Positions 1 to 64,000 of a DNA stretch of 64,000 nt are shown here, in pieces (position 1 is the stretch's first letter; each line of letters starts with the position of its first letter). The DNA comes from Elusimicrobia bacterium GWA2_66_18 (GTDB taxonomy: Bacteria > Elusimicrobiota > Elusimicrobia > UBA1565 > UBA9628), in contig MGTX01000009.1 of assembly GCA_001799675.1 (NCBI GenBank), forward strand, positions 1 through 64,000, in the 5' to 3' direction. A program made the translations under genes and the position numbers. The notes beneath the pieces are model-generated. The model did no database searches, was not told where the DNA came from, and saw only the letters and a program-made list of their open reading frames with translations.

Positions 1-7
1 TGCTCAT
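1..7 (-). CDS. Start of a leftward gene that lies outside the window
   Basis: Only the start codon and about one codon are inside the window. On the minus strand an ATG (7 to 5) is preceded by a purine-rich ribosome binding site, AGGGAGGA (18 to 11), four bases upstream of the start. Nothing can be said about the product. It could be a further member of the phosphate group, since it has the same orientation as phoU about 300 bases upstream of it. Confidence 0.4.
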
Positions 8-305
8 TATTCCTCCCTGCCGCCCCTCGGGGGCGACGCCGGGAGAATATCAAAGCACCAACGCGAAAATCAGGCCCGCTTACCGGAAGGACACAGGTTG
101 TCCACTATCTCTTAACCCACAGGTTACAACATGGAACGTGTTGCCCAGCGTCGCCAGAAGGGTCGGTTGGGGTCAGCCGGTCAGGCCTTGAGACCTTCCC
201 GGCTTGATCCTATCACCCCCTCGGCTTGGTCCGAAAAACGCATCTGACGTTGTGAAGTGGTCGAATATCACGAGGGTTCAAGTTCATGCGGCTTGTAAGC
301 GCCGC
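8..305. other. Intergenic region downstream of phoU
   Basis: About 300 bases with no convincing gene; the short frames here overlap the phoU end and look random. A perfect 6-bp inverted repeat, CGCCCC-TCG-GGGGCG (21-35), lies just upstream of the leftward start codon at position 7. It has no T-run, so it is more likely an mRNA 5' hairpin or chance in GC-rich DNA than a terminator. No clear promoter was seen. Confidence 0.4.
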
Positions 306-1010
306 TCACCCTTCTTTAAGCTTGGCGTCCGCGCCTTCCATCCCGCTGGCGGGGTGCGGATCGGCAGAGTGGCGGATGTCCTTGCCGAGCACCATAAAGA
401 TCACATCCTCGGCAATGTTCGTCGCGTGGTCGGCAATGCGCTCTAAATTGCGCGCGATCAGGATGATGCCCATACCGCGCTGTATCGCAGAGGCATCGCT
501 CTGCATCAGGTACACGAGCTCATTGAAGGTCTGGCTTTTGAGTCGGTCCTCCTCGTCGTCGCGTTTGATCACCTCACGGGCGAGGTCGACGTTGCCGCGC
601 GCGAACGCGTCAAGGGAATCCTTGAGCATGCCCACAGCGACCTGCACCATGCGCGGTATGTCTCCGAGCTTGATCTTCGGCTCCTTGCACAGGTAAACGC
701 CGGTCTCGGCGATATTCACGGCCTGGTCGCCGACGCGCTCGAGATCGGAGTTGATCTTGATGGCGGCCGCGATGAGGCGCAGGTCGCCGGCCGCAGGCTG
801 GTGCAGCGCGATGAGGCGCAGGCACACATCGTCGATCTCGATGTGGAGAGCGTTGACCTGCCGCTCCCACTCCTGCACCGCAGCAAGACGGCTCTCATCG
901 CGCTCGATGACAACCTTGACCGCGGACTGGACCATCTCCTCGCACAGACCGCCCATGCGCAACAAGCTGCCGCGCAGGTCGTCAAGATCCGCGTCGAAAT
1001 GTCGCTTCAT
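306..1010 (-). CDS. phoU: Phosphate transport regulator PhoU
   Basis: PhoU, 234 aa, normal family length, a cytoplasmic all-helical protein made of two similar three-helix halves. It transmits the state of the PstSCAB transporter to the PhoR kinase and helps silence the Pho regulon when phosphate is plentiful. The N-terminus ([12 protein letters not shown]) and the metal-cluster style motifs [14 protein letters not shown] (about residue 90) and [15 protein letters not shown] (about residue 190) are typical. The ATG overlaps the pstB stop codon (ATGA), so it is the last gene of the pst operon and probably translationally coupled to pstB. The assignment is secure. Confidence 0.97.
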
Positions 1011-1828
1011 CCGAACCTCCCGGTAATGTAGTCCTCGGTGCGTTTGTCGGTGGGCTTAGTGAACATTTGCCGCGTCAGCCCATACTCAACCATCTCGCCC
1101 ATCAGCATGAACACGGTGTACTCCGACACGCGGGCCGCCTGCTGCATATTGTGCGTGACGATGACGACGGTGAGCTGATCCTTGATCTGGAGGAGGAGCT
1201 CCTCGATGCGCCCCGTCGCGATCGGATCGAGCGCCGAGCAAGGTTCGTCGAGGAGCAAAACGCGCGGCTCGACGGCGAGAGCGCGTGCGATGCACAAACG
1301 CTGCTGCTGGCCGCCGGAGAGACCGACGCCGGGAGCATCGAGCTTGTCCTTGACCTCGTCCCAGAGAGCGGCTCGACGCAGGCTCTTCTCCACGGTCTCA
1401 GCCAGAACGGCGTGATCACAAACGCCATTGAGGACGAGTCCCGCCGCCACATTTTGGGCGATTGTCATTGTAGGGAAGGGGTTCGGGCGCTGAAAGACCA
1501 TGCCGACCTCGCGACGCAAGAGCACTGGGTCAAGGGCGAGCGCGTTGCGGTCGCCGAGGAGGATATCCCCATCGCACGTCGCTCCGGGAATGGCCTCATG
1601 CATGCGGTTGAGGCAGCGGATCAATGTGGACTTGCCGCAACCCGAGGGGCCGATGATCGCGGTCACCGTCCTCTCGCGAACTTCAAGGTTAACGTCCTTG
1701 AGAACGGATGCAGCGCCGTAGCTGGCGCGTAGGTCTCGCACCGACATAGCGATGGGCATTGCTTTAGGAGTCGCGGAGGATTCCGCCGGCAGGGACATCG
1801 GTCTCATGTCAATCTCGGTCGCAGCCAT
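1007..1828 (-). CDS. pstB: Phosphate ABC transporter ATP-binding protein PstB
   Basis: The ATPase of the PstSCAB high-affinity phosphate importer, 273 aa. Walker A is GPSGCGKST, the ABC signature is LSGGQQQR, and Walker B ends [12 protein letters not shown]; the family-specific NRMHEAIPG stretch follows Walker A. The chosen ATG overlaps the end of pstA by 25 bases. An alternative ATG at 1807 forms an ATGA overlap with the pstA stop, matching the coupling style of this genome, and would shorten the poorly conserved N-terminus by seven residues. It lies between pstA and phoU in the same operon. Confidence 0.97.
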
Positions 1829-2646
1829 AGTCTCGCGGTGACATTCACGACCAAGACGAAGGCCATGAGGATTAACGCGGCCGCCCAGGCCTGGTTGTGC
1901 CAGTCCTCATAGGGAGAGATCGCGTAGGTGTAGATCGTGTGGGGCAGGGTCGCGATTGGGTTGAGCCAGCCGTTGTCGGCGAAGCGGTTACCGAACGCGG
2001 TGAAGATCAGGGGCGCGGTCTCGCCCGCGACACGCGCGAGCGCGAGCAGAGCCCCGGTCATGATCCCGCGTCCGGCCGTGGGCAGGATCACGAACAAAGT
2101 GACCTTCCAGCGCGGCACGCCGAGGGCGAGCGCGGCCTCGCGGATCGTGCCGGGCACCAGGCGCAGGAATTCCTCGGTATTGCGCAGGACGATCGGAACC
2201 ATGATGAATGCGAGCGCCACCGAACCCGACAGAGCGGAGAACTTCTTCATCGGGTGCACGATCAGGGCATAGGCGAACAGCCCAACAACGATCGAGGGCA
2301 CTCCATTCATGATGTCTGCGGCGTAACGCACGGAGAAGGCATACTTGCCGCGACCGTACTCCGCAAGGTACACGCCAGCCGATACGCCGACCGGGATGCC
2401 AAGCACCCCCGCAAGACCGACGACCTTCGCCGAGCCGACGATCGCGTTCGCGATGCCGCCGCCATGCTCACCGACGGGTTTCGGCAGGTTCACAAGGAAC
2501 GACCAGCTTAAAGACGACCCGCCCTTCCAGGCGATGTAGCCGAGGATGGCGAGCAGGGTCCCGGAGGCAAGTGTGGCGCACACGGCAGTCAGCGCGAACA
2601 TCAGCGCGTTGACCTTCTTGCGGCGGGCGTAAACCAAGTCGTTCAT
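1804..2646 (-). CDS. pstA: Phosphate ABC transporter permease PstA
   Basis: Inner-membrane permease subunit of the Pst phosphate importer, 280 aa with about six predicted membrane helices. The motif pairing with the ATPase is visible around [19 protein letters not shown], followed by [19 protein letters not shown], the classic EAA loop of PstA. It starts with ATG overlapping the pstC stop (ATGA) and forms the membrane channel together with PstC. Length and context fit the family fully. Confidence 0.96.
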
Positions 2647-3545
2647 TTGCGGCTCCCGAGCCGGTACAGCATCAGGCGCGCGGCACCGTTGACGACGATG
2701 GTGACGACCATCAAGGTCAGCCCGATCGCAACGAGCGCGGACAAATGCGCATCACTCGCAGCCTCGGCAAGCTCATTGGCGATTACCGCGGCCATACTGT
2801 ACCCCGGGGCGAGAAGAGAGGCGGAGATTTTGGGTGTGTTGCCGATGACCATTGTAACGGCCATCGTTTCACCAAGAGCACGGCCAAGCGAAAGGAACAC
2901 AGCGCCGACAATACCTGAGCGAGCGTAGGGCAGGCTCACCCCGCGCACGACCTCCCAGCGCGTGCCGCCGAGGGCGTACATCGCCTCCTTGAGCGGTCGC
3001 GGCACGGTGAGCAGAACCTCGCGCGTGATTGTTGTGATGTACGGCAGAACCATGAAAGCAAGGATGAGGCCGGCCGTCAGCATGCCGACGCCGTACGGTG
3101 CGCCGAGCGCGCGCATGCCAGGCACCAGAATGAAGATGCCCATGAGACCCAGGATTACGCTTGGCACCGCGGCCAGCAGCTCGATGGCGAACATAAGAAT
3201 ATCCGCGAGGCGCTTCGGCGCGAGCTCGGTCAGAAAGATGGCGGCGCCGACTCCGAGAGGAACGGCGATCAACAAGGCGAGCAGGGAAGAGACGGCGGTG
3301 CCATACAGGAACGGGAGGACGCCGAACACGTCGGAGACGGGGTCCCAGGTGGACGTCCACAGAAAGGCCAGGCCGAATGACTTCCAAGTAGAGGCGGACT
3401 CGCGCGCGAGCTGCCACGCGAGGGCCCCTGCCGCGAGCAGAATGATTCCCGCGACACCTGAGATCGTCAAACGGAAAAGGAGGTCCCCGGCTCTCTCTCT
3501 GGAACCGGGGACCCTACGGGCGCGGTCAAAGACCGCGGTGACCAT
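2643..3545 (-). CDS. pstC: Phosphate ABC transporter permease PstC
   Basis: Second permease subunit of the Pst importer, 300 aa, about six membrane helices. The EAA-type loop reads REVLLTVPRPLKEAMYALG followed by GTRWEVVRGVSLPYARSG, typical of PstC. The ATG sits two bases after the pstS stop and the end overlaps pstA by four bases, so pstS-pstC-pstA-pstB-phoU form one leftward transcription unit. Confidence 0.96.
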   Translation of the reverse strand: MVTAVFDRARRVPGSRERAGDLLFRLTISGVAGIILLAAGALAWQLARESASTWKSFGLAFLWTSTWDPVSDVFGVLPFLYGTAVSSLLALLIAVPLGVGAAIFLTELAPKRLADILMFAIELLAAVPSVILGLMGIFILVPGMRALGAPYGVGMLTAGLILAFMVLPYITTITREVLLTVPRPLKEAMYALGGTRWEVVRGVSLPYARSGIVGAVFLSLGRALGETMAVTMVIGNTPKISASLLAPGYSMAAVIANELAEAASDAHLSALVAIGLTLMVVTIVVNGAARLMLYRLGSRK

Positions 3546-3546
3546 T

Positions 3547-4554
3547 CTATTGAATACCCTCTATGGTCTTGCCGACCATAGCGTTGACGGAAGCCGGAAG
3601 CGGCGCGTAGCCGAGCGCGTTCGTCATGCCCTGGCCATCCTTAAGCATCCAGCGCAGGAAGCCCTTGAGGACTTGGCCCTTCCCCTCACCGTTCCTCTCA
3701 TAAATAAGGAGCCAGGTGAAGGTTGAGATCGGGTACGCGCCCTCACCTGCCGCGTCCGTTATGGACACGCGATAATCCTTTGGCATGGACTTTGCCGCCG
3801 CGTCTGCCGCAGCCGTGATGCTCTCAATCGAGGCTTTCACTAACTTGCCGGCCTTGTTCTGGACCGACGCGTAGAAGATATCATTCTGCTTGGCGTAGAT
3901 CAGCTCGATGTAGCCGAGAGCGTTCGGGGTCTGCTTGACAAGACCGGCGACGCCCTCGTTGCCCTTACCGCCGAGGCCGACGGGCCAGTTGACAGCGGTG
4001 TTCGTGCCGACCTTCTTCTTCCATTCCGCGCTGACCTTCGAGAGGTAGTCCACGAAGCAGTAGGTCGTGCCGGACCCGTCCGAGCGGTGCACCACAGTGA
4101 TCGCAGCATCCGGGAGCTTCACGTTTTCATTGAGCTTGGCGATCGCCGGGTCCGTCCAGCGCGTGATTTTTCCAAGGAAGATGTCTGCGAGCACGGGCCC
4201 AGAAAGCCTCAGGTCCGCAATATCCTTAAGATTGTACGCGGGCACCACGGCTCCGAGCACGGTCGGGATGTGCAGGATCTTGCCGTCCACCTTGAACTGC
4301 CGCTGGTTGGTCATCGGCCCATCGGTGGCACCGAAGTCCACCGTGCGCTCGGTGATCTGGCGGATGCCGCCGCCGGAGCCAATAGACTGGTAGTTGATCT
4401 GCAGGTCGGGCTTCACCTTGTGGTACTCGTCGAACCACTTGGAGTAGATCGGGTACGGAAAGGTGGCGCCCGCTCCGTTCAAGGTCTTCATCTGGGCCGC
4501 GGCGGGGGCCGCGAACAGAACGGCGACGGCGATAAGGTTCAGAGTGCTGTTCAT
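3547..4554 (-). CDS. pstS: Periplasmic phosphate-binding protein PstS
   Basis: Solute-binding protein of the Pst importer, 335 aa with a Sec signal peptide (about residues 1-20, ending AAPAAA/Q). The mature start LNGAGATFPYPIYSKWF and the SIGSGGGIRQI loop (around residue 60) are the phosphate-binding PstS hallmarks; VHRSDGSGTTYCFVDYL carries the Ser/Asp ligands of the second domain. It acts in the periplasm, handing phosphate to PstC/PstA. A good ribosome binding site (AAAGGAG) precedes the ATG. It is the first gene of the pst operon and is preceded by a PHO-box array. Confidence 0.97.
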   Translation of the reverse strand: MNSTLNLIAVAVLFAAPAAAQMKTLNGAGATFPYPIYSKWFDEYHKVKPDLQINYQSIGSGGGIRQITERTVDFGATDGPMTNQRQFKVDGKILHIPTVLGAVVPAYNLKDIADLRLSGPVLADIFLGKITRWTDPAIAKLNENVKLPDAAITVVHRSDGSGTTYCFVDYLSKVSAEWKKKVGTNTAVNWPVGLGGKGNEGVAGLVKQTPNALGYIELIYAKQNDIFYASVQNKAGKLVKASIESITAAADAAAKSMPKDYRVSITDAAGEGAYPISTFTWLLIYERNGEGKGQVLKGFLRWMLKDGQGMTNALGYAPLPASVNAMVGKTIEGIQ

Positions 4555-4586
4555 TGTGTTTTCTCCTTTGAAGTCATGCTAGACAT

Positions 4587-4630
4587 CCAATGTGACGAAC
4601 GCGTGACAGCTCCGTTAGGAACGCATGACA
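4587..4630 (-). promoter_or_regulatory. Tandem PHO boxes and -10 upstream of pstS
   Basis: Read on the minus strand this stretch is built of 11-bp units: TGTCATGCGTT, CCTAACGGAGC, TGTCACGCGTT, CGTCACATTGG. Units 1, 3 and 4 carry the TGTCA core of the PHO box known from PhoB-controlled promoters; unit 2 is degenerate. The last CGTCAC is followed, after exactly 10 bases, by a -10-like TAGCAT (4581-4576). That is the normal geometry for activation by PhoB, which replaces the -35 element. The same core is repeated in front of the porin gene. Confidence 0.75.
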
Positions 4631-4634
4631 TGAT

Positions 4635-5825
4635 TCAGAACTTGATCGACATGTCCACCTGAAGGCGGTTGATCGCCTTGTCGAGATTCGTCGTCGCCGT
4701 CGGCGTCACGCCGGCCACGGTCGGGAAGCTGCGGTCGAGGGCGTCGGTAACGAAACCCTTCACCTTCAGCAGCATCCAGTCGCGTGGAGCGTAGGCGATC
4801 CAGGCGATGTGGCCGACCCGGTTCGTGCCGCCGTCGCCAAAGTCCGAGTCCGCGACATCAGCCACCGTGGCGTCAATCTGCGAGTACTTCTTGAAGTAGC
4901 CGACTTCCCAGCTTCCCTTAGCCTTCGCTGCGCCCACGATGAGTCCTGCCTGGTAGCCGTCCCGACCGACCGGACCCTGGATATAGTCGTTGTGAGCCTG
5001 ACGGAAGTTCCGGATTAGCGTGGCCTGGAAGTTCAGCGGAACCTTGCCGATCCACGAGGTCAACTGGCCCGTCACTTCGCCGACTCCGAACTTTGCGGCC
5101 AAGGAGCCGTTGGCCAGGCGTCGGTTGCCATCCTGGATTGTCGTCTGTCCGAAGCTGGAGTGGTTCTCGTCGCTCCACTTGTGGTAGGCCCCGGCGATGC
5201 GCAGACGACTGTCGAGAAGAAGGGTCTTTTCGACGCCAAACTGCTGTGAGAACACCCACTGGTTCTTACCCGAGTTCGAGTCCTCATCGGCCACGGACTG
5301 CAGACCGTTGCAGAACACGGACAGGCCGGCGTCTGCAAACACCCACTCGATGCTCTCACCGAAACCTTCGGGATTGAAGTCGTCGTCCCAGACGACGTCG
5401 GAGGAGTACGTGCGCCACAGCGGGTTGATCATGCGGCCGGCGTTGAGCGCGGTCGTAGCATCGTCATGGATCGCCGGCTTCCAGCGCAGGCCGGCGAGGT
5501 CGATCCAGATTGCCTTCTGCGAGCTCAGGTTGTCGTAGCTCTGATTGGTCGAGACCTGCTCGCCGGTGCCGGAACCCAGCCGAATGATCGCGGTGAGGTT
5601 ATCAGGCAGTTCGATCTCAGAACCGAAGCGTAGACGGTAGCGCAGGCGACCGCGGTTGTTCTGCCCGGCACCGCGCTTGGCGCTGACGTCGTCGCGCAAG
5701 CGGAGGTCGCCACCAAACTTGATCGACTGCACGGCGTCCGAGAGCTTGAGCTTGTCGAGCTGCGCGGACGCTGGAACGGCCATGAGAACGAGAAGTCCCA
5801 AGAGGGCGGTATGTGTAGGTTTCAT
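4635..5825 (-). CDS. Putative outer-membrane porin (Porin_5 type)
   Basis: 396-aa exported beta-barrel protein. A signal peptide spans about residues 1-22 (HTALLGLLVLMAVPASAQ), followed by alternating hydrophobic/polar strands rich in Y, W, R and D. The strand LKFGGDLRLRDD-like start (IKFGGDLRLRDDVSAK) and the R-x-R-x-R-x-RFG segment resemble the 'putative porin' family (Porin_5), and the chain ends in aromatic Phe as outer-membrane proteins do. It lies between phoR and pstS in the same orientation and has its own PHO boxes, so it probably supplies phosphate or phosphorylated compounds to PstS. A longer in-frame extension to 6074 overlaps phoR and is rejected. Substrate is inferred from context only. 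Confidence 0.85.
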   Translation of the reverse strand: MKPTHTALLGLLVLMAVPASAQLDKLKLSDAVQSIKFGGDLRLRDDVSAKRGAGQNNRGRLRYRLRFGSEIELPDNLTAIIRLGSGTGEQVSTNQSYDNLSSQKAIWIDLAGLRWKPAIHDDATTALNAGRMINPLWRTYSSDVVWDDDFNPEGFGESIEWVFADAGLSVFCNGLQSVADEDSNSGKNQWVFSQQFGVEKTLLLDSRLRIAGAYHKWSDENHSSFGQTTIQDGNRRLANGSLAAKFGVGEVTGQLTSWIGKVPLNFQATLIRNFRQAHNDYIQGPVGRDGYQAGLIVGAAKAKGSWEVGYFKKYSQIDATVADVADSDFGDGGTNRVGHIAWIAYAPRDWMLLKVKGFVTDALDRSFPTVAGVTPTATTNLDKAINRLQVDMSIKF

Positions 5826-5831
5826 GGAGAC

Positions 5832-5898
5832 AGAGTAACGCATCCATGACAGCCAGTCCGTACTGCGGGGGTCAACTCCGCGTGACGAACGCGTGACG
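5832..5898 (-). promoter_or_regulatory. PHO boxes and promoter upstream of the porin gene
   Basis: On the minus strand two 11-bp units, CGTCACGCGTT and CGTCACGCGGA (5898-5877), match those in front of pstS. A further PHO-like element, CTGTCATGGATGCGTTAC, lies at 5852-5835. A -10-like TACTCT (5837-5832) is separated from the ATG at 5825 by six bases. An alternative sigma-70 reading is TTGACC at 5875-5870 with TGTCAT 18 bases further on. The box sits in the 76 bases between the phoR stop and the porin start. Confidence 0.65.
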
Positions 5899-5901
5899 AA
5901 G

Positions 5902-7650
5902 TTAAGCGGCACGAAGCGAGAAAAAGAAGGTGGACCCGCCGGGCTGGCGGCTCTCGACCCAGACGCGGCCGCCTTGCGCCTCGACGAGGTGCTTGACGAT
6001 CGCGAGGCCGAGACCCGTGCCGCCGGCCTCGCGCGTACGCGCCTTTTCAATGCGGTAGAAGCGCTCGAAGACACGCGTCAGATCGGTCTCAGGTATGCCC
6101 ACGCCGGTGTCGGAAACGGATACGACCACCTCAGCACCTCTCGTCTCGAGGGTAATCGCGACGCGACCGCCGGATTCGGTGTATTTGATTGCGTTATCGA
6201 TGAGATTCGCGAGGACCTGGCGCACCTGCTCGAAATCCACGAGAGCGGCCGATGGTCCGGACGATGAGAACGTCAACGTCACGCCGCGTTCTGCGGCGGC
6301 GGGAGTGAAATGACGGATCACATCCACCGCCAGCGCCCGTAGATCCGTCTGAGCGAGCTTCGGCTGGCGATGTCCCGACTCTATTGAGGAAAGATCGAGA
6401 AGATCGTCCACAAGTTTCGAGAGATGGACGGCCTGCTCCTCGATCGTCTTTACGAAGCCACGGCGGTTCTCCTTGTCATCGAGAGCTCCCTCGAGCAAGG
6501 TCTCGGCGAAGCCCTTGATCGAAGATAGCGGCGTGCGCAACTCGTGGCTGACGTTGGCGACGAAATCCCGGCGCACCTGTTCGAGACGGCGCATGCGCGT
6601 GATATCGTGGAGCACGACAAGCGCGCCGTCCGGGCACCCGTCCTGTTGCAGGGGAGCCGCATTCGCATCGAATACGAGCTCCTCTGGTGAGAACAACCGA
6701 AGTTCCCGCGCCGCCGGGAGGCTGTCGCGCAAAACCTCACCCACAAGCTCGGCAAGGCCATGATGGCGCAAACTTTCGAGGTGACCGCGGCCGCGCGCCT
6801 GCGTCGCATCGATGCCGAGCAGGCGTGATAGCGCTGGATTGACGAGCAGGACGCGGCCATCGGCGTCCACGGCGACGACGCCCTCGGCCATCTGGTCGAG
6901 CACCGCTGCGAGACGGCTCTTGTCGCGCGACAGCTCTCCGACTGTTTCCTCGACTCGGGCGGCCAGGGAGTTCAGCGTCTCGCCGAGAAGGGCACGCTCG
7001 TCGTCACCCAGAGGGCCGCGCACGCGCGCGCCGTAGTCACCCGCAACAAGCCGCTGGGCGACGGCCGCCATCTCCTCAAGCGGGCGGCCAACGGAACGCG
7101 CAAGCAGCCATGCGAGGAACAGGACCGCAGCAAAGGTCGCCAAGGCCGTCCACAACACGAACCCCCGTGCGCGGCCGGCGCGGCGAGCGACCTCGGTCAA
7201 AGGGAGAGACAAACGAATGACGCTGCGGACCCTCCCGTTCAAGCCGGTGACCGGCGCGGCGGCGTACAGGTGCTCGACGCCGAGCGTCGCCGAGCGTCGC
7301 ACGGCGCTCGCCTCGCGGCCCTCAAGTGCTTCCGCGACCTCGGGGCGGGCACGATGGTTCTCCGCATGCGAGAGGCCCACCGCGTCGAGGCTCGAATCGC
7401 CAAGCACGGTGCCATCCGGCGCGATTACCGTCGCCCGGCACTCGCACGCGGCGCTGAGAGCGCGAGCATCTAGGACCGTTGCGCGCGCGCCGAGGCGGGC
7501 TTGTATAAAAAGGGACCGAGTAAGGTCACCGACCTGCTCTCGCTTCAGGTCCTCTGTGAAGACAAGACCCATCACGCTGATCGCGGCGGCGAGCAGCGCG
7601 CCCACAGCCAGCGTCAGACGGGGAGCGAAGCGTCCCGCCTGACGACTCAT
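5902..7650 (-). CDS. phoR: Phosphate regulon sensor histidine kinase PhoR
   Basis: Membrane histidine kinase, 582 aa, partner of the adjacent PhoB. In order: first membrane helix (about 10-30), an extracytoplasmic segment, second helix (about 160-185), HAMP linker, PAS domain (about 255-350), HisKA with the phospho-acceptor His in ANVSHELRTPLSS (about 370), and an ATPase domain with N-box LIDNAIKYTESGG, G1 DTGVGIP and G2 GGTGLGLAIVKHL. PAS-containing PhoR senses Pst activity through PhoU. Its ATG overlaps the phoB stop (ATGA). The large extracytoplasmic loop (about 130 residues) contrasts with the short one in E. coli PhoR and resembles the Gram-positive type. Confidence 0.93.
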   Translation of the reverse strand: MSRQAGRFAPRLTLAVGALLAAAISVMGLVFTEDLKREQVGDLTRSLFIQARLGARATVLDARALSAACECRATVIAPDGTVLGDSSLDAVGLSHAENHRARPEVAEALEGREASAVRRSATLGVEHLYAAAPVTGLNGRVRSVIRLSLPLTEVARRAGRARGFVLWTALATFAAVLFLAWLLARSVGRPLEEMAAVAQRLVAGDYGARVRGPLGDDERALLGETLNSLAARVEETVGELSRDKSRLAAVLDQMAEGVVAVDADGRVLLVNPALSRLLGIDATQARGRGHLESLRHHGLAELVGEVLRDSLPAARELRLFSPEELVFDANAAPLQQDGCPDGALVVLHDITRMRRLEQVRRDFVANVSHELRTPLSSIKGFAETLLEGALDDKENRRGFVKTIEEQAVHLSKLVDDLLDLSSIESGHRQPKLAQTDLRALAVDVIRHFTPAAAERGVTLTFSSSGPSAALVDFEQVRQVLANLIDNAIKYTESGGRVAITLETRGAEVVVSVSDTGVGIPETDLTRVFERFYRIEKARTREAGGTGLGLAIVKHLVEAQGGRVWVESRQPGGSTFFFSLRAA

Positions 7651-8339
7651 GCGTCGACCTTGATCCGGTAGCCGACGTTCTTGACCGTGACCAAGACGGC
7701 ACCCTCGGGGCCGAGCTTTTCGCGCAGGCGCGCGACGTGTTGGTCGATCGTGCGCGTATCGACCTCCATCGAACGGTCGTAGCCCCAGACCTTCTCGAGG
7801 AGTTGGTCGCGCGTCAACGCGCGGCCGTTCGCGGATAGAAGAAGCTTAAGGAACTCAAACTCCTTCGTGGTCAAGGTAACAGCCTTGCCGCGAACGGTGA
7901 CCTCATAGCGCTCCGGATCGAGCGCGATCCCGCCGGCGCGCAGGAGGCCGCCGGGGACGCCGTCGGCAACAGGCGCCGCTCGGCGCAGCAGCGCCTTCAC
8001 GCGTGCAATGAGCTCGCGCACGCCGAAGGGCTTTGTCACGTAATCGTCAGCACCAAACTCAAGCCCGAGGACGCGGTCCATCTCTTCCTTGCGTGCCGTC
8101 AGCATGAGGACGGGGACACGGGTCTCACGGCGGATGATCTTGAGGAACTCAAAGCCGTCGAGCTTCGGCATCATCGCGTCGAGCACCACCAGGTCGGGAC
8201 GCTCCTTGCGTAGGGCGGTCAGACCTGACTCGCCGTCCGCGGCCGCCACCACGCGGTAGCCCTCCTTCTCGAGGTTATACGTGATGAGCTTCACTAAATT
8301 CCGGTCGTCTTCAACGACGAGAAGTTTTTCCTGAGCCAC
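7647..8339 (-). CDS. phoB: Phosphate regulon response regulator PhoB
   Basis: OmpR/PhoB-family response regulator, 230 aa from the GTG at 8339. Receiver domain: acidic pair VVEDD near the N-terminus, phospho-acceptor Asp in LVVLDAMMPKLDG, conserved Lys in YVTKPFG. The C-terminal winged helix contains LTTKEFEFLKLLLSANG and VDTRTIDQHVARLREKLG, the DNA-recognition part. It probably binds the PHO boxes upstream of pstS and the porin. The start was chosen because a TTGACC-18-GATCAT promoter ends six bases before it and no ribosome binding site is visible; GTG at 8345 is possible, and the TTG at 8375 lies within the -35. Confidence 0.94.
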   Translation of the reverse strand: MAQEKLLVVEDDRNLVKLITYNLEKEGYRVVAAADGESGLTALRKERPDLVVLDAMMPKLDGFEFLKIIRRETRVPVLMLTARKEEMDRVLGLEFGADDYVTKPFGVRELIARVKALLRRAAPVADGVPGGLLRAGGIALDPERYEVTVRGKAVTLTTKEFEFLKLLLSANGRALTRDQLLEKVWGYDRSMEVDTRTIDQHVARLREKLGPEGAVLVTVKNVGYRIKVDA

Positions 8340-8375
8340 GAACACATGATCCCATTTCGAGCCCGAAGGGGTCAA
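8340..8375 (-). promoter_or_regulatory. Promoter of phoB-phoR, apparently leaderless
   Basis: On the minus strand a -35 TTGACC (8375-8370), an 18-base spacer and a -10 GATCAT (8351-8346) are followed by six bases and then the GTG at 8339. Transcription would begin at or next to the start codon. No PHO box was recognised here, so autoregulation of phoB is not supported by the sequence. Confidence 0.5.
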
Positions 8376-8418
8376 CTCGCGGTCGGAAAAAGACTCATAT
8401 TTTTATAAGATTATCCAG

Positions 8419-9256
8419 ATGAAAGATCGAATCTTCCTGAGCAGCGTGCAAAAGGACCTTGCCGCTGAACGGCGCGCGTTGAAAGACTACGTGCATGGCG
8501 ATCCGTTGCTCAGCAGATTCTTCGAGGTGTTCCTATTTTGAGGACGTCCCCGCCGCAGACCGCCGCGCCGATCATTTGTATCTGGAGGAGGTGGACCGCT
8601 GCGCCATTTACATCGGTCTTTTTGGAGATGAGTATGGCCACGAGGATGCGGAAGGATTCTCTCCGACCGAGCGCGAGTTCGACCGGGTCTCCGCCAAAGG
8701 CAAAATCCGCCTCATCTTCGTGAAAGGCGCCGACGACACGAAGAAAAATCCCAAGATGCAGGCGCTCGTCCGCAAAGCCGGTGACCAGCTGATCCGCTGG
8801 CGCTTTACCGGCGTGCCCGATCTAACCGCGAACCTCTACGCGAGCTTGATCGAGCATCTGGAGCAAACCGCCAAATTGCGCACTGGCCCCTTCGACGCCG
8901 CCGCTTACGCGGCGGCCACAACCCAAGACCTCTCAGAAGATAAGGTGCGCCAATTCCTGCGGATCGCGCATCAGGAACATTACGACGTTACCAAGCCCAC
9001 GGCTTTTCGAGATTTAGATGATCTCAAGCGCAAAGGGATTCTTAAAAAGGTCGGCACCACCGGGAAGGGAACCTATTACACCCTGTGTCGTATTGCACGA
9101 AACAGGAGGCAAAACATGATTTCTACAAGGTCATCCCGACCTGGTCGTACCGCTGGCCTTGAGCGGCAGGTGGAAAATTTTGATCAGTCGCTCCACCAGA
9201 GGGTTAGGCCATTTCCTTCTCCGGGTGACCAGATAGATGGACTCATAAATGTCTAA
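8419..9256 (+). pseudogene. Frameshifted and internally shortened DUF4062-type gene
   Basis: The reading frame starts at ATG 8419 with DRIFLSSVQKDLAAERRAL, the typical DUF4062 opening, and hits TGA at 8539 after VFLF. Removing one T from the run 8536-8539 restores the frame (FEDVPAADRRADHLYLEEV, then CAIYIGLFGDEYG and SPTEREFDRV), which continues to 9256. Family members are usually longer, with an AlbA_2/ATPase-like middle part. Here the DUF4062 domain runs almost straight into a winged-helix end (AFRDLDDLKRKGILKKVG). The last 125 bases overlap the opposite lysR gene, so the true end is probably near 9110. DUF4062 proteins occur among defence and mobile genes; function here is unknown and probably lost. 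Confidence 0.75.
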
Positions 9257-10054
9257 GGAGTGGTCGGAACCAATCACCTTGAGCCCATTTACCGGCAGGC
9301 TTGCCGAAACTGTGTATGCGTTCAATGGCACGATGCCGTGTCCGGCAACCGCCAGACGGCGCGCCAACTCCACATCCTGGACCTCGGCCACCACATTGGG
9401 CCGGACCTTCCACTGGACAAGCTCGTCCTGAAGCTGGTGGTAAACCTGGCTGGGTAATGAAGGCAGGATGAAAGGGGCTCCATCAAGGTCGCGCGGCATT
9501 TTCCTATAACGCCGTGCCAAACGAGGAGCTGCCGCTAAAACGATTGGGACCTTGCCCACGAGATGGTTAGAGAACTCCTCCTGATCCTGGCTCCGGATGC
9601 TGACATCCGAAAGGACGATATCCAACTTCTGCTGGCGCAACCCGGTTAGAAGCTCATCGAAACTCCCCTCTAGCACCGTGACGTGGGCTGTCGGCGTCTC
9701 CCTTAAAATACACTCCAAAAGCGCATGCCCAAAGGCGCGCGGGGCGGCATTTAAAATCCCCACCTGGATTGCAATCCGGCCGGCCCCGGGCCTGTCCCGA
9801 ATGGCATCCTGGAGTTCCTGCCCCATCTCAAAAATGCTTTCGGCGTAGTCCAGCACTAGGCGACCGTCCTCCGTCAGGAAAAGCCGCTGCTTTCTCCTTT
9901 CAAAGAGCCTGCGGCCGAGAGCGTCTTCGAATTGTTTCAGCTGGGCGCTCACCGTCGATTGGGCCAGAAGGAGGGTTTCGCAAGCTTTGCTGATGGTCTC
10001 CGCCTTGGCGATCACATAGAAATAATACAGATGGTGATAGTTTATCGGTATCAT
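9131..10054 (-). CDS. LysR-family regulator, NhaR-like
   Basis: Transcription factor of 307 aa. The N-terminal helix-turn-helix reads INYHHLYYFYVIAKAETIS, then the recognition helix region QSTVSAQLKQFEDALG and the conserved RRLFERRKQR wing. The opening with NYHHLYYF is closest to NhaR, the activator of the Na+/H+ antiporter. The C-terminal part is a two-lobed effector domain. No nhaA is present in the window. The gene diverges from the YkvA-like gene across an AT-rich spacer and may control it and the following terC. It belongs to the accessory patch and has lower GC than the flanks. Family assignment firm, target inferred. Confidence 0.9.
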   Translation of the reverse strand: MIPINYHHLYYFYVIAKAETISKACETLLLAQSTVSAQLKQFEDALGRRLFERRKQRLFLTEDGRLVLDYAESIFEMGQELQDAIRDRPGAGRIAIQVGILNAAPRAFGHALLECILRETPTAHVTVLEGSFDELLTGLRQQKLDIVLSDVSIRSQDQEEFSNHLVGKVPIVLAAAPRLARRYRKMPRDLDGAPFILPSLPSQVYHQLQDELVQWKVRPNVVAEVQDVELARRLAVAGHGIVPLNAYTVSASLPVNGLKVIGSDHSLDIYESIYLVTRRRKWPNPLVERLIKIFHLPLKASGTTRSG

Positions 10055-10155
10055 CGTTTTATACGAATATATTATATCAGATTATCTATTTTACAGTAAT
10101 TAATGATACTGTTATACTGCTTCCAACTTCGCAGGAAATGAACGGAGGCACGACG
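10055..10155. promoter_or_regulatory. AT-rich divergent promoter region between lysR and the YkvA-like gene
   Basis: Strongly AT-rich spacer in GC-rich surroundings. Rightward, TTACAG (10091-10096), 16 bases and TATACT (10113-10118) form a good sigma-70 promoter for the YkvA-like gene. Leftward, TATAAT-like and TATAAA hexamers lie within 25 bases of the lysR start codon. The overlap of the two promoters is typical of LysR self-control plus control of a divergent target. Confidence 0.5.
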
Positions 10156-10770
10156 ATGCTCAACGCACTAAAGAATCAACTCAAAGTGATGGCGGCCGAC
10201 CCCAACGATCCTTATACAGCGACCATCCGCAAGTTGGTAGGGGCGCGCGAGGCCGTCCATTACGAGGGGCCGCTTCGCAGAATGATTTTGGCCATGCCTT
10301 CCATGATCGCCCAGATTCGGGGATGGTTTTCTGAATTCGAATCCCCCGCGCCAAGTCGACGCCTGCACGGCTTTGCGATGGCGTACCTCTACAGCCCAGA
10401 TGATTTATTGCCGGAGCATAGCCTGGGCCTGTTCGGCTACCTGGACGATGCCTACCTGGTGGCCAAGGTTTATCATCGCAGAATGTTGGAGGCGGATTCC
10501 ACCGGTCTCTGGCCGTTCCCGGAGGACGAAAAGCTGTCCCAAGAAGTCCCCCAGTGGATAGACTTGTCAAAACAGCTTTTGCCGGAGGAGACGGCGACCA
10601 TGGATCGGATGTTGGATGCAGCGACTCAAAAGCGTGACGGGAATTTCGCTGAACTACTTTCGCAAGCCGCCAAAGGCGGTAAAACCGTCCGCCGCCTGGA
10701 GAGGAGGCATGTCCGGCCCTCGTCGCCTGCTCCAAGAAACAGTCCCAGCAAGGTGCTCTCACAGAAATGA
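10156..10770 (+). CDS. YkvA-like (DUF1232) protein
   Basis: 204-aa protein. The middle contains YLYSPDDLLPEHSLGLFGYL followed by DDAYLVAKVYHRRM, matching the DUF1232/YkvA motif (PxDLIPD...GLLGYLDD). Family members are small proteins of unknown biochemical role, often next to cation or stress genes. The second of two ATGs was chosen because GGAGG (10143-10147) lies eight bases in front of it; the ATG at 10138 would include that site in the coding sequence. It diverges from the LysR gene and runs ahead of terC, suggesting a joint cation or pH stress function. Confidence 0.75.
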   Translation: MLNALKNQLKVMAADPNDPYTATIRKLVGAREAVHYEGPLRRMILAMPSMIAQIRGWFSEFESPAPSRRLHGFAMAYLYSPDDLLPEHSLGLFGYLDDAYLVAKVYHRRMLEADSTGLWPFPEDEKLSQEVPQWIDLSKQLLPEETATMDRMLDAATQKRDGNFAELLSQAAKGGKTVRRLERRHVRPSSPAPRNSPSKVLSQK

Positions 10771-10795
10771 CGGACATGGAATTGAGGAATCCCTC

Positions 10796-11884
10796 ATGAT
10801 TGGAATCTGGATCGGCTTCACCGCGTTCATTCTCGCGCTACTGGCGCTTGACCTCGGGGTATTCCACCGCAAGGCGCATGTGGTCGACATGAAGGAGGCG
10901 CTCGCCTGGTCGGCGGTCTGGATCACGCTCGGGTTGTCGTTTAGCATCTTCATCTATTTCGCCTATGAAGGCCACTGGCTTGGCATCGGCCGCACGACCG
11001 ACCTCATGTCGGTTTCCATCTCGAACCCGCTGGGATACAACGATGGCTTCGCCGCCGCGCTGAAGTACCTGACCGGCTACCTGATCGAGAAGTCGCTCTC
11101 CGTTGACAACATCTTCGTCATCGCACTGGTGTTCGGGATGATCGGCGTACCAGCGCTCTACCGCCACCGCGTCCTGTTCTGGGGAATCCTTGGGGCGTTG
11201 GCCCTACGCGCAATCATGATCGCCCTCGGGGTCCAGTTGATAGCCCGCTTCAATTGGATTATCTACGTCTTCGGCGGCATCCTAATCATGACTGCGCTCA
11301 AGATGCTGCTGATCAAGGAGAACGCCACCGACCCCGCCGGCAGTTCCCTCGTCTGTTGGGTGAGACGCCACTTCCCAATAACCGAACGTTTCCATGGCGA
11401 ACACTTCTGGGTCAGGGCGGGGACGTCCGCCTCGCGCGAGGCAGCCGTTCCGGGCGCTTCGTTCGAGCGCGATGAGGTCGTTGAGAAGGCCAAGGCTGGG
11501 GCCTGGTTCATGACGCCGCTTCTTCTGGCGCTGCTCGTCGTCGAGTTCACCGACCTCGTCTTCGCTGTCGATTCGATTCCCGCGATCTTCGCCATCACCA
11601 CGGACCCGTTCCTGGTCTTCACCAGCAACGTGTTCGCGATACTGGGCCTGCGCAGCCTCTATTTCGCACTTGAGGGAATGCTTGGCTCCTTTCGGTATCT
11701 CAAGACCTCACTGGCCATCGTCCTGATCCTCGTTGGAGTCAAGATGATGACTCACGTCTGGCTCAAGCAGGTGGTCGGCGAGCACTTCAACCTGTGGGTG
11801 CTGGCCGGCGTAGCCTCGGTGCTGGTGACCGGCGTGCTCGCATCGATCCTGTGCCCCGAACGGAAATTGGAGGTGTCATCATGA
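10796..11884 (+). CDS. TerC/Alx family integral membrane protein
   Basis: 362-aa inner-membrane protein with about nine predicted helices. Conserved acidic motifs of the family are visible: LALDLGVFHRKAHVV near the N-terminus, EKSLSVDNIFVIALVF (about residue 100) and VVEFTDLVFAVDSIPAI (about residue 245). Members export metal ions such as manganese or respond to alkaline pH (Alx) and tellurite (TerC). Start ATG 10796 is preceded by GAGGA; the longer in-frame extension overlaps the YkvA-like gene. Its stop overlaps the htpX start (ATGA), so the two were an operon. Confidence 0.92.
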   Translation: MIGIWIGFTAFILALLALDLGVFHRKAHVVDMKEALAWSAVWITLGLSFSIFIYFAYEGHWLGIGRTTDLMSVSISNPLGYNDGFAAALKYLTGYLIEKSLSVDNIFVIALVFGMIGVPALYRHRVLFWGILGALALRAIMIALGVQLIARFNWIIYVFGGILIMTALKMLLIKENATDPAGSSLVCWVRRHFPITERFHGEHFWVRAGTSASREAAVPGASFERDEVVEKAKAGAWFMTPLLLALLVVEFTDLVFAVDSIPAIFAITTDPFLVFTSNVFAILGLRSLYFALEGMLGSFRYLKTSLAIVLILVGVKMMTHVWLKQVVGEHFNLWVLAGVASVLVTGVLASILCPERKLEVSS

Positions 11885-12213
11885 TAAAACGAGTGCTTCT
11901 ATTTGTGGCGGTCAATGCCCTGGTACTGGTGACGATTTCCATCGTCCTCCAAATCCTCGGCATCCGGCCTTACCTGACGGCATACGGGATCGATTACAAG
12001 GCGCTGATGGCCTTTTGTCTCGTCTGGGGCATGGGCGGGTCCTTCATCTCGCTGGGATTTTCCCGGATCATGGCGAAGTGGATGATGGAAGTGCAGGTCA
12101 TCGATCCACAGAAGGAGGGGGGTGAGTTGGGCAAGCTTGTCCGGACGGTACACCGCCTGGCCAGGTCAGCGAACCTGCTCATGGAACGCAGATTCGTTAA
12201 GAACTCAACTTAA
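11881..12213 (+). pseudogene. htpX: N-terminal fragment of protease HtpX, interrupted by IS debris
   Basis: 110 codons matching the start of HtpX, a membrane zinc metalloprotease of the M48 family: two N-terminal helices (KRVLLFVAVNALVLVTISIV and the ALMAFCLVWGMGGSFISLG segment), then MAKWMMEVQVIDP and LVRTVHRLARSANLLM. HtpX normally has about 290 residues and its HExxH zinc site comes after this point, so the fragment has no catalytic site. Similarity stops at about 12185 and the sequence passes into transposase remains. The last residues (ERRFVKNST) are junction sequence. It is translationally coupled to terC. Confidence 0.88.
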
Positions 12214-12230
12214 CAACGACCCTCAGTTGG

Positions 12231-12623
12231 GGGAAAGGTCGCTTCGACGCCGAGACCGGCGTCACCTACGAGTTCATCACAAACAACTTCACGCTGGCCG
12301 CGCTTTCTATCGCAAGAATCTACAAGGCCCGCTGGCAGGTGGAACTTTTCTTCAAGTGGATCAAGCAGCACCTCAAGATCAAGACGTTCCTGGGGACCTC
12401 CAAGAATGCCGTGCTCACACAGGTATGGGCGGCCATGACCTACTTCCTGCTCCTGGCCTACATCAAGTTCCAATGTCGTTTCCAACGCTCGCTCTTCCTG
12501 CCCCATCGGCTCGTTCAGAATACCCTCTTGGACCGGCTCAGCCTGATCGATTTGTTGCGTCTGCCCGAGAAAAAAATCCCCGCGTTGCGAAATGCCGGAC
12601 CTCAGCTATGCCTCGCGCTCTGA
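12231..12623 (+). mobile_element. 3' remnant of an IS4-type transposase gene
   Basis: An open frame without its own start encodes RFDAETGVTYEFITNN, IYKARWQVELFFKWIKQHLK, and then LGTSKNAVLTQVWAAMTYF. This contains the Y-(2)-R-(3)-E-(6)-K signature of IS4-family transposases (Tyr, Arg, catalytic Glu, Lys). The N-terminal two thirds with both catalytic Asp residues are missing, so it cannot be active. It joins directly to the broken htpX, so the insertion, followed by deletion, probably destroyed that gene. I could not identify terminal inverted repeats. Confidence 0.88.
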
Positions 12624-12702
12624 TTTTCCCCGGACACCAGTGATATCCAATCCAAATAATTCAAAGAACCCGAACTCACCGATCCAATCTGAGACGAGAA
12701 TT

Positions 12703-12731
12703 TTGTCAGAATGGAAACAGTCTGCTACACT
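12703..12731 (+). promoter_or_regulatory. Extended -10 promoter of the Cys-rich metal gene
   Basis: -35 TTGTCA (12703-12708), a 17-base spacer and -10 TACACT (12726-12731) with an upstream TGn extension. Six bases separate the -10 from GTG at 12738, so the transcript probably starts at the start codon. If this promoter is real, the in-frame ATG at 12711 lies inside it and cannot be the start. Confidence 0.55.
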
Positions 12732-12737
12732 GTCTTC

Positions 12738-13007
12738 GTGAGACACAGGGTCCTGGATTTCCTATGTGCCGTTACTCTGGGGCTGTTGCTTTTTGATGGC
12801 ATCGCAGACGCGATTTGTTGTCAGGATTCGCCGACATCAACTGCGTCAGCCTGCCACGCCTGCGCTTGTTGTGAGCACATAGCCTCCCACGATGCTTTCC
12901 CTTCAGCCGTTGTCCTTCAACCGACACGATACGCTCCGTTCGAGCCATCAGTCCACACCTTCCTCCTGCCGACGTCCGTCTTCCACCCTCCCTGCCATAC
13001 CGCCTGA
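12738..13007 (+). CDS. Small exported Cys-rich protein ahead of a metal efflux operon
   Basis: 89-aa protein from GTG 12738. A hydrophobic N-terminal segment (VLDFLCAVTLGLLLFDGIADA) looks like a signal peptide. It is followed by a cysteine cluster (AICCQD and CHACACCEH) and ends with an FHPPCHTA-like tail. I recall small proteins with a Cys cluster and a terminal FHPP motif in front of czc/cus-type efflux genes, but no function is established that I can name. The Cys/His cluster suggests metal binding in the periplasm. It precedes the outer-membrane factor by 152 bases. An alternative start at ATG 12711 is disfavoured by the promoter. Confidence 0.6.
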   Translation: MRHRVLDFLCAVTLGLLLFDGIADAICCQDSPTSTASACHACACCEHIASHDAFPSAVVLQPTRYAPFEPSVHTFLLPTSVFHPPCHTA

Positions 13008-13159
13008 CAAGGCTCGGTAGCAACCGCCCCTGCTGAAGCGGTCCGGCATCTCGCATGTTATTTTGACCGGCAGGATAGCCGTAACCCATAGAGGTTGCAT
13101 GCTGTTCAAACATGTTTGTCGGCTCCGATTTTGCGAAAGACATTTTTAAAGGAGGACCC

Positions 13160-14452
13160 ATGTCCAGTTCTCAACGTTATAGATTCCCCCAAGCACTCGT
13201 TCTGTCCATCCTCGCCTTGACATCCTCAAGTCAGGCCGCGGCGCAGTCCGCTACCGAGCCCGCCGACCGAAAACGCCTCATGGGCGAGCTTGTTGGACTT
13301 GCGATTCAAAATACACAATTCCTCGGCGCCCAGGACGCGCGCGTTGAGGAGAAACGCCTTTCGGCGGCGCAGACCCGCGTTTGGCCTGGCTTCTCCGCGG
13401 AATTTCTGGTAGGGCGCAAGCGCGCGGCCGACGCGAGCGGCCCGCGCTACGAGCTATCCGTGGCCCAACCGCTGTCCCTAGCTGGCAAGCTGGGTCTGCG
13501 GGGCAGCCTTCTCGATCTCGAGTCCGAGTCCTGGCGGGTCCAGCGGATCGGGTCGGAGATTCTTGTGACGCTCACCGTCGCCCAAGGGGCCTACGAGTAC
13601 GCCGCGAACCGTCGCAAGGCCGCCTTCGCTGAGAAGCGTCGCAAGCGCTTTGAGGTCATTGCGTCCTACCTAGCCGGACGGGTGTTCGCGACGCCGCAGC
13701 GCAAGGCGGAGAGCCGCATCGTTGAGAACCGTCTCAAGAACGTCGTCGCCGACGCGATATGGAGTCAGGCCCACTTCAAAGCCTCCCTGGAAAAGCTCAC
13801 ATTGTACGTGCCTCTCGACTCAGGGAAGTATCCTGACGTTGAGGTTCCGTGGCTCTCCGGCACAAAAAGACTCGATGAGAAAGAGTGGCTGGAGAAGGCT
13901 CTCACGAACAACCCCGGCCTGCGCATCCAGAGGCTCGCCGTCCAGGGCGCGGGGCTGGAGAAAACACTGGCCTCGCGCGAGGGTTTGCCGGATACGACTG
14001 TCGTGGCGTCCTATGAACAGGGGAGGGCCGCCGAGACGGAAAAGAACTACGGGCTGGGTCTGATCCTAGCTCTTCCATCATGGAACCGCAATCGGTCCGG
14101 AGTCAGGAGCGCGGAGCAGCGAGAGCTCGCCGAAGAGCGCCAACTCGGCTACGAGGAGCAGAAGATTAAGGCCGAGCTTCCCCGAACGCTGGTAGAGTAT
14201 GAGGCGGCGCGCCAAGTCGTCCTCAAATACCCCCCGGAGATGATGACCGAGCTGGAGTCACAGCTCCAGGACGCGGACGAGGGCTTCCGTAAAGGACAGG
14301 TGGATCTCCTGACCTTCCTGGAACTGGACGGCTCCGCCGCCGAGACCTACGGCCTCGCCCTCGATGCCCAGGTGGATCTAGCCGCTAAGGCGGCGGAATT
14401 GCTGGCGCTGACGGCCGACCGCGACGCTTTGACCAGGCTCGCGTCATTTTAG
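13160..14452 (+). CDS. TolC-family outer-membrane efflux protein (CzcC/CusC-like)
   Basis: 430-aa exported protein with signal peptide (LVLSILALTSSSQAAAQS). Long helical repeats with coiled-coil character, two repeated halves and the loop MMTELESQLQDADEGFRKGQ followed by VDLLTFLELDG match the outer-membrane efflux protein family that forms the periplasm-spanning exit channel of RND pumps. The start ATG 13160 has an excellent site (AAAGGAGG); an in-frame extension upstream to 13112 is rejected. The czcA-like gene begins 10 bases after its stop, so the two are co-transcribed. Such systems normally also have an adaptor gene, which is absent here. Confidence 0.88.
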   Translation: MSSSQRYRFPQALVLSILALTSSSQAAAQSATEPADRKRLMGELVGLAIQNTQFLGAQDARVEEKRLSAAQTRVWPGFSAEFLVGRKRAADASGPRYELSVAQPLSLAGKLGLRGSLLDLESESWRVQRIGSEILVTLTVAQGAYEYAANRRKAAFAEKRRKRFEVIASYLAGRVFATPQRKAESRIVENRLKNVVADAIWSQAHFKASLEKLTLYVPLDSGKYPDVEVPWLSGTKRLDEKEWLEKALTNNPGLRIQRLAVQGAGLEKTLASREGLPDTTVVASYEQGRAAETEKNYGLGLILALPSWNRNRSGVRSAEQRELAEERQLGYEEQKIKAELPRTLVEYEAARQVVLKYPPEMMTELESQLQDADEGFRKGQVDLLTFLELDGSAAETYGLALDAQVDLAAKAAELLALTADRDALTRLASF

Positions 14453-14461
14453 GAGAAAAAC

Positions 14462-17400
14462 ATGACCCGCCTACTCGATTGGACCTTGAAGAACCGACTC
14501 GCAGTGATCTTTTTCTTCGCCGCGGGCAGTGCTGCCGGGCTCTACGCCGTCTCCGTCACCCCGGTGGATGCCGTCCCCGACATCACGCCCGTGCAGGTCA
14601 TGGTCAACACCAAGACCGGCGCCTTGGACCCGGAGCAGATCGAGAAGACCGTCTCCTTTCCGATCGAGACAGACATGAGCGGGATCGCGCACGTGAAGGA
14701 CGTACGCTCCCTGTCCAAGTACGGGCTATCGCAGGTCGTCGTCACCTTCGAGGATAAGACCGATATCTACTGGGCGAGACAGCAGGTGAGCGAGAAGCTT
14801 CAGGGAGCGAGCGGTGAGCTGCCCGCGGGGCTTTCGCCCCAACTCGCCCCCATCAGCACGGGACTCGGCGAGGTGGTCATGTACGCCGTCAAGGCCAAGC
14901 CCGGCAGCCCACTGGCCGCCAAACCCGAACGGGAGCGCCTGCTCTACCTGCGGACCATCCAGGATTTCGTCCTCGTGCCATACCTGAGGCGCTCGATCAA
15001 GAACGTGGCCGAGATCGACGCGACGGGCGGCTACAAGAAGCAGATCAATATCGAGATTCACCCCGAAAGGCTGGACAAGGTCGGCGTGACCATCGAGCAG
15101 ATAGTCGAACGTCTGGAAGGGCTCGGCGAGAACTCAGGCGGCGGCTACATCCAGCCCAAGGGCCGGCAGATAATCGTGCGGGCCTCCGGACGGCTCCAGA
15201 GCCTCGACGAGATCCGCGTCATTCCCATCAAGCTCGATGTGCGCGGCAAGCCAGTCCCTTTGTCCGCGGTGGCCGACGTCAAGGAAGGCTTTGCCCAGCG
15301 CATGGGCGGCGCGACGGAGAGCGGCGAGGAGACGGTCATGGGCATCATGCTCATGCTCAGCGGAGCCAACTCCCGCCAGGTGGCGATCGATTCGGAGCGG
15401 GCGCTCAGGGAAGCTCCGCTGCCGGACGACGTGGAGGTGGAGATGCTCTACACCCGCAGCGAACTAGTCGACGCCACGCTCAAGACCGTGGTCACGAACA
15501 TGGCCGAGGGCGCGGTGCTGGTCGTGGCCGTGCTGCTCGCCATACTCGGCAACCTGCGCGCAGCGCTGTTCGTCTCGCTGGCCATCCCAATCTCGATGCT
15601 CTTCGGCGCGATCGGCATGCGCCTCTTCGGCGTCTCAGCGAGCCTCATGAGCCTGGGCGCCATCGATTTCGGCCTTCTCGTCGACGGCGCGGTCGTAATG
15701 ATCGAGAACGCCTTGCGGCGGCTCGAGGAGCATAAAGGTCCGCTTGGCCGGGAAGAGCGACTCGCGCTCTTCCGCGACTCCGCCGCCGAGGTGATCAAGC
15801 CCGTCTCGCTCGGCCTACTCATCATCATGCTCGTCTATGTGCCCATCCTGTCGCTCGAGGGCGTGGAGGGCAAGCTCTTCCACCCGATGGCGATCACGGT
15901 CCTGATGGCCTTGGGGGCATCGTTGCTCGTGGCGGTGCTTCTGATGCCCGTCCTCGCCTATCTGTTCCTGAAAGCACCCGCGGGCCACGGCGCCGGCGAG
16001 GGCTTTCTCTATTCCCGCATGCTGCGGATCTATGAACCCGCGCTCCAAACCTGCCTCCGGCGTCCGGTCCTGGCGGCGATCCCGGCAATTCTACTGCTCG
16101 CCTGTTCGGTCTTCGCCTACAGCCGCATGGGCGCCGACTTCATGCCGCCGCTCGACGAGGGCGACCTGGTAATCAACTTCACTCGCGGCTCGGACATCGG
16201 CGTGGATGCCTCGCTTGAGATGGAACGCAAAAGCGAACTCATCATCGCCCGCTTCCCCGAGGTCGAGCGTGTCTTCGGACGCCTCGGCACGCCGGAATCC
16301 GCCACTGACCCAATGGGCGTGCACTTGGCGGACACCTTCGTCATCCTCAAGAGGGACCGCTCTCTATGGCCGGTGATGGCAAACGGCCGCAGGCGCACCA
16401 AGGTCGAGATCTACGAGGCCATCAAGGAGGCCGTCGATAAGGAAGTTCCGGGCCAGGAAATCGTCGAAAACCAGCCCATCGAGATGCGCTTCGCCGAGAT
16501 ATTAGAGGGCAGTCGTGCGGACGTGAGCCTGCGCATCTACGGACCGGACTTGTCCGTGCTCATCGACCTGCTGGAACGCTCGAGCGAGATCCTCAAGAAG
16601 GTCCCCGGCACGCGGGAAGCGGAAATGGACGCGCTGACTGCCCTGCGCAAGAGCCCTGTTCTCAGCGCTCGACCCAACTACGGAGCCATCGCCCGCTATG
16701 GTCTCGACATCCGCCGCGTCAACGGCCTGCTCGAGGCCGCGATGGCCGGCCGCGAGGTCGGCAGCTTCTATGAGCAACAGTGGCGCTTTCCCATCGTGCT
16801 GAGGGTGGAGGAGGAGCACCGCGAGAACGTCGACACGATCAAGTCTTTGCCCGTCGGTATGGATGGAGGCTCGATCCCGATCAATAAGGTCGTGGACTTC
16901 GAAAGCAAGGATGAGGTCACGACCATTGCTCATCATTACGGTCAGCGCTACGCGGCGGTCGCCGTGTTCCTCGGCGGGAGAGACATCGCGAGCTACGTGA
17001 CGGAGGCTCGCTCCGCCGTCGAGCGTGAGGTCAAGTTTCCCGAGGGCTACGCGATAGCCTGGGGCGGGCAGTTCAAGAACCTGGAGCGTGCTCGGGCGCG
17101 ACTGGCGTTAATCGTTCCCGCCGTACTCCTCGCAATCATGCTCTTGCTCTGGTGGACCTTCGGCAACTTGCGCGAGGCGGCCCTGGTCTACACCTGCATC
17201 CCTTTGGCGATGACAGGAGGCATTTTCTCGCTGACCCTGCGCGGCATCCCGCTGAGCGTCTCGGCATCCATCGGCTTCATCGCGTTGATGGGCATCGCCA
17301 TCCTCAACGGAATGGTCCTGGTGACCTTCTTCAATCAATTACGCGAGAAGGGCCTCAGCCCCGAACAGGCGGCCAAGGAGGGTTCTCTCACGCGACTGCG

Positions 17401-17605
17401 CCCCGTGGCAATGACGGCCTTGGTCGCGGGACTCGGTTTCGTGCCCATGGCGCTCAATACGGGCATCGGCGCGGAGGTGCAGAGACCTCTGGCCACCGTG
17501 GTCATAGGCGGCCTGCTGACCTCAACCTTGCTGACCTTGATCGTCCTTCCCGTCCTCTACAAGTGGGTCGGAGCGGGACACCACAAGAAAACCGTCGAAA
17601 TCTGA
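14462..17605 (+). CDS. czcA: Heavy-metal RND efflux pump, CzcA type
   Basis: Inner-membrane proton-driven pump of 1047 aa, full family length: TM1 near residue 12, a large periplasmic loop, TM2-6, a second loop, TM8-12. The TM4 motif DFGLLVDGAVVMIEN (about 401-415) carries the Asp, Asp and Glu residues seen in divalent-cation pumps (CzcA, CnrA, NccA). The Cu/Ag pump CusA has a different motif (A-x-GAMVDAAIVMIEN type), so Zn, Co, Cd or Ni is more likely than copper. The C-terminal half contains MGIAILNGMVLVTFFNQL. No CzcB/CusB adaptor gene lies on either side. Ion specificity is an inference. Confidence 0.92.
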   Translation: MTRLLDWTLKNRLAVIFFFAAGSAAGLYAVSVTPVDAVPDITPVQVMVNTKTGALDPEQIEKTVSFPIETDMSGIAHVKDVRSLSKYGLSQVVVTFEDKTDIYWARQQVSEKLQGASGELPAGLSPQLAPISTGLGEVVMYAVKAKPGSPLAAKPERERLLYLRTIQDFVLVPYLRRSIKNVAEIDATGGYKKQINIEIHPERLDKVGVTIEQIVERLEGLGENSGGGYIQPKGRQIIVRASGRLQSLDEIRVIPIKLDVRGKPVPLSAVADVKEGFAQRMGGATESGEETVMGIMLMLSGANSRQVAIDSERALREAPLPDDVEVEMLYTRSELVDATLKTVVTNMAEGAVLVVAVLLAILGNLRAALFVSLAIPISMLFGAIGMRLFGVSASLMSLGAIDFGLLVDGAVVMIENALRRLEEHKGPLGREERLALFRDSAAEVIKPVSLGLLIIMLVYVPILSLEGVEGKLFHPMAITVLMALGASLLVAVLLMPVLAYLFLKAPAGHGAGEGFLYSRMLRIYEPALQTCLRRPVLAAIPAILLLACSVFAYSRMGADFMPPLDEGDLVINFTRGSDIGVDASLEMERKSELIIARFPEVERVFGRLGTPESATDPMGVHLADTFVILKRDRSLWPVMANGRRRTKVEIYEAIKEAVDKEVPGQEIVENQPIEMRFAEILEGSRADVSLRIYGPDLSVLIDLLERSSEILKKVPGTREAEMDALTALRKSPVLSARPNYGAIARYGLDIRRVNGLLEAAMAGREVGSFYEQQWRFPIVLRVEEEHRENVDTIKSLPVGMDGGSIPINKVVDFESKDEVTTIAHHYGQRYAAVAVFLGGRDIASYVTEARSAVEREVKFPEGYAIAWGGQFKNLERARARLALIVPAVLLAIMLLLWWTFGNLREAALVYTCIPLAMTGGIFSLTLRGIPLSVSASIGFIALMGIAILNGMVLVTFFNQLREKGLSPEQAAKEGSLTRLRPVAMTALVAGLGFVPMALNTGIGAEVQRPLATVVIGGLLTSTLLTLIVLPVLYKWVGAGHHKKTVEI

Positions 17606-17644
17606 GTGGAAGAGCATGAAAGCCGGCCGCGCGAACACATAGCC

Positions 17645-18130
17645 TCAATCAATCATGATGTCGGCGACCAGCCATGCCGTCATGAAGAGGGCTAGCCCCA
17701 GGCGCGCAGCCGTGCCGACGAGCATCCCGAGCCCGGCGCCCAGGCCCGCCTTAAGCGCATCATCGAAGGCCTTGCGTTCGAGGACCATCTCACAGGACAC
17801 GGCGCCGGCCACCGCCCCCGCGATAAGCCCCAGCGGGCCAAAGAAAAGTCCGATAGCTGCGCCCACGCCCGCCCCCAGGATCGCCCAGCGTCCGCCGCCG
17901 AAGCGCCGTACTCCCAGGATCCCGCAGGCCGCGTCGGCGGCGACGGTCATGACCGAGAGAACGGCGAGGACCGCGATCGTCCAACCCGAGACATCGCCGG
18001 GCAGAAGCCAGTGGTGCAAGACGCTGGCGATAAGGATGAGCGGCGCTCCTGGCAGACCCGGGAGGATGGAGCCCGCCAAGCCCAGGGTGCAGAGCGCCGC
18101 TGTCAGGGTCCAGACGAGGGGTGGGCTCAA
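17645..18130 (-). CDS. DUF456 family membrane protein
   Basis: About 161 aa, four to five predicted helices, very rich in Gly and Ala. The opening LGLAGSILPGLPGAPLIL and the GRWAILGAGVGAAIGLFFGP segment are characteristic of DUF456, a family without a known function. The start is uncertain. TTG 18130 has GAGG eight bases upstream and begins just before the first helix as in relatives. An ATG at 18220 would add 30 poorly conserved residues and has no ribosome binding site. It converges on czcA and diverges from the metal-binding protein gene. Confidence 0.75.
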   Translation of the reverse strand: MSPPLVWTLTAALCTLGLAGSILPGLPGAPLILIASVLHHWLLPGDVSGWTIAVLAVLSVMTVAADAACGILGVRRFGGGRWAILGAGVGAAIGLFFGPLGLIAGAVAGAVSCEMVLERKAFDDALKAGLGAGLGMLVGTAARLGLALFMTAWLVADIMID

Positions 18131-18252
18131 CGCATCTGCCTCATCGGACAAGCATAGCTCCTGGCTTAGTCCGGATGCAAACTTCGGCCCGAACGCGCGA
18201 GGTGGCCAAATTTGTACCATAAGAACTTGAATGATTCGGAGGGAATGCCATC

Positions 18253-18666
18253 ATGAAGAAAACACTCGCTCTGCTGGGTCTCGTCGCCTCTCTTGCTCTG
18301 GTCTCCGGGCGCCTCAACGCCAACTGCGGCCATTGTGAGAAAGGCCACGAAAAGAAGACTGCGGCCGGCTGCGCCGACTGCAAGAATGGGCACGGCAAGA
18401 AGGCTGAAGTTGGCAAGGCCTTCTGCGGGGACTGCCCGACCCACATGGAAGGAGTAGAGGTTCTGCTGACCAACACCGCTGAGGGCGTCACCCTCACCAT
18501 CATCACCAAGGACCCCTCAAAGGTCAAAGAACTCCAGGAGAAGGCGGCCAAGCATTTCGCCAAGAAGGAGAAGGGAAAGATGTGGGTCTGTCCGATGGGC
18601 TGTGCCAACTCCGACAAGCCGGGCAAATGCCCGAAGTGCAAGATGGACTTGACGGAAAAGAAGTAG
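18253..18666 (+). CDS. Exported protein ending in a heavy-metal binding motif
   Basis: 137 aa with a signal peptide (MKKTLALLGLVASLALVSG). The mature part has paired cysteines (CGHC, CADC, CGDC) with Lys/His-rich linkers, a central segment of about 45 residues, and the end WVCPMGCANSDKPGKCPKCK-MDL. That end closely resembles the CPMHP...PGKCPxCGM metal-binding domain found at the front of CusB-type adaptors and in some metal chaperones. A clear site (GGAGGG) precedes the ATG. Because the neighbouring RND pump has no adaptor gene, this small protein may carry metal to the pump; that is inference. Confidence 0.82.
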   Translation: MKKTLALLGLVASLALVSGRLNANCGHCEKGHEKKTAAGCADCKNGHGKKAEVGKAFCGDCPTHMEGVEVLLTNTAEGVTLTIITKDPSKVKELQEKAAKHFAKKEKGKMWVCPMGCANSDKPGKCPKCKMDLTEKK

Positions 18667-18716
18667 CCGCGCGCCTCGCTCTCGCCGGACAGGGGGCACT
18701 CCCCTGGGCTCAGGGC

Positions 18717-18818
18717 GCAAGTTACAGCGCTAACACGGCCAAGGTGCTGACCAAGCCCTACAGCATCGAGAAAGTCTCCGATGCCCTGAACCGGACTATC
18801 AGCTCCAAGACAAGTTGA
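18717..18818 (+). pseudogene. C-terminal remnant of a response-regulator receiver domain
   Basis: In one frame the bases encode YSANTAKVLTKPYSIEKVSD followed by ALNRTISSKTS and a stop. The TKP-[FY]-S tripeptide with a following amphipathic helix is the end of CheY-like receiver domains (the conserved Lys-Pro pair). Nothing upstream in this frame resembles the rest of a receiver, so it is a fragment left by deletion. The identification rests on about 30 residues. Confidence 0.4.
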
Positions 18819-19067
18819 TAGGGCATTCTCTTTTGCGCCGCCAGTAGAGCCTTGCCCGGATATTCGCCCGCACATCCTTCCCTCTGCACGCCACGCTGGC
18901 CCGCCGCCGCACCTCACGCACGAGCCCCTTCATGGTCCGGCCTCCCTCCAGGAGCAATGCATCGATGATGGGGACCAGGGGCTTCGACTGCGCCTGGGCC
19001 GCACTGCTCGTCCGGCCCGCGTGGTCTTGCCCTCGACATCGACATTGTCGATGAACAGTTGATCCAT
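18799..19067 (-). pseudogene. Possible small degraded gene, unrecognised
   Basis: The roughly 295 bases between the receiver remnant and the flavoprotein gene hold no intact gene. On the minus strand a frame from ATG 19067 (MDQLFIDNVDVEGKTTRAG) could continue, after a one-base shift near 19005, as SKPLVPIIDALLLEGGRTMK and then VRANIRARLYWRRKRECP to the stop at 18799. Alternatively a 44-residue basic ORF starts at ATG 18933 with GGGAGG upstream. The joined version reads like a helical, possibly DNA-binding protein, but I do not recognise it. It may be unrelated debris. Confidence 0.25.
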
Positions 19068-19113
19068 GGCGATGGGGCGCACGGCGAATGAACGGGCGCC
19101 TTCAGAATCACCG

Positions 19114-20646
19114 TCAACGGCTCCATTTCAGAATTTTCTCTAGCACGGACTTGACGAAGGACGTCAGACGGGTGCGGTTGTAGGCATCGCCGAGCCTACG
19201 GATGGCTTCGGCCTGGGTCGGATACGGATGAATGGTGGCCCCGATGCCGGCGAGGCCGACGCCGTTGTGCATCGCTACCGAAATTTCGCTGATCAGGTCA
19301 CCCGCATGCGAGGCCACGATTGTCGCTCCCAAAATCTTATCGGTGCCATGCTCGACAAGAACTTTGACGAAGCCCTCTGTCTCGCCATCCAAGATGGCAC
19401 GGTCCACCTCTTCCATCTTCTGGACGAAAGTCCGGACCTTGAATCCCTTGTCCAGCGCCTCCTTCCCATATAGCCCGACGTGGGCGATCTCTGGGTCGGT
19501 ATAGGTACACCAGGGAATGGTCAGCGCGCTGAAGCGCTTGCGGCCAAAAAACAACGCGTTCTGGATCACGATGCGCGCCGCGAAGTCGGCGGTATGCGTG
19601 AACTTCGGCGCCAAGCAGATGTCACCCGCGGCGTATATCTTAGGGTTGGTGGTGCGCAGGTGGTCATCGACTTTTACGCCCGTCCTGTCGTAGGCCACGC
19701 CGACGTCATCGAGTCCCAAGCCCTCCACGTTAGGCGCGCGGCCGACACCGACCAGGATGGCGTCGAATTCCTGGGCGCCGGAAGATCCGTGCTTGCTCTT
19801 GAAGCGGACCTTGCTCACGCCGCTCGATCGCTCGACGCCCTCGATATCGACGCAGCACATGAACTCGACCTTGTCGCGGTCGAGCGCCTTGCGCACAATT
19901 TCGGCCGCGTCCTGGTCCTCCCGGGTCAGGAAACCGTGCATGGCCTCGAACAAAGTTACACGCGAGCCCAAACGTGCGAAGGCCTGGGCCATCTCCACCC
20001 CGATCGGCCCTGCGCCGATGACGAGCAGCCTTTTAGGCAGTTCGGTCAAGGAGAAGACAGTCTCGTTGGTGAGAGCACCAGACTCCTTAAGCCCTGGGAT
20101 GGGCAGGGTGACAGCGCGCGCGCCGGTGGCGATTACGGCTTTGGCGAAGCGCAAGGTCTTGCCACCTACCGCGATGGTGTCGGAACGCGCGAAGCGTCCT
20201 TGGCCGATGAACACGTCGACCCCGAGGCTCTTGTAGCGCGCCGCAGAGTCATTTGCACTGATCTCGGCGCGCAGGCGGCGCAAACGCTCCATCACCGCCG
20301 GAAAATCCACGGAAACACCGTCCGGCACTTTCACGCCGCAGGCGTCCGCGCCGCGCACTTGGGCAGCGGCGCGCGACGCGCGGATCAGGGCTTTGGACGG
20401 CACGCAGCCGACGTTTAGGCAGTCGCCTCCCATCAAATGCTTTTCTATGAGGGCAACCTTGGCTCCCAATCCGGCCGCACCGACGGCGGTGACGAGCCCG
20501 GCCGTCCCGCCTCCGATGACGACAAGGTTGTATCGGCCCGTGGGCTCTGGATTTATCCAGCCCGACGGATGCGCGTTGGCGACGAGCTTCCGGTTATGTT
20601 CATCCAGGGGAGAAACCAACTCGTCAGTTGTCATTTTATCAAACAT
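19114..20646 (-). CDS. MerA-like FAD/NAD(P) disulfide oxidoreductase
   Basis: 510-aa flavoprotein of the dihydrolipoamide dehydrogenase/mercuric reductase group. FAD site VVIGGGTAGLVTAVGAAG (about 45), redox disulfide GGDCLNVGCVPSKAL (about 80), NAD(P) site LVIGAGPIGVEMAQAF (about 235) and C-terminal TIHPYPTQAEA with the active-site His-Glu. The C-terminal Cys pair that binds Hg(II) in true MerA is absent; the chain ends in KSVLEKILKWSR. There is no heavy-metal domain in front. A role in mercury reduction is therefore unsupported. ATG 20646 has AGGAG seven bases upstream; ATG 20661 overlaps the TVP38 stop. Pairing with a TVP38 gene is common for this subfamily. Confidence 0.88.
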   Translation of the reverse strand: MFDKMTTDELVSPLDEHNRKLVANAHPSGWINPEPTGRYNLVVIGGGTAGLVTAVGAAGLGAKVALIEKHLMGGDCLNVGCVPSKALIRASRAAAQVRGADACGVKVPDGVSVDFPAVMERLRRLRAEISANDSAARYKSLGVDVFIGQGRFARSDTIAVGGKTLRFAKAVIATGARAVTLPIPGLKESGALTNETVFSLTELPKRLLVIGAGPIGVEMAQAFARLGSRVTLFEAMHGFLTREDQDAAEIVRKALDRDKVEFMCCVDIEGVERSSGVSKVRFKSKHGSSGAQEFDAILVGVGRAPNVEGLGLDDVGVAYDRTGVKVDDHLRTTNPKIYAAGDICLAPKFTHTADFAARIVIQNALFFGRKRFSALTIPWCTYTDPEIAHVGLYGKEALDKGFKVRTFVQKMEEVDRAILDGETEGFVKVLVEHGTDKILGATIVASHAGDLISEISVAMHNGVGLAGIGATIHPYPTQAEAIRRLGDAYNRTRLTSFVKSVLEKILKWSR

Positions 20647-20657
20647 GGGGTTCTCCT

Positions 20658-21269
20658 TCATTTCGCCGTAACCTTGGACGCAAGCGCACGCTTCGCTCTC
20701 CGGCCGATCAGCCAGGCCGCGACGGCGGTTGCAGCCAGGCCCGTCGCATAGAGCACCCATTCGGCCGGAGTGCGCGACCACGCTCCTCCGCGAGCCGCTT
20801 CACCGGCCACGGCGCCAAGATAAACATATAGGAATGTCCCCGGCATCATCCCAATCCAAGAAGCAAGGGCGTATTCGCCCAATCCCACCGCAGTCAATCC
20901 GTAAGCGTAATTGAGCAGATTAAACGGCAGAACCGGAGAAAGACGCGTCAAGAACACCATTCTCCAGCCCTCTTGACCAACGGCGCCGACAATCGCCCCA
21001 AAGATGGGAACCGTTTCCAATCGCCGCGAAACCCAGTCGCGCAAGAGGTATCGTCCCGCAAGGAAGGCCGCGCACGCGCCCAAAGCCGATCCCGCAGAGA
21101 CGAGCAGAAAGCCCTTCCATAAACCGAAAGCCGCCCCGGCGCCCAAGGTCAACACAGAGCCCGGCAGAAAAGCCACGCAGGCTAAAACGTAGAGCCCAAC
21201 GAAGATCGCCTGACCCAAGGGCCCGGCCGCGGCCGTCCAGGCCAGCGCCGACGCCAGAAACATCCTCAT
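20658..21269 (-). CDS. TVP38/TMEM64 (DedA-like) membrane protein
   Basis: 203-aa inner-membrane protein with about five helices. The central SNARE-associated (VTT) region is visible: LPGSVLTLGAGAAFGLWKGF, then GSALGACAAFLAGRYLLRD and LTRLSPVLPFNLLNYAYGLT. TVP38/DedA proteins are implicated in lipid scrambling and membrane homeostasis. The gene ends with a TGA overlapping the first possible ATG of the downstream flavoprotein, so the pair form an operon. AGGA precedes the ATG. The 145 bases upstream (21270-21414) contain nothing recognisable. Confidence 0.88.
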   Translation of the reverse strand: MRMFLASALAWTAAAGPLGQAIFVGLYVLACVAFLPGSVLTLGAGAAFGLWKGFLLVSAGSALGACAAFLAGRYLLRDWVSRRLETVPIFGAIVGAVGQEGWRMVFLTRLSPVLPFNLLNYAYGLTAVGLGEYALASWIGMMPGTFLYVYLGAVAGEAARGGAWSRTPAEWVLYATGLAATAVAAWLIGRRAKRALASKVTAK

Positions 21270-21414
21270 CTCTTATCCTCGTTGAGCGACCAGTCGTACT
21301 CCGTCCAAGGCCTGTTTGGCGGCAAATAGGCCGCAGGAACGCAAAGCCGAAGTCCACGAACACCTCGAACAGTCTTCCCTCCTTGATGGGAAATAGTCCG
21401 ACAACGGACGCAGC

Positions 21415-22392
21415 CTAGACTTGGATCCCCCAGATGTCGCGCGCAATCCGCCCGATGACGTAGGCGAACGCCGCGGCGCCGAAAATCATCGTGACATTGA
21501 TGAGGATGCGCCTCTTGACGTCCATCCCTGAGAGGAAGGCCAAGAACGTGGAGACGAGCACGACCATCGCCAGCGCCGTCATAATCGAGGCCAGCACCGA
21601 CGCGGCCCCGCAGACGACGGGCAGAAGTGGCACCATCGAACCGATGAAGTAAGAAAACGCCACGACCAGGGCCGTACGCAGCGGCAGGTCCCGGGCGGGG
21701 GCCGGCACGGAAGATCCCAGGAAGCGCTTGCGGGCAGTCTCGGTGATGCGCATCTCATTTCCGGAACTCGCCGACACGAACGCCCCCGCGCCCATTGAGA
21801 AGGCCCCCGCCGCGGCCACGCTGAAGCCCGCCATCAGTACCATGCCGGAGTCATGGAAGGCCGCAAAGAACCCGCTGACCGCGCCCAGTATCTCAACGAG
21901 TCCATCGTTGAAGCCCAGAAAGATCGCGCTGATGCGCTCGGGGTCGATGCGGCGCTCCTGGGAACCGGAGACGAGCGCGTCCTCGTGCTCGAACTCGTCC
22001 GAGAGGACCTCTCGCACGGCCGCGCCGAGCGGCTCGTTTTTGTACTGCTCCCAGACGACCAGATACTTGCGCACGCCGTAGACCTCGATGGCTTCGAGAA
22101 CCAGGTGAACGCAGGCGGGCCCGAAGAGCCGGCAGACGCCGACCAAGACGACCAGTTTGACGCGTCGCCCAAAGTCGAGGCGATTGAGGCCGGGAAGCCC
22201 GAAGAACTTCTGCCAGAACCCGAAGTGCCTCGTCTCAATGGGGATGAGTGCTGCGAGGATCTCGCGGAGTTCCCCCTTGGCGCCTCGGCGCAGAGCCCGA
22301 TAGAGGGTCAGGTCGAAGAGCTCGTCCAAGACGAGTTCCGAGCCGAGCGGGTCATTGACGGCCGGGGTTGTGATGGCCATATCGGCCGCCAT
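21415..22392 (-). CDS. VIT1/CCC1-type transporter with ferritin-like domain
   Basis: 325 aa. The first half (about residues 15-145) is a helical ferritin/rubrerythrin-like domain with metal-ligand candidates ALIPIETRHFGFW and SDEFEHEDALV. The second half is a VIT1/CCC1 membrane domain with SAIFLGFNDGLVEILGAVSG, the MGAGAFVSASSGNEM segment and three more helices. Known VIT/CCC1 proteins move Fe2+ or Mn2+ out of the cytosol, and bacterial ferritin-VIT fusions act in iron and manganese export. The start is uncertain among ATGs at 22437, 22392 and 22380; none has a clear ribosome binding site. It diverges from a GDT1-type exporter, another candidate Mn2+ exporter. Confidence 0.88.
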   Translation of the reverse strand: MAADMAITTPAVNDPLGSELVLDELFDLTLYRALRRGAKGELREILAALIPIETRHFGFWQKFFGLPGLNRLDFGRRVKLVVLVGVCRLFGPACVHLVLEAIEVYGVRKYLVVWEQYKNEPLGAAVREVLSDEFEHEDALVSGSQERRIDPERISAIFLGFNDGLVEILGAVSGFFAAFHDSGMVLMAGFSVAAAGAFSMGAGAFVSASSGNEMRITETARKRFLGSSVPAPARDLPLRTALVVAFSYFIGSMVPLLPVVCGAASVLASIMTALAMVVLVSTFLAFLSGMDVKRRILINVTMIFGAAAFAYVIGRIARDIWGIQV

Positions 22393-22507
22393 TTTAGTAA
22401 ATCCCGCAGGGTGCCAGCCTCCTTGACGAGGGTACAAGTCAAAGAATGGATGTTTCTGGGGCCATGCGCGTGGACGCTATTCTTTAGGATTTGGCATCAT
22501 TAGAGAA

Positions 22508-23071
22508 ATGGAAGCCTTCAATACGTCGTTCATAGTCGTGGCGCTCGCCGAGATGGGTGACAAGACGCAGCTGCTCGCCTTCTCTCTATCCTCACGGTTC
22601 CGCCGGCCCTGGCCGGTCATGGCGGGGATTTTGACCGCGACCATCGTCAACCATGCGCTATCGGCCTGGGGTGGAGCCTGGGCCGCAGCATACTTTTCGC
22701 CGAAAATCGTCGCGACAGCCCTCGCCCTCAGCTTCCTCGGATTCGGCGTGTGGACGCTGGTCCCGGACAAGTACGAGGGCAGACAAGGTCCTTCGCGCTT
22801 CGGCCCTTTCCTGACGACCACCGCGGTGTTCTTCTTGGTCGAAATCGGCGACAAGACTCAATTGGCAACGATGGCCCTGGGCGCCAAGTTCGGCGCCCCC
22901 ATGGCCATCACCGCAGGCACGACGCTGGGGATGATGGCTTCCGATGGGTTTGGCGTGTTTCTGGGAGAACGGGTTGCGCAGCGCATCCCCATGCATTGGA
23001 TCCGGCGAGTTACGGCGGCCCTGTTTTTCGCTTTCGGCGGTTGGTCGGCTGTCATGGCCGCACGGTACTAG
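22508..23071 (+). CDS. GDT1/TMEM165 (UPF0016) family cation exporter
   Basis: 187-aa inner-membrane protein with six predicted helices in two repeats. Each repeat carries the family motif E-x-G-D-[KR]-[TS]: AEMGDKTQLLAFSL (about residue 15) and VEIGDKTQLATMAL (about residue 115). Characterised relatives (MneA in bacteria, Gdt1 in yeast) export Mn2+ or exchange Ca2+/Mn2+ for protons. No Mn riboswitch (yybP-ykoY) was recognised in the 115-base spacer. A weak TGGACG-18-CATCAT promoter ends seven bases before the ATG, without a ribosome binding site. Confidence 0.9.
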   Translation: MEAFNTSFIVVALAEMGDKTQLLAFSLSSRFRRPWPVMAGILTATIVNHALSAWGGAWAAAYFSPKIVATALALSFLGFGVWTLVPDKYEGRQGPSRFGPFLTTTAVFFLVEIGDKTQLATMALGAKFGAPMAITAGTTLGMMASDGFGVFLGERVAQRIPMHWIRRVTAALFFAFGGWSAVMAARY

Positions 23072-23154
23072 ATGACGTGAGTGCCTGCTTCCCGATTCCA
23101 GGATCGCTCTCGCCGCCGGCGGTGTTGCAAGCGGTCAGAACATTGTAGACCATA

Positions 23155-23182
23155 TTGCCGCATATTAAAGGAATTTGATACC
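23155..23182 (+). promoter_or_regulatory. Possible promoter of the guaB3-pur operon
   Basis: In the 156-base spacer before guaB3, TTGCCG (23155-23160), 16 bases and GATACC (23177-23182) are the best sigma-70-like pair. The surrounding bases are the only AT-rich part of the spacer. The leader to the ATG at 23228 would be about 40 bases, with GGGAGG upstream of the start. No guanine or purine riboswitch aptamer was recognised. Confidence 0.3.
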
Positions 23183-23227
23183 CTATCTATCGTCGTCATC
23201 CTGATCCTCGACGGGAGGTTCCCCCGA

Positions 23228-24388
23228 ATGGCTTTCTTCATCGGACGCGACCGTGAGGCCCGCAGGGCCTATGGATTTGACGAGATCGCGTTGGTCCCCG
23301 GCGATATGACCGTCAACCCGGACGAAGTCGACACGACCCTCCACCTCGGCCACGTCAAGCTCGACATCCCCTTCCTCGCCTCCGCCATGGACGGCGTCGT
23401 GGACGCCGAGTTCGCCGTAGCCATGGGTAAAATGGGAGGACTGGGCGTGCTCAACCTGGACGGCATCAGCACCCGCTACGAGAAGCCCCGCGAGATCGTC
23501 AGCCAGATCGCCGGCGCCACCCCCGACGAGGCGACCCGCCTCGTGCAGGAGATGTACCGCCCCCCGGTCAAAGAAGAACTGATCGCCGAGCGCGTTAAGC
23601 AGATCAAGAAAGCCAAGGTTCCCTGTGCCATCTCGACGATTCCGCAGAACGCCGACAGGTACGGAAAGATCGCCATGGAAGCCGGCGCGGATATATTCGT
23701 CGTCCAGTCCACCGTCACCACCGTCCGCCACAAGGCCGTCAAGTACAAGCCCTTCGACATCGCAAAGTTCTGCAAGATGATGAAGATCCCCGTCATCGTC
23801 GGCAACTGCGTGACCTACTCGGTCGCGACCGAGCTGATGGACGCGGGCGTCTCGGGCCTGCTCATCGGCGTGGGACCGGGCGCGGCCTGCACCACGCGCG
23901 GAGTCCTGGGCCTGGGCGTTCCTCAGGTCACCGGCACCGTCGATTGCGCCGCCGCCCGAGACTTTCACTTCAAGCGCACCGGCAAGTACGTGCCGATCAT
24001 AACCGACGGCGGCATGTCCACCGGCGGCGACATCTGCAAAGCCATTGCTTGCGGCTGCGACGGCGTCATGGTCGGCTCCGCCTTCGCCCGCGCCAAGGAA
24101 GCCCCGGGCCAGGGCTACCACTGGGGCATGGCCACGCCGCACCAGAACCTGCCGCGCGGCACCCGCATCCAGGTCGGCATCACCGGCAGCCTAGAAGAGA
24201 TCCTTTACGGCCCCTCGCGCCTCGACGACGGCTCCCAGAACCTAGTCGGCGCCCTGCGCACCTGCATGGGCTCGGTCGGCGCCTGCACCATCCGCGAGAT
24301 GCAGACCACCGAGATCGTGATCGCGCCCTCCATCAAGACCGAGGGAAAAATCTTCCAAAAGGCCCAGCGCATCGGGATGGGCAAATAA
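23228..24388 (+). CDS. guaB3: IMP dehydrogenase family protein GuaB3
   Basis: 386-aa TIM-barrel enzyme of the IMPDH/GMP reductase family. It lacks the CBS domains of classical GuaB and matches the shorter GuaB3 type known in actinobacteria and cyanobacteria. The catalytic Cys loop is VGPGAACTTRGVLG and the phosphate-binding stretch is IITDGGMSTGGDICKAIACG; DMTVNPDEVD and ASAMDGVVD lie in the N-terminal part. Cyanobacterial GuaB3 has been reported to act as a GMP reductase rather than IMPDH, so direction is open. The stop overlaps the guaA start (TAATG). It is the first gene of the purine operon; no classical guaB is in the window. Confidence 0.9.
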   Translation: MAFFIGRDREARRAYGFDEIALVPGDMTVNPDEVDTTLHLGHVKLDIPFLASAMDGVVDAEFAVAMGKMGGLGVLNLDGISTRYEKPREIVSQIAGATPDEATRLVQEMYRPPVKEELIAERVKQIKKAKVPCAISTIPQNADRYGKIAMEAGADIFVVQSTVTTVRHKAVKYKPFDIAKFCKMMKIPVIVGNCVTYSVATELMDAGVSGLLIGVGPGAACTTRGVLGLGVPQVTGTVDCAAARDFHFKRTGKYVPIITDGGMSTGGDICKAIACGCDGVMVGSAFARAKEAPGQGYHWGMATPHQNLPRGTRIQVGITGSLEEILYGPSRLDDGSQNLVGALRTCMGSVGACTIREMQTTEIVIAPSIKTEGKIFQKAQRIGMGK

Positions 24389-25944
24389 TGGCCGTGACCG
24401 CGGCCTCCGAAAAGATCCTGATCCTGGACTTCGGGAGCCAGTACACCCAGCTCATCGCGCGGCGCTTGCGTGAACTGGAAGTCTACTGCGAGATATTTCC
24501 TTACAAAGCCTCGAAGACGCAGATCCAAGACGCCCGGCCGGCAGGCATCATCCTCTCGGGCGGCCCGGACTCCGTGCATCGCGCGGGCTCCCCGCGCCCC
24601 GACCCCTTCGTCTTCGAGGCGGGCGTGCCGGTGATGGGCATCTGCTACGGCATGCAGCTCCTCGTGGCGCTCCACGGCGGACAAGTGGCGCCCGCCAAGA
24701 AGCGGGAATACGGCCGCGCCGACCTCGAAATACTCTCCGACTCGCCTTTGTTCGCCGACCTCCCCAAACACCTCCAAGTCTGGATGAGCCACGGCGACGG
24801 AGCCGCCCGGCTCGACAACGGCTTTCGCGTCCTCGCGCGCACCAAATCGGCCCCCTTCGCGGCCATTTCCGACGAGAACAAGAACTGGTACGGCGTGCAG
24901 TTCCACCCGGAAGTCGTCCACACCCCGCTGGGCTCCAAGGTTCTCGAGAACTTCGCGCGCCGCATCTGCCGTTTTGAAAAGCGCTGGACCATGTCTTCGC
25001 TCCTCGACACCCAGGTCGCCGCCATCCGCGCCCAAGTCGGAGAGAAGGGCAAGGTCGTCTGCGCCCTCTCCGGCGGCGTGGATTCCTCGGTGGCGGCCGC
25101 CCTCATCTCCCGCGCCATCGGCGAGCGCCTCCACTGCATCTACGTCGATACCGGCCTGGGACGCCACGGCGACCGCGAACGCGCCGAACGGGTGCTCGGC
25201 CGGGAGTTGAAGCTTAACCTCAAGATCGTCGACTCCTCAAAGCTGTTCCTGAGTCGCCTCAAGGGCGTCTCCGACCCCGAGAAGAAGCGCAGGATCGTCG
25301 GCAAGAGCTTCATCGAGGTCTTCGACAAGGAGGCCCGCCGCATCAAGGGCGTCGAGTTCCTCGCCCAGGGGACCCTCTATCCCGACGTGATCGAGTCCGT
25401 TTCCGTGCACGGCCCCTCCGCCGTCATCAAGAGTCACCACAACGTGGGCGGCCTTCCCAAGAAGATGAAGCTCCGGCTCGTCGAGCCCGTGCGCATGCTG
25501 TTCAAGGACGAGGTCCGCCTCCTGGGCAAGGAACTGGGCATCTCCGCCGAGCTCCTGGGCATGCACCCCTTTCCGGGACCAGGCCTGGCGATCCGCATTC
25601 TCGGCGCCGTCACGCCCGGAATCCTAAAAACCCTGCGCGACGCCGACCTCATCATGCGCTCCGAACTCAAGGACTCCGGCTGGTACGACAAGGTCTGGCA
25701 GGCCTTCGTGGTCATTCTCCCCTCCGTACGCTCGGTCGGCGTGATGGGCGACGAGCGCACCTATGAGAACACCGTCGTCGTGCGCTCGGTCGACAGCCGC
25801 GACGGCATGACCGCGGACTGGTCGCGCCTGCCTCACGACCTGCTCCAGAGAATCTCCAGCCGCATCGTCGGCGAGGTCAAGGGCGTCAACCGCGTAGCCT
25901 ACGACATCTCCTCCAAGCCTCCGGCCACCATCGAATGGGAGTGA
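24388..25944 (+). CDS. guaA: GMP synthase (glutamine-hydrolysing)
   Basis: 518 aa, converting XMP to GMP with ATP and glutamine. N-terminal class I glutamine amidotransferase: nucleophile Cys in MGICYGMQLLVALHGG and His/Glu in VQFHPEVVHTP. Middle ATP pyrophosphatase with P-loop ALSGGVDSSVAAAL (about residue 230). C-terminal dimerisation domain ends GVNRVAYDISSKPPATIEWE, the usual PPxTIEWE terminus. The start ATG overlaps the guaB3 stop; the longer in-frame extension inside guaB3 is rejected. Its end overlaps purC by ten bases. Confidence 0.97.
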   Translation: MAVTAASEKILILDFGSQYTQLIARRLRELEVYCEIFPYKASKTQIQDARPAGIILSGGPDSVHRAGSPRPDPFVFEAGVPVMGICYGMQLLVALHGGQVAPAKKREYGRADLEILSDSPLFADLPKHLQVWMSHGDGAARLDNGFRVLARTKSAPFAAISDENKNWYGVQFHPEVVHTPLGSKVLENFARRICRFEKRWTMSSLLDTQVAAIRAQVGEKGKVVCALSGGVDSSVAAALISRAIGERLHCIYVDTGLGRHGDRERAERVLGRELKLNLKIVDSSKLFLSRLKGVSDPEKKRRIVGKSFIEVFDKEARRIKGVEFLAQGTLYPDVIESVSVHGPSAVIKSHHNVGGLPKKMKLRLVEPVRMLFKDEVRLLGKELGISAELLGMHPFPGPGLAIRILGAVTPGILKTLRDADLIMRSELKDSGWYDKVWQAFVVILPSVRSVGVMGDERTYENTVVVRSVDSRDGMTADWSRLPHDLLQRISSRIVGEVKGVNRVAYDISSKPPATIEWE

Positions 25945-26834
25945 CGACCACCGTGCCCGCCTCCATCGACATCCCCGGCCTGAAGCTTCTGCGTCGCGGG
26001 AAGGTCCGCGACGTCTACGATCTCGGCGAGAATCTTCTCATGGTCGCCTCCGACCGTCTCTCGGCCTTTGACGTCGTCCTCCCCACGCCCATCCCGGACA
26101 AGGGCAGGATCCTCACCAAGGCCGCCCTTTTCTGGTTCTCGCTCACCCGGGACCTCGTGGAGAATCATCTCGTCGCCTCCGAGTTCGATCCCATCCAAGC
26201 CGCGCTGCCCAAGGGAGTGCGGCTGGACCGCGCCTGGTTCGACGGCCGCATGATGCTCGTCAAGAAAGCGGAGCGTGTGGACGCCGAATGCGTCGCGCGC
26301 GCCTATCTCGCGGGGTCCGGCTGGAAGCAATACCGCGAGACCGGCGTCGTAGGCGGCCATCGCTTGCCTCCGGGACTCCGTGAGGCGGATAAACTGCCGC
26401 AGCCGATCTTCACGCCGGCCACGAAAGCGGATGAAGGCCACGACGAGAACATCACCCGGGAACGCCTCGCCGAACTCGTGGGCGCCGACCTTGCCAAGGA
26501 CTTGGAGCGGCTCACTTTGAAGATATTCGACCGCGCGTCGTCCCTCCTGGAAAAACGCGGACTCCTCCTGGCCGACACGAAATTCGAATTCGGCTTCATC
26601 AACGATCGATTGTGCCTGATCGACGAGCTGTTGACCCCGGATTCGTCCCGTATCTGGGAAGCCTCGGCGTGGAAGCCGGGAGAGACTCCCGACGGATTCG
26701 ACAAGCAATATGTGAGAGATTGGCTGGAGCGAGCCGGCTGGAACAAGCGTCCGCCGGCCCCCGCCCTTCCCGCCGAGGTCGTCGAGGGCGCCTTATCCCG
26801 CTACCGGAACTTCCTCAAGAAGGTGACCTCATGA
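25935..26834 (+). CDS. purC: SAICAR synthetase PurC
   Basis: Phosphoribosylaminoimidazole-succinocarboxamide synthase, 299 aa, which joins aspartate to CAIR. Typical motifs: LLRRGKVRDVYDLG and ASDRLSAFDVVLPTPIP at the N-terminus, ECVARAYLAGSGWKQY, then LADTKFEFGF and IDELLTPDSSRIW. The length fits the longer (yeast-like) type rather than the 240-aa type. The start overlaps guaA by ten bases and the stop overlaps purS (ATGA). Confidence 0.96.
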   Translation: MGVTTTVPASIDIPGLKLLRRGKVRDVYDLGENLLMVASDRLSAFDVVLPTPIPDKGRILTKAALFWFSLTRDLVENHLVASEFDPIQAALPKGVRLDRAWFDGRMMLVKKAERVDAECVARAYLAGSGWKQYRETGVVGGHRLPPGLREADKLPQPIFTPATKADEGHDENITRERLAELVGADLAKDLERLTLKIFDRASSLLEKRGLLLADTKFEFGFINDRLCLIDELLTPDSSRIWEASAWKPGETPDGFDKQYVRDWLERAGWNKRPPAPALPAEVVEGALSRYRNFLKKVTS

Positions 26835-27331
26835 GCGTAAGACCACTGCCCCTCCTCACGCATCTCATCGAAGTGCGCTTGCGTCCCGAGTTTACCGACG
26901 CCGAAGGGGCCGGAGCCCTGATGCTCCTGCAGGGCTCGGGGCTGAGTTCCATCAAGGAAACCCGCGTCTGCCGCCTCTATGAAATCAAGGGGCCCCTCAG
27001 CGGCAACCAGGTCCAGCAGGCGGCCAAGGACCTCCTCTGCGACGGGGTGACGCAGGAGTTCCGCGTGCTCTCCCCCTCCCACGCGCCGCTCAACGGCATG
27101 AACTTCTGGCGCGTCGAGGTCTGGCTTAAGCCGACCGTCACCGACCCCGTCGGCGAGACCGTGCGCTCGGCCGTAGCCGAGATGGGCCTGCCGCGCCCCG
27201 ACTCCGTGCGCTGCGCGCTGGTCTACCGTCTCGTGGGGCGCTCGACCAAACCCCAGATCGAGAAGGCCTTCTCGAAGTCCCTGGCCAACCTCCTCATCCA
27301 CCGCTGCGTCGTCTCGGAGGCCCACCCTTGA
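26831..27331 (+). CDS. purS: Tandem-domain PurS, FGAM synthase subunit
   Basis: PurS normally has about 80 residues and dimerises to bridge PurL and PurQ. This protein has 166 residues and shows two PurS-like halves. The first (about 8-78) includes HLIEVRLRPEFTDAEG and ends EFRVLS. The second (about 90-160) includes FWRVEVWLKPTVTDPVGET and AVAEMGLPRPDSVRCALVYR. Both share the V-x-[VL]-[RK]-P-x-x-[TL]-D-[AP]-x-G pattern. The fused form may provide in one chain what a PurS dimer normally supplies. It overlaps purC (ATGA) and purL (TTGA). Position directly before purL and purQ supports the call. Confidence 0.85.
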   Translation: MSVRPLPLLTHLIEVRLRPEFTDAEGAGALMLLQGSGLSSIKETRVCRLYEIKGPLSGNQVQQAAKDLLCDGVTQEFRVLSPSHAPLNGMNFWRVEVWLKPTVTDPVGETVRSAVAEMGLPRPDSVRCALVYRLVGRSTKPQIEKAFSKSLANLLIHRCVVSEAHP

Positions 27332-29760
27332 GTTCATCCGTCGCCGAACATCCCGCCGCATCCGATGATTTCTCCATCGTCGGGAAGTCCGTCAAGGAAC
27401 TCCGCGCCCTGGGAGATCATCGCCACTTGTCCCTCAACGACGCCGAGTGGGCGGCCGTCCAAGCCCACTTCAAGCTCCTGAAGCGCGAGCCGAGCCTGGC
27501 CGAGATCGAGACCATCGCCCAGACCTGGTCCGAGCACTGCAAGCACAAGATCTTCACCAGCCCCATCCGCTACACGGAAGGCCGTAAGACCCGCACGATC
27601 AAGAACCTCTTCCAGGAGACGATCGTCGCGGCGACCGAGGCGCTCCAGAAGCCCTGGTGCCTGTCGGTCTTCGAGGACAACGCGGGCGTCATCTCCTTCG
27701 GCAAGAAGTGGGCGCTGGCCTTCAAGGCCGAGACCCACAACCCCCCTTCCGCGCTCGAACCCTACGGGGGCGCGGCGACCGGGGTCGGCGGAGTCGTGCG
27801 CGACATCCTGGGCTGCGGCCTCGGAGCCAAGCCCGTCTTGAACACGGATGTCTTTTGCTTCGGCCGGCCGGACTATAAGGGTTTCCTGCCTGAAGGCGCC
27901 CACCACCCGGTGCGGACCTTGCGCGGCGTGGTCGCGGGCGTGCGCGACTACGGCAACCGCATGGGCATCCCCACCGCAGGCGGGGGCATCTGGTTCGACG
28001 ACGATTACCGCCTCAACCCCCTCGTCTTCTGCGGCACGGTCGGGCTGCTCCCGCAATGGGCCGTCAAGAAGGAGGTCAAACCCGGCGACCTCATCGTGGC
28101 AGCGGGCGGACGCACGGGCCGCGACGGCCTTCACGGCGCGACCTTCTCCTCGGCCGTCCTCGGCGCGGACGCCCCCTCCTCCGCGGTGCAGATCGGCCAC
28201 GCCATCATCGAGAAACGAGTGCTCGACGCTCTCCTTCGCGCGCGAGACCGCCGCCTCTATCGCAGCGTGACCGACTGCGGCGCGGGCGGCTTCTCCTCGG
28301 CCGTGGGTGAGCTCGCCGCGCGCTGCGGCGCGCGGGTGCGCCTGGAAGCCGCGCCGCTCAAGGTTTCCGATCTGGAGAGCTGGGAGATCTGGCTCTCCGA
28401 GTCCCAGGAGAGAATGGTTCTGGCCGTGCCGGCCAAGAACCTCAAGGCCCTCGAGGCCGTCTTCGCCGCCGAGGGCTGCGAGACCGCGGTCATCGGAGAG
28501 TTCACGCGCACCGGCCGCCTCGAGGTCCTGCACCACGCGAACGCGGTCGTCGACCTCGACATGAAATTCCTCCACAAGGGCCTGCCCCGCATCGAGAGGG
28601 AGGCGGTCTGGAACGCGCCCTCCGCGACGAAGCCTTCGGGCGGGGCCGACAAGAAACTCTCGCAGGCCCTGAAGGAAGCCGTCGGGCATCTCAACGTCTG
28701 CTCGCGCGAGTGGGTGATCCGCCAGTACGACCACGAAGTCCAGGGCGGGACCGTGATCAAGCCTCTGCAGGGCGTGCGCCACGACGGGCCCGGCGACGCC
28801 TGCGTCATCTGGCCCCACACGGCCACCGGAGACATGGACGACTTCTCCGGTTTCTCGGTCGCGCACGGGCTCAACCCCGAGTACGGCCGCTTCGACCCGT
28901 ACTGGATGGCCCTGGCCTGCGTGGACGAGGCCCTGCGCAACCTGACCTGCGTCGGCGCCGACCCGTCGCGGGCGGCGCTCCTGGACAACTTCTGCTGGGC
29001 CAGTCCCGAAGACCCCAAGCAGTTGGGCGCTCTCGTGCGCGCGGCCGAGGGCTGCCGCGACGCGGCCAAGGGCTTCGCCGCGCCCTTCATCTCGGGCAAG
29101 GACAGCCTCTACAACCAATCCAAGGACGAGAAGGGCCGAGAACTTCCCATCCCGGGGACCCTGCTCATCTCCGCCATCGCCACGATCCCGGACACGCGCA
29201 AGGCCCTGACGATGGACTTCAAGGGCCCGGGCAACGCCCTCTACCTCATCGGCCGGACCAACGACGAGATGGGCGGCTCGCTCTACCACCGGCTTCTGGG
29301 CCGCGCGGGCGGAGAGGTCCCGAAGGTCTGTCCCGTGACCGCGCTCGACGGCTTCAAGTCGCTCCATGCGGCGATCCTCAAGGGCCTCGTCCTCTCCGCC
29401 CACGACCTCTCCGACGGCGGGCTGGCGGTGGCCGCGACCGAGATGGGCTTCTCCGGCGAGTTCGGCTGTCTCGTGGATCTCGACGAGATGCCGCGCGACC
29501 CGCGCATCTACTCCAACGAAACCCTCCTCTTCTCCGAGAGCCCGAGCCGCATCCTCATCGAGATCAAGCCCGAGGATGAGGGTTCTTTCCTGCGCCACTT
29601 CGGCAAGGCGGCAAAGGCGGCCGCGGTGCGGCGCATCGGCCAGACCACGGCCAACCCCATCTTCAAGGTCGTGGGCCTCGACGGCTCGACCATCCTGGAG
29701 GAATCGCTCCGGGAACTCAAGGAAGGCTGGCAGAAGACGCTGCCGGCCATGTTGGCATGA
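27328..29760 (+). CDS. purL: FGAM synthase, PurL subunit (small type)
   Basis: 810-aa synthetase subunit of phosphoribosylformylglycinamidine synthase, somewhat longer than the usual 730-760 aa. N-terminal QTWSEHCKHKIF contains the catalytic His; ETHNPPSALEPYGGAATGVG and the GGRTGRDGLHGATFSSAVLG stretch form the ATP site; GKDSLYNQ and AHDLSDGGLAVAATEMGF are in the second half. It starts with TTG, preceded by GGAGG at seven bases and overlapping the purS stop. Works with PurS and PurQ, encoded on both sides. The very long open frame on the opposite strand is a codon-bias shadow. Confidence 0.96.
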   Translation: MSSSVAEHPAASDDFSIVGKSVKELRALGDHRHLSLNDAEWAAVQAHFKLLKREPSLAEIETIAQTWSEHCKHKIFTSPIRYTEGRKTRTIKNLFQETIVAATEALQKPWCLSVFEDNAGVISFGKKWALAFKAETHNPPSALEPYGGAATGVGGVVRDILGCGLGAKPVLNTDVFCFGRPDYKGFLPEGAHHPVRTLRGVVAGVRDYGNRMGIPTAGGGIWFDDDYRLNPLVFCGTVGLLPQWAVKKEVKPGDLIVAAGGRTGRDGLHGATFSSAVLGADAPSSAVQIGHAIIEKRVLDALLRARDRRLYRSVTDCGAGGFSSAVGELAARCGARVRLEAAPLKVSDLESWEIWLSESQERMVLAVPAKNLKALEAVFAAEGCETAVIGEFTRTGRLEVLHHANAVVDLDMKFLHKGLPRIEREAVWNAPSATKPSGGADKKLSQALKEAVGHLNVCSREWVIRQYDHEVQGGTVIKPLQGVRHDGPGDACVIWPHTATGDMDDFSGFSVAHGLNPEYGRFDPYWMALACVDEALRNLTCVGADPSRAALLDNFCWASPEDPKQLGALVRAAEGCRDAAKGFAAPFISGKDSLYNQSKDEKGRELPIPGTLLISAIATIPDTRKALTMDFKGPGNALYLIGRTNDEMGGSLYHRLLGRAGGEVPKVCPVTALDGFKSLHAAILKGLVLSAHDLSDGGLAVAATEMGFSGEFGCLVDLDEMPRDPRIYSNETLLFSESPSRILIEIKPEDEGSFLRHFGKAAKAAAVRRIGQTTANPIFKVVGLDGSTILEESLRELKEGWQKTLPAMLA

Positions 29761-30530
29761 ATCATCCCAAGGTCCTGGTCCTGCGCGCCGCGGGAGTGAA
29801 CTGCGAACTCGAAACAGCCGGCGCGTTCGCCGCCGTCGGCGGCAAACCCGAGTTGGTCCACATCTCGGAGCTCCGCGGCGGCAAGAAGCGTCTCATGGAC
29901 TACGCCGTCCTCGCCATCCCGGGCGGCTTCTCCTACGGCGACGACGTGGGCGCGGGGAAGGTCCTCGCCAACCAGATCCGCCACACGCTGACCGATCTGC
30001 GGCAGTTCGTGCGCCTGGGCCGCCCGGTCATCGGCATCTGCAACGGCTTCCAGGCCCTGGTCAAGTCCGGCATTCTTCCCCACTCCAACGCCTGCGACCA
30101 GACCGCCAGCTTTACGGTCAACGACTCCGGCCGCTTCGAGGCGCGCTGGACGCACCTGAGGCTGAACATCCAGTCGTCCTGCCTGTTCTTCAAAGGCCTG
30201 CCCGAGATGATCGAGCTCCCCGTGGCTCACGGCGAGGGCAAGCTGGTGCTGAAGAGCCCGCGCCATCTCGAGGATCTCAAGAAGAATAAGTCCATCGCCC
30301 TCCAATACGTCACCGAGGACGGCAAGCTCCTGGGCTATCCGCACAATCCGAACGGCTCCATCTTCAACATCGCCGGCCTCACCAACCCCGAGGGCAACGT
30401 CCTCGGCCTCATGCCCCACCCCGAGCGCTTCGTCGCCGTCCAGCAGCACCCCAACTGGACCCGCCAGACCTATCGCAAGCAGGCGATCGGCCTGGAGATG
30501 TTCCGCAACGCCGTCATCCACGCGAGGTAG
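29757..30530 (+). CDS. purQ: FGAM synthase, glutaminase subunit PurQ
   Basis: 257-aa class I glutamine amidotransferase that feeds ammonia to PurL. The nucleophile is in RPVIGICNGFQALVKSG (Cys about residue 96). The oxyanion loop is PGGFSYGDDVGAGKVLANQ and the His/Glu pair lies in GLMPHPERFV. The chain is slightly longer than typical PurQ (about 225 aa), with extra residues near SCLFFKGLPEMIELP. The ATG overlaps the purL stop (ATGA). Confidence 0.96.
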   Translation: MNHPKVLVLRAAGVNCELETAGAFAAVGGKPELVHISELRGGKKRLMDYAVLAIPGGFSYGDDVGAGKVLANQIRHTLTDLRQFVRLGRPVIGICNGFQALVKSGILPHSNACDQTASFTVNDSGRFEARWTHLRLNIQSSCLFFKGLPEMIELPVAHGEGKLVLKSPRHLEDLKKNKSIALQYVTEDGKLLGYPHNPNGSIFNIAGLTNPEGNVLGLMPHPERFVAVQQHPNWTRQTYRKQAIGLEMFRNAVIHAR

Positions 30531-30533
30531 CCA

Positions 30534-31910
30534 ATGTGCGGGATCTTCGCGGTCGCCGGCCGGCCTGACGCGGCCGAGCTGACCCAGCTCGGGCTCTTCG
30601 CCCTCCAGCATCGGGGACAGGAGTCGGCCGGCATCGTGACGGCCGGCAAGGAGGCTGAACTCCACGCCCACATCGGCATGGGTTTGGTCAGCGAAGTCTT
30701 CGCCATGGGCGAAGCGGCGGCGCTCGAAGGTCGCGTCGCGATCGGCCACGTGCGCTACGCCACGACTGGAGCCAGCCAGCTCAAGAACGCCCAACCCCTC
30801 GTCTTCAAGACGGGCCACGGCCCCTTGGCCATCGCCCACAACGGCAACCTCACCAACGCCTTGCAGGTCAAGAAAAAACTGGAGGCCAGAGGCGCCATCT
30901 TCCAATCCTCGACCGACTCCGAGGTCATCGTCCACCTCCTGGCCCGCCAGGAGGGCCCCGTCGAGGACGCCCTCATCGCCAGCCTGCGCCAAGTGTCGGG
31001 CGCCTACTCGCTCCTCCTGCTCACGCCCGACAAGCTCATCGCGGCGCGCGACCCCTACGGCTTCCGGCCGTTGATCCTCGGCCGCCTCGGCGCGACGCAC
31101 GTCTTCGCCTCCGAGACCTCCGGCCTCAACCTCGTGGGCGCCGAAACGGTGCGCGAACTCGAGCCCGGAGAGATGGTCATCGTCGAAGGATCCAAACTCA
31201 GGTCTCTCAAGCCCTTCGAGCCCGTCTCCCAGCAGGCGCGCTGCGTCTTCGAACAGGTCTACTTCGCGCGTCCCGATTCCGTGATCTTCGGCCGGGGCGT
31301 GCAAGCCGCGCGCCGCGACCTGGGCCGCGCGCTCGCCCGCGAGATGCGGGGCGTCAAAGCCGATATCGTCGTCCCCGTTCCCGACTCCGGCGTCTCCGCC
31401 GCCCTCGGCTTCTCCGAGGAGTCCGGCATCCCCTTCGAGATGGGCCTGGTGCGCTCCCACTACGTCAGCCGCACCTTCATCAAGCCGACGCAGGAGCTGC
31501 GCGAGAAGGCCGCGATGCTCAAGCTCGCCCCCGTGCCCGAGGCCCTGCGCGGCAAGCGCGTCCTCCTCGTCGACGACTCGATCGTGCGGGGCACCACCTC
31601 CAAGAGGATCTGCCGGAACCTGCGCGAGGCGGGAGCGCGTGAGATCCACATGGGCGTGACCTCTCCGCCCATCGTCTCGCCCTGCTACTACGGCATCGAC
31701 ACCCCGCGCGGCTCCGAGCTCATCGCCAACGTCAAGTCCCCGGAAGAGATCCGTAAGTTCCTCGGCGTCGACAGCCTCCAGCACCTGAGCCTGGCCGGCA
31801 TGCTGCGCGCCGTCGGCAAGGGCGACGAGTCCGGCTGGTGCACCGCCTGCTTCACCCGCCGCTACCCGACCCCCATCCCCGATTACCAGGTAGCGGAGGC
31901 CGTGAAGTAA
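30534..31910 (+). CDS. purF: Amidophosphoribosyltransferase PurF
   Basis: 458 aa, first committed step of purine synthesis (PRPP + Gln to phosphoribosylamine). The N-terminal Cys nucleophile is residue 2 (MCGIFAVAG), so no propeptide is present. The PRPP motif VLLVDDSIVRGTTS is at about 345. Cysteines in ARCVFEQVYFARPDS, IVSPCYYGID and WCTACFTRRYP match the four 4Fe-4S ligands of the Bacillus-type enzyme, so an oxygen-sensitive cluster is likely. It lies three bases after purQ and six before a small membrane protein gene. Confidence 0.96.
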   Translation: MCGIFAVAGRPDAAELTQLGLFALQHRGQESAGIVTAGKEAELHAHIGMGLVSEVFAMGEAAALEGRVAIGHVRYATTGASQLKNAQPLVFKTGHGPLAIAHNGNLTNALQVKKKLEARGAIFQSSTDSEVIVHLLARQEGPVEDALIASLRQVSGAYSLLLLTPDKLIAARDPYGFRPLILGRLGATHVFASETSGLNLVGAETVRELEPGEMVIVEGSKLRSLKPFEPVSQQARCVFEQVYFARPDSVIFGRGVQAARRDLGRALAREMRGVKADIVVPVPDSGVSAALGFSEESGIPFEMGLVRSHYVSRTFIKPTQELREKAAMLKLAPVPEALRGKRVLLVDDSIVRGTTSKRICRNLREAGAREIHMGVTSPPIVSPCYYGIDTPRGSELIANVKSPEEIRKFLGVDSLQHLSLAGMLRAVGKGDESGWCTACFTRRYPTPIPDYQVAEAVK

Positions 31911-31916
31911 CGCCGC

Positions 31917-32330
31917 ATGGTCCTCCGTCCGCCGCGCAAGCCGTTCGGCTGGGGCGCCTTCCTGAAGACCCTCCCGCTCCAGCCCGTCCCGGTCTGGCTC
32001 CTCCTCGGCCTGCTCGCGCAGCCCGCGGCGCGCGCCGCGCCCTGGCTGATGCGCGCTTCCTGCGAAGGCCGCCCGCGCGCGGCCCTGGCCGCCGCCGTGA
32101 TGGTCGTCTACGTCGTCTTCGCGATGCCGCTCGGCGCCGGGGGCTTCTACCTCCTGTTCGGCCGCCAGCGGCTCGCCGACGTCCGGCACCGCTTCATCGC
32201 CGACCTCTCCCTTCTGCTGGTCGCCGCGGTCAGCCTCCTCGCCGTCGTCCGGTTCGCAGCGGCGCTGGCCCAGGCCTGGCCCGCCCTTCAGCCGGGTCTC
32301 ATCCCCCTGCGCGACGCCTGCTGGCAATGA
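31917..32330 (+). CDS. Small predicted membrane protein between purF and purD
   Basis: 137 aa, not recognised. Hydrophobic stretches near VPVWLLLGLLAQPAARA (about 25-40), LAAAVMVVYVVFAMPLGAGG (about 58-78) and LSLLLVAAVSLLAVVRFAAA (about 98-118) suggest two to three helices, with a basic N-terminus. It begins six bases after purF and has the same orientation, so it is probably co-transcribed. An overlapping frame (31838-32374) is Arg/Pro-rich and looks like a shadow. No catalytic motif is visible and no role in purine synthesis is implied. Confidence 0.6.
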   Translation: MVLRPPRKPFGWGAFLKTLPLQPVPVWLLLGLLAQPAARAAPWLMRASCEGRPRAALAAAVMVVYVVFAMPLGAGGFYLLFGRQRLADVRHRFIADLSLLLVAAVSLLAVVRFAAALAQAWPALQPGLIPLRDACWQ

Positions 32331-32334
32331 TCGG

Positions 32335-32370
32335 TTGTTCGCGCCGGTCCCGAGTGTGTATGATGGGATC
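32335..32370 (+). promoter_or_regulatory. Internal promoter upstream of purD, apparently leaderless
   Basis: -35 TTGTTC (32335-32340), an 18-base spacer and -10 TATGAT (32359-32364) with a preceding TGTG extension, then six bases and the GTG start of purD at 32371. No ribosome binding site fits the GTG. The promoter lies in the only sizeable gap (40 bases) inside the purine operon. Confidence 0.55.
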
Positions 32371-33633
32371 GTGAAGGTACTGCTCCTCGGCTCAGGCGGG
32401 CGCGAGCACGCCATCGCCTGGTCCCTCTCCCGGAGCCCGCTCTTGACCAAGCTCTGGGCGGCGCCCGGCTCCGACGCCATGGCCGCGCTGGCCGAGCGCG
32501 TCGACCTCGAAGCGCTCGACCCGGACGCCGTCGCGCGCTTCGCCCGCGAGAATGGCGTGGAACTGGTCTTCATCGGCCCCGAGGCCCCGCTGGCGGCCGG
32601 CGTCGGCGACGCGGCGCGCGCGGCCGGCGTCCCCGTCTTCGGCCCGTCGAAGGCCGCGGCGCGCCTGGAGACCTCCAAGGCCTTCGCCAAGGATTTCATG
32701 GCCCGCCACGCCATCCCCACGGCGCGCTCGCTCTGCTGCGAGGGAACGGCCGCCGCCAAGGACGCCGCGCGCGCCTTAGGTGGGAAGTGCGCGGTCAAGG
32801 CGGACGGCCTCGCCGCGGGCAAGGGCGTGATCGTCTGCCGCGCCTTCCCCGAGGCCGAGGCCGCGGTCGATCTGCTCTGCGCCACCACGGCCGGCAAGAC
32901 CCTCATCGTCGAGGAACTCCTCGACGGCCCCGAACTCACGGTCATGGTCCTGACCGATGGACGCGCCTGCGCGGTCCTGCCGCCGAGCCGGGATCATAAG
33001 CGCCTCCATGACGGCGACCAGGGCCCCAACACCGGCGGCATGGGCGCGCTGGCGCCGGCTCCCGTGCCCGCCGGGACCTGGAAACGAATCATGGACGAAA
33101 TCCTGGCCCCCACCATGGCCGGCCTGACGGATGACGGCCTGGATTACCGCGGCGCCCTCTACGCGGGGATCATGCTGACCCAGGCGGGACCGAAGCTTCT
33201 GGAGTACAACGCCCGGTTCGGCGACCCGGAGACGCAGGCCGTCCTGCCGCTCCTGGACGCCGATCTTCTCACCCTAGCCCGAGACTGCGCGATGGGCGAG
33301 CTCATCGCAGGCGTCATCCCCGCCAAGCCCGGAGCCTGCGTCGCCATCACCCTGGCCAGCCCCGGCTATCCCGATTCAACGAAGGCGGGAACGCCGCTGG
33401 ATCTGTCCGGAGCCGAGGGGTTGACGGGCGTGTTGATCTTCCACGCCGGAACGCAGCGCGGCGCGAAGGGTTGGATCGCGACGGGCGGACGCGTGCTGAC
33501 CGTCGTCGGCCGCGGGACGGACCTGGCCGACGCGCGCGCGCGCGCCTACGCCGCGGTCGCCGCGCTCCAGGTCCCGGGACTGCACTACCGTCGCGACATC
33601 GCCGCCAAGGCGCTGGGGAGGACCGTGGCATGA
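32371..33633 (+). CDS. purD: Phosphoribosylamine-glycine ligase PurD
   Basis: GAR synthetase, 420 aa, an ATP-grasp enzyme. The start [19 protein letters not shown] is the canonical PurD N-terminus, beginning at GTG 32371. Further motifs: [51 protein letters not shown] and [13 protein letters not shown] 12-residue upstream extension overlaps the promoter and is rejected. Its stop overlaps the purE ATG. Together with PurF and PurN it completes the first three steps of the pathway. Confidence 0.96.
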
Positions 33634-34121
33634 AGCGTTCCAAGAGGCCTTTGGTCGGCATCATCATGGGTTCCAAGTCGGACTGGGAGACCATGAAGGC
33701 CGCCGCCGGCGTCCTGCGGTCCTACGGCGTCGCCTATGAAGCCGAGGTCGTCTCCGCCCACCGCACGCCGGACAAGCTCATGCGCTACGCGGGCTCGGCC
33801 GAGGCGCGCGGCCTGAAGATCCTGATCGCGGGCGCGGGCGGAGCGGCTCACCTGCCCGGCATGGCCGCCGCCCGGACGACCCTGCCCGTGCTGGGAGTGC
33901 CGGTGGCCTCCAAGATCCTCAAAGGCCTCGACTCCCTGCTGTCCATCGCGCAGATGCCGCGCGGCGTGGCCGTGGGCACGCTGGCCATCGGTTCGGCGGG
34001 CGCGGCCAACGCCGGCCATCTCGCCGCGCAGATCCTGGCGCTCGGCGACCCCGCGCTCGCGCGGCGCGTCAAGATCTTCCGAGCCCTGCAGACCGCGAAG
34101 GTCCTCAAGGATCGACTTTGA
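33630..34121 (+). CDS. purE: N5-CAIR mutase PurE
   Basis: 163 aa, catalytic subunit converting N5-CAIR to [19 protein letters not shown], the [11 protein letters not shown] motif and the [20 protein letters not shown] loop are typical of class I PurE, which depends on PurK; purK follows directly. ATG 33630 overlaps the purD stop and GGGGAGG lies upstream. The purE stop overlaps the purK TTG start. Confidence 0.96.
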
Positions 34122-35224
34122 CGGGGAAGCCCCGTACCCTCGGCCTCCTCGGCGGCGGCCAACTCGGACGCTTCATCGCCCTGGCGGCCCGCGACCTCGG
34201 GTGGAAGACCGCCGCTTTAGACTCATCCCCTTCCGCTCCCGCCCTCCAGGTCGTCGACACGCCCCTTGTCGGAACCGTCGACGACGTCTCTGCGGCCCGG
34301 CGGCTCGCCGCGCTCAGCGACGTCGTCACCCTGGAGTGGGAGCTCATCCCCGTCAGGATCCTGGAGGCGGTCGCCGAACTCAGGCCTCTCTTCCCCGCGC
34401 CCCCGGTCCTGGCCGTCATCCAAGACCGTCTCTCCCAGAAGAGATTTCTGACGAAGAACGGCCTCCCCCAGACGGCATACGGCGAGATCAACGACCCCAA
34501 AGACATCCCCTGCCATCCGATCATCATCAAACAGCGAAGACATGGCTATGACGGCAAAGGCCAGGCCCGGATCGACGGCCCGGCCGATAGAGCCAAAGCC
34601 GCCGAAATCCTACGGCAGCCGTGCATCTGGGAATCACCTGTTGCTTTTCAGAAGGAGATATCGGTCCTGTTCGCGCGAACTCACGACGGCGAGACCGCCG
34701 TTTATCCCATCGCGGAGAACCTCCATCGCGGAGGCATCCTCCACGCGACCCGCGCCCCGGCGGAGATCCCCCCTGGGACGGCCCGGAAGGCCGTCGAGCT
34801 CGCCCGCGCCGCGGCCGAGGCCCTGGGACACGTCGGGGTCATGGCCGTGGAGATGTTTCTCCTCCCGGACGGCGCGCTCCTCGTCAACGAAATCGCCCCG
34901 CGCGTGCACAACTCCGGCCACTACACGCTGGGCGCCTGCGCGACCTCCCAGTTCGAGCAGCACGTCCGCGCGGTCTGCGGCCTGCCTCTCGGGCCGACGG
35001 ACGCGAAAGGCCCGGCCGTGATGGTGAACCTCCTGGGGGATCTCTGGGCGAAGGGCGAGCCCCGTTGGAATACGCTGGATGGCGTTCCCGGCCTGACGCT
35101 TCACCTCTACGGCAAGGCCGAGGCGCGCGCCGGGCGCAAGATGGGACACTACACGGTCGCGGGCCCCACCGCCGCCGAGGAGTGGCGGCGCGCCGACGAG
35201 CGCCTGTCCGCCCTGCGCGGATAA
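34118..35224 (+). CDS. purK: N5-CAIR synthetase PurK
   Basis: 368-aa ATP-grasp enzyme that makes N5-CAIR from AIR and bicarbonate. N-terminal [27 protein letters not shown], then the ATP-binding [15 protein letters not shown] and the metal-binding [14 protein letters not shown] segment. It starts with TTG overlapping the purE stop (TTGA), with AAGGA upstream. It is the last gene of the first purine block; a hairpin follows about 25 bases after the stop. Confidence 0.95.
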
Positions 35225-35246
35225 GGCGCGAGGACGGCGCGGGAGC

Positions 35247-35271
35247 GGGGCTTTTCAAACGCAAGAGCCCC
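35247..35271 (+). terminator. Hairpin after purK, possible weak terminator
   Basis: GGGGCTTTT (35247-35255) pairs with AAGAGCCCC (35263-35271) around a 7-base loop, with one G-U pair. It lies 23 bases after the purK stop. No T-run follows, so intrinsic termination would be poor; a Rho-assisted or mRNA-stability role is possible. Confidence 0.35.
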
Positions 35272-35341
35272 TGGGACCTACGCATCTTTGGGTAGGCCTT
35301 TCAGCCCAGGCGTGGGCGTAAAGATCGCATACACTTCTCTA

Positions 35342-37921
35342 ATGATCTCGGGTAAGATTCCATCCCTACTCTCCGCTGTTCTCGTTGCGATTTCGTTTGC
35401 CGCGTTCAGCAATCCCGACTGTCATGCCGCCGGGACGATCCAGGCCCGGAAAAACGACGGGACGTTCGGTTCGGTTTATTTGGCGCGAGACCTCCAGATG
35501 CATCTGGGAGGAATTGCCCCGTTGATAACGCCGCTGCTCTCCTCGACGTTGGCCGAAACGCCTCGCCTGGATGCATCGGAGTTGATCACGACTTTGCAAA
35601 AACAGATCACGGCTCGCGAAGCGACCCCGAGCCAGATGTACGCCGGCTTGGTTTTGATGCAGGCCATGAGCCGGCCCGAGCATTCAGCCCGGGTCAAGGA
35701 TTTTCTGGAATCTTTCAGGACTTCCGGACAGCCCGGTCTTGACCCGAATGCGGACGGTCGTCATTTGATCGCCGAAATGGAAGCTTGGTCCTCTGTCTTG
35801 AACAGGGATCCTGAAGCCCAAAAATCGATTTCCCGGGCACGGATAGCGCTGCACCGGAAATTGTTGAGCAACGGACGGTTGGATCAAGCGACCGCGGAGT
35901 CCTTGGAATCCCATTTCCGAACCCTCTTTGATGGAGCGCAAACAGCTCGTGCCGCCGGCCTTCCAACGGCCGGAGCGGTCTTCGCCGGACACGGCGGGGT
36001 ATCGAAATCTTTCGTGCGACTGCAGCATGATCAGGCGATGAAGGGAGTTTTGGCCGATCCGTCGCTGCTGGCCCGCGTCAACGCGATGCGGTCATCCGCT
36101 AAGCCCGTAGTCACGGATCTATCCCTGGAGGCGTTTCTTCCTGAACTTGACGGGGACGGCCAACTGGCGCTGGGAGTCGGCGGTCTTGGTTTCCTGACCG
36201 GCGAAAGTTGGGGCGCCTATCAGAAGCTGAGCAAATTCCATGGCGTGGGAGTCATGCCGTTGTACGCTCAGGTCTCCGGTCCTAAAGGCTTGAAAACGAT
36301 CGATTGGAATAGCGAACCGGGAATTGCGCCCGTGCTGGTGCGCGACAAAGACGGACGGCAGCAGCCGCTGCGGTTCGAGGTTGAGTTTAAAGGCAGCCGA
36401 AAGAACGAGGTCTCGGTCTATTGGATCGACCGCGGTGGAACGCCGGTCTTCCTTCTCTATTCACCCGGCATGTTTCGGCGGCTGTATCCCGGCGGTGAGG
36501 AACAGGTCATTCAGTACGGCTTTTTCGCGCGAGCGTATGTGGAACTGATGAAAAAACTAGATCTGACGCCCGCCATCGTCCGCCTCAACGAACCCCAGCT
36601 CGCCTTTACGGCCAACGCCGCGAAAAACGACGTGGACTGGCACAACCATGCAGGTCTTAAAAGCGTTTTTGACGGCGCCCGTTTCGCGATGACGACGCAT
36701 ACCCCTGAGAGGGCGGCCCTTCCCTCCTGGGACGTGGAATGGCTTAAAGAACATATCGGCGCGGACCTCGTGCGAGACTGGGAGGGCGCCCGCGAACTGA
36801 TCGTCGATCGTGGGGGCCGGCGGATCGCCGATGCCGCGGTCGGGCTGGCCCGCATGTCGGCGATCGTCAACGCCGTCGCCGAAGAACACGAGCGAGTCAC
36901 AAAAACCGTCGTCTTGCCTGAGTTCGCAGACAAGATCGTAGGAATCCAAAACGGCTCCGACCCGGAGTTCTGGTACTCGGACGATCTTTGGGACAGAGTA
37001 CACCGGGCGCACTCTCTGGAAGAAATTTCAGGCGAGGAACTCTTCCAAATCGGACTGGAGCAAAAACGCACGTTCAACCGCTACCTACAGGATCATTTCG
37101 GCGCTCACTTCCAGGAACCTGATCGCCCTCTGGTGGGATTGGTCAGGCGTTTGGTGGAGTATAAGGAGCAAGGAATGCTCCTTCCCCTGGTGCAATGGAT
37201 CACGGGAGATCGCGACAAGGAATACGACACCCCGTCGGGACGCATGAAAGGGCTCGGCATGAACCTTCTGATCGGCGGGCAAGCGCGCGACGACGTTGGA
37301 GAAGTCTGGCGGCGCCAGTTCCAGACTCTTGCGCAGCGGGCGGATCTGCGCGGCAGGTTCGTGTTCGTCGAAGGGACCGGCATCGAGTTGCTCCGGCAGG
37401 GGGCCGCCGCTTCGGACGTCTGGGTCAGCATACCACAGCCGACGCGCGAGGCATCCGGGACCAGCGACGAGAGAGCCGGCTTTAACGGCAAGAAAAATGT
37501 AGCCACGGCGACAGGCGGACCGCTGGCGTACATCGTGGAGGGAGTGACCGGCTGGCTCATCGACATCTTCAAGGACCGGCCCTTTCCCGACGTCGTGCGC
37601 CGTTTCAACGAGCATGATCAGGACATGATCAATGAATATCGGGACAAGGGCGCGAAGGCCCTCGCATCGCATCTGGCGGACGCCTCCCGGCGCTACTACG
37701 CTTACACCGAGCGAGGCGAGGGCCGGTGGGCGAGGCAGATGCGCCTAGCTTTCCTGATCGCCCATCGGGAAGTTTCGATCGGAGCGATGATCCAGAAGTA
37801 CGGCCTCCTATTCGAAAGCATCCTCGACGGCACCGGGGCCGCCGGCTTCCGGGAAAAGACGGCGCGTCTGCGCTCCACTCAAAATGCCGGAGCAGCTTTC
37901 CGATCTCCCGGTCGGTCTTGA
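35342..37921 (+). CDS. Exported glucan-phosphorylase-like (GT35-related) protein lacking the PLP lysine
   Basis: 859 aa. A Sec signal peptide (about 1-30: IPSLLSAVLVAISFAAFSNP, ending HAAG) is followed by a helical region (about 40-260) and a GT-B fold part similar to glycogen/alpha-glucan phosphorylase. Recognisable are GVGGLGFLTGESWGAYQKL (about 280), the RLNEPQLAFTA and TTHTPERAALPSWD stretches, and LVGLVRRLVEYKEQGMLL. The pocket motif EASGTGNMKFMLNG of phosphorylases reads EASGTSDERAGFNG here (about 702-715), with Arg where the pyridoxal-phosphate Lys should be. Export and loss of that Lys argue against a normal cytosolic phosphorylase; it may be a glycosyltransferase or binding protein. 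A -10-like TACACT ends six bases before the ATG. Confidence 0.7.
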   Translation: MISGKIPSLLSAVLVAISFAAFSNPDCHAAGTIQARKNDGTFGSVYLARDLQMHLGGIAPLITPLLSSTLAETPRLDASELITTLQKQITAREATPSQMYAGLVLMQAMSRPEHSARVKDFLESFRTSGQPGLDPNADGRHLIAEMEAWSSVLNRDPEAQKSISRARIALHRKLLSNGRLDQATAESLESHFRTLFDGAQTARAAGLPTAGAVFAGHGGVSKSFVRLQHDQAMKGVLADPSLLARVNAMRSSAKPVVTDLSLEAFLPELDGDGQLALGVGGLGFLTGESWGAYQKLSKFHGVGVMPLYAQVSGPKGLKTIDWNSEPGIAPVLVRDKDGRQQPLRFEVEFKGSRKNEVSVYWIDRGGTPVFLLYSPGMFRRLYPGGEEQVIQYGFFARAYVELMKKLDLTPAIVRLNEPQLAFTANAAKNDVDWHNHAGLKSVFDGARFAMTTHTPERAALPSWDVEWLKEHIGADLVRDWEGARELIVDRGGRRIADAAVGLARMSAIVNAVAEEHERVTKTVVLPEFADKIVGIQNGSDPEFWYSDDLWDRVHRAHSLEEISGEELFQIGLEQKRTFNRYLQDHFGAHFQEPDRPLVGLVRRLVEYKEQGMLLPLVQWITGDRDKEYDTPSGRMKGLGMNLLIGGQARDDVGEVWRRQFQTLAQRADLRGRFVFVEGTGIELLRQGAAASDVWVSIPQPTREASGTSDERAGFNGKKNVATATGGPLAYIVEGVTGWLIDIFKDRPFPDVVRRFNEHDQDMINEYRDKGAKALASHLADASRRYYAYTERGEGRWARQMRLAFLIAHREVSIGAMIQKYGLLFESILDGTGAAGFREKTARLRSTQNAGAAFRSPGRS

Positions 37922-38040
37922 TGATGACGAGGACGTGGCGCTGCGGGGGCTTGTCAGCGAGGCGATGGGCCCGCTCAATAGGTCCTCCTGGGACTTTCGC
38001 TCCTGGCGCAATGAGAGGCGTGTCGCTATCATCAATGAGC

Positions 38041-39573
38041 ATGAGGCGTTTCTATTTTTCCGCCTGGGTCTGGATCGTCTTGGCCGCGACGACGTCCGCG
38101 CGCGCGGCCGTGCGCGGCGTCCCGATCATGCCGGCCGGCGTCGTTTGTGCGCCCGTCTCGGCCGGAGTGGCGGTCTCGGCCCCGACCCTGACCGGCGGGG
38201 CGTTCCTTGGCGAGAAACTCAACGGCCTGGCGATCCTGCGCGAGTCCCTGGAAGCGCGCGGAGACGTCGAGGCCCTGGCCTTGGCGGAGCGCCTGAATGA
38301 CACCGACCCGCTCACCGGACTGCCCAACCGAGCCTTCTTCATCGCGCATGGAGATGAAGCCCTCCGAGGCTTCGCTGACCCGACCGTCGCGCTGTTGGAC
38401 ATGAACAACTTCGGGGCCGTCAACGTCGGCTTGGCCGACCATCACGGCGTGACCAAGGGTCGTGCGCGCGCCGATGCGGTGCTCGCCATCGCGGGCGCGG
38501 CGCTCGGCGAGCTCGCTCACGAGCACGGGGTCCTGGTCGTGCGCCTGGGGGGCGAGGAGTTCGCGGTCCTGGGGCCCCGCGAGCAGGTCCTGGCGTTCGC
38601 GGGCGCGGCGCGGCGAGCTTTGCCCGCTGAGCGGGTCCTGGAGGCCGCGGGCATCCTCAAGGGCGGCGCGGAGCGCCGCGCCATCGAGGCCGCCCTGGTC
38701 CGCCTCGGTCGCGGCGAACAGCCCATGGGCGACTTCACTTACGGCGTGGCCTCGACGCGAGGGCGTACGGTCGCCGCGGCGCTGGAGGACGCCGACGCCG
38801 CGCTGACCGGCGCAAAAGACGCCGGCAGGCGCGGGGGCATATTCCTGGCCGACGCCGACGGCAGCCGCAGCGAGTGGGTCCCGCCCGCCGCTGAAGAGGC
38901 CGCGCTGCGCGAACTGCCCCTGCCCGCGGCGGCGCACGCGACCGAGTACGTCGCGCGGCTTGAGGATCGTCTGACGCCGCAGGAACGCGAGGTCTTACAC
39001 GAAACCGCCTTCAAGGACCCTCTCACGTCGGCGCGCCGCTACGACTACGTCTCGGTCCGGGCCGACGAATGGGACCGCCTTTACGCCGGAGGCGGCGCGA
39101 CCGCGACGCTGCTCTCGGTCCGGAACCTCAAGCAGATCAACGATCTGCTCGGCCATGACGCGGGCGACGCCTACCTAAGCCGTCTCGGGAGCATCCTCCG
39201 CGGCGAGGTCGCCCGCGCCCGCCGCGCGCGTCTCGACGTGCGGGAGCCGGTGCGCGTGGCCTCCAAAGAGTTCCTGCTCGTCGGCCGCGACGCGGCCGTC
39301 GTGGCGCGCCGCGTCGCGCGCGAGGTGGAGCGGACGTTCGACGGCGGGATGCTCTCCAAAGAGCGGGTCATGCGCCTGCGCCGCGAGAGCATGGAGCGCG
39401 GCCTGGTCCCCGCCGGGCGCGCGAGCCTCATCGGAACCCTTCGCGTCATATCCGAGCCGCTCTCGCTGCCGGGAAGGACGGCGGACGTCAAGGACGCTCT
39501 CGATCGGGCCTTCGAGCGTCTCGAGTCGAAGAAGCGCTCCGAGGACGCCGCCCCCTCCTCGCGGGCGCTTTGA
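38041..39573 (+). CDS. Exported protein with two degenerate GGDEF domains
   Basis: 510 aa. A signal peptide (MRRFYFSAWVWIVLAATTSA, then RA) is followed by a short linker and two GGDEF-like domains. The first (about 90-265) keeps NDTDPLTGLPNRAFF and RLGGEEFAVLG but its metal site reads LDMNNFGAVN, with one Asp and the Lys replaced. The second (about 320-490) keeps DPLTSARRYDY and LKQINDLLGHDAGDAYL but has VASKEFLLVG instead of GGDEF and no metal Asp. No RxxD inhibitory site precedes GGEEF. Diguanylate cyclases work in the cytoplasm; an exported one has no known substrate supply, so a non-enzymatic role is likely. Start ATG 38041 or 38035. It sits between the GT35-like gene and pyrB. Confidence 0.72.
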   Translation: MRRFYFSAWVWIVLAATTSARAAVRGVPIMPAGVVCAPVSAGVAVSAPTLTGGAFLGEKLNGLAILRESLEARGDVEALALAERLNDTDPLTGLPNRAFFIAHGDEALRGFADPTVALLDMNNFGAVNVGLADHHGVTKGRARADAVLAIAGAALGELAHEHGVLVVRLGGEEFAVLGPREQVLAFAGAARRALPAERVLEAAGILKGGAERRAIEAALVRLGRGEQPMGDFTYGVASTRGRTVAAALEDADAALTGAKDAGRRGGIFLADADGSRSEWVPPAAEEAALRELPLPAAAHATEYVARLEDRLTPQEREVLHETAFKDPLTSARRYDYVSVRADEWDRLYAGGGATATLLSVRNLKQINDLLGHDAGDAYLSRLGSILRGEVARARRARLDVREPVRVASKEFLLVGRDAAVVARRVAREVERTFDGGMLSKERVMRLRRESMERGLVPAGRASLIGTLRVISEPLSLPGRTADVKDALDRAFERLESKKRSEDAAPSSRAL

Positions 39574-39598
39574 CGCTGGCTTCCTAAAATAGTCTAAT
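39570..39598 (+). promoter_or_regulatory. Promoter of the pyr-pur-car operon
   Basis: -35 TTGACG (39570-39575), a 17-base spacer and -10 TCTAAT (39593-39598). The -35 overlaps the stop codon of the GGDEF gene. A leader of about 20 bases would precede pyrB, with no obvious ribosome binding site and no room for a PyrR-type attenuator. Confidence 0.55.
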
Positions 39599-39626
39599 CG
39601 CACAGGCGGGCTGCGCCGAACCGCGT

Positions 39627-40547
39627 GTGACAAAAAAATGGGGCCTCAAAGACCTGCTCGGCCTGGAAAGACTGAGCCCCGCACAGATCGAGGCGACCCT
39701 CGATCAGGCGGCGTCTTTCAAAAAATCCGCCCCGAAAGGCCTCCTCGCCGGACGCGCCGTCGCCTTCCTTTTCACGGAAGCCTCCACGCGCACGCGCTCC
39801 TCCTTCGAGATGGCGGCCAAACGTCTGGGCGCCGAAGTCCTGAGCTTCTCCGCCGCGGGCTCTTCGCTTGCCAAAGGCGAGACCCTGCTCGACACGATGC
39901 TCAACCTCCAGGCCGTCGGGGTCACGCATTTCGTCGTGCGGCACGAGCGTTCGGGAGCGCTTGAGGCCCTGGCCCCGGCCGTCAAGGCGAGCGTCATCAA
40001 CGCGGGGGACGGCTGGCACGAGCATCCGACCCAGGCCCTGCTCGACCTTATGACTCTGCGCGAGCGTTGGGGCTCTTTCAAGGGACGGCGCCTCGTGATC
40101 CTGGGCGACATACGCCACAGCCGGGTCGCAAGATCGAACCTCTTCGCCCTCAAGAAACTCGGCGCGAAGGTGACCTTCTGCGGTCCGACCGCATTGGTCC
40201 CCGACGCGTTCAAGGAACTGGGTGCGACGGTCGAGCATGATCTCGAGAAGGCTCTCAAAGACGCCGATGCGGTCAACGTCCTGCGGCTCCAACTTGAACG
40301 CATGGAGCAGGGCTTCGTGTCCTCGCTGTCCGACTACGCCCTGGCTTACCAGCTCACGACCGAGCGCGCCGATCTCATGAAGCCGGAAGCGCTGATCCTC
40401 CACCCCGGCCCCGTCAACCGAGGCGTGGAGATCTCTTCCGAGGCCGCCGACGGGCCGCGCTCCCTCATCTTGGACCAAGTCGCCAACGGCGTGTTCGCGC
40501 GCATGGCCGTCCTGGCCCTCTGCGATGCCGGAAGGACCCATGTCTGA
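39627..40547 (+). CDS. pyrB: Aspartate carbamoyltransferase catalytic subunit PyrB
   Basis: 306 aa, forming carbamoyl-aspartate. The carbamoyl-phosphate motif FTEASTRTRSSFEMAAKRLG is at about 48-67 and the aspartate-binding part contains HPGPVNRGVEI; INAGDGWHEHPTQALLDL is also typical. It starts with GTG. No regulatory pyrI gene is in the window, and the next gene encodes an active-looking dihydroorotase, not a PyrC' pseudo-subunit. It opens a rightward operon reaching carB, overlapping pyrC by eight bases. Confidence 0.96.
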   Translation: MTKKWGLKDLLGLERLSPAQIEATLDQAASFKKSAPKGLLAGRAVAFLFTEASTRTRSSFEMAAKRLGAEVLSFSAAGSSLAKGETLLDTMLNLQAVGVTHFVVRHERSGALEALAPAVKASVINAGDGWHEHPTQALLDLMTLRERWGSFKGRRLVILGDIRHSRVARSNLFALKKLGAKVTFCGPTALVPDAFKELGATVEHDLEKALKDADAVNVLRLQLERMEQGFVSSLSDYALAYQLTTERADLMKPEALILHPGPVNRGVEISSEAADGPRSLILDQVANGVFARMAVLALCDAGRTHV

Positions 40548-41832
40548 GCGCATCCTCGTGACGGACGGGCTCGTCATCGACCCCGCGCGCAGGCTGGAAG
40601 CCGTACGCGATATCCTCATCGTGGGCGGCAAGATCAAGGAAGTCTCCGCGGGACTCTCCCGGAAGAAGGCCGTCCTCGGCACGACCACCATCGATGCCAA
40701 GGGCCTCTGGGTCGTGCCCGGCCTGGTGGACGCGCACGTCCACCTGCGCGAGCCGGGCCGCGAGGGTGACGAGACCATCGCCACCGGCACCATGGCCGCG
40801 GCGCGCGGCGGGATCACCACGGTGCTGGCCATGGCCAACACCGACCCCGTCACGGACAGCCCGTCCCAACTCGCCTTCCTGCGCGCCAAGGCCGCCTCGG
40901 ACGCCCTGGTGGACGTCCTCTTCGCCGCAGCCGTCAGCGTGGGTCAACAAGGAGAGAAGCTCACCGAATTCGCCAAGCTCCGCGCCGCCGGAGCGGCCGC
41001 CCTCTCCGACGACGGCCGTCCCGTGATGAACGCCGGGCTCTTGCGCCGCGCCCTCGAATACGCCAAGGACATGGGCCTGCTCATCATCGACCATTGCGAG
41101 GATCTGACTCTTTCCGCCGGCGCCTGCATGCACGATGGATCCGAGGCCCTGCGCAAGGGACTCAAGGGCGCGCCATGGGCCGCCGAGACGGTGCAGGTCG
41201 CGCGCGACATCGCGCTCTGCGAACTGACCGGCGCGCGCGTGCACCTGGCGCATCTCTCCGCCGCGGCCTCGGTCGCGGCGGTGCGTGAGGCCAAAAAGCG
41301 CGGCGTGCCGGTGACCGCCGAGGCCTGCCCTCACCACTTCGCCCTGTGCGACGACATGATCCCCGGCTATGACGGGGATTGGAAGATGAACCCGCCCCTG
41401 CGCCGTAAATCCGACCGCGAGGCCTTGCTTGAGGGTCTGGCCGATGGAACCATCGATGCGATCTCCACCGATCACGCGCCCCACGGCTGCGGTCCCAAGT
41501 CCGCGGGCATGGACTTGGCGCCTTTCGGCGTCATCGGTCTGGAGACCTCGTTCGCCGTGGTCCTGACCGAACTCTTTCATAAGAAGGTCCTTTCCCGGCG
41601 ACAGATCGTCGAACGCATGTCGACGGCTCCCGCGGCGCTGTTGGGGCTCAAAGACCGCGGCACGCTGGCGCCCGGCTCCCGCGCGGACCTAACCCTCGTG
41701 GACCCCGGCGCGGTCTGGACGCCGCAAGCGCCTTACCTCTCCTCGAGCCGCAACACCCCCTTTTCCGGCCGCCGCCTCAAGGGGCGCGTCGTGAAGACCC
41801 TCTTCGCCGGCCGCGTCGTCCATGCTCTATGA
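40540..41832 (+). CDS. pyrC: Dihydroorotase PyrC (class I)
   Basis: 430-aa amidohydrolase that cyclises carbamoyl-aspartate. Metal ligands are visible: VDAHVHLREPGREGDE, IIDHCEDL, TAEACPHHF and ISTDHAPHG. The conserved metal-bridging Lys of some classes appears changed: the region reads AAALSDDGRPV, as in class I enzymes, where Asp occupies the bridging position. ATG 40540 has AAGGA upstream and overlaps pyrB. The end overlaps pyrD by 11 bases. Confidence 0.95.
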   Translation: MSERILVTDGLVIDPARRLEAVRDILIVGGKIKEVSAGLSRKKAVLGTTTIDAKGLWVVPGLVDAHVHLREPGREGDETIATGTMAAARGGITTVLAMANTDPVTDSPSQLAFLRAKAASDALVDVLFAAAVSVGQQGEKLTEFAKLRAAGAAALSDDGRPVMNAGLLRRALEYAKDMGLLIIDHCEDLTLSAGACMHDGSEALRKGLKGAPWAAETVQVARDIALCELTGARVHLAHLSAAASVAAVREAKKRGVPVTAEACPHHFALCDDMIPGYDGDWKMNPPLRRKSDREALLEGLADGTIDAISTDHAPHGCGPKSAGMDLAPFGVIGLETSFAVVLTELFHKKVLSRRQIVERMSTAPAALLGLKDRGTLAPGSRADLTLVDPGAVWTPQAPYLSSSRNTPFSGRRLKGRVVKTLFAGRVVHAL

Positions 41833-42832
41833 GCCCCTGCTCCGGCCGCTCCTGTTCTCCCTCGACCCGGAGCGGGCTCACGAGGAGGTCGCGGGGCTGA
41901 TGTCCTGGCTCGCTCCCATCCCCGGCGCGGCGGCCGCGCTGTCGGCCTTGACTGGACGAAGCCCGCGGGGGTTGGGGAAAACGGTCTTCGGGATCTCTTT
42001 TTCCAACCCCGTCGGGCTGGCCGCCGGCTTCGACAAGGACGGCGCTCTGGCGCCCATCCTGCCGGCCCTCGGCTTCGGTTTCATCGAGATCGGCTCGGTC
42101 ACGCTCGAGCCCCAGCCCGGCAATCCCCGTCCCCGTCTCTTCCGCGTACCCGAATCGCGCGCGCTGGTCAATCGCATGGGTTTCAACAGCGATGGTGCGC
42201 GTTTGGTCGCGCGGCGTCTCGCCTCCCAACCAAAATCCTCCGTCCCGCTGGGGATCAATCTCGGGCTTAATAAAAACACAGAGCCCTCAAGAGCGCCGTC
42301 CGCTTACGCCCGAACCTTCCGCATTTTGTCCGACCACGGTGATTACTTCGTGATCAACGTTTCTTCGCCCAATACCCCGGGCCTTCGAGACCTTCAGAAG
42401 GTGAGGGATCTTTCCGCCATACTGGAAGCCGTGCAAGCAGCCAATCCAGGCCATAAACCCATCCTCGTAAAGATATCTCCCGACTTGGCCGACGAAGATC
42501 TGGCCGCGTTGGTGGAAACCACGGAAAGGCTGGCCCAAGGATTGGTGGTCTCGAACACGACCGTCTCTCGCGAGGGTGTGGAGGAGAAGTGGCGCGATGA
42601 AGCCGGCGGCCTCTCCGGCCGGCCCTTGAAGAAGCGCGCGACCGAGTTGGTGAAACGCGTGCGGGCCATGACGAAGCTGCCCGTCATCGGAGGGGGAGGC
42701 ATCGAGTCGGCCGAAGACGCAAGGGAGAGGCTCAACTCCGGAGCGGATCTCGTCCAGATCTACACGTCTCTCGTTTATGAAGGTCCCTCTGTCGTGAAAA
42801 AAATCCTCCGCGGCCTGACGGGACGGCGATGA
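41822..42832 (+). CDS. pyrD: Dihydroorotate dehydrogenase PyrD, class 2 (quinone-linked)
   Basis: 336-aa FMN enzyme on the inner face of the cytoplasmic membrane, oxidising dihydroorotate with quinone. The N-terminal amphipathic extension (MLYEPLLRPLLFSLDPERAH) and the catalytic Ser in INVSSPNTPGLRDLQ mark class 2. FMN-binding parts: NPVGLAAGFDKDG, LVVSNTTVSRE and VIGGGGIESAEDA. There is no pyrK electron-transfer gene, consistent with class 2. Use of a quinone links pyrimidine synthesis to respiration in this organism. Overlaps pyrC (11 bases) and pyrF (ATGA). Confidence 0.95.
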   Translation: MLYEPLLRPLLFSLDPERAHEEVAGLMSWLAPIPGAAAALSALTGRSPRGLGKTVFGISFSNPVGLAAGFDKDGALAPILPALGFGFIEIGSVTLEPQPGNPRPRLFRVPESRALVNRMGFNSDGARLVARRLASQPKSSVPLGINLGLNKNTEPSRAPSAYARTFRILSDHGDYFVINVSSPNTPGLRDLQKVRDLSAILEAVQAANPGHKPILVKISPDLADEDLAALVETTERLAQGLVVSNTTVSREGVEEKWRDEAGGLSGRPLKKRATELVKRVRAMTKLPVIGGGGIESAEDARERLNSGADLVQIYTSLVYEGPSVVKKILRGLTGRR

Positions 42833-43536
42833 CGCAGGTCATCGTGGCGTTGGACGTGGGCGCCATTCAACGCGAGGAAGACCTCCTGAAATCCCTCAAG
42901 GACGCGATCATCTGGTACAAGGTGGGATTGCGCCTCTTCACCGCCCACGGCAAGCGCGCCGTGGACCTGGTCCGCCGCCACGGCGGCAAGGTCTTCCTCG
43001 ACCTTAAGCTCCACGACATCCCGCAGACCGTGGCGCACGCGGTGCATGAGGCGCAGAGATTGGGCGCGGACGCCGTCTCGATCCATCTGATGGGCGGCCC
43101 GGACATGATCGCGGCGGCGGCCTCGGTCTCGCCTCGGCCGAGGCTCTGGGGCGTGACGGTCCTCACCAGCATGTCCCCCAAAGACGTCCGAATCTTCCAC
43201 CCCGGCGCGCGCGTGCCGACGCTGGTGAAATCCCTGGCTAAATCAGGCTGGATGCACGGCGCGGACGCCACCATCTGCTCGGCGCGCGAGGTCGCCTACC
43301 TCCGCCGCCAGTTGCCGCACCTGGACATGCGCTTCGTCACTCCGGGCATCCGCCCCAAGGGCGCCGCTCTCAACGATCAGGTCCGCGTCATGACCCCGGG
43401 CGAGGCCGCCGCGCTCGGCATCGACTTCATCGTCGTGGGCCGTCCCATCACCCACGCCCCGGACCCGCGCAAGGCCGCCCTGGACATCCTCGCCGAGATG
43501 AAGGCTTCCTCCCCGCGTTCGCTGGAGACGGCGTGA
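42829..43536 (+). CDS. pyrF: Orotidine-5'-phosphate decarboxylase PyrF
   Basis: 235-aa TIM-barrel enzyme making UMP from OMP. The catalytic Asp-Lys-Asp array is FLDLKLHDIPQTVAHAV (about residues 59-75). The N-terminal VIVALDVG, the middle GVTVLTSM and the phosphate-binding FVTPGIRP and IVVGRPITHA motifs match group 1 PyrF. ATG overlaps the pyrD stop and its stop overlaps the pyrE GTG (GTGA). Confidence 0.95.
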   Translation: MTQVIVALDVGAIQREEDLLKSLKDAIIWYKVGLRLFTAHGKRAVDLVRRHGGKVFLDLKLHDIPQTVAHAVHEAQRLGADAVSIHLMGGPDMIAAAASVSPRPRLWGVTVLTSMSPKDVRIFHPGARVPTLVKSLAKSGWMHGADATICSAREVAYLRRQLPHLDMRFVTPGIRPKGAALNDQVRVMTPGEAAALGIDFIVVGRPITHAPDPRKAALDILAEMKASSPRSLETA

Positions 43537-44120
43537 ATATCGAAAAACTCTTCCTTGAGAACGGCGCGCTCCTCAAGGGCCATTTTCTCCTATCCTCCGG
43601 CCTTCACAGCGACCGTTATCTTCAATGCGCCCTCGTCCTCGCCCACCCTTCCCACGCCGGGGCGCTCGGCCAAGCCCTGGCCGCTAGGCTGAACGTCAAA
43701 CCCGATCTCGTGGTCTCGCCCGCCATGGGCGGGCTCATGATCGGCCATGAAACGGCCCGGGCGTTGGGCGTGCGCCATTACTTCACCGAGCGCGTCGACG
43801 GGACCATGACCCTGCGCCGGGGGTTCGCGCTCAAGCCCGGCGAGCGCGTGGTCGTCGTCGAGGACGTGGTGACCACCGGGAAGTCCACCAAGGAAGTCTT
43901 CGAGGTGCTGCGCGCCGCCGGGGCCCAGGTCGCCGCCGCGGGCTCCATCGTGGACCGCTCGGAAGGAAGATCGGATCTCGGCGTGCCGTACGCCGCCCTT
44001 TGGACCGCCTCAGCGCCGAGCTGGAAGCCCGAGGACTGCCCCCTCTGCAAGGCGGGCGCCGCGTTCGTCAAGCCGGGAAGCCGCGGCCTGAAAAGCCGCA
44101 AGGAGCCGAAACATGGCTAG
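43533..44120 (+). CDS. pyrE: Orotate phosphoribosyltransferase PyrE
   Basis: 195 aa, joining orotate and PRPP. The PRPP-binding motif VVVVEDVVTTGKSTKEV is at about 108-124, the substrate loop contains GVRHYFTERVDGTMTLRRGF, and LSSGLHSDRYLQCALVL lies at the N-terminus. The start is GTG overlapping the pyrF stop. A Cys pair near the end (PEDCPLCKAG) is typical of many PyrE proteins. Overlaps purM by eight bases. Confidence 0.95.
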   Translation: MNIEKLFLENGALLKGHFLLSSGLHSDRYLQCALVLAHPSHAGALGQALAARLNVKPDLVVSPAMGGLMIGHETARALGVRHYFTERVDGTMTLRRGFALKPGERVVVVEDVVTTGKSTKEVFEVLRAAGAQVAAAGSIVDRSEGRSDLGVPYAALWTASAPSWKPEDCPLCKAGAAFVKPGSRGLKSRKEPKHG

Positions 44121-45093
44121 CGCCGCCCTCACCTATCGCAAGTCCGGAGTGGACATAGACCTGGCCGACAAGCTGGTCGACCACATCCAGAAAAAGGCCC
44201 CGGCCATCGGCGGCTTCGCGGGACTTTTCCCGCTGGACCTGGACGGCTGCGGCCCCTGGGACCTGGTGGCCTGCACCGACGGCGTGGGAACCAAGCTGAA
44301 GCTGGCCTTCGCTCTCGACAAGCACGACACCATCGGCATCGACCTGGTGGCGATGTCCGTCAACGACCTGGTCACCTGCGGCGCCAAGCCCCTCATCTTC
44401 CTGGACTACTACGCCACGGGCAAGCTCTCGCTCCAGCGCTCCAAGCGCGTCATCGCCGGCATCATGGAGGGCTGCCGCCGGGGCCGCTGCGTCCTCCTCG
44501 GCGGAGAAACCGCGGAGATGCCCGGCATGTACCCGGAGGGCGAGTACGACCTGGCCGGCTTCGCGGTCGGGATCGTGAAGCGTTCCGAGGCCGTCGACGG
44601 CTCCAAAATCTACCCGGGAGACCTCATCCTGGGCCTGCCCTCCTCCGGCCTGCACTCCAACGGCTACTCGCTGGCGCGCCGGGTCTTCAAAGGCAAAGAC
44701 CTCGTCAAATGGGGCAAGGCCCTGCTGACCCCCACGCGCATCTACGTCGACGAGATCCAGGCCTTGCAAAAAGCCTTCCGCGCCGAGGCGAAGATCATAC
44801 TGGGCCTGTCCCATATCACGGGCGGGGGCTTAGTCGAGAACGTGCCCCGCATCCTGCCGCGCGGACGCAAGGCGGTCTTGCGCAAGGACGCATGGAAGCG
44901 CCCGCCCGTCTTCGGCGAGGTCCAGCGCCGCGGAAACGTCCCCGAGCATGAGATGTGGCGCACCTTCAATATGGGCATCGGGATGATCATCGTCATCCGC
45001 CCCGACAGCCTGGAGCCGGCCAAGCGTGTTCTGCCCGAGGCGCGCCTTATCGGCGAGGTCGTCGCGGGCAGGCACGAGGCGGAGATCGTCTGA
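44113..45093 (+). CDS. purM: AIR synthetase PurM
   Basis: 326 aa, cyclising FGAM to AIR. N-terminal LTYRKSGVDIDLADKLVD, ATP-binding ACTDGVGTKLKLAFAL, the AMSVNDLVTCGAKPLIFLDY stretch and LGGETAEMPGMYP are canonical. The C-terminal half has SSGLHSNGYSLAR and ITGGGLVENVPR. The ATG overlaps pyrE, so this purine gene is embedded in the pyrimidine operon, directly before the purN-purH fusion. Confidence 0.96.
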   Translation: MASAALTYRKSGVDIDLADKLVDHIQKKAPAIGGFAGLFPLDLDGCGPWDLVACTDGVGTKLKLAFALDKHDTIGIDLVAMSVNDLVTCGAKPLIFLDYYATGKLSLQRSKRVIAGIMEGCRRGRCVLLGGETAEMPGMYPEGEYDLAGFAVGIVKRSEAVDGSKIYPGDLILGLPSSGLHSNGYSLARRVFKGKDLVKWGKALLTPTRIYVDEIQALQKAFRAEAKIILGLSHITGGGLVENVPRILPRGRKAVLRKDAWKRPPVFGEVQRRGNVPEHEMWRTFNMGIGMIIVIRPDSLEPAKRVLPEARLIGEVVAGRHEAEIV

Positions 45094-45100
45094 GGCGACC

Positions 45101-47287
<2,187 letters not shown>

Positions 47288-47307
47288 GCGCAAGGACTGA
47301 GGAAGGG

Positions 47308-48420
47308 ATGAACGATAAAGCGTGGCTCGCGCTGGAAGACGGCACCGTGTTTGCGGGCCGCGCGTGCGGCGCGGCGGGCGAGGCGGCGGGCGAGTCCGTC
47401 TTCAACACGGCCATGACGGGCTACCAGGAGATACTGACCGACCCCTCGTATTGCGGCCAGCTCGTCGCGATGACCTACCCCCAGATCGGAAACTACGGCA
47501 TCACCGCGCGCGACCACGAATCGGGCCGCCCGCGCCTGTCCGGCTTCATCGTCCGCGAACTGTGCAAGACGCCCTCCAACTACGAGTGCGTCGAGTCGGT
47601 CGGCGACTTTTTAAAGAAGCACGGCATCGTGGCCATCGAGGACATCGACACCCGCGCTCTCACCTTGAAGCTCCGCGACCAGGGCGCCCTGAGAGGGGTC
47701 ATCTCGACGCTCGAAGGCGACCATCGACGACTCGCGGCCAAAGCTCGCGCGGCGAGCTCGATGGCGGGGCGCAACCTGGCGAAGGTCGTGACGTGCGAAA
47801 AGATCTACGCATGGGAAAACGACATCTCAAGCCAGCCGGACCTCCATGTGGCCGTGATGGATTTCGGCGTGAAGCGCGGCATCCTGCGCTGCTTGGCCGC
47901 GATGGGCGCGAAAGTGACGGTCGTGCCGGCCTCCACCAAGGCCGCGGACATCCTTCGCCTCAAGCCCGACGGAGTGCTCCTCTCCAACGGCCCGGGAGAC
48001 CCCGAGCCCGTGGCCGAGGCCATCGAGACCATCAAGAATCTCCTGCCCGAGAGGCTGCCCCTTTTCGGCATCTGCCTGGGGCATCAACTCCTGGGCCTCG
48101 CCCTCGGCGGCAAGACCTATAAACTTAAATTCGGCCACCACGGCGCGAATCATCCCGTCAAAGACCTGGAAACGGGCAAGATCGAAATCACCTCGCAGAA
48201 CCACGGCTTCTGCGTCGATCTCAACTCGCTGCCCAAGGAAGTCAAAACGACGCATGTCAATCTCAACGACGGCACCTCCGAAGGGATGGCGCATTCGCAA
48301 TTGCCCGTGTTCTCGGTCCAATACCATCCCGAGGCTTCGCCTGGACCTCACGACAGCCGTTATCTCTTCGAACGCTTTCGCGCGAAGATGCTCGAGGGAA
48401 AGGAGGCCATGTCTCGATGA
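47308..48420 (+). CDS. carA: Carbamoyl-phosphate synthase small subunit CarA
   Basis: 370-aa glutaminase subunit that supplies ammonia to CarB. N-terminal domain: WLALEDGTVFAGRACG and NTAMTGYQEILTDPSY. C-terminal amidotransferase: nucleophile in FGICLGHQLLGLALGG, and FGHHGANHPVKD and VQYHPEASPGPHDS with the catalytic His/Glu. GAGGA precedes the ATG. It is followed without a gap by a small unknown gene and then carB. Confidence 0.96.
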   Translation: MNDKAWLALEDGTVFAGRACGAAGEAAGESVFNTAMTGYQEILTDPSYCGQLVAMTYPQIGNYGITARDHESGRPRLSGFIVRELCKTPSNYECVESVGDFLKKHGIVAIEDIDTRALTLKLRDQGALRGVISTLEGDHRRLAAKARAASSMAGRNLAKVVTCEKIYAWENDISSQPDLHVAVMDFGVKRGILRCLAAMGAKVTVVPASTKAADILRLKPDGVLLSNGPGDPEPVAEAIETIKNLLPERLPLFGICLGHQLLGLALGGKTYKLKFGHHGANHPVKDLETGKIEITSQNHGFCVDLNSLPKEVKTTHVNLNDGTSEGMAHSQLPVFSVQYHPEASPGPHDSRYLFERFRAKMLEGKEAMSR

Positions 48421-48975
48421 TCACCATCGTCCTCGTCCTGATCGCCGCCGCGCCCTTCGCTCTGTACTTCTGGCACGAGCACAAGGTCTCCACCCCCTCC
48501 CTGCAATGGCCCGTCCTGGCCAAGCTCCTGAACATGACCTGCGAGGACGATCCGCCGCGCATGCACGGCAACTGGAACGGCCGCCGCGTCGCCTTCGAAG
48601 CGGCGCCCGCCGGCGCCACGGTCACGGTGTGGCTCAACGCCGCCACGCGGCTGCGCGTGGAATGCGGCCCCATCGAGCGGGTGACCCGGCGCGCCGGCAT
48701 CGTCCTACCGGACCCGGTCGAGCCTCTCGACAAAACTTTCCGCGACAAGCTGCGCGCCCGGTGCAGCGAAAAGGCCGCGGGCCCGACCGTCTTCGACGTC
48801 GCGCTCCAGCAGCGCCTGGCCGCCCTGCCCGCCGTGGACTTCATCGGCCAGGGCGCGAAAGTGACGTGGACCGTGCCCGCCGTCAAGGACATCGACTCCG
48901 TGGAGGCGCTGCTCGGGGCCCTCTGCGCCGTCGCCGACGGGCTCGAGAGCTTTCCCCAGGGAGGGACCGCCCCCC

Positions 48976-48983
<8 letters not shown>
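48417..48983 (+). CDS. Unknown one-helix protein between carA and carB
   Basis: 188 aa, not recognised. A single N-terminal hydrophobic helix ([19 protein letters not shown]) is followed by a soluble domain of about 165 residues with two Cys-containing stretches ([13 protein letters not shown] and [11 protein letters not shown]). Both ends overlap the flanking genes (ATGA with carA, eight bases with carB), so it is tightly co-translated. It resembles membrane-anchored domains of unknown function in which a helix is followed by a beta-rich region. A role in carbamoyl-phosphate synthesis is not implied by any motif. Confidence 0.65.
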
Positions 48984-52215
<3,232 letters not shown>

Positions 52216-52221
52216 TCCCGC

Positions 52222-52812
52222 TTATTTCCGCCTCTTGCGCGACGATCCGTCGGCGCCGCTCCCGCCCAGCATGAGCAGGGCCCAGGGCCACCCCATCGCG
52301 ACCCCCAGCAACAGCCCCCCCAGGACGTCGAGCGGGTAGTGGACGCCGCAGTAGACTCGGCTGTACGCCACGAGTCCCGCCGCCGCGGCGAAGGCGGGAG
52401 CGGCCGCGGGGTAGGCGATGGACAGGACCGCGGCCGCGGCGCCCGCGTTGGCGGCGTGGTTGGAAGGAAACCCGTTGGTCCCGCCCGAGGAGCGGCCGCG
52501 CCTCTCGACGGCCACGCCGGCGCGCTCGGGGCGCAGGCGCGCGGCCCAAGGCTTGACCACGCGGTAAGCGAGCGCGTCCGCGGCCGCGACCGCGAGAGCC
52601 CCCACGACCAGGACCCGGAGGGCGCGCTTGCGGCCCTTCCACAACCACAGTCCCAACGCGGCGGGAACCACGCCGTAGATGAACCACGGGACCTTGTGGA
52701 TGTCGGTGATGACCGGCATGAGCGCGTCGAGGGAGGATCGGGTCCAGTCTCGGTTGATCTTGAGGAGCAGCCAGCGGTCCGCCGAGCCGAGCCACGAGAG
52801 GAACATTTTCAT
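52222..52812 (-). CDS. PAP2-family membrane phosphatase
   Basis: 196 aa with about five helices. The three phosphatase motifs are present: KPWAARLRPE (motif 1), GFPSNHAAN (motif 2, PSNH with catalytic His) and SRVYCGVHYPLDVLGG (motif 3, catalytic His). Such enzymes dephosphorylate lipid pyrophosphates such as undecaprenyl-PP or phosphatidic acid at the periplasmic face. The ATG overlaps the stop of the Fur-type gene (ATGA), so it is co-transcribed with that repressor. Substrate unknown. Confidence 0.88.
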   Translation of the reverse strand: MKMFLSWLGSADRWLLLKINRDWTRSSLDALMPVITDIHKVPWFIYGVVPAALGLWLWKGRKRALRVLVVGALAVAAADALAYRVVKPWAARLRPERAGVAVERRGRSSGGTNGFPSNHAANAGAAAAVLSIAYPAAAPAFAAAAGLVAYSRVYCGVHYPLDVLGGLLLGVAMGWPWALLMLGGSGADGSSRKRRK

Positions 52813-53183
52813 TTCGCGCAGGCCGGGCAACGCCCATGAAGGAGGAGTTCGTGGCTGGTCATGCGAAATCCCCTCGGCAGGAGATCCTTGAGTCCGCCCA
52901 GGCAGCCTCCCAATTCATAGACTTTGCCGCAGAACTCGCAGCGGAAGTGGTGGTGATGCCCCTTGCCCGCGGCCTCGTAGCGCGGCGGCTCGCCGGGCAG
53001 TTCGACGACCGCGACCGACCCCGCGGCCACGAGCGCCTTGATGCTGCGGTAGACCGTGGCGATGCCGAGCCGCGGGGCGTAGCGCTTGGAGTCCTCCAGC
53101 ATCTCGAGCGCGCCGAGAGGACGCCCGGCCTCCTCGAGGACCCGTCGGATGGCCCGTCTCTGGACGGTGTTTCGACGCATCAT
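52809..53183 (-). CDS. Fur-family metal repressor, probably Zur
   Basis: 124 aa. N-terminal winged helix (QRRAIRRVLEEAGRPLGALE, then RLGIATVYRSIKALV) and a C-terminal metal domain with the HHHHFRCEFCGKVYEL motif and a second CPAC pair for structural zinc. The chain is shorter than E. coli Fur. Its neighbours, a ZIP transporter and znuABC, point to zinc sensing (Zur), but Fur or Mur cannot be excluded from sequence alone. No ribosome binding site precedes the ATG; GATACC lies six bases upstream as a possible -10. Confidence 0.85.
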   Translation of the reverse strand: MMRRNTVQRRAIRRVLEEAGRPLGALEMLEDSKRYAPRLGIATVYRSIKALVAAGSVAVVELPGEPPRYEAAGKGHHHHFRCEFCGKVYELGGCLGGLKDLLPRGFRMTSHELLLHGRCPACAK

Positions 53184-53189
53184 GGAGAT

Positions 53190-53240
53190 GGTATCAAATC
53201 CTGGGAATGCCTTATTTTTGATATCGTATTATCAATATCA
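53190..53240. promoter_or_regulatory. AT-rich divergent operator between Zur-like and ZIP genes
   Basis: The 56-base gap between the two divergent genes is AT-rich within GC-rich DNA. It contains TGATATCGTATTATCA followed by ATATCA (53219-53240), with inverted arms TGATA/TATCA and TGATAT/ATATCA. A further pair TATCAAA (53192-53198) and TTTGATA (53217-53223) faces it. Repeated TGATA/TATCA inverted elements over start-proximal positions are what a Fur-family repressor site would look like. A -10-like TATTAT (53227-53232) is seven bases before the ZIP ATG. Confidence 0.5.
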
Positions 53241-53965
53241 TGTTGACGATCTTCCTGGTCCTGACGTTCGCGGCCTCGATGACGGGCGGCCTCGCCCCGA
53301 CCGCCGAGGGTCTTCTCGAGCGCCTGGGCCCGGCCCGCATTCTCTCCTTCCGGTCGGGCATTCTCATCGCCGTGGCCCTGGCCGAGGCTCTGCCGCAGGC
53401 CTGGGACGCGTCGCCGGCCCCCGCCGGCCTGGCCGCCGCGGGAGCGCTGGCGCTGGGCTGGAGCCTGCATCGCGGTCATGCCTCGGAACACGCGGGTCAC
53501 GAACTGACCCATCCGCACATCCATGACCGCACCGAGCTCCCCGCCGCGGTCCTAGCGCTCTTGGCGCATTCGCTCATCGATGGACTCAACCTGGGCGCCG
53601 TCGCGCTCGCGAGCGCGCCCGCCCTGCTCGCGGTGGGCACGGCCACCAGCCTGCATAAACTCGCCGACGGCTTCACGCTGACGAGTCTCTTCCATCAGAC
53701 CTCCCACGCGCGCGGACGCGTGCGAGCACTTCTCGTCGCCGCCTCGCTGATGACGCCGCTTGGCGCCGTCCTGGGGCACGAGGGGGCTCTCAGCCTCGGT
53801 CCGGTCCTGACCGGACTCCTGCTGGGATTTGCCGGCGGCTCGTTCTTATACGTCGGAGCGGCGCAGATCATCCCTCATCTGCGCCGCCGGCGCGACGCAG
53901 AGTCGTTCATCGCCTTCGCCTGCGGCTTGGCGGCGATGCTGTTTCTGCGCCGCTTCTCGTCCTAG
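53240..53965 (+). CDS. ZIP-family metal transporter
   Basis: 241-aa inner-membrane protein with seven or eight helices. The ZIP metal-site motifs are LLAHSLIDGLNLGAV (about 108-122) and SLHKLADGFTLTSL (about 138-151); the loop between TM3 and TM4 is His-rich (RGHASEHAGHELTHPHIHD). It probably imports zinc or a related ion along a gradient. It diverges from the Zur-like repressor and its stop codon CTAG is shared with the converging znuB stop. Confidence 0.88.
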   Translation: MLTIFLVLTFAASMTGGLAPTAEGLLERLGPARILSFRSGILIAVALAEALPQAWDASPAPAGLAAAGALALGWSLHRGHASEHAGHELTHPHIHDRTELPAAVLALLAHSLIDGLNLGAVALASAPALLAVGTATSLHKLADGFTLTSLFHQTSHARGRVRALLVAASLMTPLGAVLGHEGALSLGPVLTGLLLGFAGGSFLYVGAAQIIPHLRRRRDAESFIAFACGLAAMLFLRRFSS

Positions 53966-54837
53966 GAATGTGTCCGTTGAGGCAGGAACGCCCGGGCCAG
54001 GGAAGAAAGCCCGAACAGGACCGCCAAAGCCGCGATGATCAGCGGCCCCAGCGGCAGGTCGAAGCGGTAGGAGAGGTAGAAACCGGCGAAGGCGCTCAGG
54101 CCCCCCGCCGCCGAAGCCATGACGGATAAGCTCTGCATCCCCCGCGCCCAGGACAGAGCGATCATGGGAGGAACGACCAGCAGGCCGAAGATGACGAGGG
54201 GTCCCACGGTCATCACTCCCAGCGAGATCGTCACGCCGATCAACAGGTAAAGGAGCCCGTCCCAGAACACGACGCTGCGTCCCAGAGTCACCGCCATGTC
54301 GCGGTCGTAGGAGACGAGCAGGAACTCGCGTTGGAACAGGAACATCGCCAGACAGACGGCGAGGAGGATGTCCAGCATCGCGTGGAAGTCCGACTCCGAG
54401 ATCGTGATGATCTCACCCTTGAGGAGGCTCAGCATCTCGGTCTCCCCCTGGGCGTTCCAGGCAACGAAGAGGATGGACGCGGCCGCGGCCAGGGCGTAGA
54501 GCGTCCCCACGCGTCCCTCGGACAGCCCTCCCGAGCGCTGCTCCAAATAGGTCAGCAGCAGGATCGCGCTCACGGTGAATACCACCGCGCCCACGATGGC
54601 CAGGTGCTTCTCCGCGACTTCCCCTCCCGTAAACAGCGCGAAACCGAAACCCTGGAGCATGAAGGCGAAGGCGACCCCCGCGGCCGAGACCTGCGGCAGG
54701 GCCACGCCCCAGAACACCAAGCGGCGCAGGACGAAGTAGACGCCGACCAGCGGGCAGACGAAACCGACCACGACGCCGCCGTACAAGGCGTGGTGGAGCA
54801 GGAAATCGGGACGGAGCATCGCCAGGAGTTGGCTCAT
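53962..54837 (-). CDS. znuB: Zinc ABC transporter permease ZnuB
   Basis: 291-aa permease of the ABC-3 family with about eight helices. It starts MSQLLAMLRPDFLLHHALYG; GVYFVLRRLVFWGVALPQVS with AAGVAFAF following is the conserved family segment, and TVGPLVIFGLLVVPP marks the coupling region. ATG overlaps the znuC stop (ATGA). It forms the membrane channel of the ZnuABC importer. An in-frame extension upstream into znuC is rejected. Confidence 0.94.
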   Translation of the reverse strand: MSQLLAMLRPDFLLHHALYGGVVVGFVCPLVGVYFVLRRLVFWGVALPQVSAAGVAFAFMLQGFGFALFTGGEVAEKHLAIVGAVVFTVSAILLLTYLEQRSGGLSEGRVGTLYALAAAASILFVAWNAQGETEMLSLLKGEIITISESDFHAMLDILLAVCLAMFLFQREFLLVSYDRDMAVTLGRSVVFWDGLLYLLIGVTISLGVMTVGPLVIFGLLVVPPMIALSWARGMQSLSVMASAAGGLSAFAGFYLSYRFDLPLGPLIIAALAVLFGLSSLARAFLPQRTHS

Positions 54838-55550
54838 GGCTCGTCTGCGAAGACGTCCGTGATGCGGCGCGTGGCCAGCATCCTCTCGGCCGGCCCGAAG
54901 TCGGCCTTGCCGTCGGCCACCCATGCGATGTGCGTGAAGAGGTCGCGCTCGGCCTGTAGGCGGTGGCTGACCATCAAGACGGTCAGGCGCTTCTGTTCTT
55001 TGAAGCCCTTGAAGAGCCTGAGCAGGGCCTTCTGCGTGGACACGTCGATGCCGGCCAACGGCTCATCGAGGACGAGCAGTTCCGGCTCGGTCGCCAAGGC
55101 TCGCGCGATGAGGACGCGCTGACGCTGGCCTCCCGACAGGTCGCTGTAGCGCCGCTCGGCCAGTTCCAGGGCTCCGCATTCCTTGAGTGAACGGCTCACC
55201 AGGTCCTTTTGCGTCGGCCCGCGCAAGCGGGCGAAGAACTCGAAGCGGCGATAAGTCCCCATCGCCGCGACCTCGCGCGCGCTCAAGGGGTAGATGACGT
55301 CGAGCTTCTCCTTCTGAGGGACGTAGCCGAAGCGCGGGGCGCCGGACCCGCCGTGGCGCTTGACCTGCCCCTTCAGCGGCCGGATGAGCCCGAGCATGGT
55401 CTTTAGGATGGTCGACTTTCCCGCGCCGTTGGGACCCAAAACGCCCAGGAAGTCCCCGCGGGCGACCGTCAGATCGACGCCCGTAACCACCGCGCGCCGG
55501 CCGTAGCCGAGCGCGGCGCCCTTGAACTCGACGAGGGGTTCCAGGCTCAA
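54834..55550 (-). CDS. znuC: Zinc ABC transporter ATPase ZnuC
   Basis: 238 aa from TTG 55550. Walker A is GVLGPNGAGKSTILK, signature LSGGQRQRVLIARAL, Walker B LLVLDEPLAGID. The start TTG overlaps the znuA stop (TTGA), with AAGG upstream; longer in-frame starts lie inside znuA. Manganese ABC ATPases are similar, so metal identity depends on the Zur and ZIP neighbours. Confidence 0.93.
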   Translation of the reverse strand: MSLEPLVEFKGAALGYGRRAVVTGVDLTVARGDFLGVLGPNGAGKSTILKTMLGLIRPLKGQVKRHGGSGAPRFGYVPQKEKLDVIYPLSAREVAAMGTYRRFEFFARLRGPTQKDLVSRSLKECGALELAERRYSDLSGGQRQRVLIARALATEPELLVLDEPLAGIDVSTQKALLRLFKGFKEQKRLTVLMVSHRLQAERDLFTHIAWVADGKADFGPAERMLATRRITDVFADEP

Positions 55551-56479
55551 GGCGCCTTGCCCAGCGCGTCTAGAAGCGACTCCAGGTTGCGCTCGGACAT
55601 CTTGATGAAGGTCTCCGTTGCCGGCAAAGCTTTGCCCATGGTCGCGATCACGGCCACTTTGGCGCCGGTCTTCTGCGCCAGCCACTCCGGAAGCTTCGGG
55701 GCGTACTGCTGCTCCCGGACGATGAGCATGACCTGGTCCCGCTTCATGAGCTGGACCAGCTTCTCAAGATGAGCCGGCGTCGGCGCCACGCCCGGCTTGG
55801 GCTCCAAAGTCCCCACGAATTCGATGCCGGTGAAGCGGGCGAGATAGGCGACGTCTTGATGATAAGAGACGGCCTTGACGCCCTTGAGCGGCGCGACCCG
55901 CTTGCGCCAAAGGGCGAGCTTCTCATCGAGCTCGACAAGATAGGACGTGAGGTTCTTCTTGTAGTCCGCGGCGTGTTCCGGGTCGACCCGGGACAGCCCC
56001 GCCGCGATGTTGCGCGCGATGAGCGCGCCGTCCTCCGGGTCAAGGTTGTAGTGCGGGTTTCCGGAGGGATGGATCTCCCCCTCGGACCGACTCAGCGAGC
56101 TCGGCTTCTCGAGCACGGAGAGGCCCTCCGAGCAGTCGATGCAGCCCGAACCGGCGCATTGCTTCACGGCGTCCTCGCGCAGGTTGGGATTGGCGGCCAC
56201 GTTGAGCAAGCCGGGCAGGAAGGTGTGTTCGACGGTCAAACCGAGGTAGACCACCGCGTCGGCCCGATTGAGCTTCGGAACCAGGCTCGGGCGCATGACC
56301 ACCTGATGGATATCCTCGCTTCCGTGGGCCAGGGTGTCGATCTTGACGCGGTCGCCGCCGACGCGGGAGGCGATGTCGGCCAGTTCCGGCAGGGTGGCCA
56401 CGACGTTCAGCGGGCGGGCCGCCGCCGCGCGCGCGCAGGCGGCTGAAAGACAGAGCGCGAGAACACTGTTCGATCTCAT
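55547..56479 (-). CDS. znuA: Zinc-binding protein ZnuA, with an unusual Cys cluster
   Basis: 310-aa periplasmic metal-binding protein with a signal peptide (VLALCLSAACARAAA). The three His ligands of the ZnuA/TroA cluster are His58 (EDIHQVVMRPS), His143 (GNPHYNLDPED) and His207 (SYHQDVAYL); the C-terminal acidic ligand lies near ATETFIKM. It lacks the His-rich loop of many ZnuA proteins. Instead three Cys occur at about 108, 113 and 116 (KQCAGSGCIDCSEG), in a position where relatives usually have a GYIDAS-like stretch. These may add a metal site. The start overlaps the stop of the upstream outer-membrane gene (TGATG). Confidence 0.92.
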   Translation of the reverse strand: MRSNSVLALCLSAACARAAAARPLNVVATLPELADIASRVGGDRVKIDTLAHGSEDIHQVVMRPSLVPKLNRADAVVYLGLTVEHTFLPGLLNVAANPNLREDAVKQCAGSGCIDCSEGLSVLEKPSSLSRSEGEIHPSGNPHYNLDPEDGALIARNIAAGLSRVDPEHAADYKKNLTSYLVELDEKLALWRKRVAPLKGVKAVSYHQDVAYLARFTGIEFVGTLEPKPGVAPTPAHLEKLVQLMKRDQVMLIVREQQYAPKLPEWLAQKTGAKVAVIATMGKALPATETFIKMSERNLESLLDALGKAP

Positions 56480-57660
56480 CAGCGGTCCCGGAAACCGTGC
56501 ACGTGCTTGCCGATGATGCCCGTCCACTGCAGGGCCACGGTGTGGTTCTTGGGGATTGAGGGAACGTTGACGACGGACTCGGCAAAGGCCAGCCGCAGGC
56601 GCTGGAACTCGGTCACCTCGCAGGTCAGGAAACCCGTGAAGGTCTTGGTAAGCCGGTGGGAATCGTCCTGGTCCTCGGTCAGGTCGACCATGGCCCCGCC
56701 GCGCCAACGCCGGGAAAACTTCGCCTCGACAAACGAGTAGCCGGCATAGGAGCGGACTCGATCCGTGGGCAACTTCGTCGAGGCGTCGAAGCGGCGTTCG
56801 TCGTTCTGCAGGACTTCGGCGCCCCACGACAGGCCCCGGTAGAGGCCTCCCTGCGGGGGCTGGTAGCGGTAGATGAAGTCAAGGCCGTTGAGGGTCCGCC
56901 AAGTGTTCCTGCGCGTCGTGACCGCGCCGGCCGCGTCGGTCACGGCGCGTTTCGGCGACCAGGCTGAATCCACTCCGAGATCGATGCTCTGGCTGTCGGT
57001 GAGGTCCGCATAAGCGTTCAGACGCCCCAGGTAGGTGAACTCGTCGAGCGCCCGCGCGTCGAGATTGTCCTGGCGAGCGTTCGTAGCGCCCATTTTATTG
57101 TAAGCCCCGAAGGTGGCGTTAAGGTAGAAGCCGGCGGGCGCGAGCCAGGAAACCTCCAAGCCGTCGGCCTGGGTCTCGTTTCCTATATATGAGTCCAACG
57201 ACAGCGGCCGCTTCACGACCGGGAGTTCATGGTCATGGAAATGCGCCAAGCGGCCGAAGGCGGCGAACAGACGCCCGCCCCGCGCCGTGAGGTTATAGGG
57301 CAGGGAGGTCGTCTCCAGCGCGGCTTCCTCCACTTCCACGCCCGAGTTGGAGCCGTTGATGACGGCCCAGCCCTTGAGGTAGGGATCGCAGGGCGCCTCG
57401 ATGCTGAGTTCGGCGGCGCGAAACTGGAAGGACGCCTTGTCGTTGGAATCATGAAAGACCGCGTCGAACGCCATGCCGATGGCGGGGTTGAACGAACTGA
57501 GGGCGGCCTTGACCGGCGCGCCCTCCAGCTTCGAGACGCGCTGCTGCAGGTCCTTGAGGAAACTCTGCGTGTCGGCGGTGGAAAAATCCTGAGCCCGGGC
57601 CGGCGGAGCCAGAGACGCGAGCACGAGGGCGGCGATTGCGAACGAGATCCGAGGGGGCAT
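56479..57660 (-). CDS. Outer-membrane beta-barrel protein of the zinc operon
   Basis: 393 aa with a signal peptide (ISFAIAALVLASLAPPARA), a short coiled-coil (FLKDLQQRVSKLEG) and a beta-barrel-like domain. The conserved NPAIGMAFDAVFHDS, CDPYLKGWAVINGS, VEEAALETTSLP, LFAAFGRLAHFHDHELPVV and LDSYIGNE segments match a family of outer-membrane proteins found beside zinc ABC importers. It probably acts as a zinc entry pore; no TonB box was seen. GGAGG precedes the ATG. First gene of the leftward OMP-znuA-znuC-znuB operon. Confidence 0.8.
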   Translation of the reverse strand: MPPRISFAIAALVLASLAPPARAQDFSTADTQSFLKDLQQRVSKLEGAPVKAALSSFNPAIGMAFDAVFHDSNDKASFQFRAAELSIEAPCDPYLKGWAVINGSNSGVEVEEAALETTSLPYNLTARGGRLFAAFGRLAHFHDHELPVVKRPLSLDSYIGNETQADGLEVSWLAPAGFYLNATFGAYNKMGATNARQDNLDARALDEFTYLGRLNAYADLTDSQSIDLGVDSAWSPKRAVTDAAGAVTTRRNTWRTLNGLDFIYRYQPPQGGLYRGLSWGAEVLQNDERRFDASTKLPTDRVRSYAGYSFVEAKFSRRWRGGAMVDLTEDQDDSHRLTKTFTGFLTCEVTEFQRLRLAFAESVVNVPSIPKNHTVALQWTGIIGKHVHGFRDR

Positions 57661-57710
57661 TGTTCCTCCGAAGAACATCATAAGATGTGGTATCCTCACA
57701 TTCAATAGCC

Positions 57711-58829
57711 ATGATTCTCGCCGCCCTGACGCTCGCCGCGGCGCTTCCCGCGTCCGCCGTCCACATCTATCCGATCTCCCCGGTACGGGTCGGCCTTCGA
57801 GTCGAGACGGACCGCGTCGTCGCCGACATCGACGCCGAGTCCACCTTCTGGATCGAGGAGGTCCTCGAACTGCATCCCCTGCCGCCCTCGGACTGGCCCG
57901 CTCCGGTCCTGCGGAGGGCCGAGGAGTACGCCAACGCCCACCTGCGCCTGGGCGCGGACGGCTCCCGCTTGACGGGGCGCCTGACGAACGCATCCTTCGT
58001 GCAGAGGCCCTGGCAGGTCAACGAGCGGGGCCGCGTCCTGCTGCGGCTCGTCTATCCCGCGGTCCGGATCGGCGCGGAGCTTTCCGGAGAGTCGGACTTC
58101 TACGAGGATTACCGACGGGAGATGCTGGAGGCCCTGCGCGGGCGGCCGCTCCCCTTCGCCGAAGGCTACCGGACCCTCCTGCGCGCGGGCTCGCGCCGCT
58201 TCGATCTCAGACCGGGCGCCGTCTCCTTCGCTCTGTCCGAGGGCGACGCCCGCCCCGGATGCGTGAAGAGGAGCCTTATCGCCTTCGCGGCGGGGGCGGG
58301 GGCGCTCCTCGGGGCCGCCTCGTCTTGGCCCGCGCTGGCGGCGCTCGCGCTGCTCCTGGCGCCGGACCTTCCCTCGCGCCGTCGTCTCGCCGGGGGAGCG
58401 CTCTGCCTGGCCGCGGGCCTCGCCTTCGCAGCGCTGCGCCCCGTCGCCCCCGACGCCGCGGTTTGGGCCGCGGGCCTGGCGGCCGCGCTCGCCGCCGCGG
58501 GCCGGTCCGAGGCCGCCGCCTCGCTCCTCGCGGCCGCGACGCTGCTCCTCGTGGGCTGGTTCCTGGGCGCGCAAGCCGCGCCGTGGCTGCCGGCGGCCTC
58601 CCCGGGCGCGGGCCTTCGCGCGGCCGCCGCGGTCGGGACGCTGGGCGCCTGCGCGGCCGCGCTCGCCGGGGTGTTCGCCGCGGCCCGGGCCGAACGCTCG
58701 CGCCTTGAGACCGTCTCGCAGTCGCACGCCGCCGAACTCTTCGCCCGCCGCAGGCGCCTGGCCGCCACGGTCATCCTCCTCGCGTGCGGCTACGGACTCT
58801 CTCAGAACCTCCCTCGGCAAGGACCATGA
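57711..58829 (+). CDS. Unknown exported/membrane protein ahead of an ABC transporter
   Basis: 372 aa, not recognised. A signal-like N-terminus (MILAALTLAAALPASAVHIY) precedes a soluble region of about 160 residues (including VRVGLRVETDRVVADIDAES and ESDFYEDYRREMLEAL), then six or so Ala/Leu-rich helices. The plan, exported domain then membrane helices, recalls HupE/UreJ-like proteins, but no metal motif was found. The stop overlaps the ABC ATPase start (ATGA), which points to a joint function. GTG 57687 is an alternative start. Confidence 0.65.
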   Translation: MILAALTLAAALPASAVHIYPISPVRVGLRVETDRVVADIDAESTFWIEEVLELHPLPPSDWPAPVLRRAEEYANAHLRLGADGSRLTGRLTNASFVQRPWQVNERGRVLLRLVYPAVRIGAELSGESDFYEDYRREMLEALRGRPLPFAEGYRTLLRAGSRRFDLRPGAVSFALSEGDARPGCVKRSLIAFAAGAGALLGAASSWPALAALALLLAPDLPSRRRLAGGALCLAAGLAFAALRPVAPDAAVWAAGLAAALAAAGRSEAAASLLAAATLLLVGWFLGAQAAPWLPAASPGAGLRAAAAVGTLGACAAALAGVFAAARAERSRLETVSQSHAAELFARRRRLAATVILLACGYGLSQNLPRQGP

Positions 58830-59590
58830 ACGCCCTTTCCTTCAAACATGTCGGCAAGATGTACCGCCGCTCGCACCTCGGCCGCGTGAGCGAAACCGTC
58901 GGCCTTGACGGCCTGGACCTCGATGTCCGGCAGGGAGAGGTTTTCGGCCTGCTCGGGCTCAACGGTTCCGGCAAGACGACCGCCATCAAGCTCCTCATGG
59001 GCCTGCACCTGCCCACCAAGGGGGCGGTGTCGGTCCTCGGCCGGTCCGTGCCGGACATCGAGATCCTGGCCCGCATCGGCTACGCTCCCGAGGCGGCCTA
59101 CCTGAATCGCTCGCTGACGGGCCGCGAGAACCTGAGGCTATTCGCCGCCCTCTCGCGCCTGCCCGCGACCGGGCGAGAGGAACGCGTGACGGACATGCTC
59201 AAGGACGTGGGGCTCGCTCACGCCGCGGACAAAAGGCTCTCGGAATACTCGAAGGGCATGCTCCAGCGCGCCAGCCTCGCCCAGGCCCTCATCCACGATC
59301 CCGAGTTGATCGTCATGGACGAGCCCGTGACCGGCCTCGACCCCCTCGCCATCAAGGAGGTCCGAGCGCTGATCCTCTGGCTCAAGGGCAAGGGCAAGAC
59401 CGTGCTCTTCTCCTCGCACGACATCTCCGAAGTCGAGAAGGTCTGCGACCGCATCGGCATCCTCAGCGGCGGGCGCTTGGCCCGCGTCATGGCCCAGGAC
59501 GAGTGGCGCGGCAAGCCGGACGCGCTGGAAGACGCCTTCGCGGCGTCGGTCAAGCGCACCGACGGCGTGGGCGAGATCCGGCTGGGCTAG
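58826..59590 (+). CDS. ABC-2 type transporter ATP-binding protein
   Basis: 254-aa ATPase of the CcmA/NatA group. Walker A GLNGSGKTTAIKLL, signature LSEYSKGMLQRASLAQAL (Q-loop area GYAPEAAYLNRSLTG), Walker B LIVMDEPVTGLDP and switch His in LFSSHDISEVEK. The signature deviates from LSGGQ (SEYSKGM), as is usual in this group. Pairs with the permease that follows. ATG overlaps the previous stop. Cargo unknown. Confidence 0.92.
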   Translation: MNALSFKHVGKMYRRSHLGRVSETVGLDGLDLDVRQGEVFGLLGLNGSGKTTAIKLLMGLHLPTKGAVSVLGRSVPDIEILARIGYAPEAAYLNRSLTGRENLRLFAALSRLPATGREERVTDMLKDVGLAHAADKRLSEYSKGMLQRASLAQALIHDPELIVMDEPVTGLDPLAIKEVRALILWLKGKGKTVLFSSHDISEVEKVCDRIGILSGGRLARVMAQDEWRGKPDALEDAFAASVKRTDGVGEIRLG

Positions 59591-59598
59591 GCAGCGAC

Positions 59599-60363
59599 AT
59601 GGGAACCATCAAGGCCGTCTTCGACTACACCTTGCGCGAGCATCTGCGCCACAAAGTCTGGCTCGGCTGCGCCCTCTTCGGCCTCGTGATGGTCGCAAGC
59701 GCCCTGCTGGCCTCGGCCCTGGCCCGCGACGAGCGCGCGCGGGTGATGCTGGACCTGGGCCTGGCCGCCAACGAGGCCATCGCCCTGGTCTCGGTGGTCT
59801 TCCTGACCGTGCACCTCATCCTGCAGGAGGTGGAGAGCCGGGCGGTGTTCCTCATCCTCACGCACCCCGTCAAACGCTCGAACTACCTGCTGGGCCGCTT
59901 CCTGGGGACGCTGGCCGCCGTCGGGCTCGGGATGGGGGCGATGGGCCTGGCGCACTGGGCGCTCCTGCGCCTGCTCGGCTGGCCCGTCGAGGGCTCCTAC
60001 CTCCTCGCGTGGTCCTGCTCCTTGGCCAAGATCGCGATCATGGGCGCGCTCTCCCTGTTCCTGTCGCTGGCGCTCACCTCCGAGGCGGCCGCCATGTCCT
60101 TCTCGGTCTTCTTCTGGATGCTGGGGCACTTCTCCGCGGAGATGCGCTTCCTCGCGCAGAAGTCCGGCAACGCCCTGTTGGGCGCGGCCATCACGGCCTT
60201 CTCCCACGCGGCCCCGGATTTCGCGCACTTCAACTACCGCGACGCTTGGCACGCGGGAGTTCCCGATCCGGGTTGGGCGCTCGCGGCGGCGGTCTACGCC
60301 CTGGCCTACTGCGGAGCGTGCCTGGCGCTGGCCGCGCAGGTCTTCGACCAGAAGGAGTTCTGA
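59599..60363 (+). CDS. ABC-2 type transporter permease
   Basis: 254-aa membrane protein with six predicted helices. It starts MGTIKAVFDYTLREHLRHK, and the segment FLILTHPVKRSNYLLGRFLG after the second helix is typical of ABC-2 permeases such as NosY. It lies nine bases after the ATPase gene and its TGA overlaps the next ATG (TGATG). The transporter may move lipids, polymers or proteins; context does not decide. Confidence 0.85.
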   Translation: MGTIKAVFDYTLREHLRHKVWLGCALFGLVMVASALLASALARDERARVMLDLGLAANEAIALVSVVFLTVHLILQEVESRAVFLILTHPVKRSNYLLGRFLGTLAAVGLGMGAMGLAHWALLRLLGWPVEGSYLLAWSCSLAKIAIMGALSLFLSLALTSEAAAMSFSVFFWMLGHFSAEMRFLAQKSGNALLGAAITAFSHAAPDFAHFNYRDAWHAGVPDPGWALAAAVYALAYCGACLALAAQVFDQKEF

Positions 60364-61067
60364 TGCGCCCGCTCGCCGCCGCCGCAGCGTTTGCCGCCGC
60401 CGCTCTGGCGTCGGGCGCGGCCATGAGCGCGCGCGCGCGGGAGTTCCCGTCCCTCTCGGAACTTCCCGCCACGCCCTTCACGCTCCAGGACGCGTCGCTG
60501 GCCAGCTTCGGACTGCGCGCCGCGGCCGCCGATCTGGCCTGGGTGCAGATGCTCCAGTACGTCGGGGCGAGCCTGCCCGGCCTGCCGGCGGACCGCCCGG
60601 GCCGTCCCTACGACCATCTCCTGACCCTGGCCTTGCGCGTGGCGCGCCTGGACCCGTCCTTTCATCGATCCTACCTGTACGCAGCGGGCATCCTGGGCTG
60701 GTTTAGAGGCGTGGATCGACCCGAGGAAGCCGTCGCCCTCCTCCAGGAGGGCATCCGCCGCGATCCGGGCGAGCCCTTGTACGCGCTCTACCTCGCCGCC
60801 CTTGCGTACAAGCAGAAGGGCGAGACCGACCGGATGATCGCCCTGCTGGAAAGCGCCTTCGAAGACCCTCGCACGCCGAGCCAGATGAAGACCATCCTCG
60901 CCAACGCGCGCAAGGCTCGGGGCGAGTACGCTCAGGCCCTCGCGCTGTGGGAGCGCATCCTGGAAACCCCCCGCGACCAGGCCCAGCACGCGCGGGCCCG
61001 CCTGCAGATCGCGCAACTCAAGCGCCTGATGCATCCCGCCTCGCCTCTTCCCTCCCCGCCCCGTTAA
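60363..61067 (+). CDS. TPR-repeat protein linked to the ABC exporter
   Basis: 234 aa. The N-terminus is a signal anchor (RPLAAAAAFAAAALASGAAM). The remainder is helical with tetratricopeptide-like repeats (e.g. EAVALLQEGIRRDPGEPLYA and ALYLAALAYKQKGETDRMIA). An upstream conserved stretch (ASFGLRAAAADLAWVQMLQY) is also seen in TPR lipoproteins of related bacteria. It overlaps the permease gene and is probably a periplasmic partner of the exporter. No enzymatic motif. Confidence 0.78.
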   Translation: MRPLAAAAAFAAAALASGAAMSARAREFPSLSELPATPFTLQDASLASFGLRAAAADLAWVQMLQYVGASLPGLPADRPGRPYDHLLTLALRVARLDPSFHRSYLYAAGILGWFRGVDRPEEAVALLQEGIRRDPGEPLYALYLAALAYKQKGETDRMIALLESAFEDPRTPSQMKTILANARKARGEYAQALALWERILETPRDQAQHARARLQIAQLKRLMHPASPLPSPPR

Positions 61068-61083
61068 ACGTTATCATCCGGCC

Positions 61084-61467
61084 ATGGCGCGCGTCCTGAT
61101 CATCGACGACGACTTCGAGATCGTCTCCATCCTCACCGAGATCCTCAAGCACGAGGGGCATGAGACCGATTCCGCCGGCGACCCCGTCGAGGGCATGCAG
61201 AAATCGCGCTCGTTCAAGCCCGCCCTCATCATCCTCGACTATCACATGCCCGGCAACACCGGCTCCCATCTTTTCGAATCCCTCCGGCGCAACAACGCCA
61301 CCAAAGAGACCCCCATCCTGTTCATGAGCGGGGATGCCTCGCCGGAGCTGATCCTCTCCGAGATCTCCGACGACGCCGGCTCGCGCTTCCTGCCCAAGCC
61401 GATCCCGCTGGAGGATTTCAGGCGCGCCGTGCGCGAGATGCTCGCCGGCGCGAAGAAGGAGTTATAA
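61084..61467 (+). CDS. Stand-alone CheY-like response regulator
   Basis: 127 aa, a single receiver domain: acidic residues in LIIDDDFEIVS, phospho-acceptor Asp in ALIILDYHMPG (about 54), Thr/Ser in LFMSGDAS and Lys in RFLPKPIPLEDF. No output domain or kinase lies nearby. No ribosome binding site precedes the ATG; TATCAT ends six bases upstream, a possible leaderless promoter. Confidence 0.88.
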   Translation: MARVLIIDDDFEIVSILTEILKHEGHETDSAGDPVEGMQKSRSFKPALIILDYHMPGNTGSHLFESLRRNNATKETPILFMSGDASPELILSEISDDAGSRFLPKPIPLEDFRRAVREMLAGAKKEL

Positions 61468-61468
61468 G

Positions 61469-62074
61469 ATGGGAAAACTGATCCTCGTCCGGCACGGACA
61501 ATCGCAATGGAACCTGGAGAACCGCTTCACCGGCTGGGTGGACGTCTCCATCACCGCCCAGGGCGCCGAGGAGGCGCGCCGCGCCGGGCGCGAGCTCAAG
61601 GACATCCGGTTCGACCTCGCCTTCACCTCCGATTTAAAGCGCGCCCAGGAGACCTTGGCTATCCTCCTGGCCGAATGCGGCCGAACCGGCATCCCCGTCG
61701 CGAAGGACAAGGCCCTCAACGAAAGGCATTACGGCGATCTCCAGGGGCTCGATAAGGCCGAAACGGCGAAAAAATACGGGGATGATCAAGTCCACGTCTG
61801 GCGAAGATCTTTCGACGTCAAGCCGCCCAACGGCGAGAGCCTCAAAGACACGGCCGCGCGCACGCTTCCTTACTTCAACGAAAAAATATTGCCCGCCGCG
61901 GCCGCCGGCAAGAACGTTCTGGTCTCCGCGCACGGCAACTCGCTGCGCGCCATCATCATGGAACTCGATCATCTGACCCCCGAGCAGATCATGAAGGTCA
62001 ACATCGACACCTGCCGCCCCCTGTACTACGAGATCGGCGCCGAAGGCGAGGTCCTCAATAAATTTTTTGTATGA
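61469..62074 (+). CDS. gpmA: 2,3-BPG-dependent phosphoglycerate mutase GpmA
   Basis: 201 aa, interconverting 3- and 2-phosphoglycerate. The phospho-His site is LVRHGQSQWNLENRFTGW; the second catalytic His is in VSAHGNSLRAIIMEL; LNERHYGDLQGLDKAE is the usual active-site loop. The chain is somewhat shorter than E. coli GpmA (250 aa), missing the middle insertion, as in many bacterial forms. AAGGAG precedes the ATG. Its stop overlaps the pal start. Confidence 0.94.
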   Translation: MGKLILVRHGQSQWNLENRFTGWVDVSITAQGAEEARRAGRELKDIRFDLAFTSDLKRAQETLAILLAECGRTGIPVAKDKALNERHYGDLQGLDKAETAKKYGDDQVHVWRRSFDVKPPNGESLKDTAARTLPYFNEKILPAAAAGKNVLVSAHGNSLRAIIMELDHLTPEQIMKVNIDTCRPLYYEIGAEGEVLNKFFV

Positions 62075-62619
62075 TGAGGCCCATGAAGCCACCCTATTGC
62101 GCCCTCGTCGTCCTCGCCGCGTTCGCCGCCGCCTGCGCCGCCCCCGGCGCCTCCAAGAAGTCCGGCCTGACCAAGGACGATAAGCCCGCCGCGGCCGCCG
62201 GCGCGGCGGAAGCCGCCCCGGCCGCGCCCGCGGCCGAGGTGACCGAAGCCTCCCTGCGCACCGGCGGCTTCGACGCGCGCGCGGACCTCAAGGCCGTCCC
62301 GTTCGACTACGACAGCGCCAAGCTCTCCGACGAGGCCCTGGCCGCGCTCAAGGCCAACGCCGAAGTCCTCAAGGCCGACGAGGCCGTCGAGGTCCTCGTG
62401 GCCGGCCACTGCGACGAGCGCGGCACCGTGGCCTACAACCTGGCCCTGGGCCAGAAGCGGGCCAAGGAGGTCCGCGACTACTACGCCCGGCTGGGCGTGG
62501 ACGGCCGCCGCGTCGCCACCATCTCCTACGGCAAGGAGCAGCCGGTCTGCTCCGAGAACGCCGAGGCGTGCTGGTCGCGCAACCGCCGCGCCGAGACCCT
62601 CTCCCGCGCCAAGAAGTGA
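62071..62619 (+). CDS. pal: Peptidoglycan-associated lipoprotein Pal
   Basis: 182 aa. A lipoprotein signal peptide with Cys at about residue 22 (VVLAAFAAACAAPG) is followed by an Ala/Pro-rich linker and an OmpA-like domain: PFDYDSAKLSDEALAAL, the peptidoglycan-binding VAGHCDERGTVAYNLALGQK and RVATISYGKEQPVC. It tethers the outer membrane to peptidoglycan within Tol-Pal. The start could also be ATG 62083. It overlaps gpmA upstream and the cpoB start (GTGA) downstream. Confidence 0.94.
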   Translation: MMRPMKPPYCALVVLAAFAAACAAPGASKKSGLTKDDKPAAAAGAAEAAPAAPAAEVTEASLRTGGFDARADLKAVPFDYDSAKLSDEALAALKANAEVLKADEAVEVLVAGHCDERGTVAYNLALGQKRAKEVRDYYARLGVDGRRVATISYGKEQPVCSENAEACWSRNRRAETLSRAKK

Positions 62620-63389
62620 GCCGCGTCCTGCCCGCCGTCCTCCTCGGGCTCGGCCTGGCCGGCTGCGTGGCCACCCAGAAGGACGTGCTGGACCTCTCGC
62701 AACAATCCGACGACCTCAAGACCCAGGTGTCGGCCCTCAATAAGACGGTGGAGTCCATGCAGGCCAACCAAGCCGACCTCTCGGTCCAGATCAAACAACT
62801 GCGCGAAGACCTCGCGGCCTACGGCGAAACCGTCAAAGCCTCGATGGGCGACATGGGCAAGCTCTCCGCCAAGCTCGACGAGTTGGGCTCCCAGCTCGCC
62901 GGCAAGGTGACCCAACTCGGCACGACCTTGGCCGCGGCCCAGCGCAAGGGGCTGGAGGAGCAGAAAGCCGCGCTCGACGAGCAGAAGCGCGAGGGCTCCG
63001 CCACCGAACTCTTCGTCACCTCCGAGAAGCGCCTCCAGACCAAGGACTACGCCCAGGCCGCGGCGGGCTTCGCGGACTATCTCAAGCGCTTCCCCGGCGG
63101 CGAACTCACCGACGCGGCGACCTACGACCTGGGCCTGGCCCATTTCGGCCTCAAGCAGTGGGAGAAGGCCGGACGCCAGTTCGCCGTGGTCCTGGACCAA
63201 TATCCCAAGAGCGGCCAGACCCCGGGCGCGCGCCTGCACTACGCGCTGTGCCTCGTCGGCATGAAAAAGAGCCTCGACGAGGCCCGCGCCTATCTCGAGT
63301 CCATCGCGACCGACTTCCCGAAGAGCCCCGAGGCCCGGGACGCGAAGGCCGCGCTCAAGAACCTCGCCGCCAAGCCCGCCAAGAGATGA
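62616..63389 (+). CDS. cpoB: CpoB/YbgF-like Tol-Pal coordinator
   Basis: 257 aa with a signal peptide that has a lipobox (LLGLGLAGC, Cys about 16), unlike E. coli CpoB, which is a soluble periplasmic protein. A coiled coil (about 25-120, e.g. DDLKTQVSALNKTVESMQAN) is followed by TPR repeats (e.g. AAAGFADYLKRFPGGELTDA). It coordinates cell-wall synthesis with outer-membrane constriction. The start is GTG overlapping the pal stop; the upstream in-frame extension is in pal. Confidence 0.87.
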   Translation: MSRVLPAVLLGLGLAGCVATQKDVLDLSQQSDDLKTQVSALNKTVESMQANQADLSVQIKQLREDLAAYGETVKASMGDMGKLSAKLDELGSQLAGKVTQLGTTLAAAQRKGLEEQKAALDEQKREGSATELFVTSEKRLQTKDYAQAAAGFADYLKRFPGGELTDAATYDLGLAHFGLKQWEKAGRQFAVVLDQYPKSGQTPGARLHYALCLVGMKKSLDEARAYLESIATDFPKSPEARDAKAALKNLAAKPAKR

Positions 63390-64000
63390 CGTCCGCCCTC
63401 TTCGCGGCGCTCCTGGCCCTTCCGGCCGCGGCCCAGACCGAGGTCCGTCTCGCCGTCGGCGGCGCCGCCGCCGAGGCCGCCCCCGTCCTCATCCTGCCCG
63501 CCTTCGAGGCCGCCGACGCGCGCAAGGGCGAGGACGCCCTGCTGGCCCGCCGTCTGCGCGAGGCCGTGCGCTCCGACCTGATGCTCTCCCGCCGCTTCAC
63601 GGTCAAAGACGAGGCGCCCGCCGCGGGCGGGACCTGGCGCCTCAACGCCGCGGCGGGGCGCTCCGGCGACAAGATCTCCGCGCAGGTCAAACTCTCCAAC
63701 GCCGCGGGCGCGGAGGCCGTCTTCGAGCGCTTCTACCGCCAGGAAGCCGCATGGCTGAGGGCCCTGGCGCACCGCATCTCCGACGACGTGGTCAAGGCCG
63801 CCACCGGCCGCGAAGGCATCGCGCGCACGCGCCTCGCCTTCGTCAACAACCAGACCGGCCGCAAGGAGGTCTATCTGATGGACTACGACGGCGAGAACGT
63901 CAAGCGCCTCACCGACGACCGCTCCATCGACCTCCTGCCCCGCCTCTCCATGGACGGCCGCCGCCTGGCCTATACCAGCTACAAAGACGGAAACCCCGAC
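63386..64000 (+). CDS. tolB: Tol-Pal protein TolB, truncated by window end
   Basis: Only the first 205 codons are present, open to the end. A signal peptide (MTSALFAALLALPAAAQ) precedes the N-terminal TolB domain (LPAFEAADARKGEDALLARR, then SDLMLSRRFTV). The first beta-propeller blade starts with RLAFVNNQTGRKEVYLMDYD and the second with LPRLSMDGRRLAYTS, a PD40-type repeat. It overlaps cpoB (ATGA). The order pal-cpoB-tolB is reversed compared with the usual tolB-pal-cpoB. Confidence 0.92.
   Translation, partial: MTSALFAALLALPAAAQTEVRLAVGGAAAEAAPVLILPAFEAADARKGEDALLARRLREAVRSDLMLSRRFTVKDEAPAAGGTWRLNAAAGRSGDKISAQVKLSNAAGAEAVFERFYRQEAAWLRALAHRISDDVVKAATGREGIARTRLAFVNNQTGRKEVYLMDYDGENVKRLTDDRSIDLLPRLSMDGRRLAYTSYKDGNPD

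What the first reader, a model, noticed from the sequence alone, without database searches (positions are those of the whole stretch)
35342..39573. Two exported, degenerate enzyme-like proteins inside a nucleotide biosynthesis cluster
Between purK and pyrB lie two consecutive genes whose products both start with Sec signal peptides: a GT35 (glycogen phosphorylase)-like protein and a protein with two GGDEF-like domains. Families that normally work in the cytosol on glucans and GTP are exported here, and both have changed active sites. Each has its own start-proximal -10 element. They may form a new periplasmic or secreted pair acting on a glycan or nucleotide-derived ligand. The pairing is an inference from adjacency and shared export.
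Basis: partly seen in the sequence, partly recalled or inferred. Interest (0 to 1): 0.7.

Follow-up and report, generated by a model that had tools for sequence, protein, structure and literature searches.

The report
Exported tandem GGDEF protein, orphan neighbour
Two neighbouring genes of an uncultured Elusimicrobia-type bacterium encode enzyme-like proteins with export signals; they are not a conserved pair, but one carries a strongly conserved, lopsided double GGDEF unit (a family that normally makes a signal molecule inside cells) that in relatives also occurs in giant proteins with toxin-type domains.

Summary
Both ORFs are real and both N-termini look like Sec signal peptides, but the pair is not conserved. 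P0001 (35342-37921) has no full-length relative in 57 other genomes and is compositionally atypical. It joins a ~210-aa domain, probably related to a standalone exported family, to a GT35-like fold whose PLP lysine is arginine (R711), so phosphorolysis is very unlikely. P0002 (38041-39573) is the better story: a ~430-aa tandem GGDEF module in 14 of 340 phylum genomes, 13 of them one genus. Its asymmetry is conserved: domain 1 keeps the metal Asp and GGEE in 12 of 12 rows; domain 2 has lost the metal positions (S/A, K) but keeps ND, GH and GD in 11 of 11. So 'both active sites changed' is half right, and the module is under selection rather than decaying. In two relatives it sits in giant ORFs carrying EndoU or CdiA_C domains, whose N-termini I could not see. 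Best reading: a guanine-nucleotide-binding module of an exported, polymorphic-toxin-like protein set, with P0001 an unrelated recent arrival. Export, cleavage and chemistry are untested.

The parts
35330..35335 (+). TACACT, -10-like element 12 nt before the P0001 ATG (leaderless type)
   Evidence: read; distance matches the genome's peak (15 of 122 promoter-proximal ATG genes at exactly 12 nt)
35342..35431 (+). P0001 signal-peptide-like N-terminus (residues 1-30, MISGKIPS...CHAA)
   Evidence: hydrophobicity 2.65, AxA-like CHA-A; aligned with the signal-like N-terminus of the L065 protein
35432..36091 (+). P0001 N-terminal domain (about residues 31-250), ending near the LFDG motif
   Evidence: 38% identity to the N-terminus of a 2380-aa ORF of G041; probable relation to a standalone exported family (hhalign Prob 92.7, E 4.2e-7, 90 columns)
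36092..37921 (+). P0001 GT35-like GT-B region (residues 251-859 plus stop); PLP Lys replaced by R711, E703, H453, N537, R602-R603 and K608 kept
   Evidence: TIGR02094 match over residues 274-820; alignment with five phosphorylases of relatives
38027..38032 (+). TATCAT, -10-like element 14 nt before the P0002 ATG
   Evidence: read; within the enriched 11-16 nt zone
38041..38106 (+). P0002 signal-peptide-like N-terminus (residues 1-22, ends ARA-A)
   Evidence: hydrophobicity 2.03; closely matching N-terminus in G004 (L077)
38107..38208 (+). P0002 low-confidence linker, residues 23-56
   Evidence: pLDDT under 50 for residues 1-60
38209..38868 (+). P0002 GGDEF domain 1 with lead-in helices (about residues 57-276): D120, N128, D145, G170-E173, K259, R264
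38926..39552 (+). P0002 GGDEF domain 2 (about residues 296-504): S359, R361, N367, D368, G371, H372, G375, D376, K409-F411
   Evidence: second PF00990 stretch; conservation; confident in the model

Best explanation
The two genes are independent. P0002 is an exported carrier of a fixed tandem GGDEF module, nearly confined to one Elusimicrobia-type genus. Domain 1 has the residues of a metal- and guanine-binding diguanylate-cyclase domain (with an 8-residue insertion between the N and D of the guanine site); domain 2 has lost the metal positions but kept the guanine-binding ones. Shown: sequence, conservation, the fold of domain 1, signal-like N-termini, and co-occurrence with EndoU or CdiA_C domains in giant ORFs of two relatives. 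Inferred: the module binds guanine nucleotides outside the producing cell's cytosol, as one part of a modular, polymorphic-toxin-like exported set, either acting inside another cell or serving as a structural or pre-toxin part. P0001 is a lineage-restricted fusion of an exported domain with a GT-B fold that can no longer use PLP-dependent phosphorolysis; its likely role is glycan binding, or sugar transfer of another type (inferred, weak).
For: Module in 14 of 340 phylum genomes at E <= 1e-20, 13 in one genus. Asymmetry: D120 and GGEE 12 of 12, D145 12 of 12, N128 11 of 12; domain 2 N367, D368, GH, GD and KEF 11 of 11 (the 12th row is cut), with S (10) or A (1) at the metal position. Model of P0002 with mean pLDDT 81.6, pTM 0.77. 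Signal-like N-termini in 9 of 9 visible carriers, one weak. EndoU_bacteria 27.6 bits against 25.3 and FHA in L075; CdiA_C 43.2 bits against 26.6 in L078; two small overlapping ORFs follow the L075 EndoU end. Sec signal peptides are listed as one export route of polymorphic toxins (PMC3482391, passages). Three secretins in the genome. P0001: R711 against Lys in 5 of 5 relatives; GC3 atypical; no full-length relative.
Against: Neither P0002 nor P0001 has a recognised toxin domain or an adjacent immunity-like gene. The N-termini of the L075 and L078 proteins are not seen (contig end; frame not resolved), so secretion of those two is assumed. Four of the 13 other carriers are cut at contig ends. 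GTP is not expected in a periplasm (general knowledge), so a periplasmic cyclase makes little sense. The signal-peptide call rests on a simple measure with at least one clear false positive (carB). Domain 2 was barely tested in the structural comparison.
Confidence: 0.45

Rival explanations
1. P0002 stays in or under the producer's own envelope as a nucleotide or dinucleotide receptor (for example sensing extracellular guanine nucleotides), with no toxic or effector role.
For: Conserved guanine-binding positions in both domains with metal ligands lost in domain 2 suit binding; no toxin domain in P0002 itself; several carriers are simple signal + linker + module proteins.
Against: GGEE and the metal Asp of domain 1 are kept in 12 of 12, which a pure receptor would not need; two relatives carry toxin-type domains in the same ORF.
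Confidence: 0.25
2. The hydrophobic N-termini are uncleaved anchors with the enzyme part in the cytosol, so P0002 is an ordinary membrane-tethered GGDEF protein.
For: No cleavage data; the hydrophobicity measure also flags a cytosolic carB-like start; a cytosolic location would supply GTP.
Against: Positive charges precede the hydrophobic stretch, and in several carriers none follow it (for example L070, L071), which favours C-out; AxA-like sites follow at the usual distance; association with EndoU and CdiA_C domains.
Confidence: 0.2
3. One reading: P0001 and P0002 form a new exported two-gene system.
For: Adjacent, same strand, both with signal-like N-termini.
Against: Pair seen in 1 genome only; P0001 in 1 of 58 genomes at full length and in none of the 14 stretches around the other carriers' modules; different composition; separate promoter-like elements; 120-nt gap.
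Confidence: 0.07

Closest known systems
Diguanylate cyclase GGDEF domains (PF00990; DgcZ 3tvk, PleD 1w25)
   Different: Signal-like N-terminus with no cytosolic segment, 8-residue insertion in the guanine loop, no RxxD inhibitory site by reading (canonical position recalled), and an obligatory second domain with KEF and no metal Asp.
Alpha-glucan phosphorylase, GT35 (TIGR02094; 9l6i)
   Same: GT-B core with E703, H453, N537, R602-R603 and K608; phmmer E 9e-7 to 9l6i.
   Different: PLP lysine is R711, score far below the family cut-off, signal-like N-terminus and an extra N-terminal domain.
Polymorphic toxin systems (PMC3482391)
   Same: Modular proteins with signal peptides, EndoU or CdiA_C domains and small ORFs downstream in relatives.
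   Different: P0002 itself has no toxin or immunity part; 'GGDEF' occurs 0 times in the held text of that catalogue (first 300,000 of 357,715 characters).
Polyvalent proteins of phages and conjugative elements (PMC5512222)
   Same: Giant multi-domain proteins that include a GGDEF domain (passages).
   Different: Those are mobile-element proteins; here two viral-contig scans found no relative of either protein.
Predicted T3SS effectors of gut commensals with GGDEF domains (PMC12872453)
   Same: 58 machine-learning candidate effectors are reported to hold PF00990 (passage), a precedent for GGDEF proteins proposed to leave the cell.
   Different: Predicted for another route and phylum; no tandem asymmetric module is described in the passage seen.

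Membership tests
GGDEF diguanylate cyclase (PF00990) | profile match over the curated cut-off | tested here: met
   75 bits against 23.8, two stretches
GGDEF diguanylate cyclase (PF00990) | metal Asp and GG(D/E)EF in domain 1 | tested here: met
   D120 and GGEE in 12 of 12 rows; residue roles recalled from PleD
GGDEF diguanylate cyclase (PF00990) | metal Asp and GG(D/E)EF in domain 2 | tested here: not met
   S/A at the metal position and (A/G/S)(S/G/A)KEF in 11 of 11 rows with that region
GGDEF diguanylate cyclase (PF00990) | synthesis of c-di-GMP from GTP | not testable with these tools
   needs purified protein
GT35 alpha-glucan phosphorylase (TIGR02094) | score over the family cut-off | tested here: not met
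   81.2 bits against 191.7
GT35 alpha-glucan phosphorylase (TIGR02094) | PLP-binding lysine | tested here: not met
   R711 in P0001, Lys in 5 of 5 aligned relatives
GT35 alpha-glucan phosphorylase (TIGR02094) | other core active-site residues | tested here: met
   E703, H453, N537, R602-R603, K608 invariant in the 6-row alignment; roles recalled
Polymorphic toxin system | export signal | tested here: inconclusive
   signal-like by a simple measure; no dedicated predictor
Polymorphic toxin system | toxin domain in the window protein | tested here: not met
   only GGDEF found in P0002 at E <= 10 in Pfam; toxin-type domains only in relatives L075 and L078
Polymorphic toxin system | adjacent immunity gene in the window | tested here: not met
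   next gene is pyrB-like, 54 nt downstream
Conserved two-gene system | co-occurrence of both genes in relatives | tested here: not met
   P0001 full length in 1 of 58 genomes; P0002 module in 14 of 340

The most novel reading that the evidence does not exclude
P0002 is an exported, pseudo-heterodimeric cyclase: domain 1 supplies the metal site, domain 2 a metal-free guanine pocket, and the protein acts inside other cells, making or draining a guanine-based signal as a secreted effector, with GT-B (P0001), Fic-HAD and other normally cytosolic enzyme types exported by the same lineage for the same purpose.
Probability: 0.15. Interest if true: 0.8.

Novelty: new variant of a known kind. Interest (0 to 1): 0.45.

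Why it matters
GGDEF proteins are almost always discussed as intracellular signalling enzymes. A genus-specific, asymmetrically conserved tandem that carries export signals and travels with toxin-type domains would be a new use of the fold and a testable route to extracellular or cross-cell cyclic-dinucleotide biology in uncultured Elusimicrobia-type bacteria. It also shows that the 'pair' in the finding is an accident of one genome, which saves work on a complex that probably does not exist.

Tried and rejected
P0001 in other collections: genome-contig scan found none (25 pattern stretches, none confirmed); viral contigs with alignment A1 none; the phylum search with residues 27-319 hit only G000 and G041 of 340. 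AlphaFold of P0001 from a single sequence was useless (mean pLDDT 35.4), so no fold search was made with it and the helical look of its N-domain is not claimed. A2 in viral contigs: none. The genome-contig scan with A2 gave 35 loci: 11 strong ones (9 titled Elusimicrobia or Elusimicrobiota, 2 titled only 'bacterium'), and 24 weaker ones (26-42% identity) from other phyla that look like ordinary GGDEF matches.

A recurring 'LFDG/FFDQ' motif as a sorting signal was tested on the sampled genome and rejected: 3 of 81 signal-like proteins and 3 of 292 others hold [LFIM]FD[GQ], 3 occurrences each. A sweeping claim that the lineage exports cytosolic enzymes in bulk was not supported: of 56 proteins scanned together (55 of the 56 signal-like ones of 225 aa or more, one carB-like false positive dropped, plus P0001), the families listed first are mostly ordinary envelope ones (25 of 81 families shown). 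CdiB-type transporter search: the control rang nowhere, so no conclusion. Structural similarity of the tandem to class III adenylyl cyclase tandems appeared in Foldseek rows (rmsd 14-16 A) and was not taken as evidence. Inclusion of L117 in the N-domain family rested on E 0.0038 per genome in a 340-genome search, which chance can give; the later hhalign comparison without P0001 and L065 is what supports it, over 90 columns only.
Full report
What is there. The window is contig C9 of a 34-contig genome. Between a purK-like and a pyrB-like gene lie P0001 (859 aa, ATG 35342) and P0002 (510 aa, ATG 38041).

Export signals. Both N-termini have a positively charged start, a hydrophobic core and an AxA-like site. 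The measure is crude: 3 of 21 control genes also exceed 1.9, one of them a carB-like false positive. For P0002 the case is helped by its relatives: of 9 carriers whose N-terminus is in the contig, 8 score 1.95 or more and one 1.61. For P0001 it is helped by the one protein that shares its N-terminus (L065, score 2.49). The -10-like elements are real and of a leaderless type common in this genome: TANNNT begins 11-16 nt before the ATG 37 times in 122 promoter-proximal genes against 10.1 expected, and 23 times in 170 other genes against 4.1.

P0001. It matches alpha-glucan phosphorylases weakly (TIGR02094, E 7e-23, well below cut-off). Aligned with five phosphorylases of relatives (22-25% identity), it keeps E703, H453, N537, R602-R603 and K608, but has R711 where all five have the PLP lysine (roles of residues recalled). 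So it is not a working GT35 phosphorylase by the known mechanism. Among 58 genomes (own, 18 congeners, others), 44 have some match, but apart from the own gene the matches cover either the N-terminal part (G041 only) or GT35 parts only. GC3 is 0.695 against a mean of 0.839 (sd 0.070) over 59 window genes, while P0002 has 0.875. A recent arrival or fast-evolving gene is the simplest reading.

The N-terminal domain of P0001. It is 38% identical to the start of a 2380-aa ORF in G041, which is otherwise unrelated to phosphorylases and has no Pfam match at E <= 0.01. A profile search over 340 phylum genomes, after adding one weak candidate, brought in 21 genomes at E <= 0.01, 17 of them at E < 1e-10 (3 of these 17 hold the model's own rows); most are standalone ORFs of about 200-260 aa with signal-like starts, including one in the own genome. 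Profile-profile comparison of the standalone set (without P0001 and L065) with the P0001/L065 pair gives Prob 92.7, E 4.2e-7 over 90 columns. Relation is therefore probable for the first half of the domain.

Company of the module. In L075 (G016) it lies in an ORF of over 3200 aa with an FHA domain and a C-terminal EndoU nuclease domain (27.6 bits, cut-off 25.3), followed by two small overlapping ORFs with similar ends. In L078 (G033) it is followed by a CdiA_C domain (43.2 bits, cut-off 26.6), which is internal, not C-terminal. The N-termini of both are not seen. Other carriers are 500-870 aa proteins with signal, A/P/V-rich linker and the module, some with one further conserved unnamed domain (L072, L073, L074, L076, also in L075; by reading; no Pfam match for it).

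Pair or not. In 3 of the 13 other carriers (G004, G005, G013) a purK lies in the fetched stretch, always convergent to the module and in G004 about 2.3 kb away with another ORF between; several contigs are too short to tell. None of the 14 stretches holds a P0001 relative. The pair is thus seen once.

Mechanism. Most likely P0002 binds guanine nucleotides with domain 1 (metal-competent) and domain 2 (metal-free). Whether it makes a product, and where, is open. The association with EndoU and CdiA_C makes an exported, conflict-related role the leading guess; a receptor role and a cytosolic anchor are the main rivals. Secretins exist in the genome (3), so outer-membrane passage of Sec substrates is possible.

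Literature seen. PMC3482391 (passages) lists Sec signal peptides as one toxin export route, and glycosyltransferase and RelA/SpoT-like toxin domains; 'GGDEF' is absent from the held part. PMC5512222 (passages) reports GGDEF in polyvalent phage and plasmid proteins. PMC12872453 (passage) reports 58 predicted commensal T3SS effectors with PF00990. PMC11573180 (passages) reports Elusimicrobiota as rich in huge proteins. PMC7159879 (passages) mentions GGDEF in conflict systems. Searches were otherwise seen as listings only; in those listings and passages I saw no exported tandem GGDEF module, which is not proof of absence.

Noticed in passing
L145:9841-12072 (own genome, C9): Signal-like N-terminus, A/P-rich linker, then a Fic domain (E 1e-12; HPLVNTNGRAGR, so the usual acidic residue is Asn by reading) and a HAD hydrolase (E 6e-28) in one 743-aa protein.
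   Followed up: partly
L146:15610-19056 (own genome, C9): 1148-aa protein with a signal-like N-terminus and LonB-type AAA+ and Lon protease domains.
   Followed up: no
L151:31-1155 (own genome, C17): Exported-looking Endonuclease I protein with an A/P-rich linker (E 8e-38).
   Followed up: no
window and L144-L161: Leaderless-type promoters: TANNNT beginning 12 nt before ATG in 15 of 122 promoter-proximal and 12 of 170 other ATG genes; SD-like motif in 29 of 122 and 38 of 170.
   Followed up: partly
L130 (G000:C32:96226-96822) and relatives L117, L131-L143: A standalone exported family of roughly 200-260 aa, often ending in (L/F)FDG, with no function known to me; scattered over the genus and order.
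   Followed up: partly
L065:762-7904 (G041): 2380-aa ORF with GHKL-ATPase-like motifs (by reading only) and a weak transglutaminase-like match (E 0.014).
   Followed up: partly
window 8400-13300: Low-GC stretch (0.56-0.58) holding atypical genes and a short ORF at 12339-12623 that looks like a transposase piece (by reading).
   Followed up: no
L075:9755-11043 (G016): Two overlapping small ORFs (298 and 131 aa) right behind the EndoU end, with similar C-terminal ends: immunity-like candidates.
   Followed up: no
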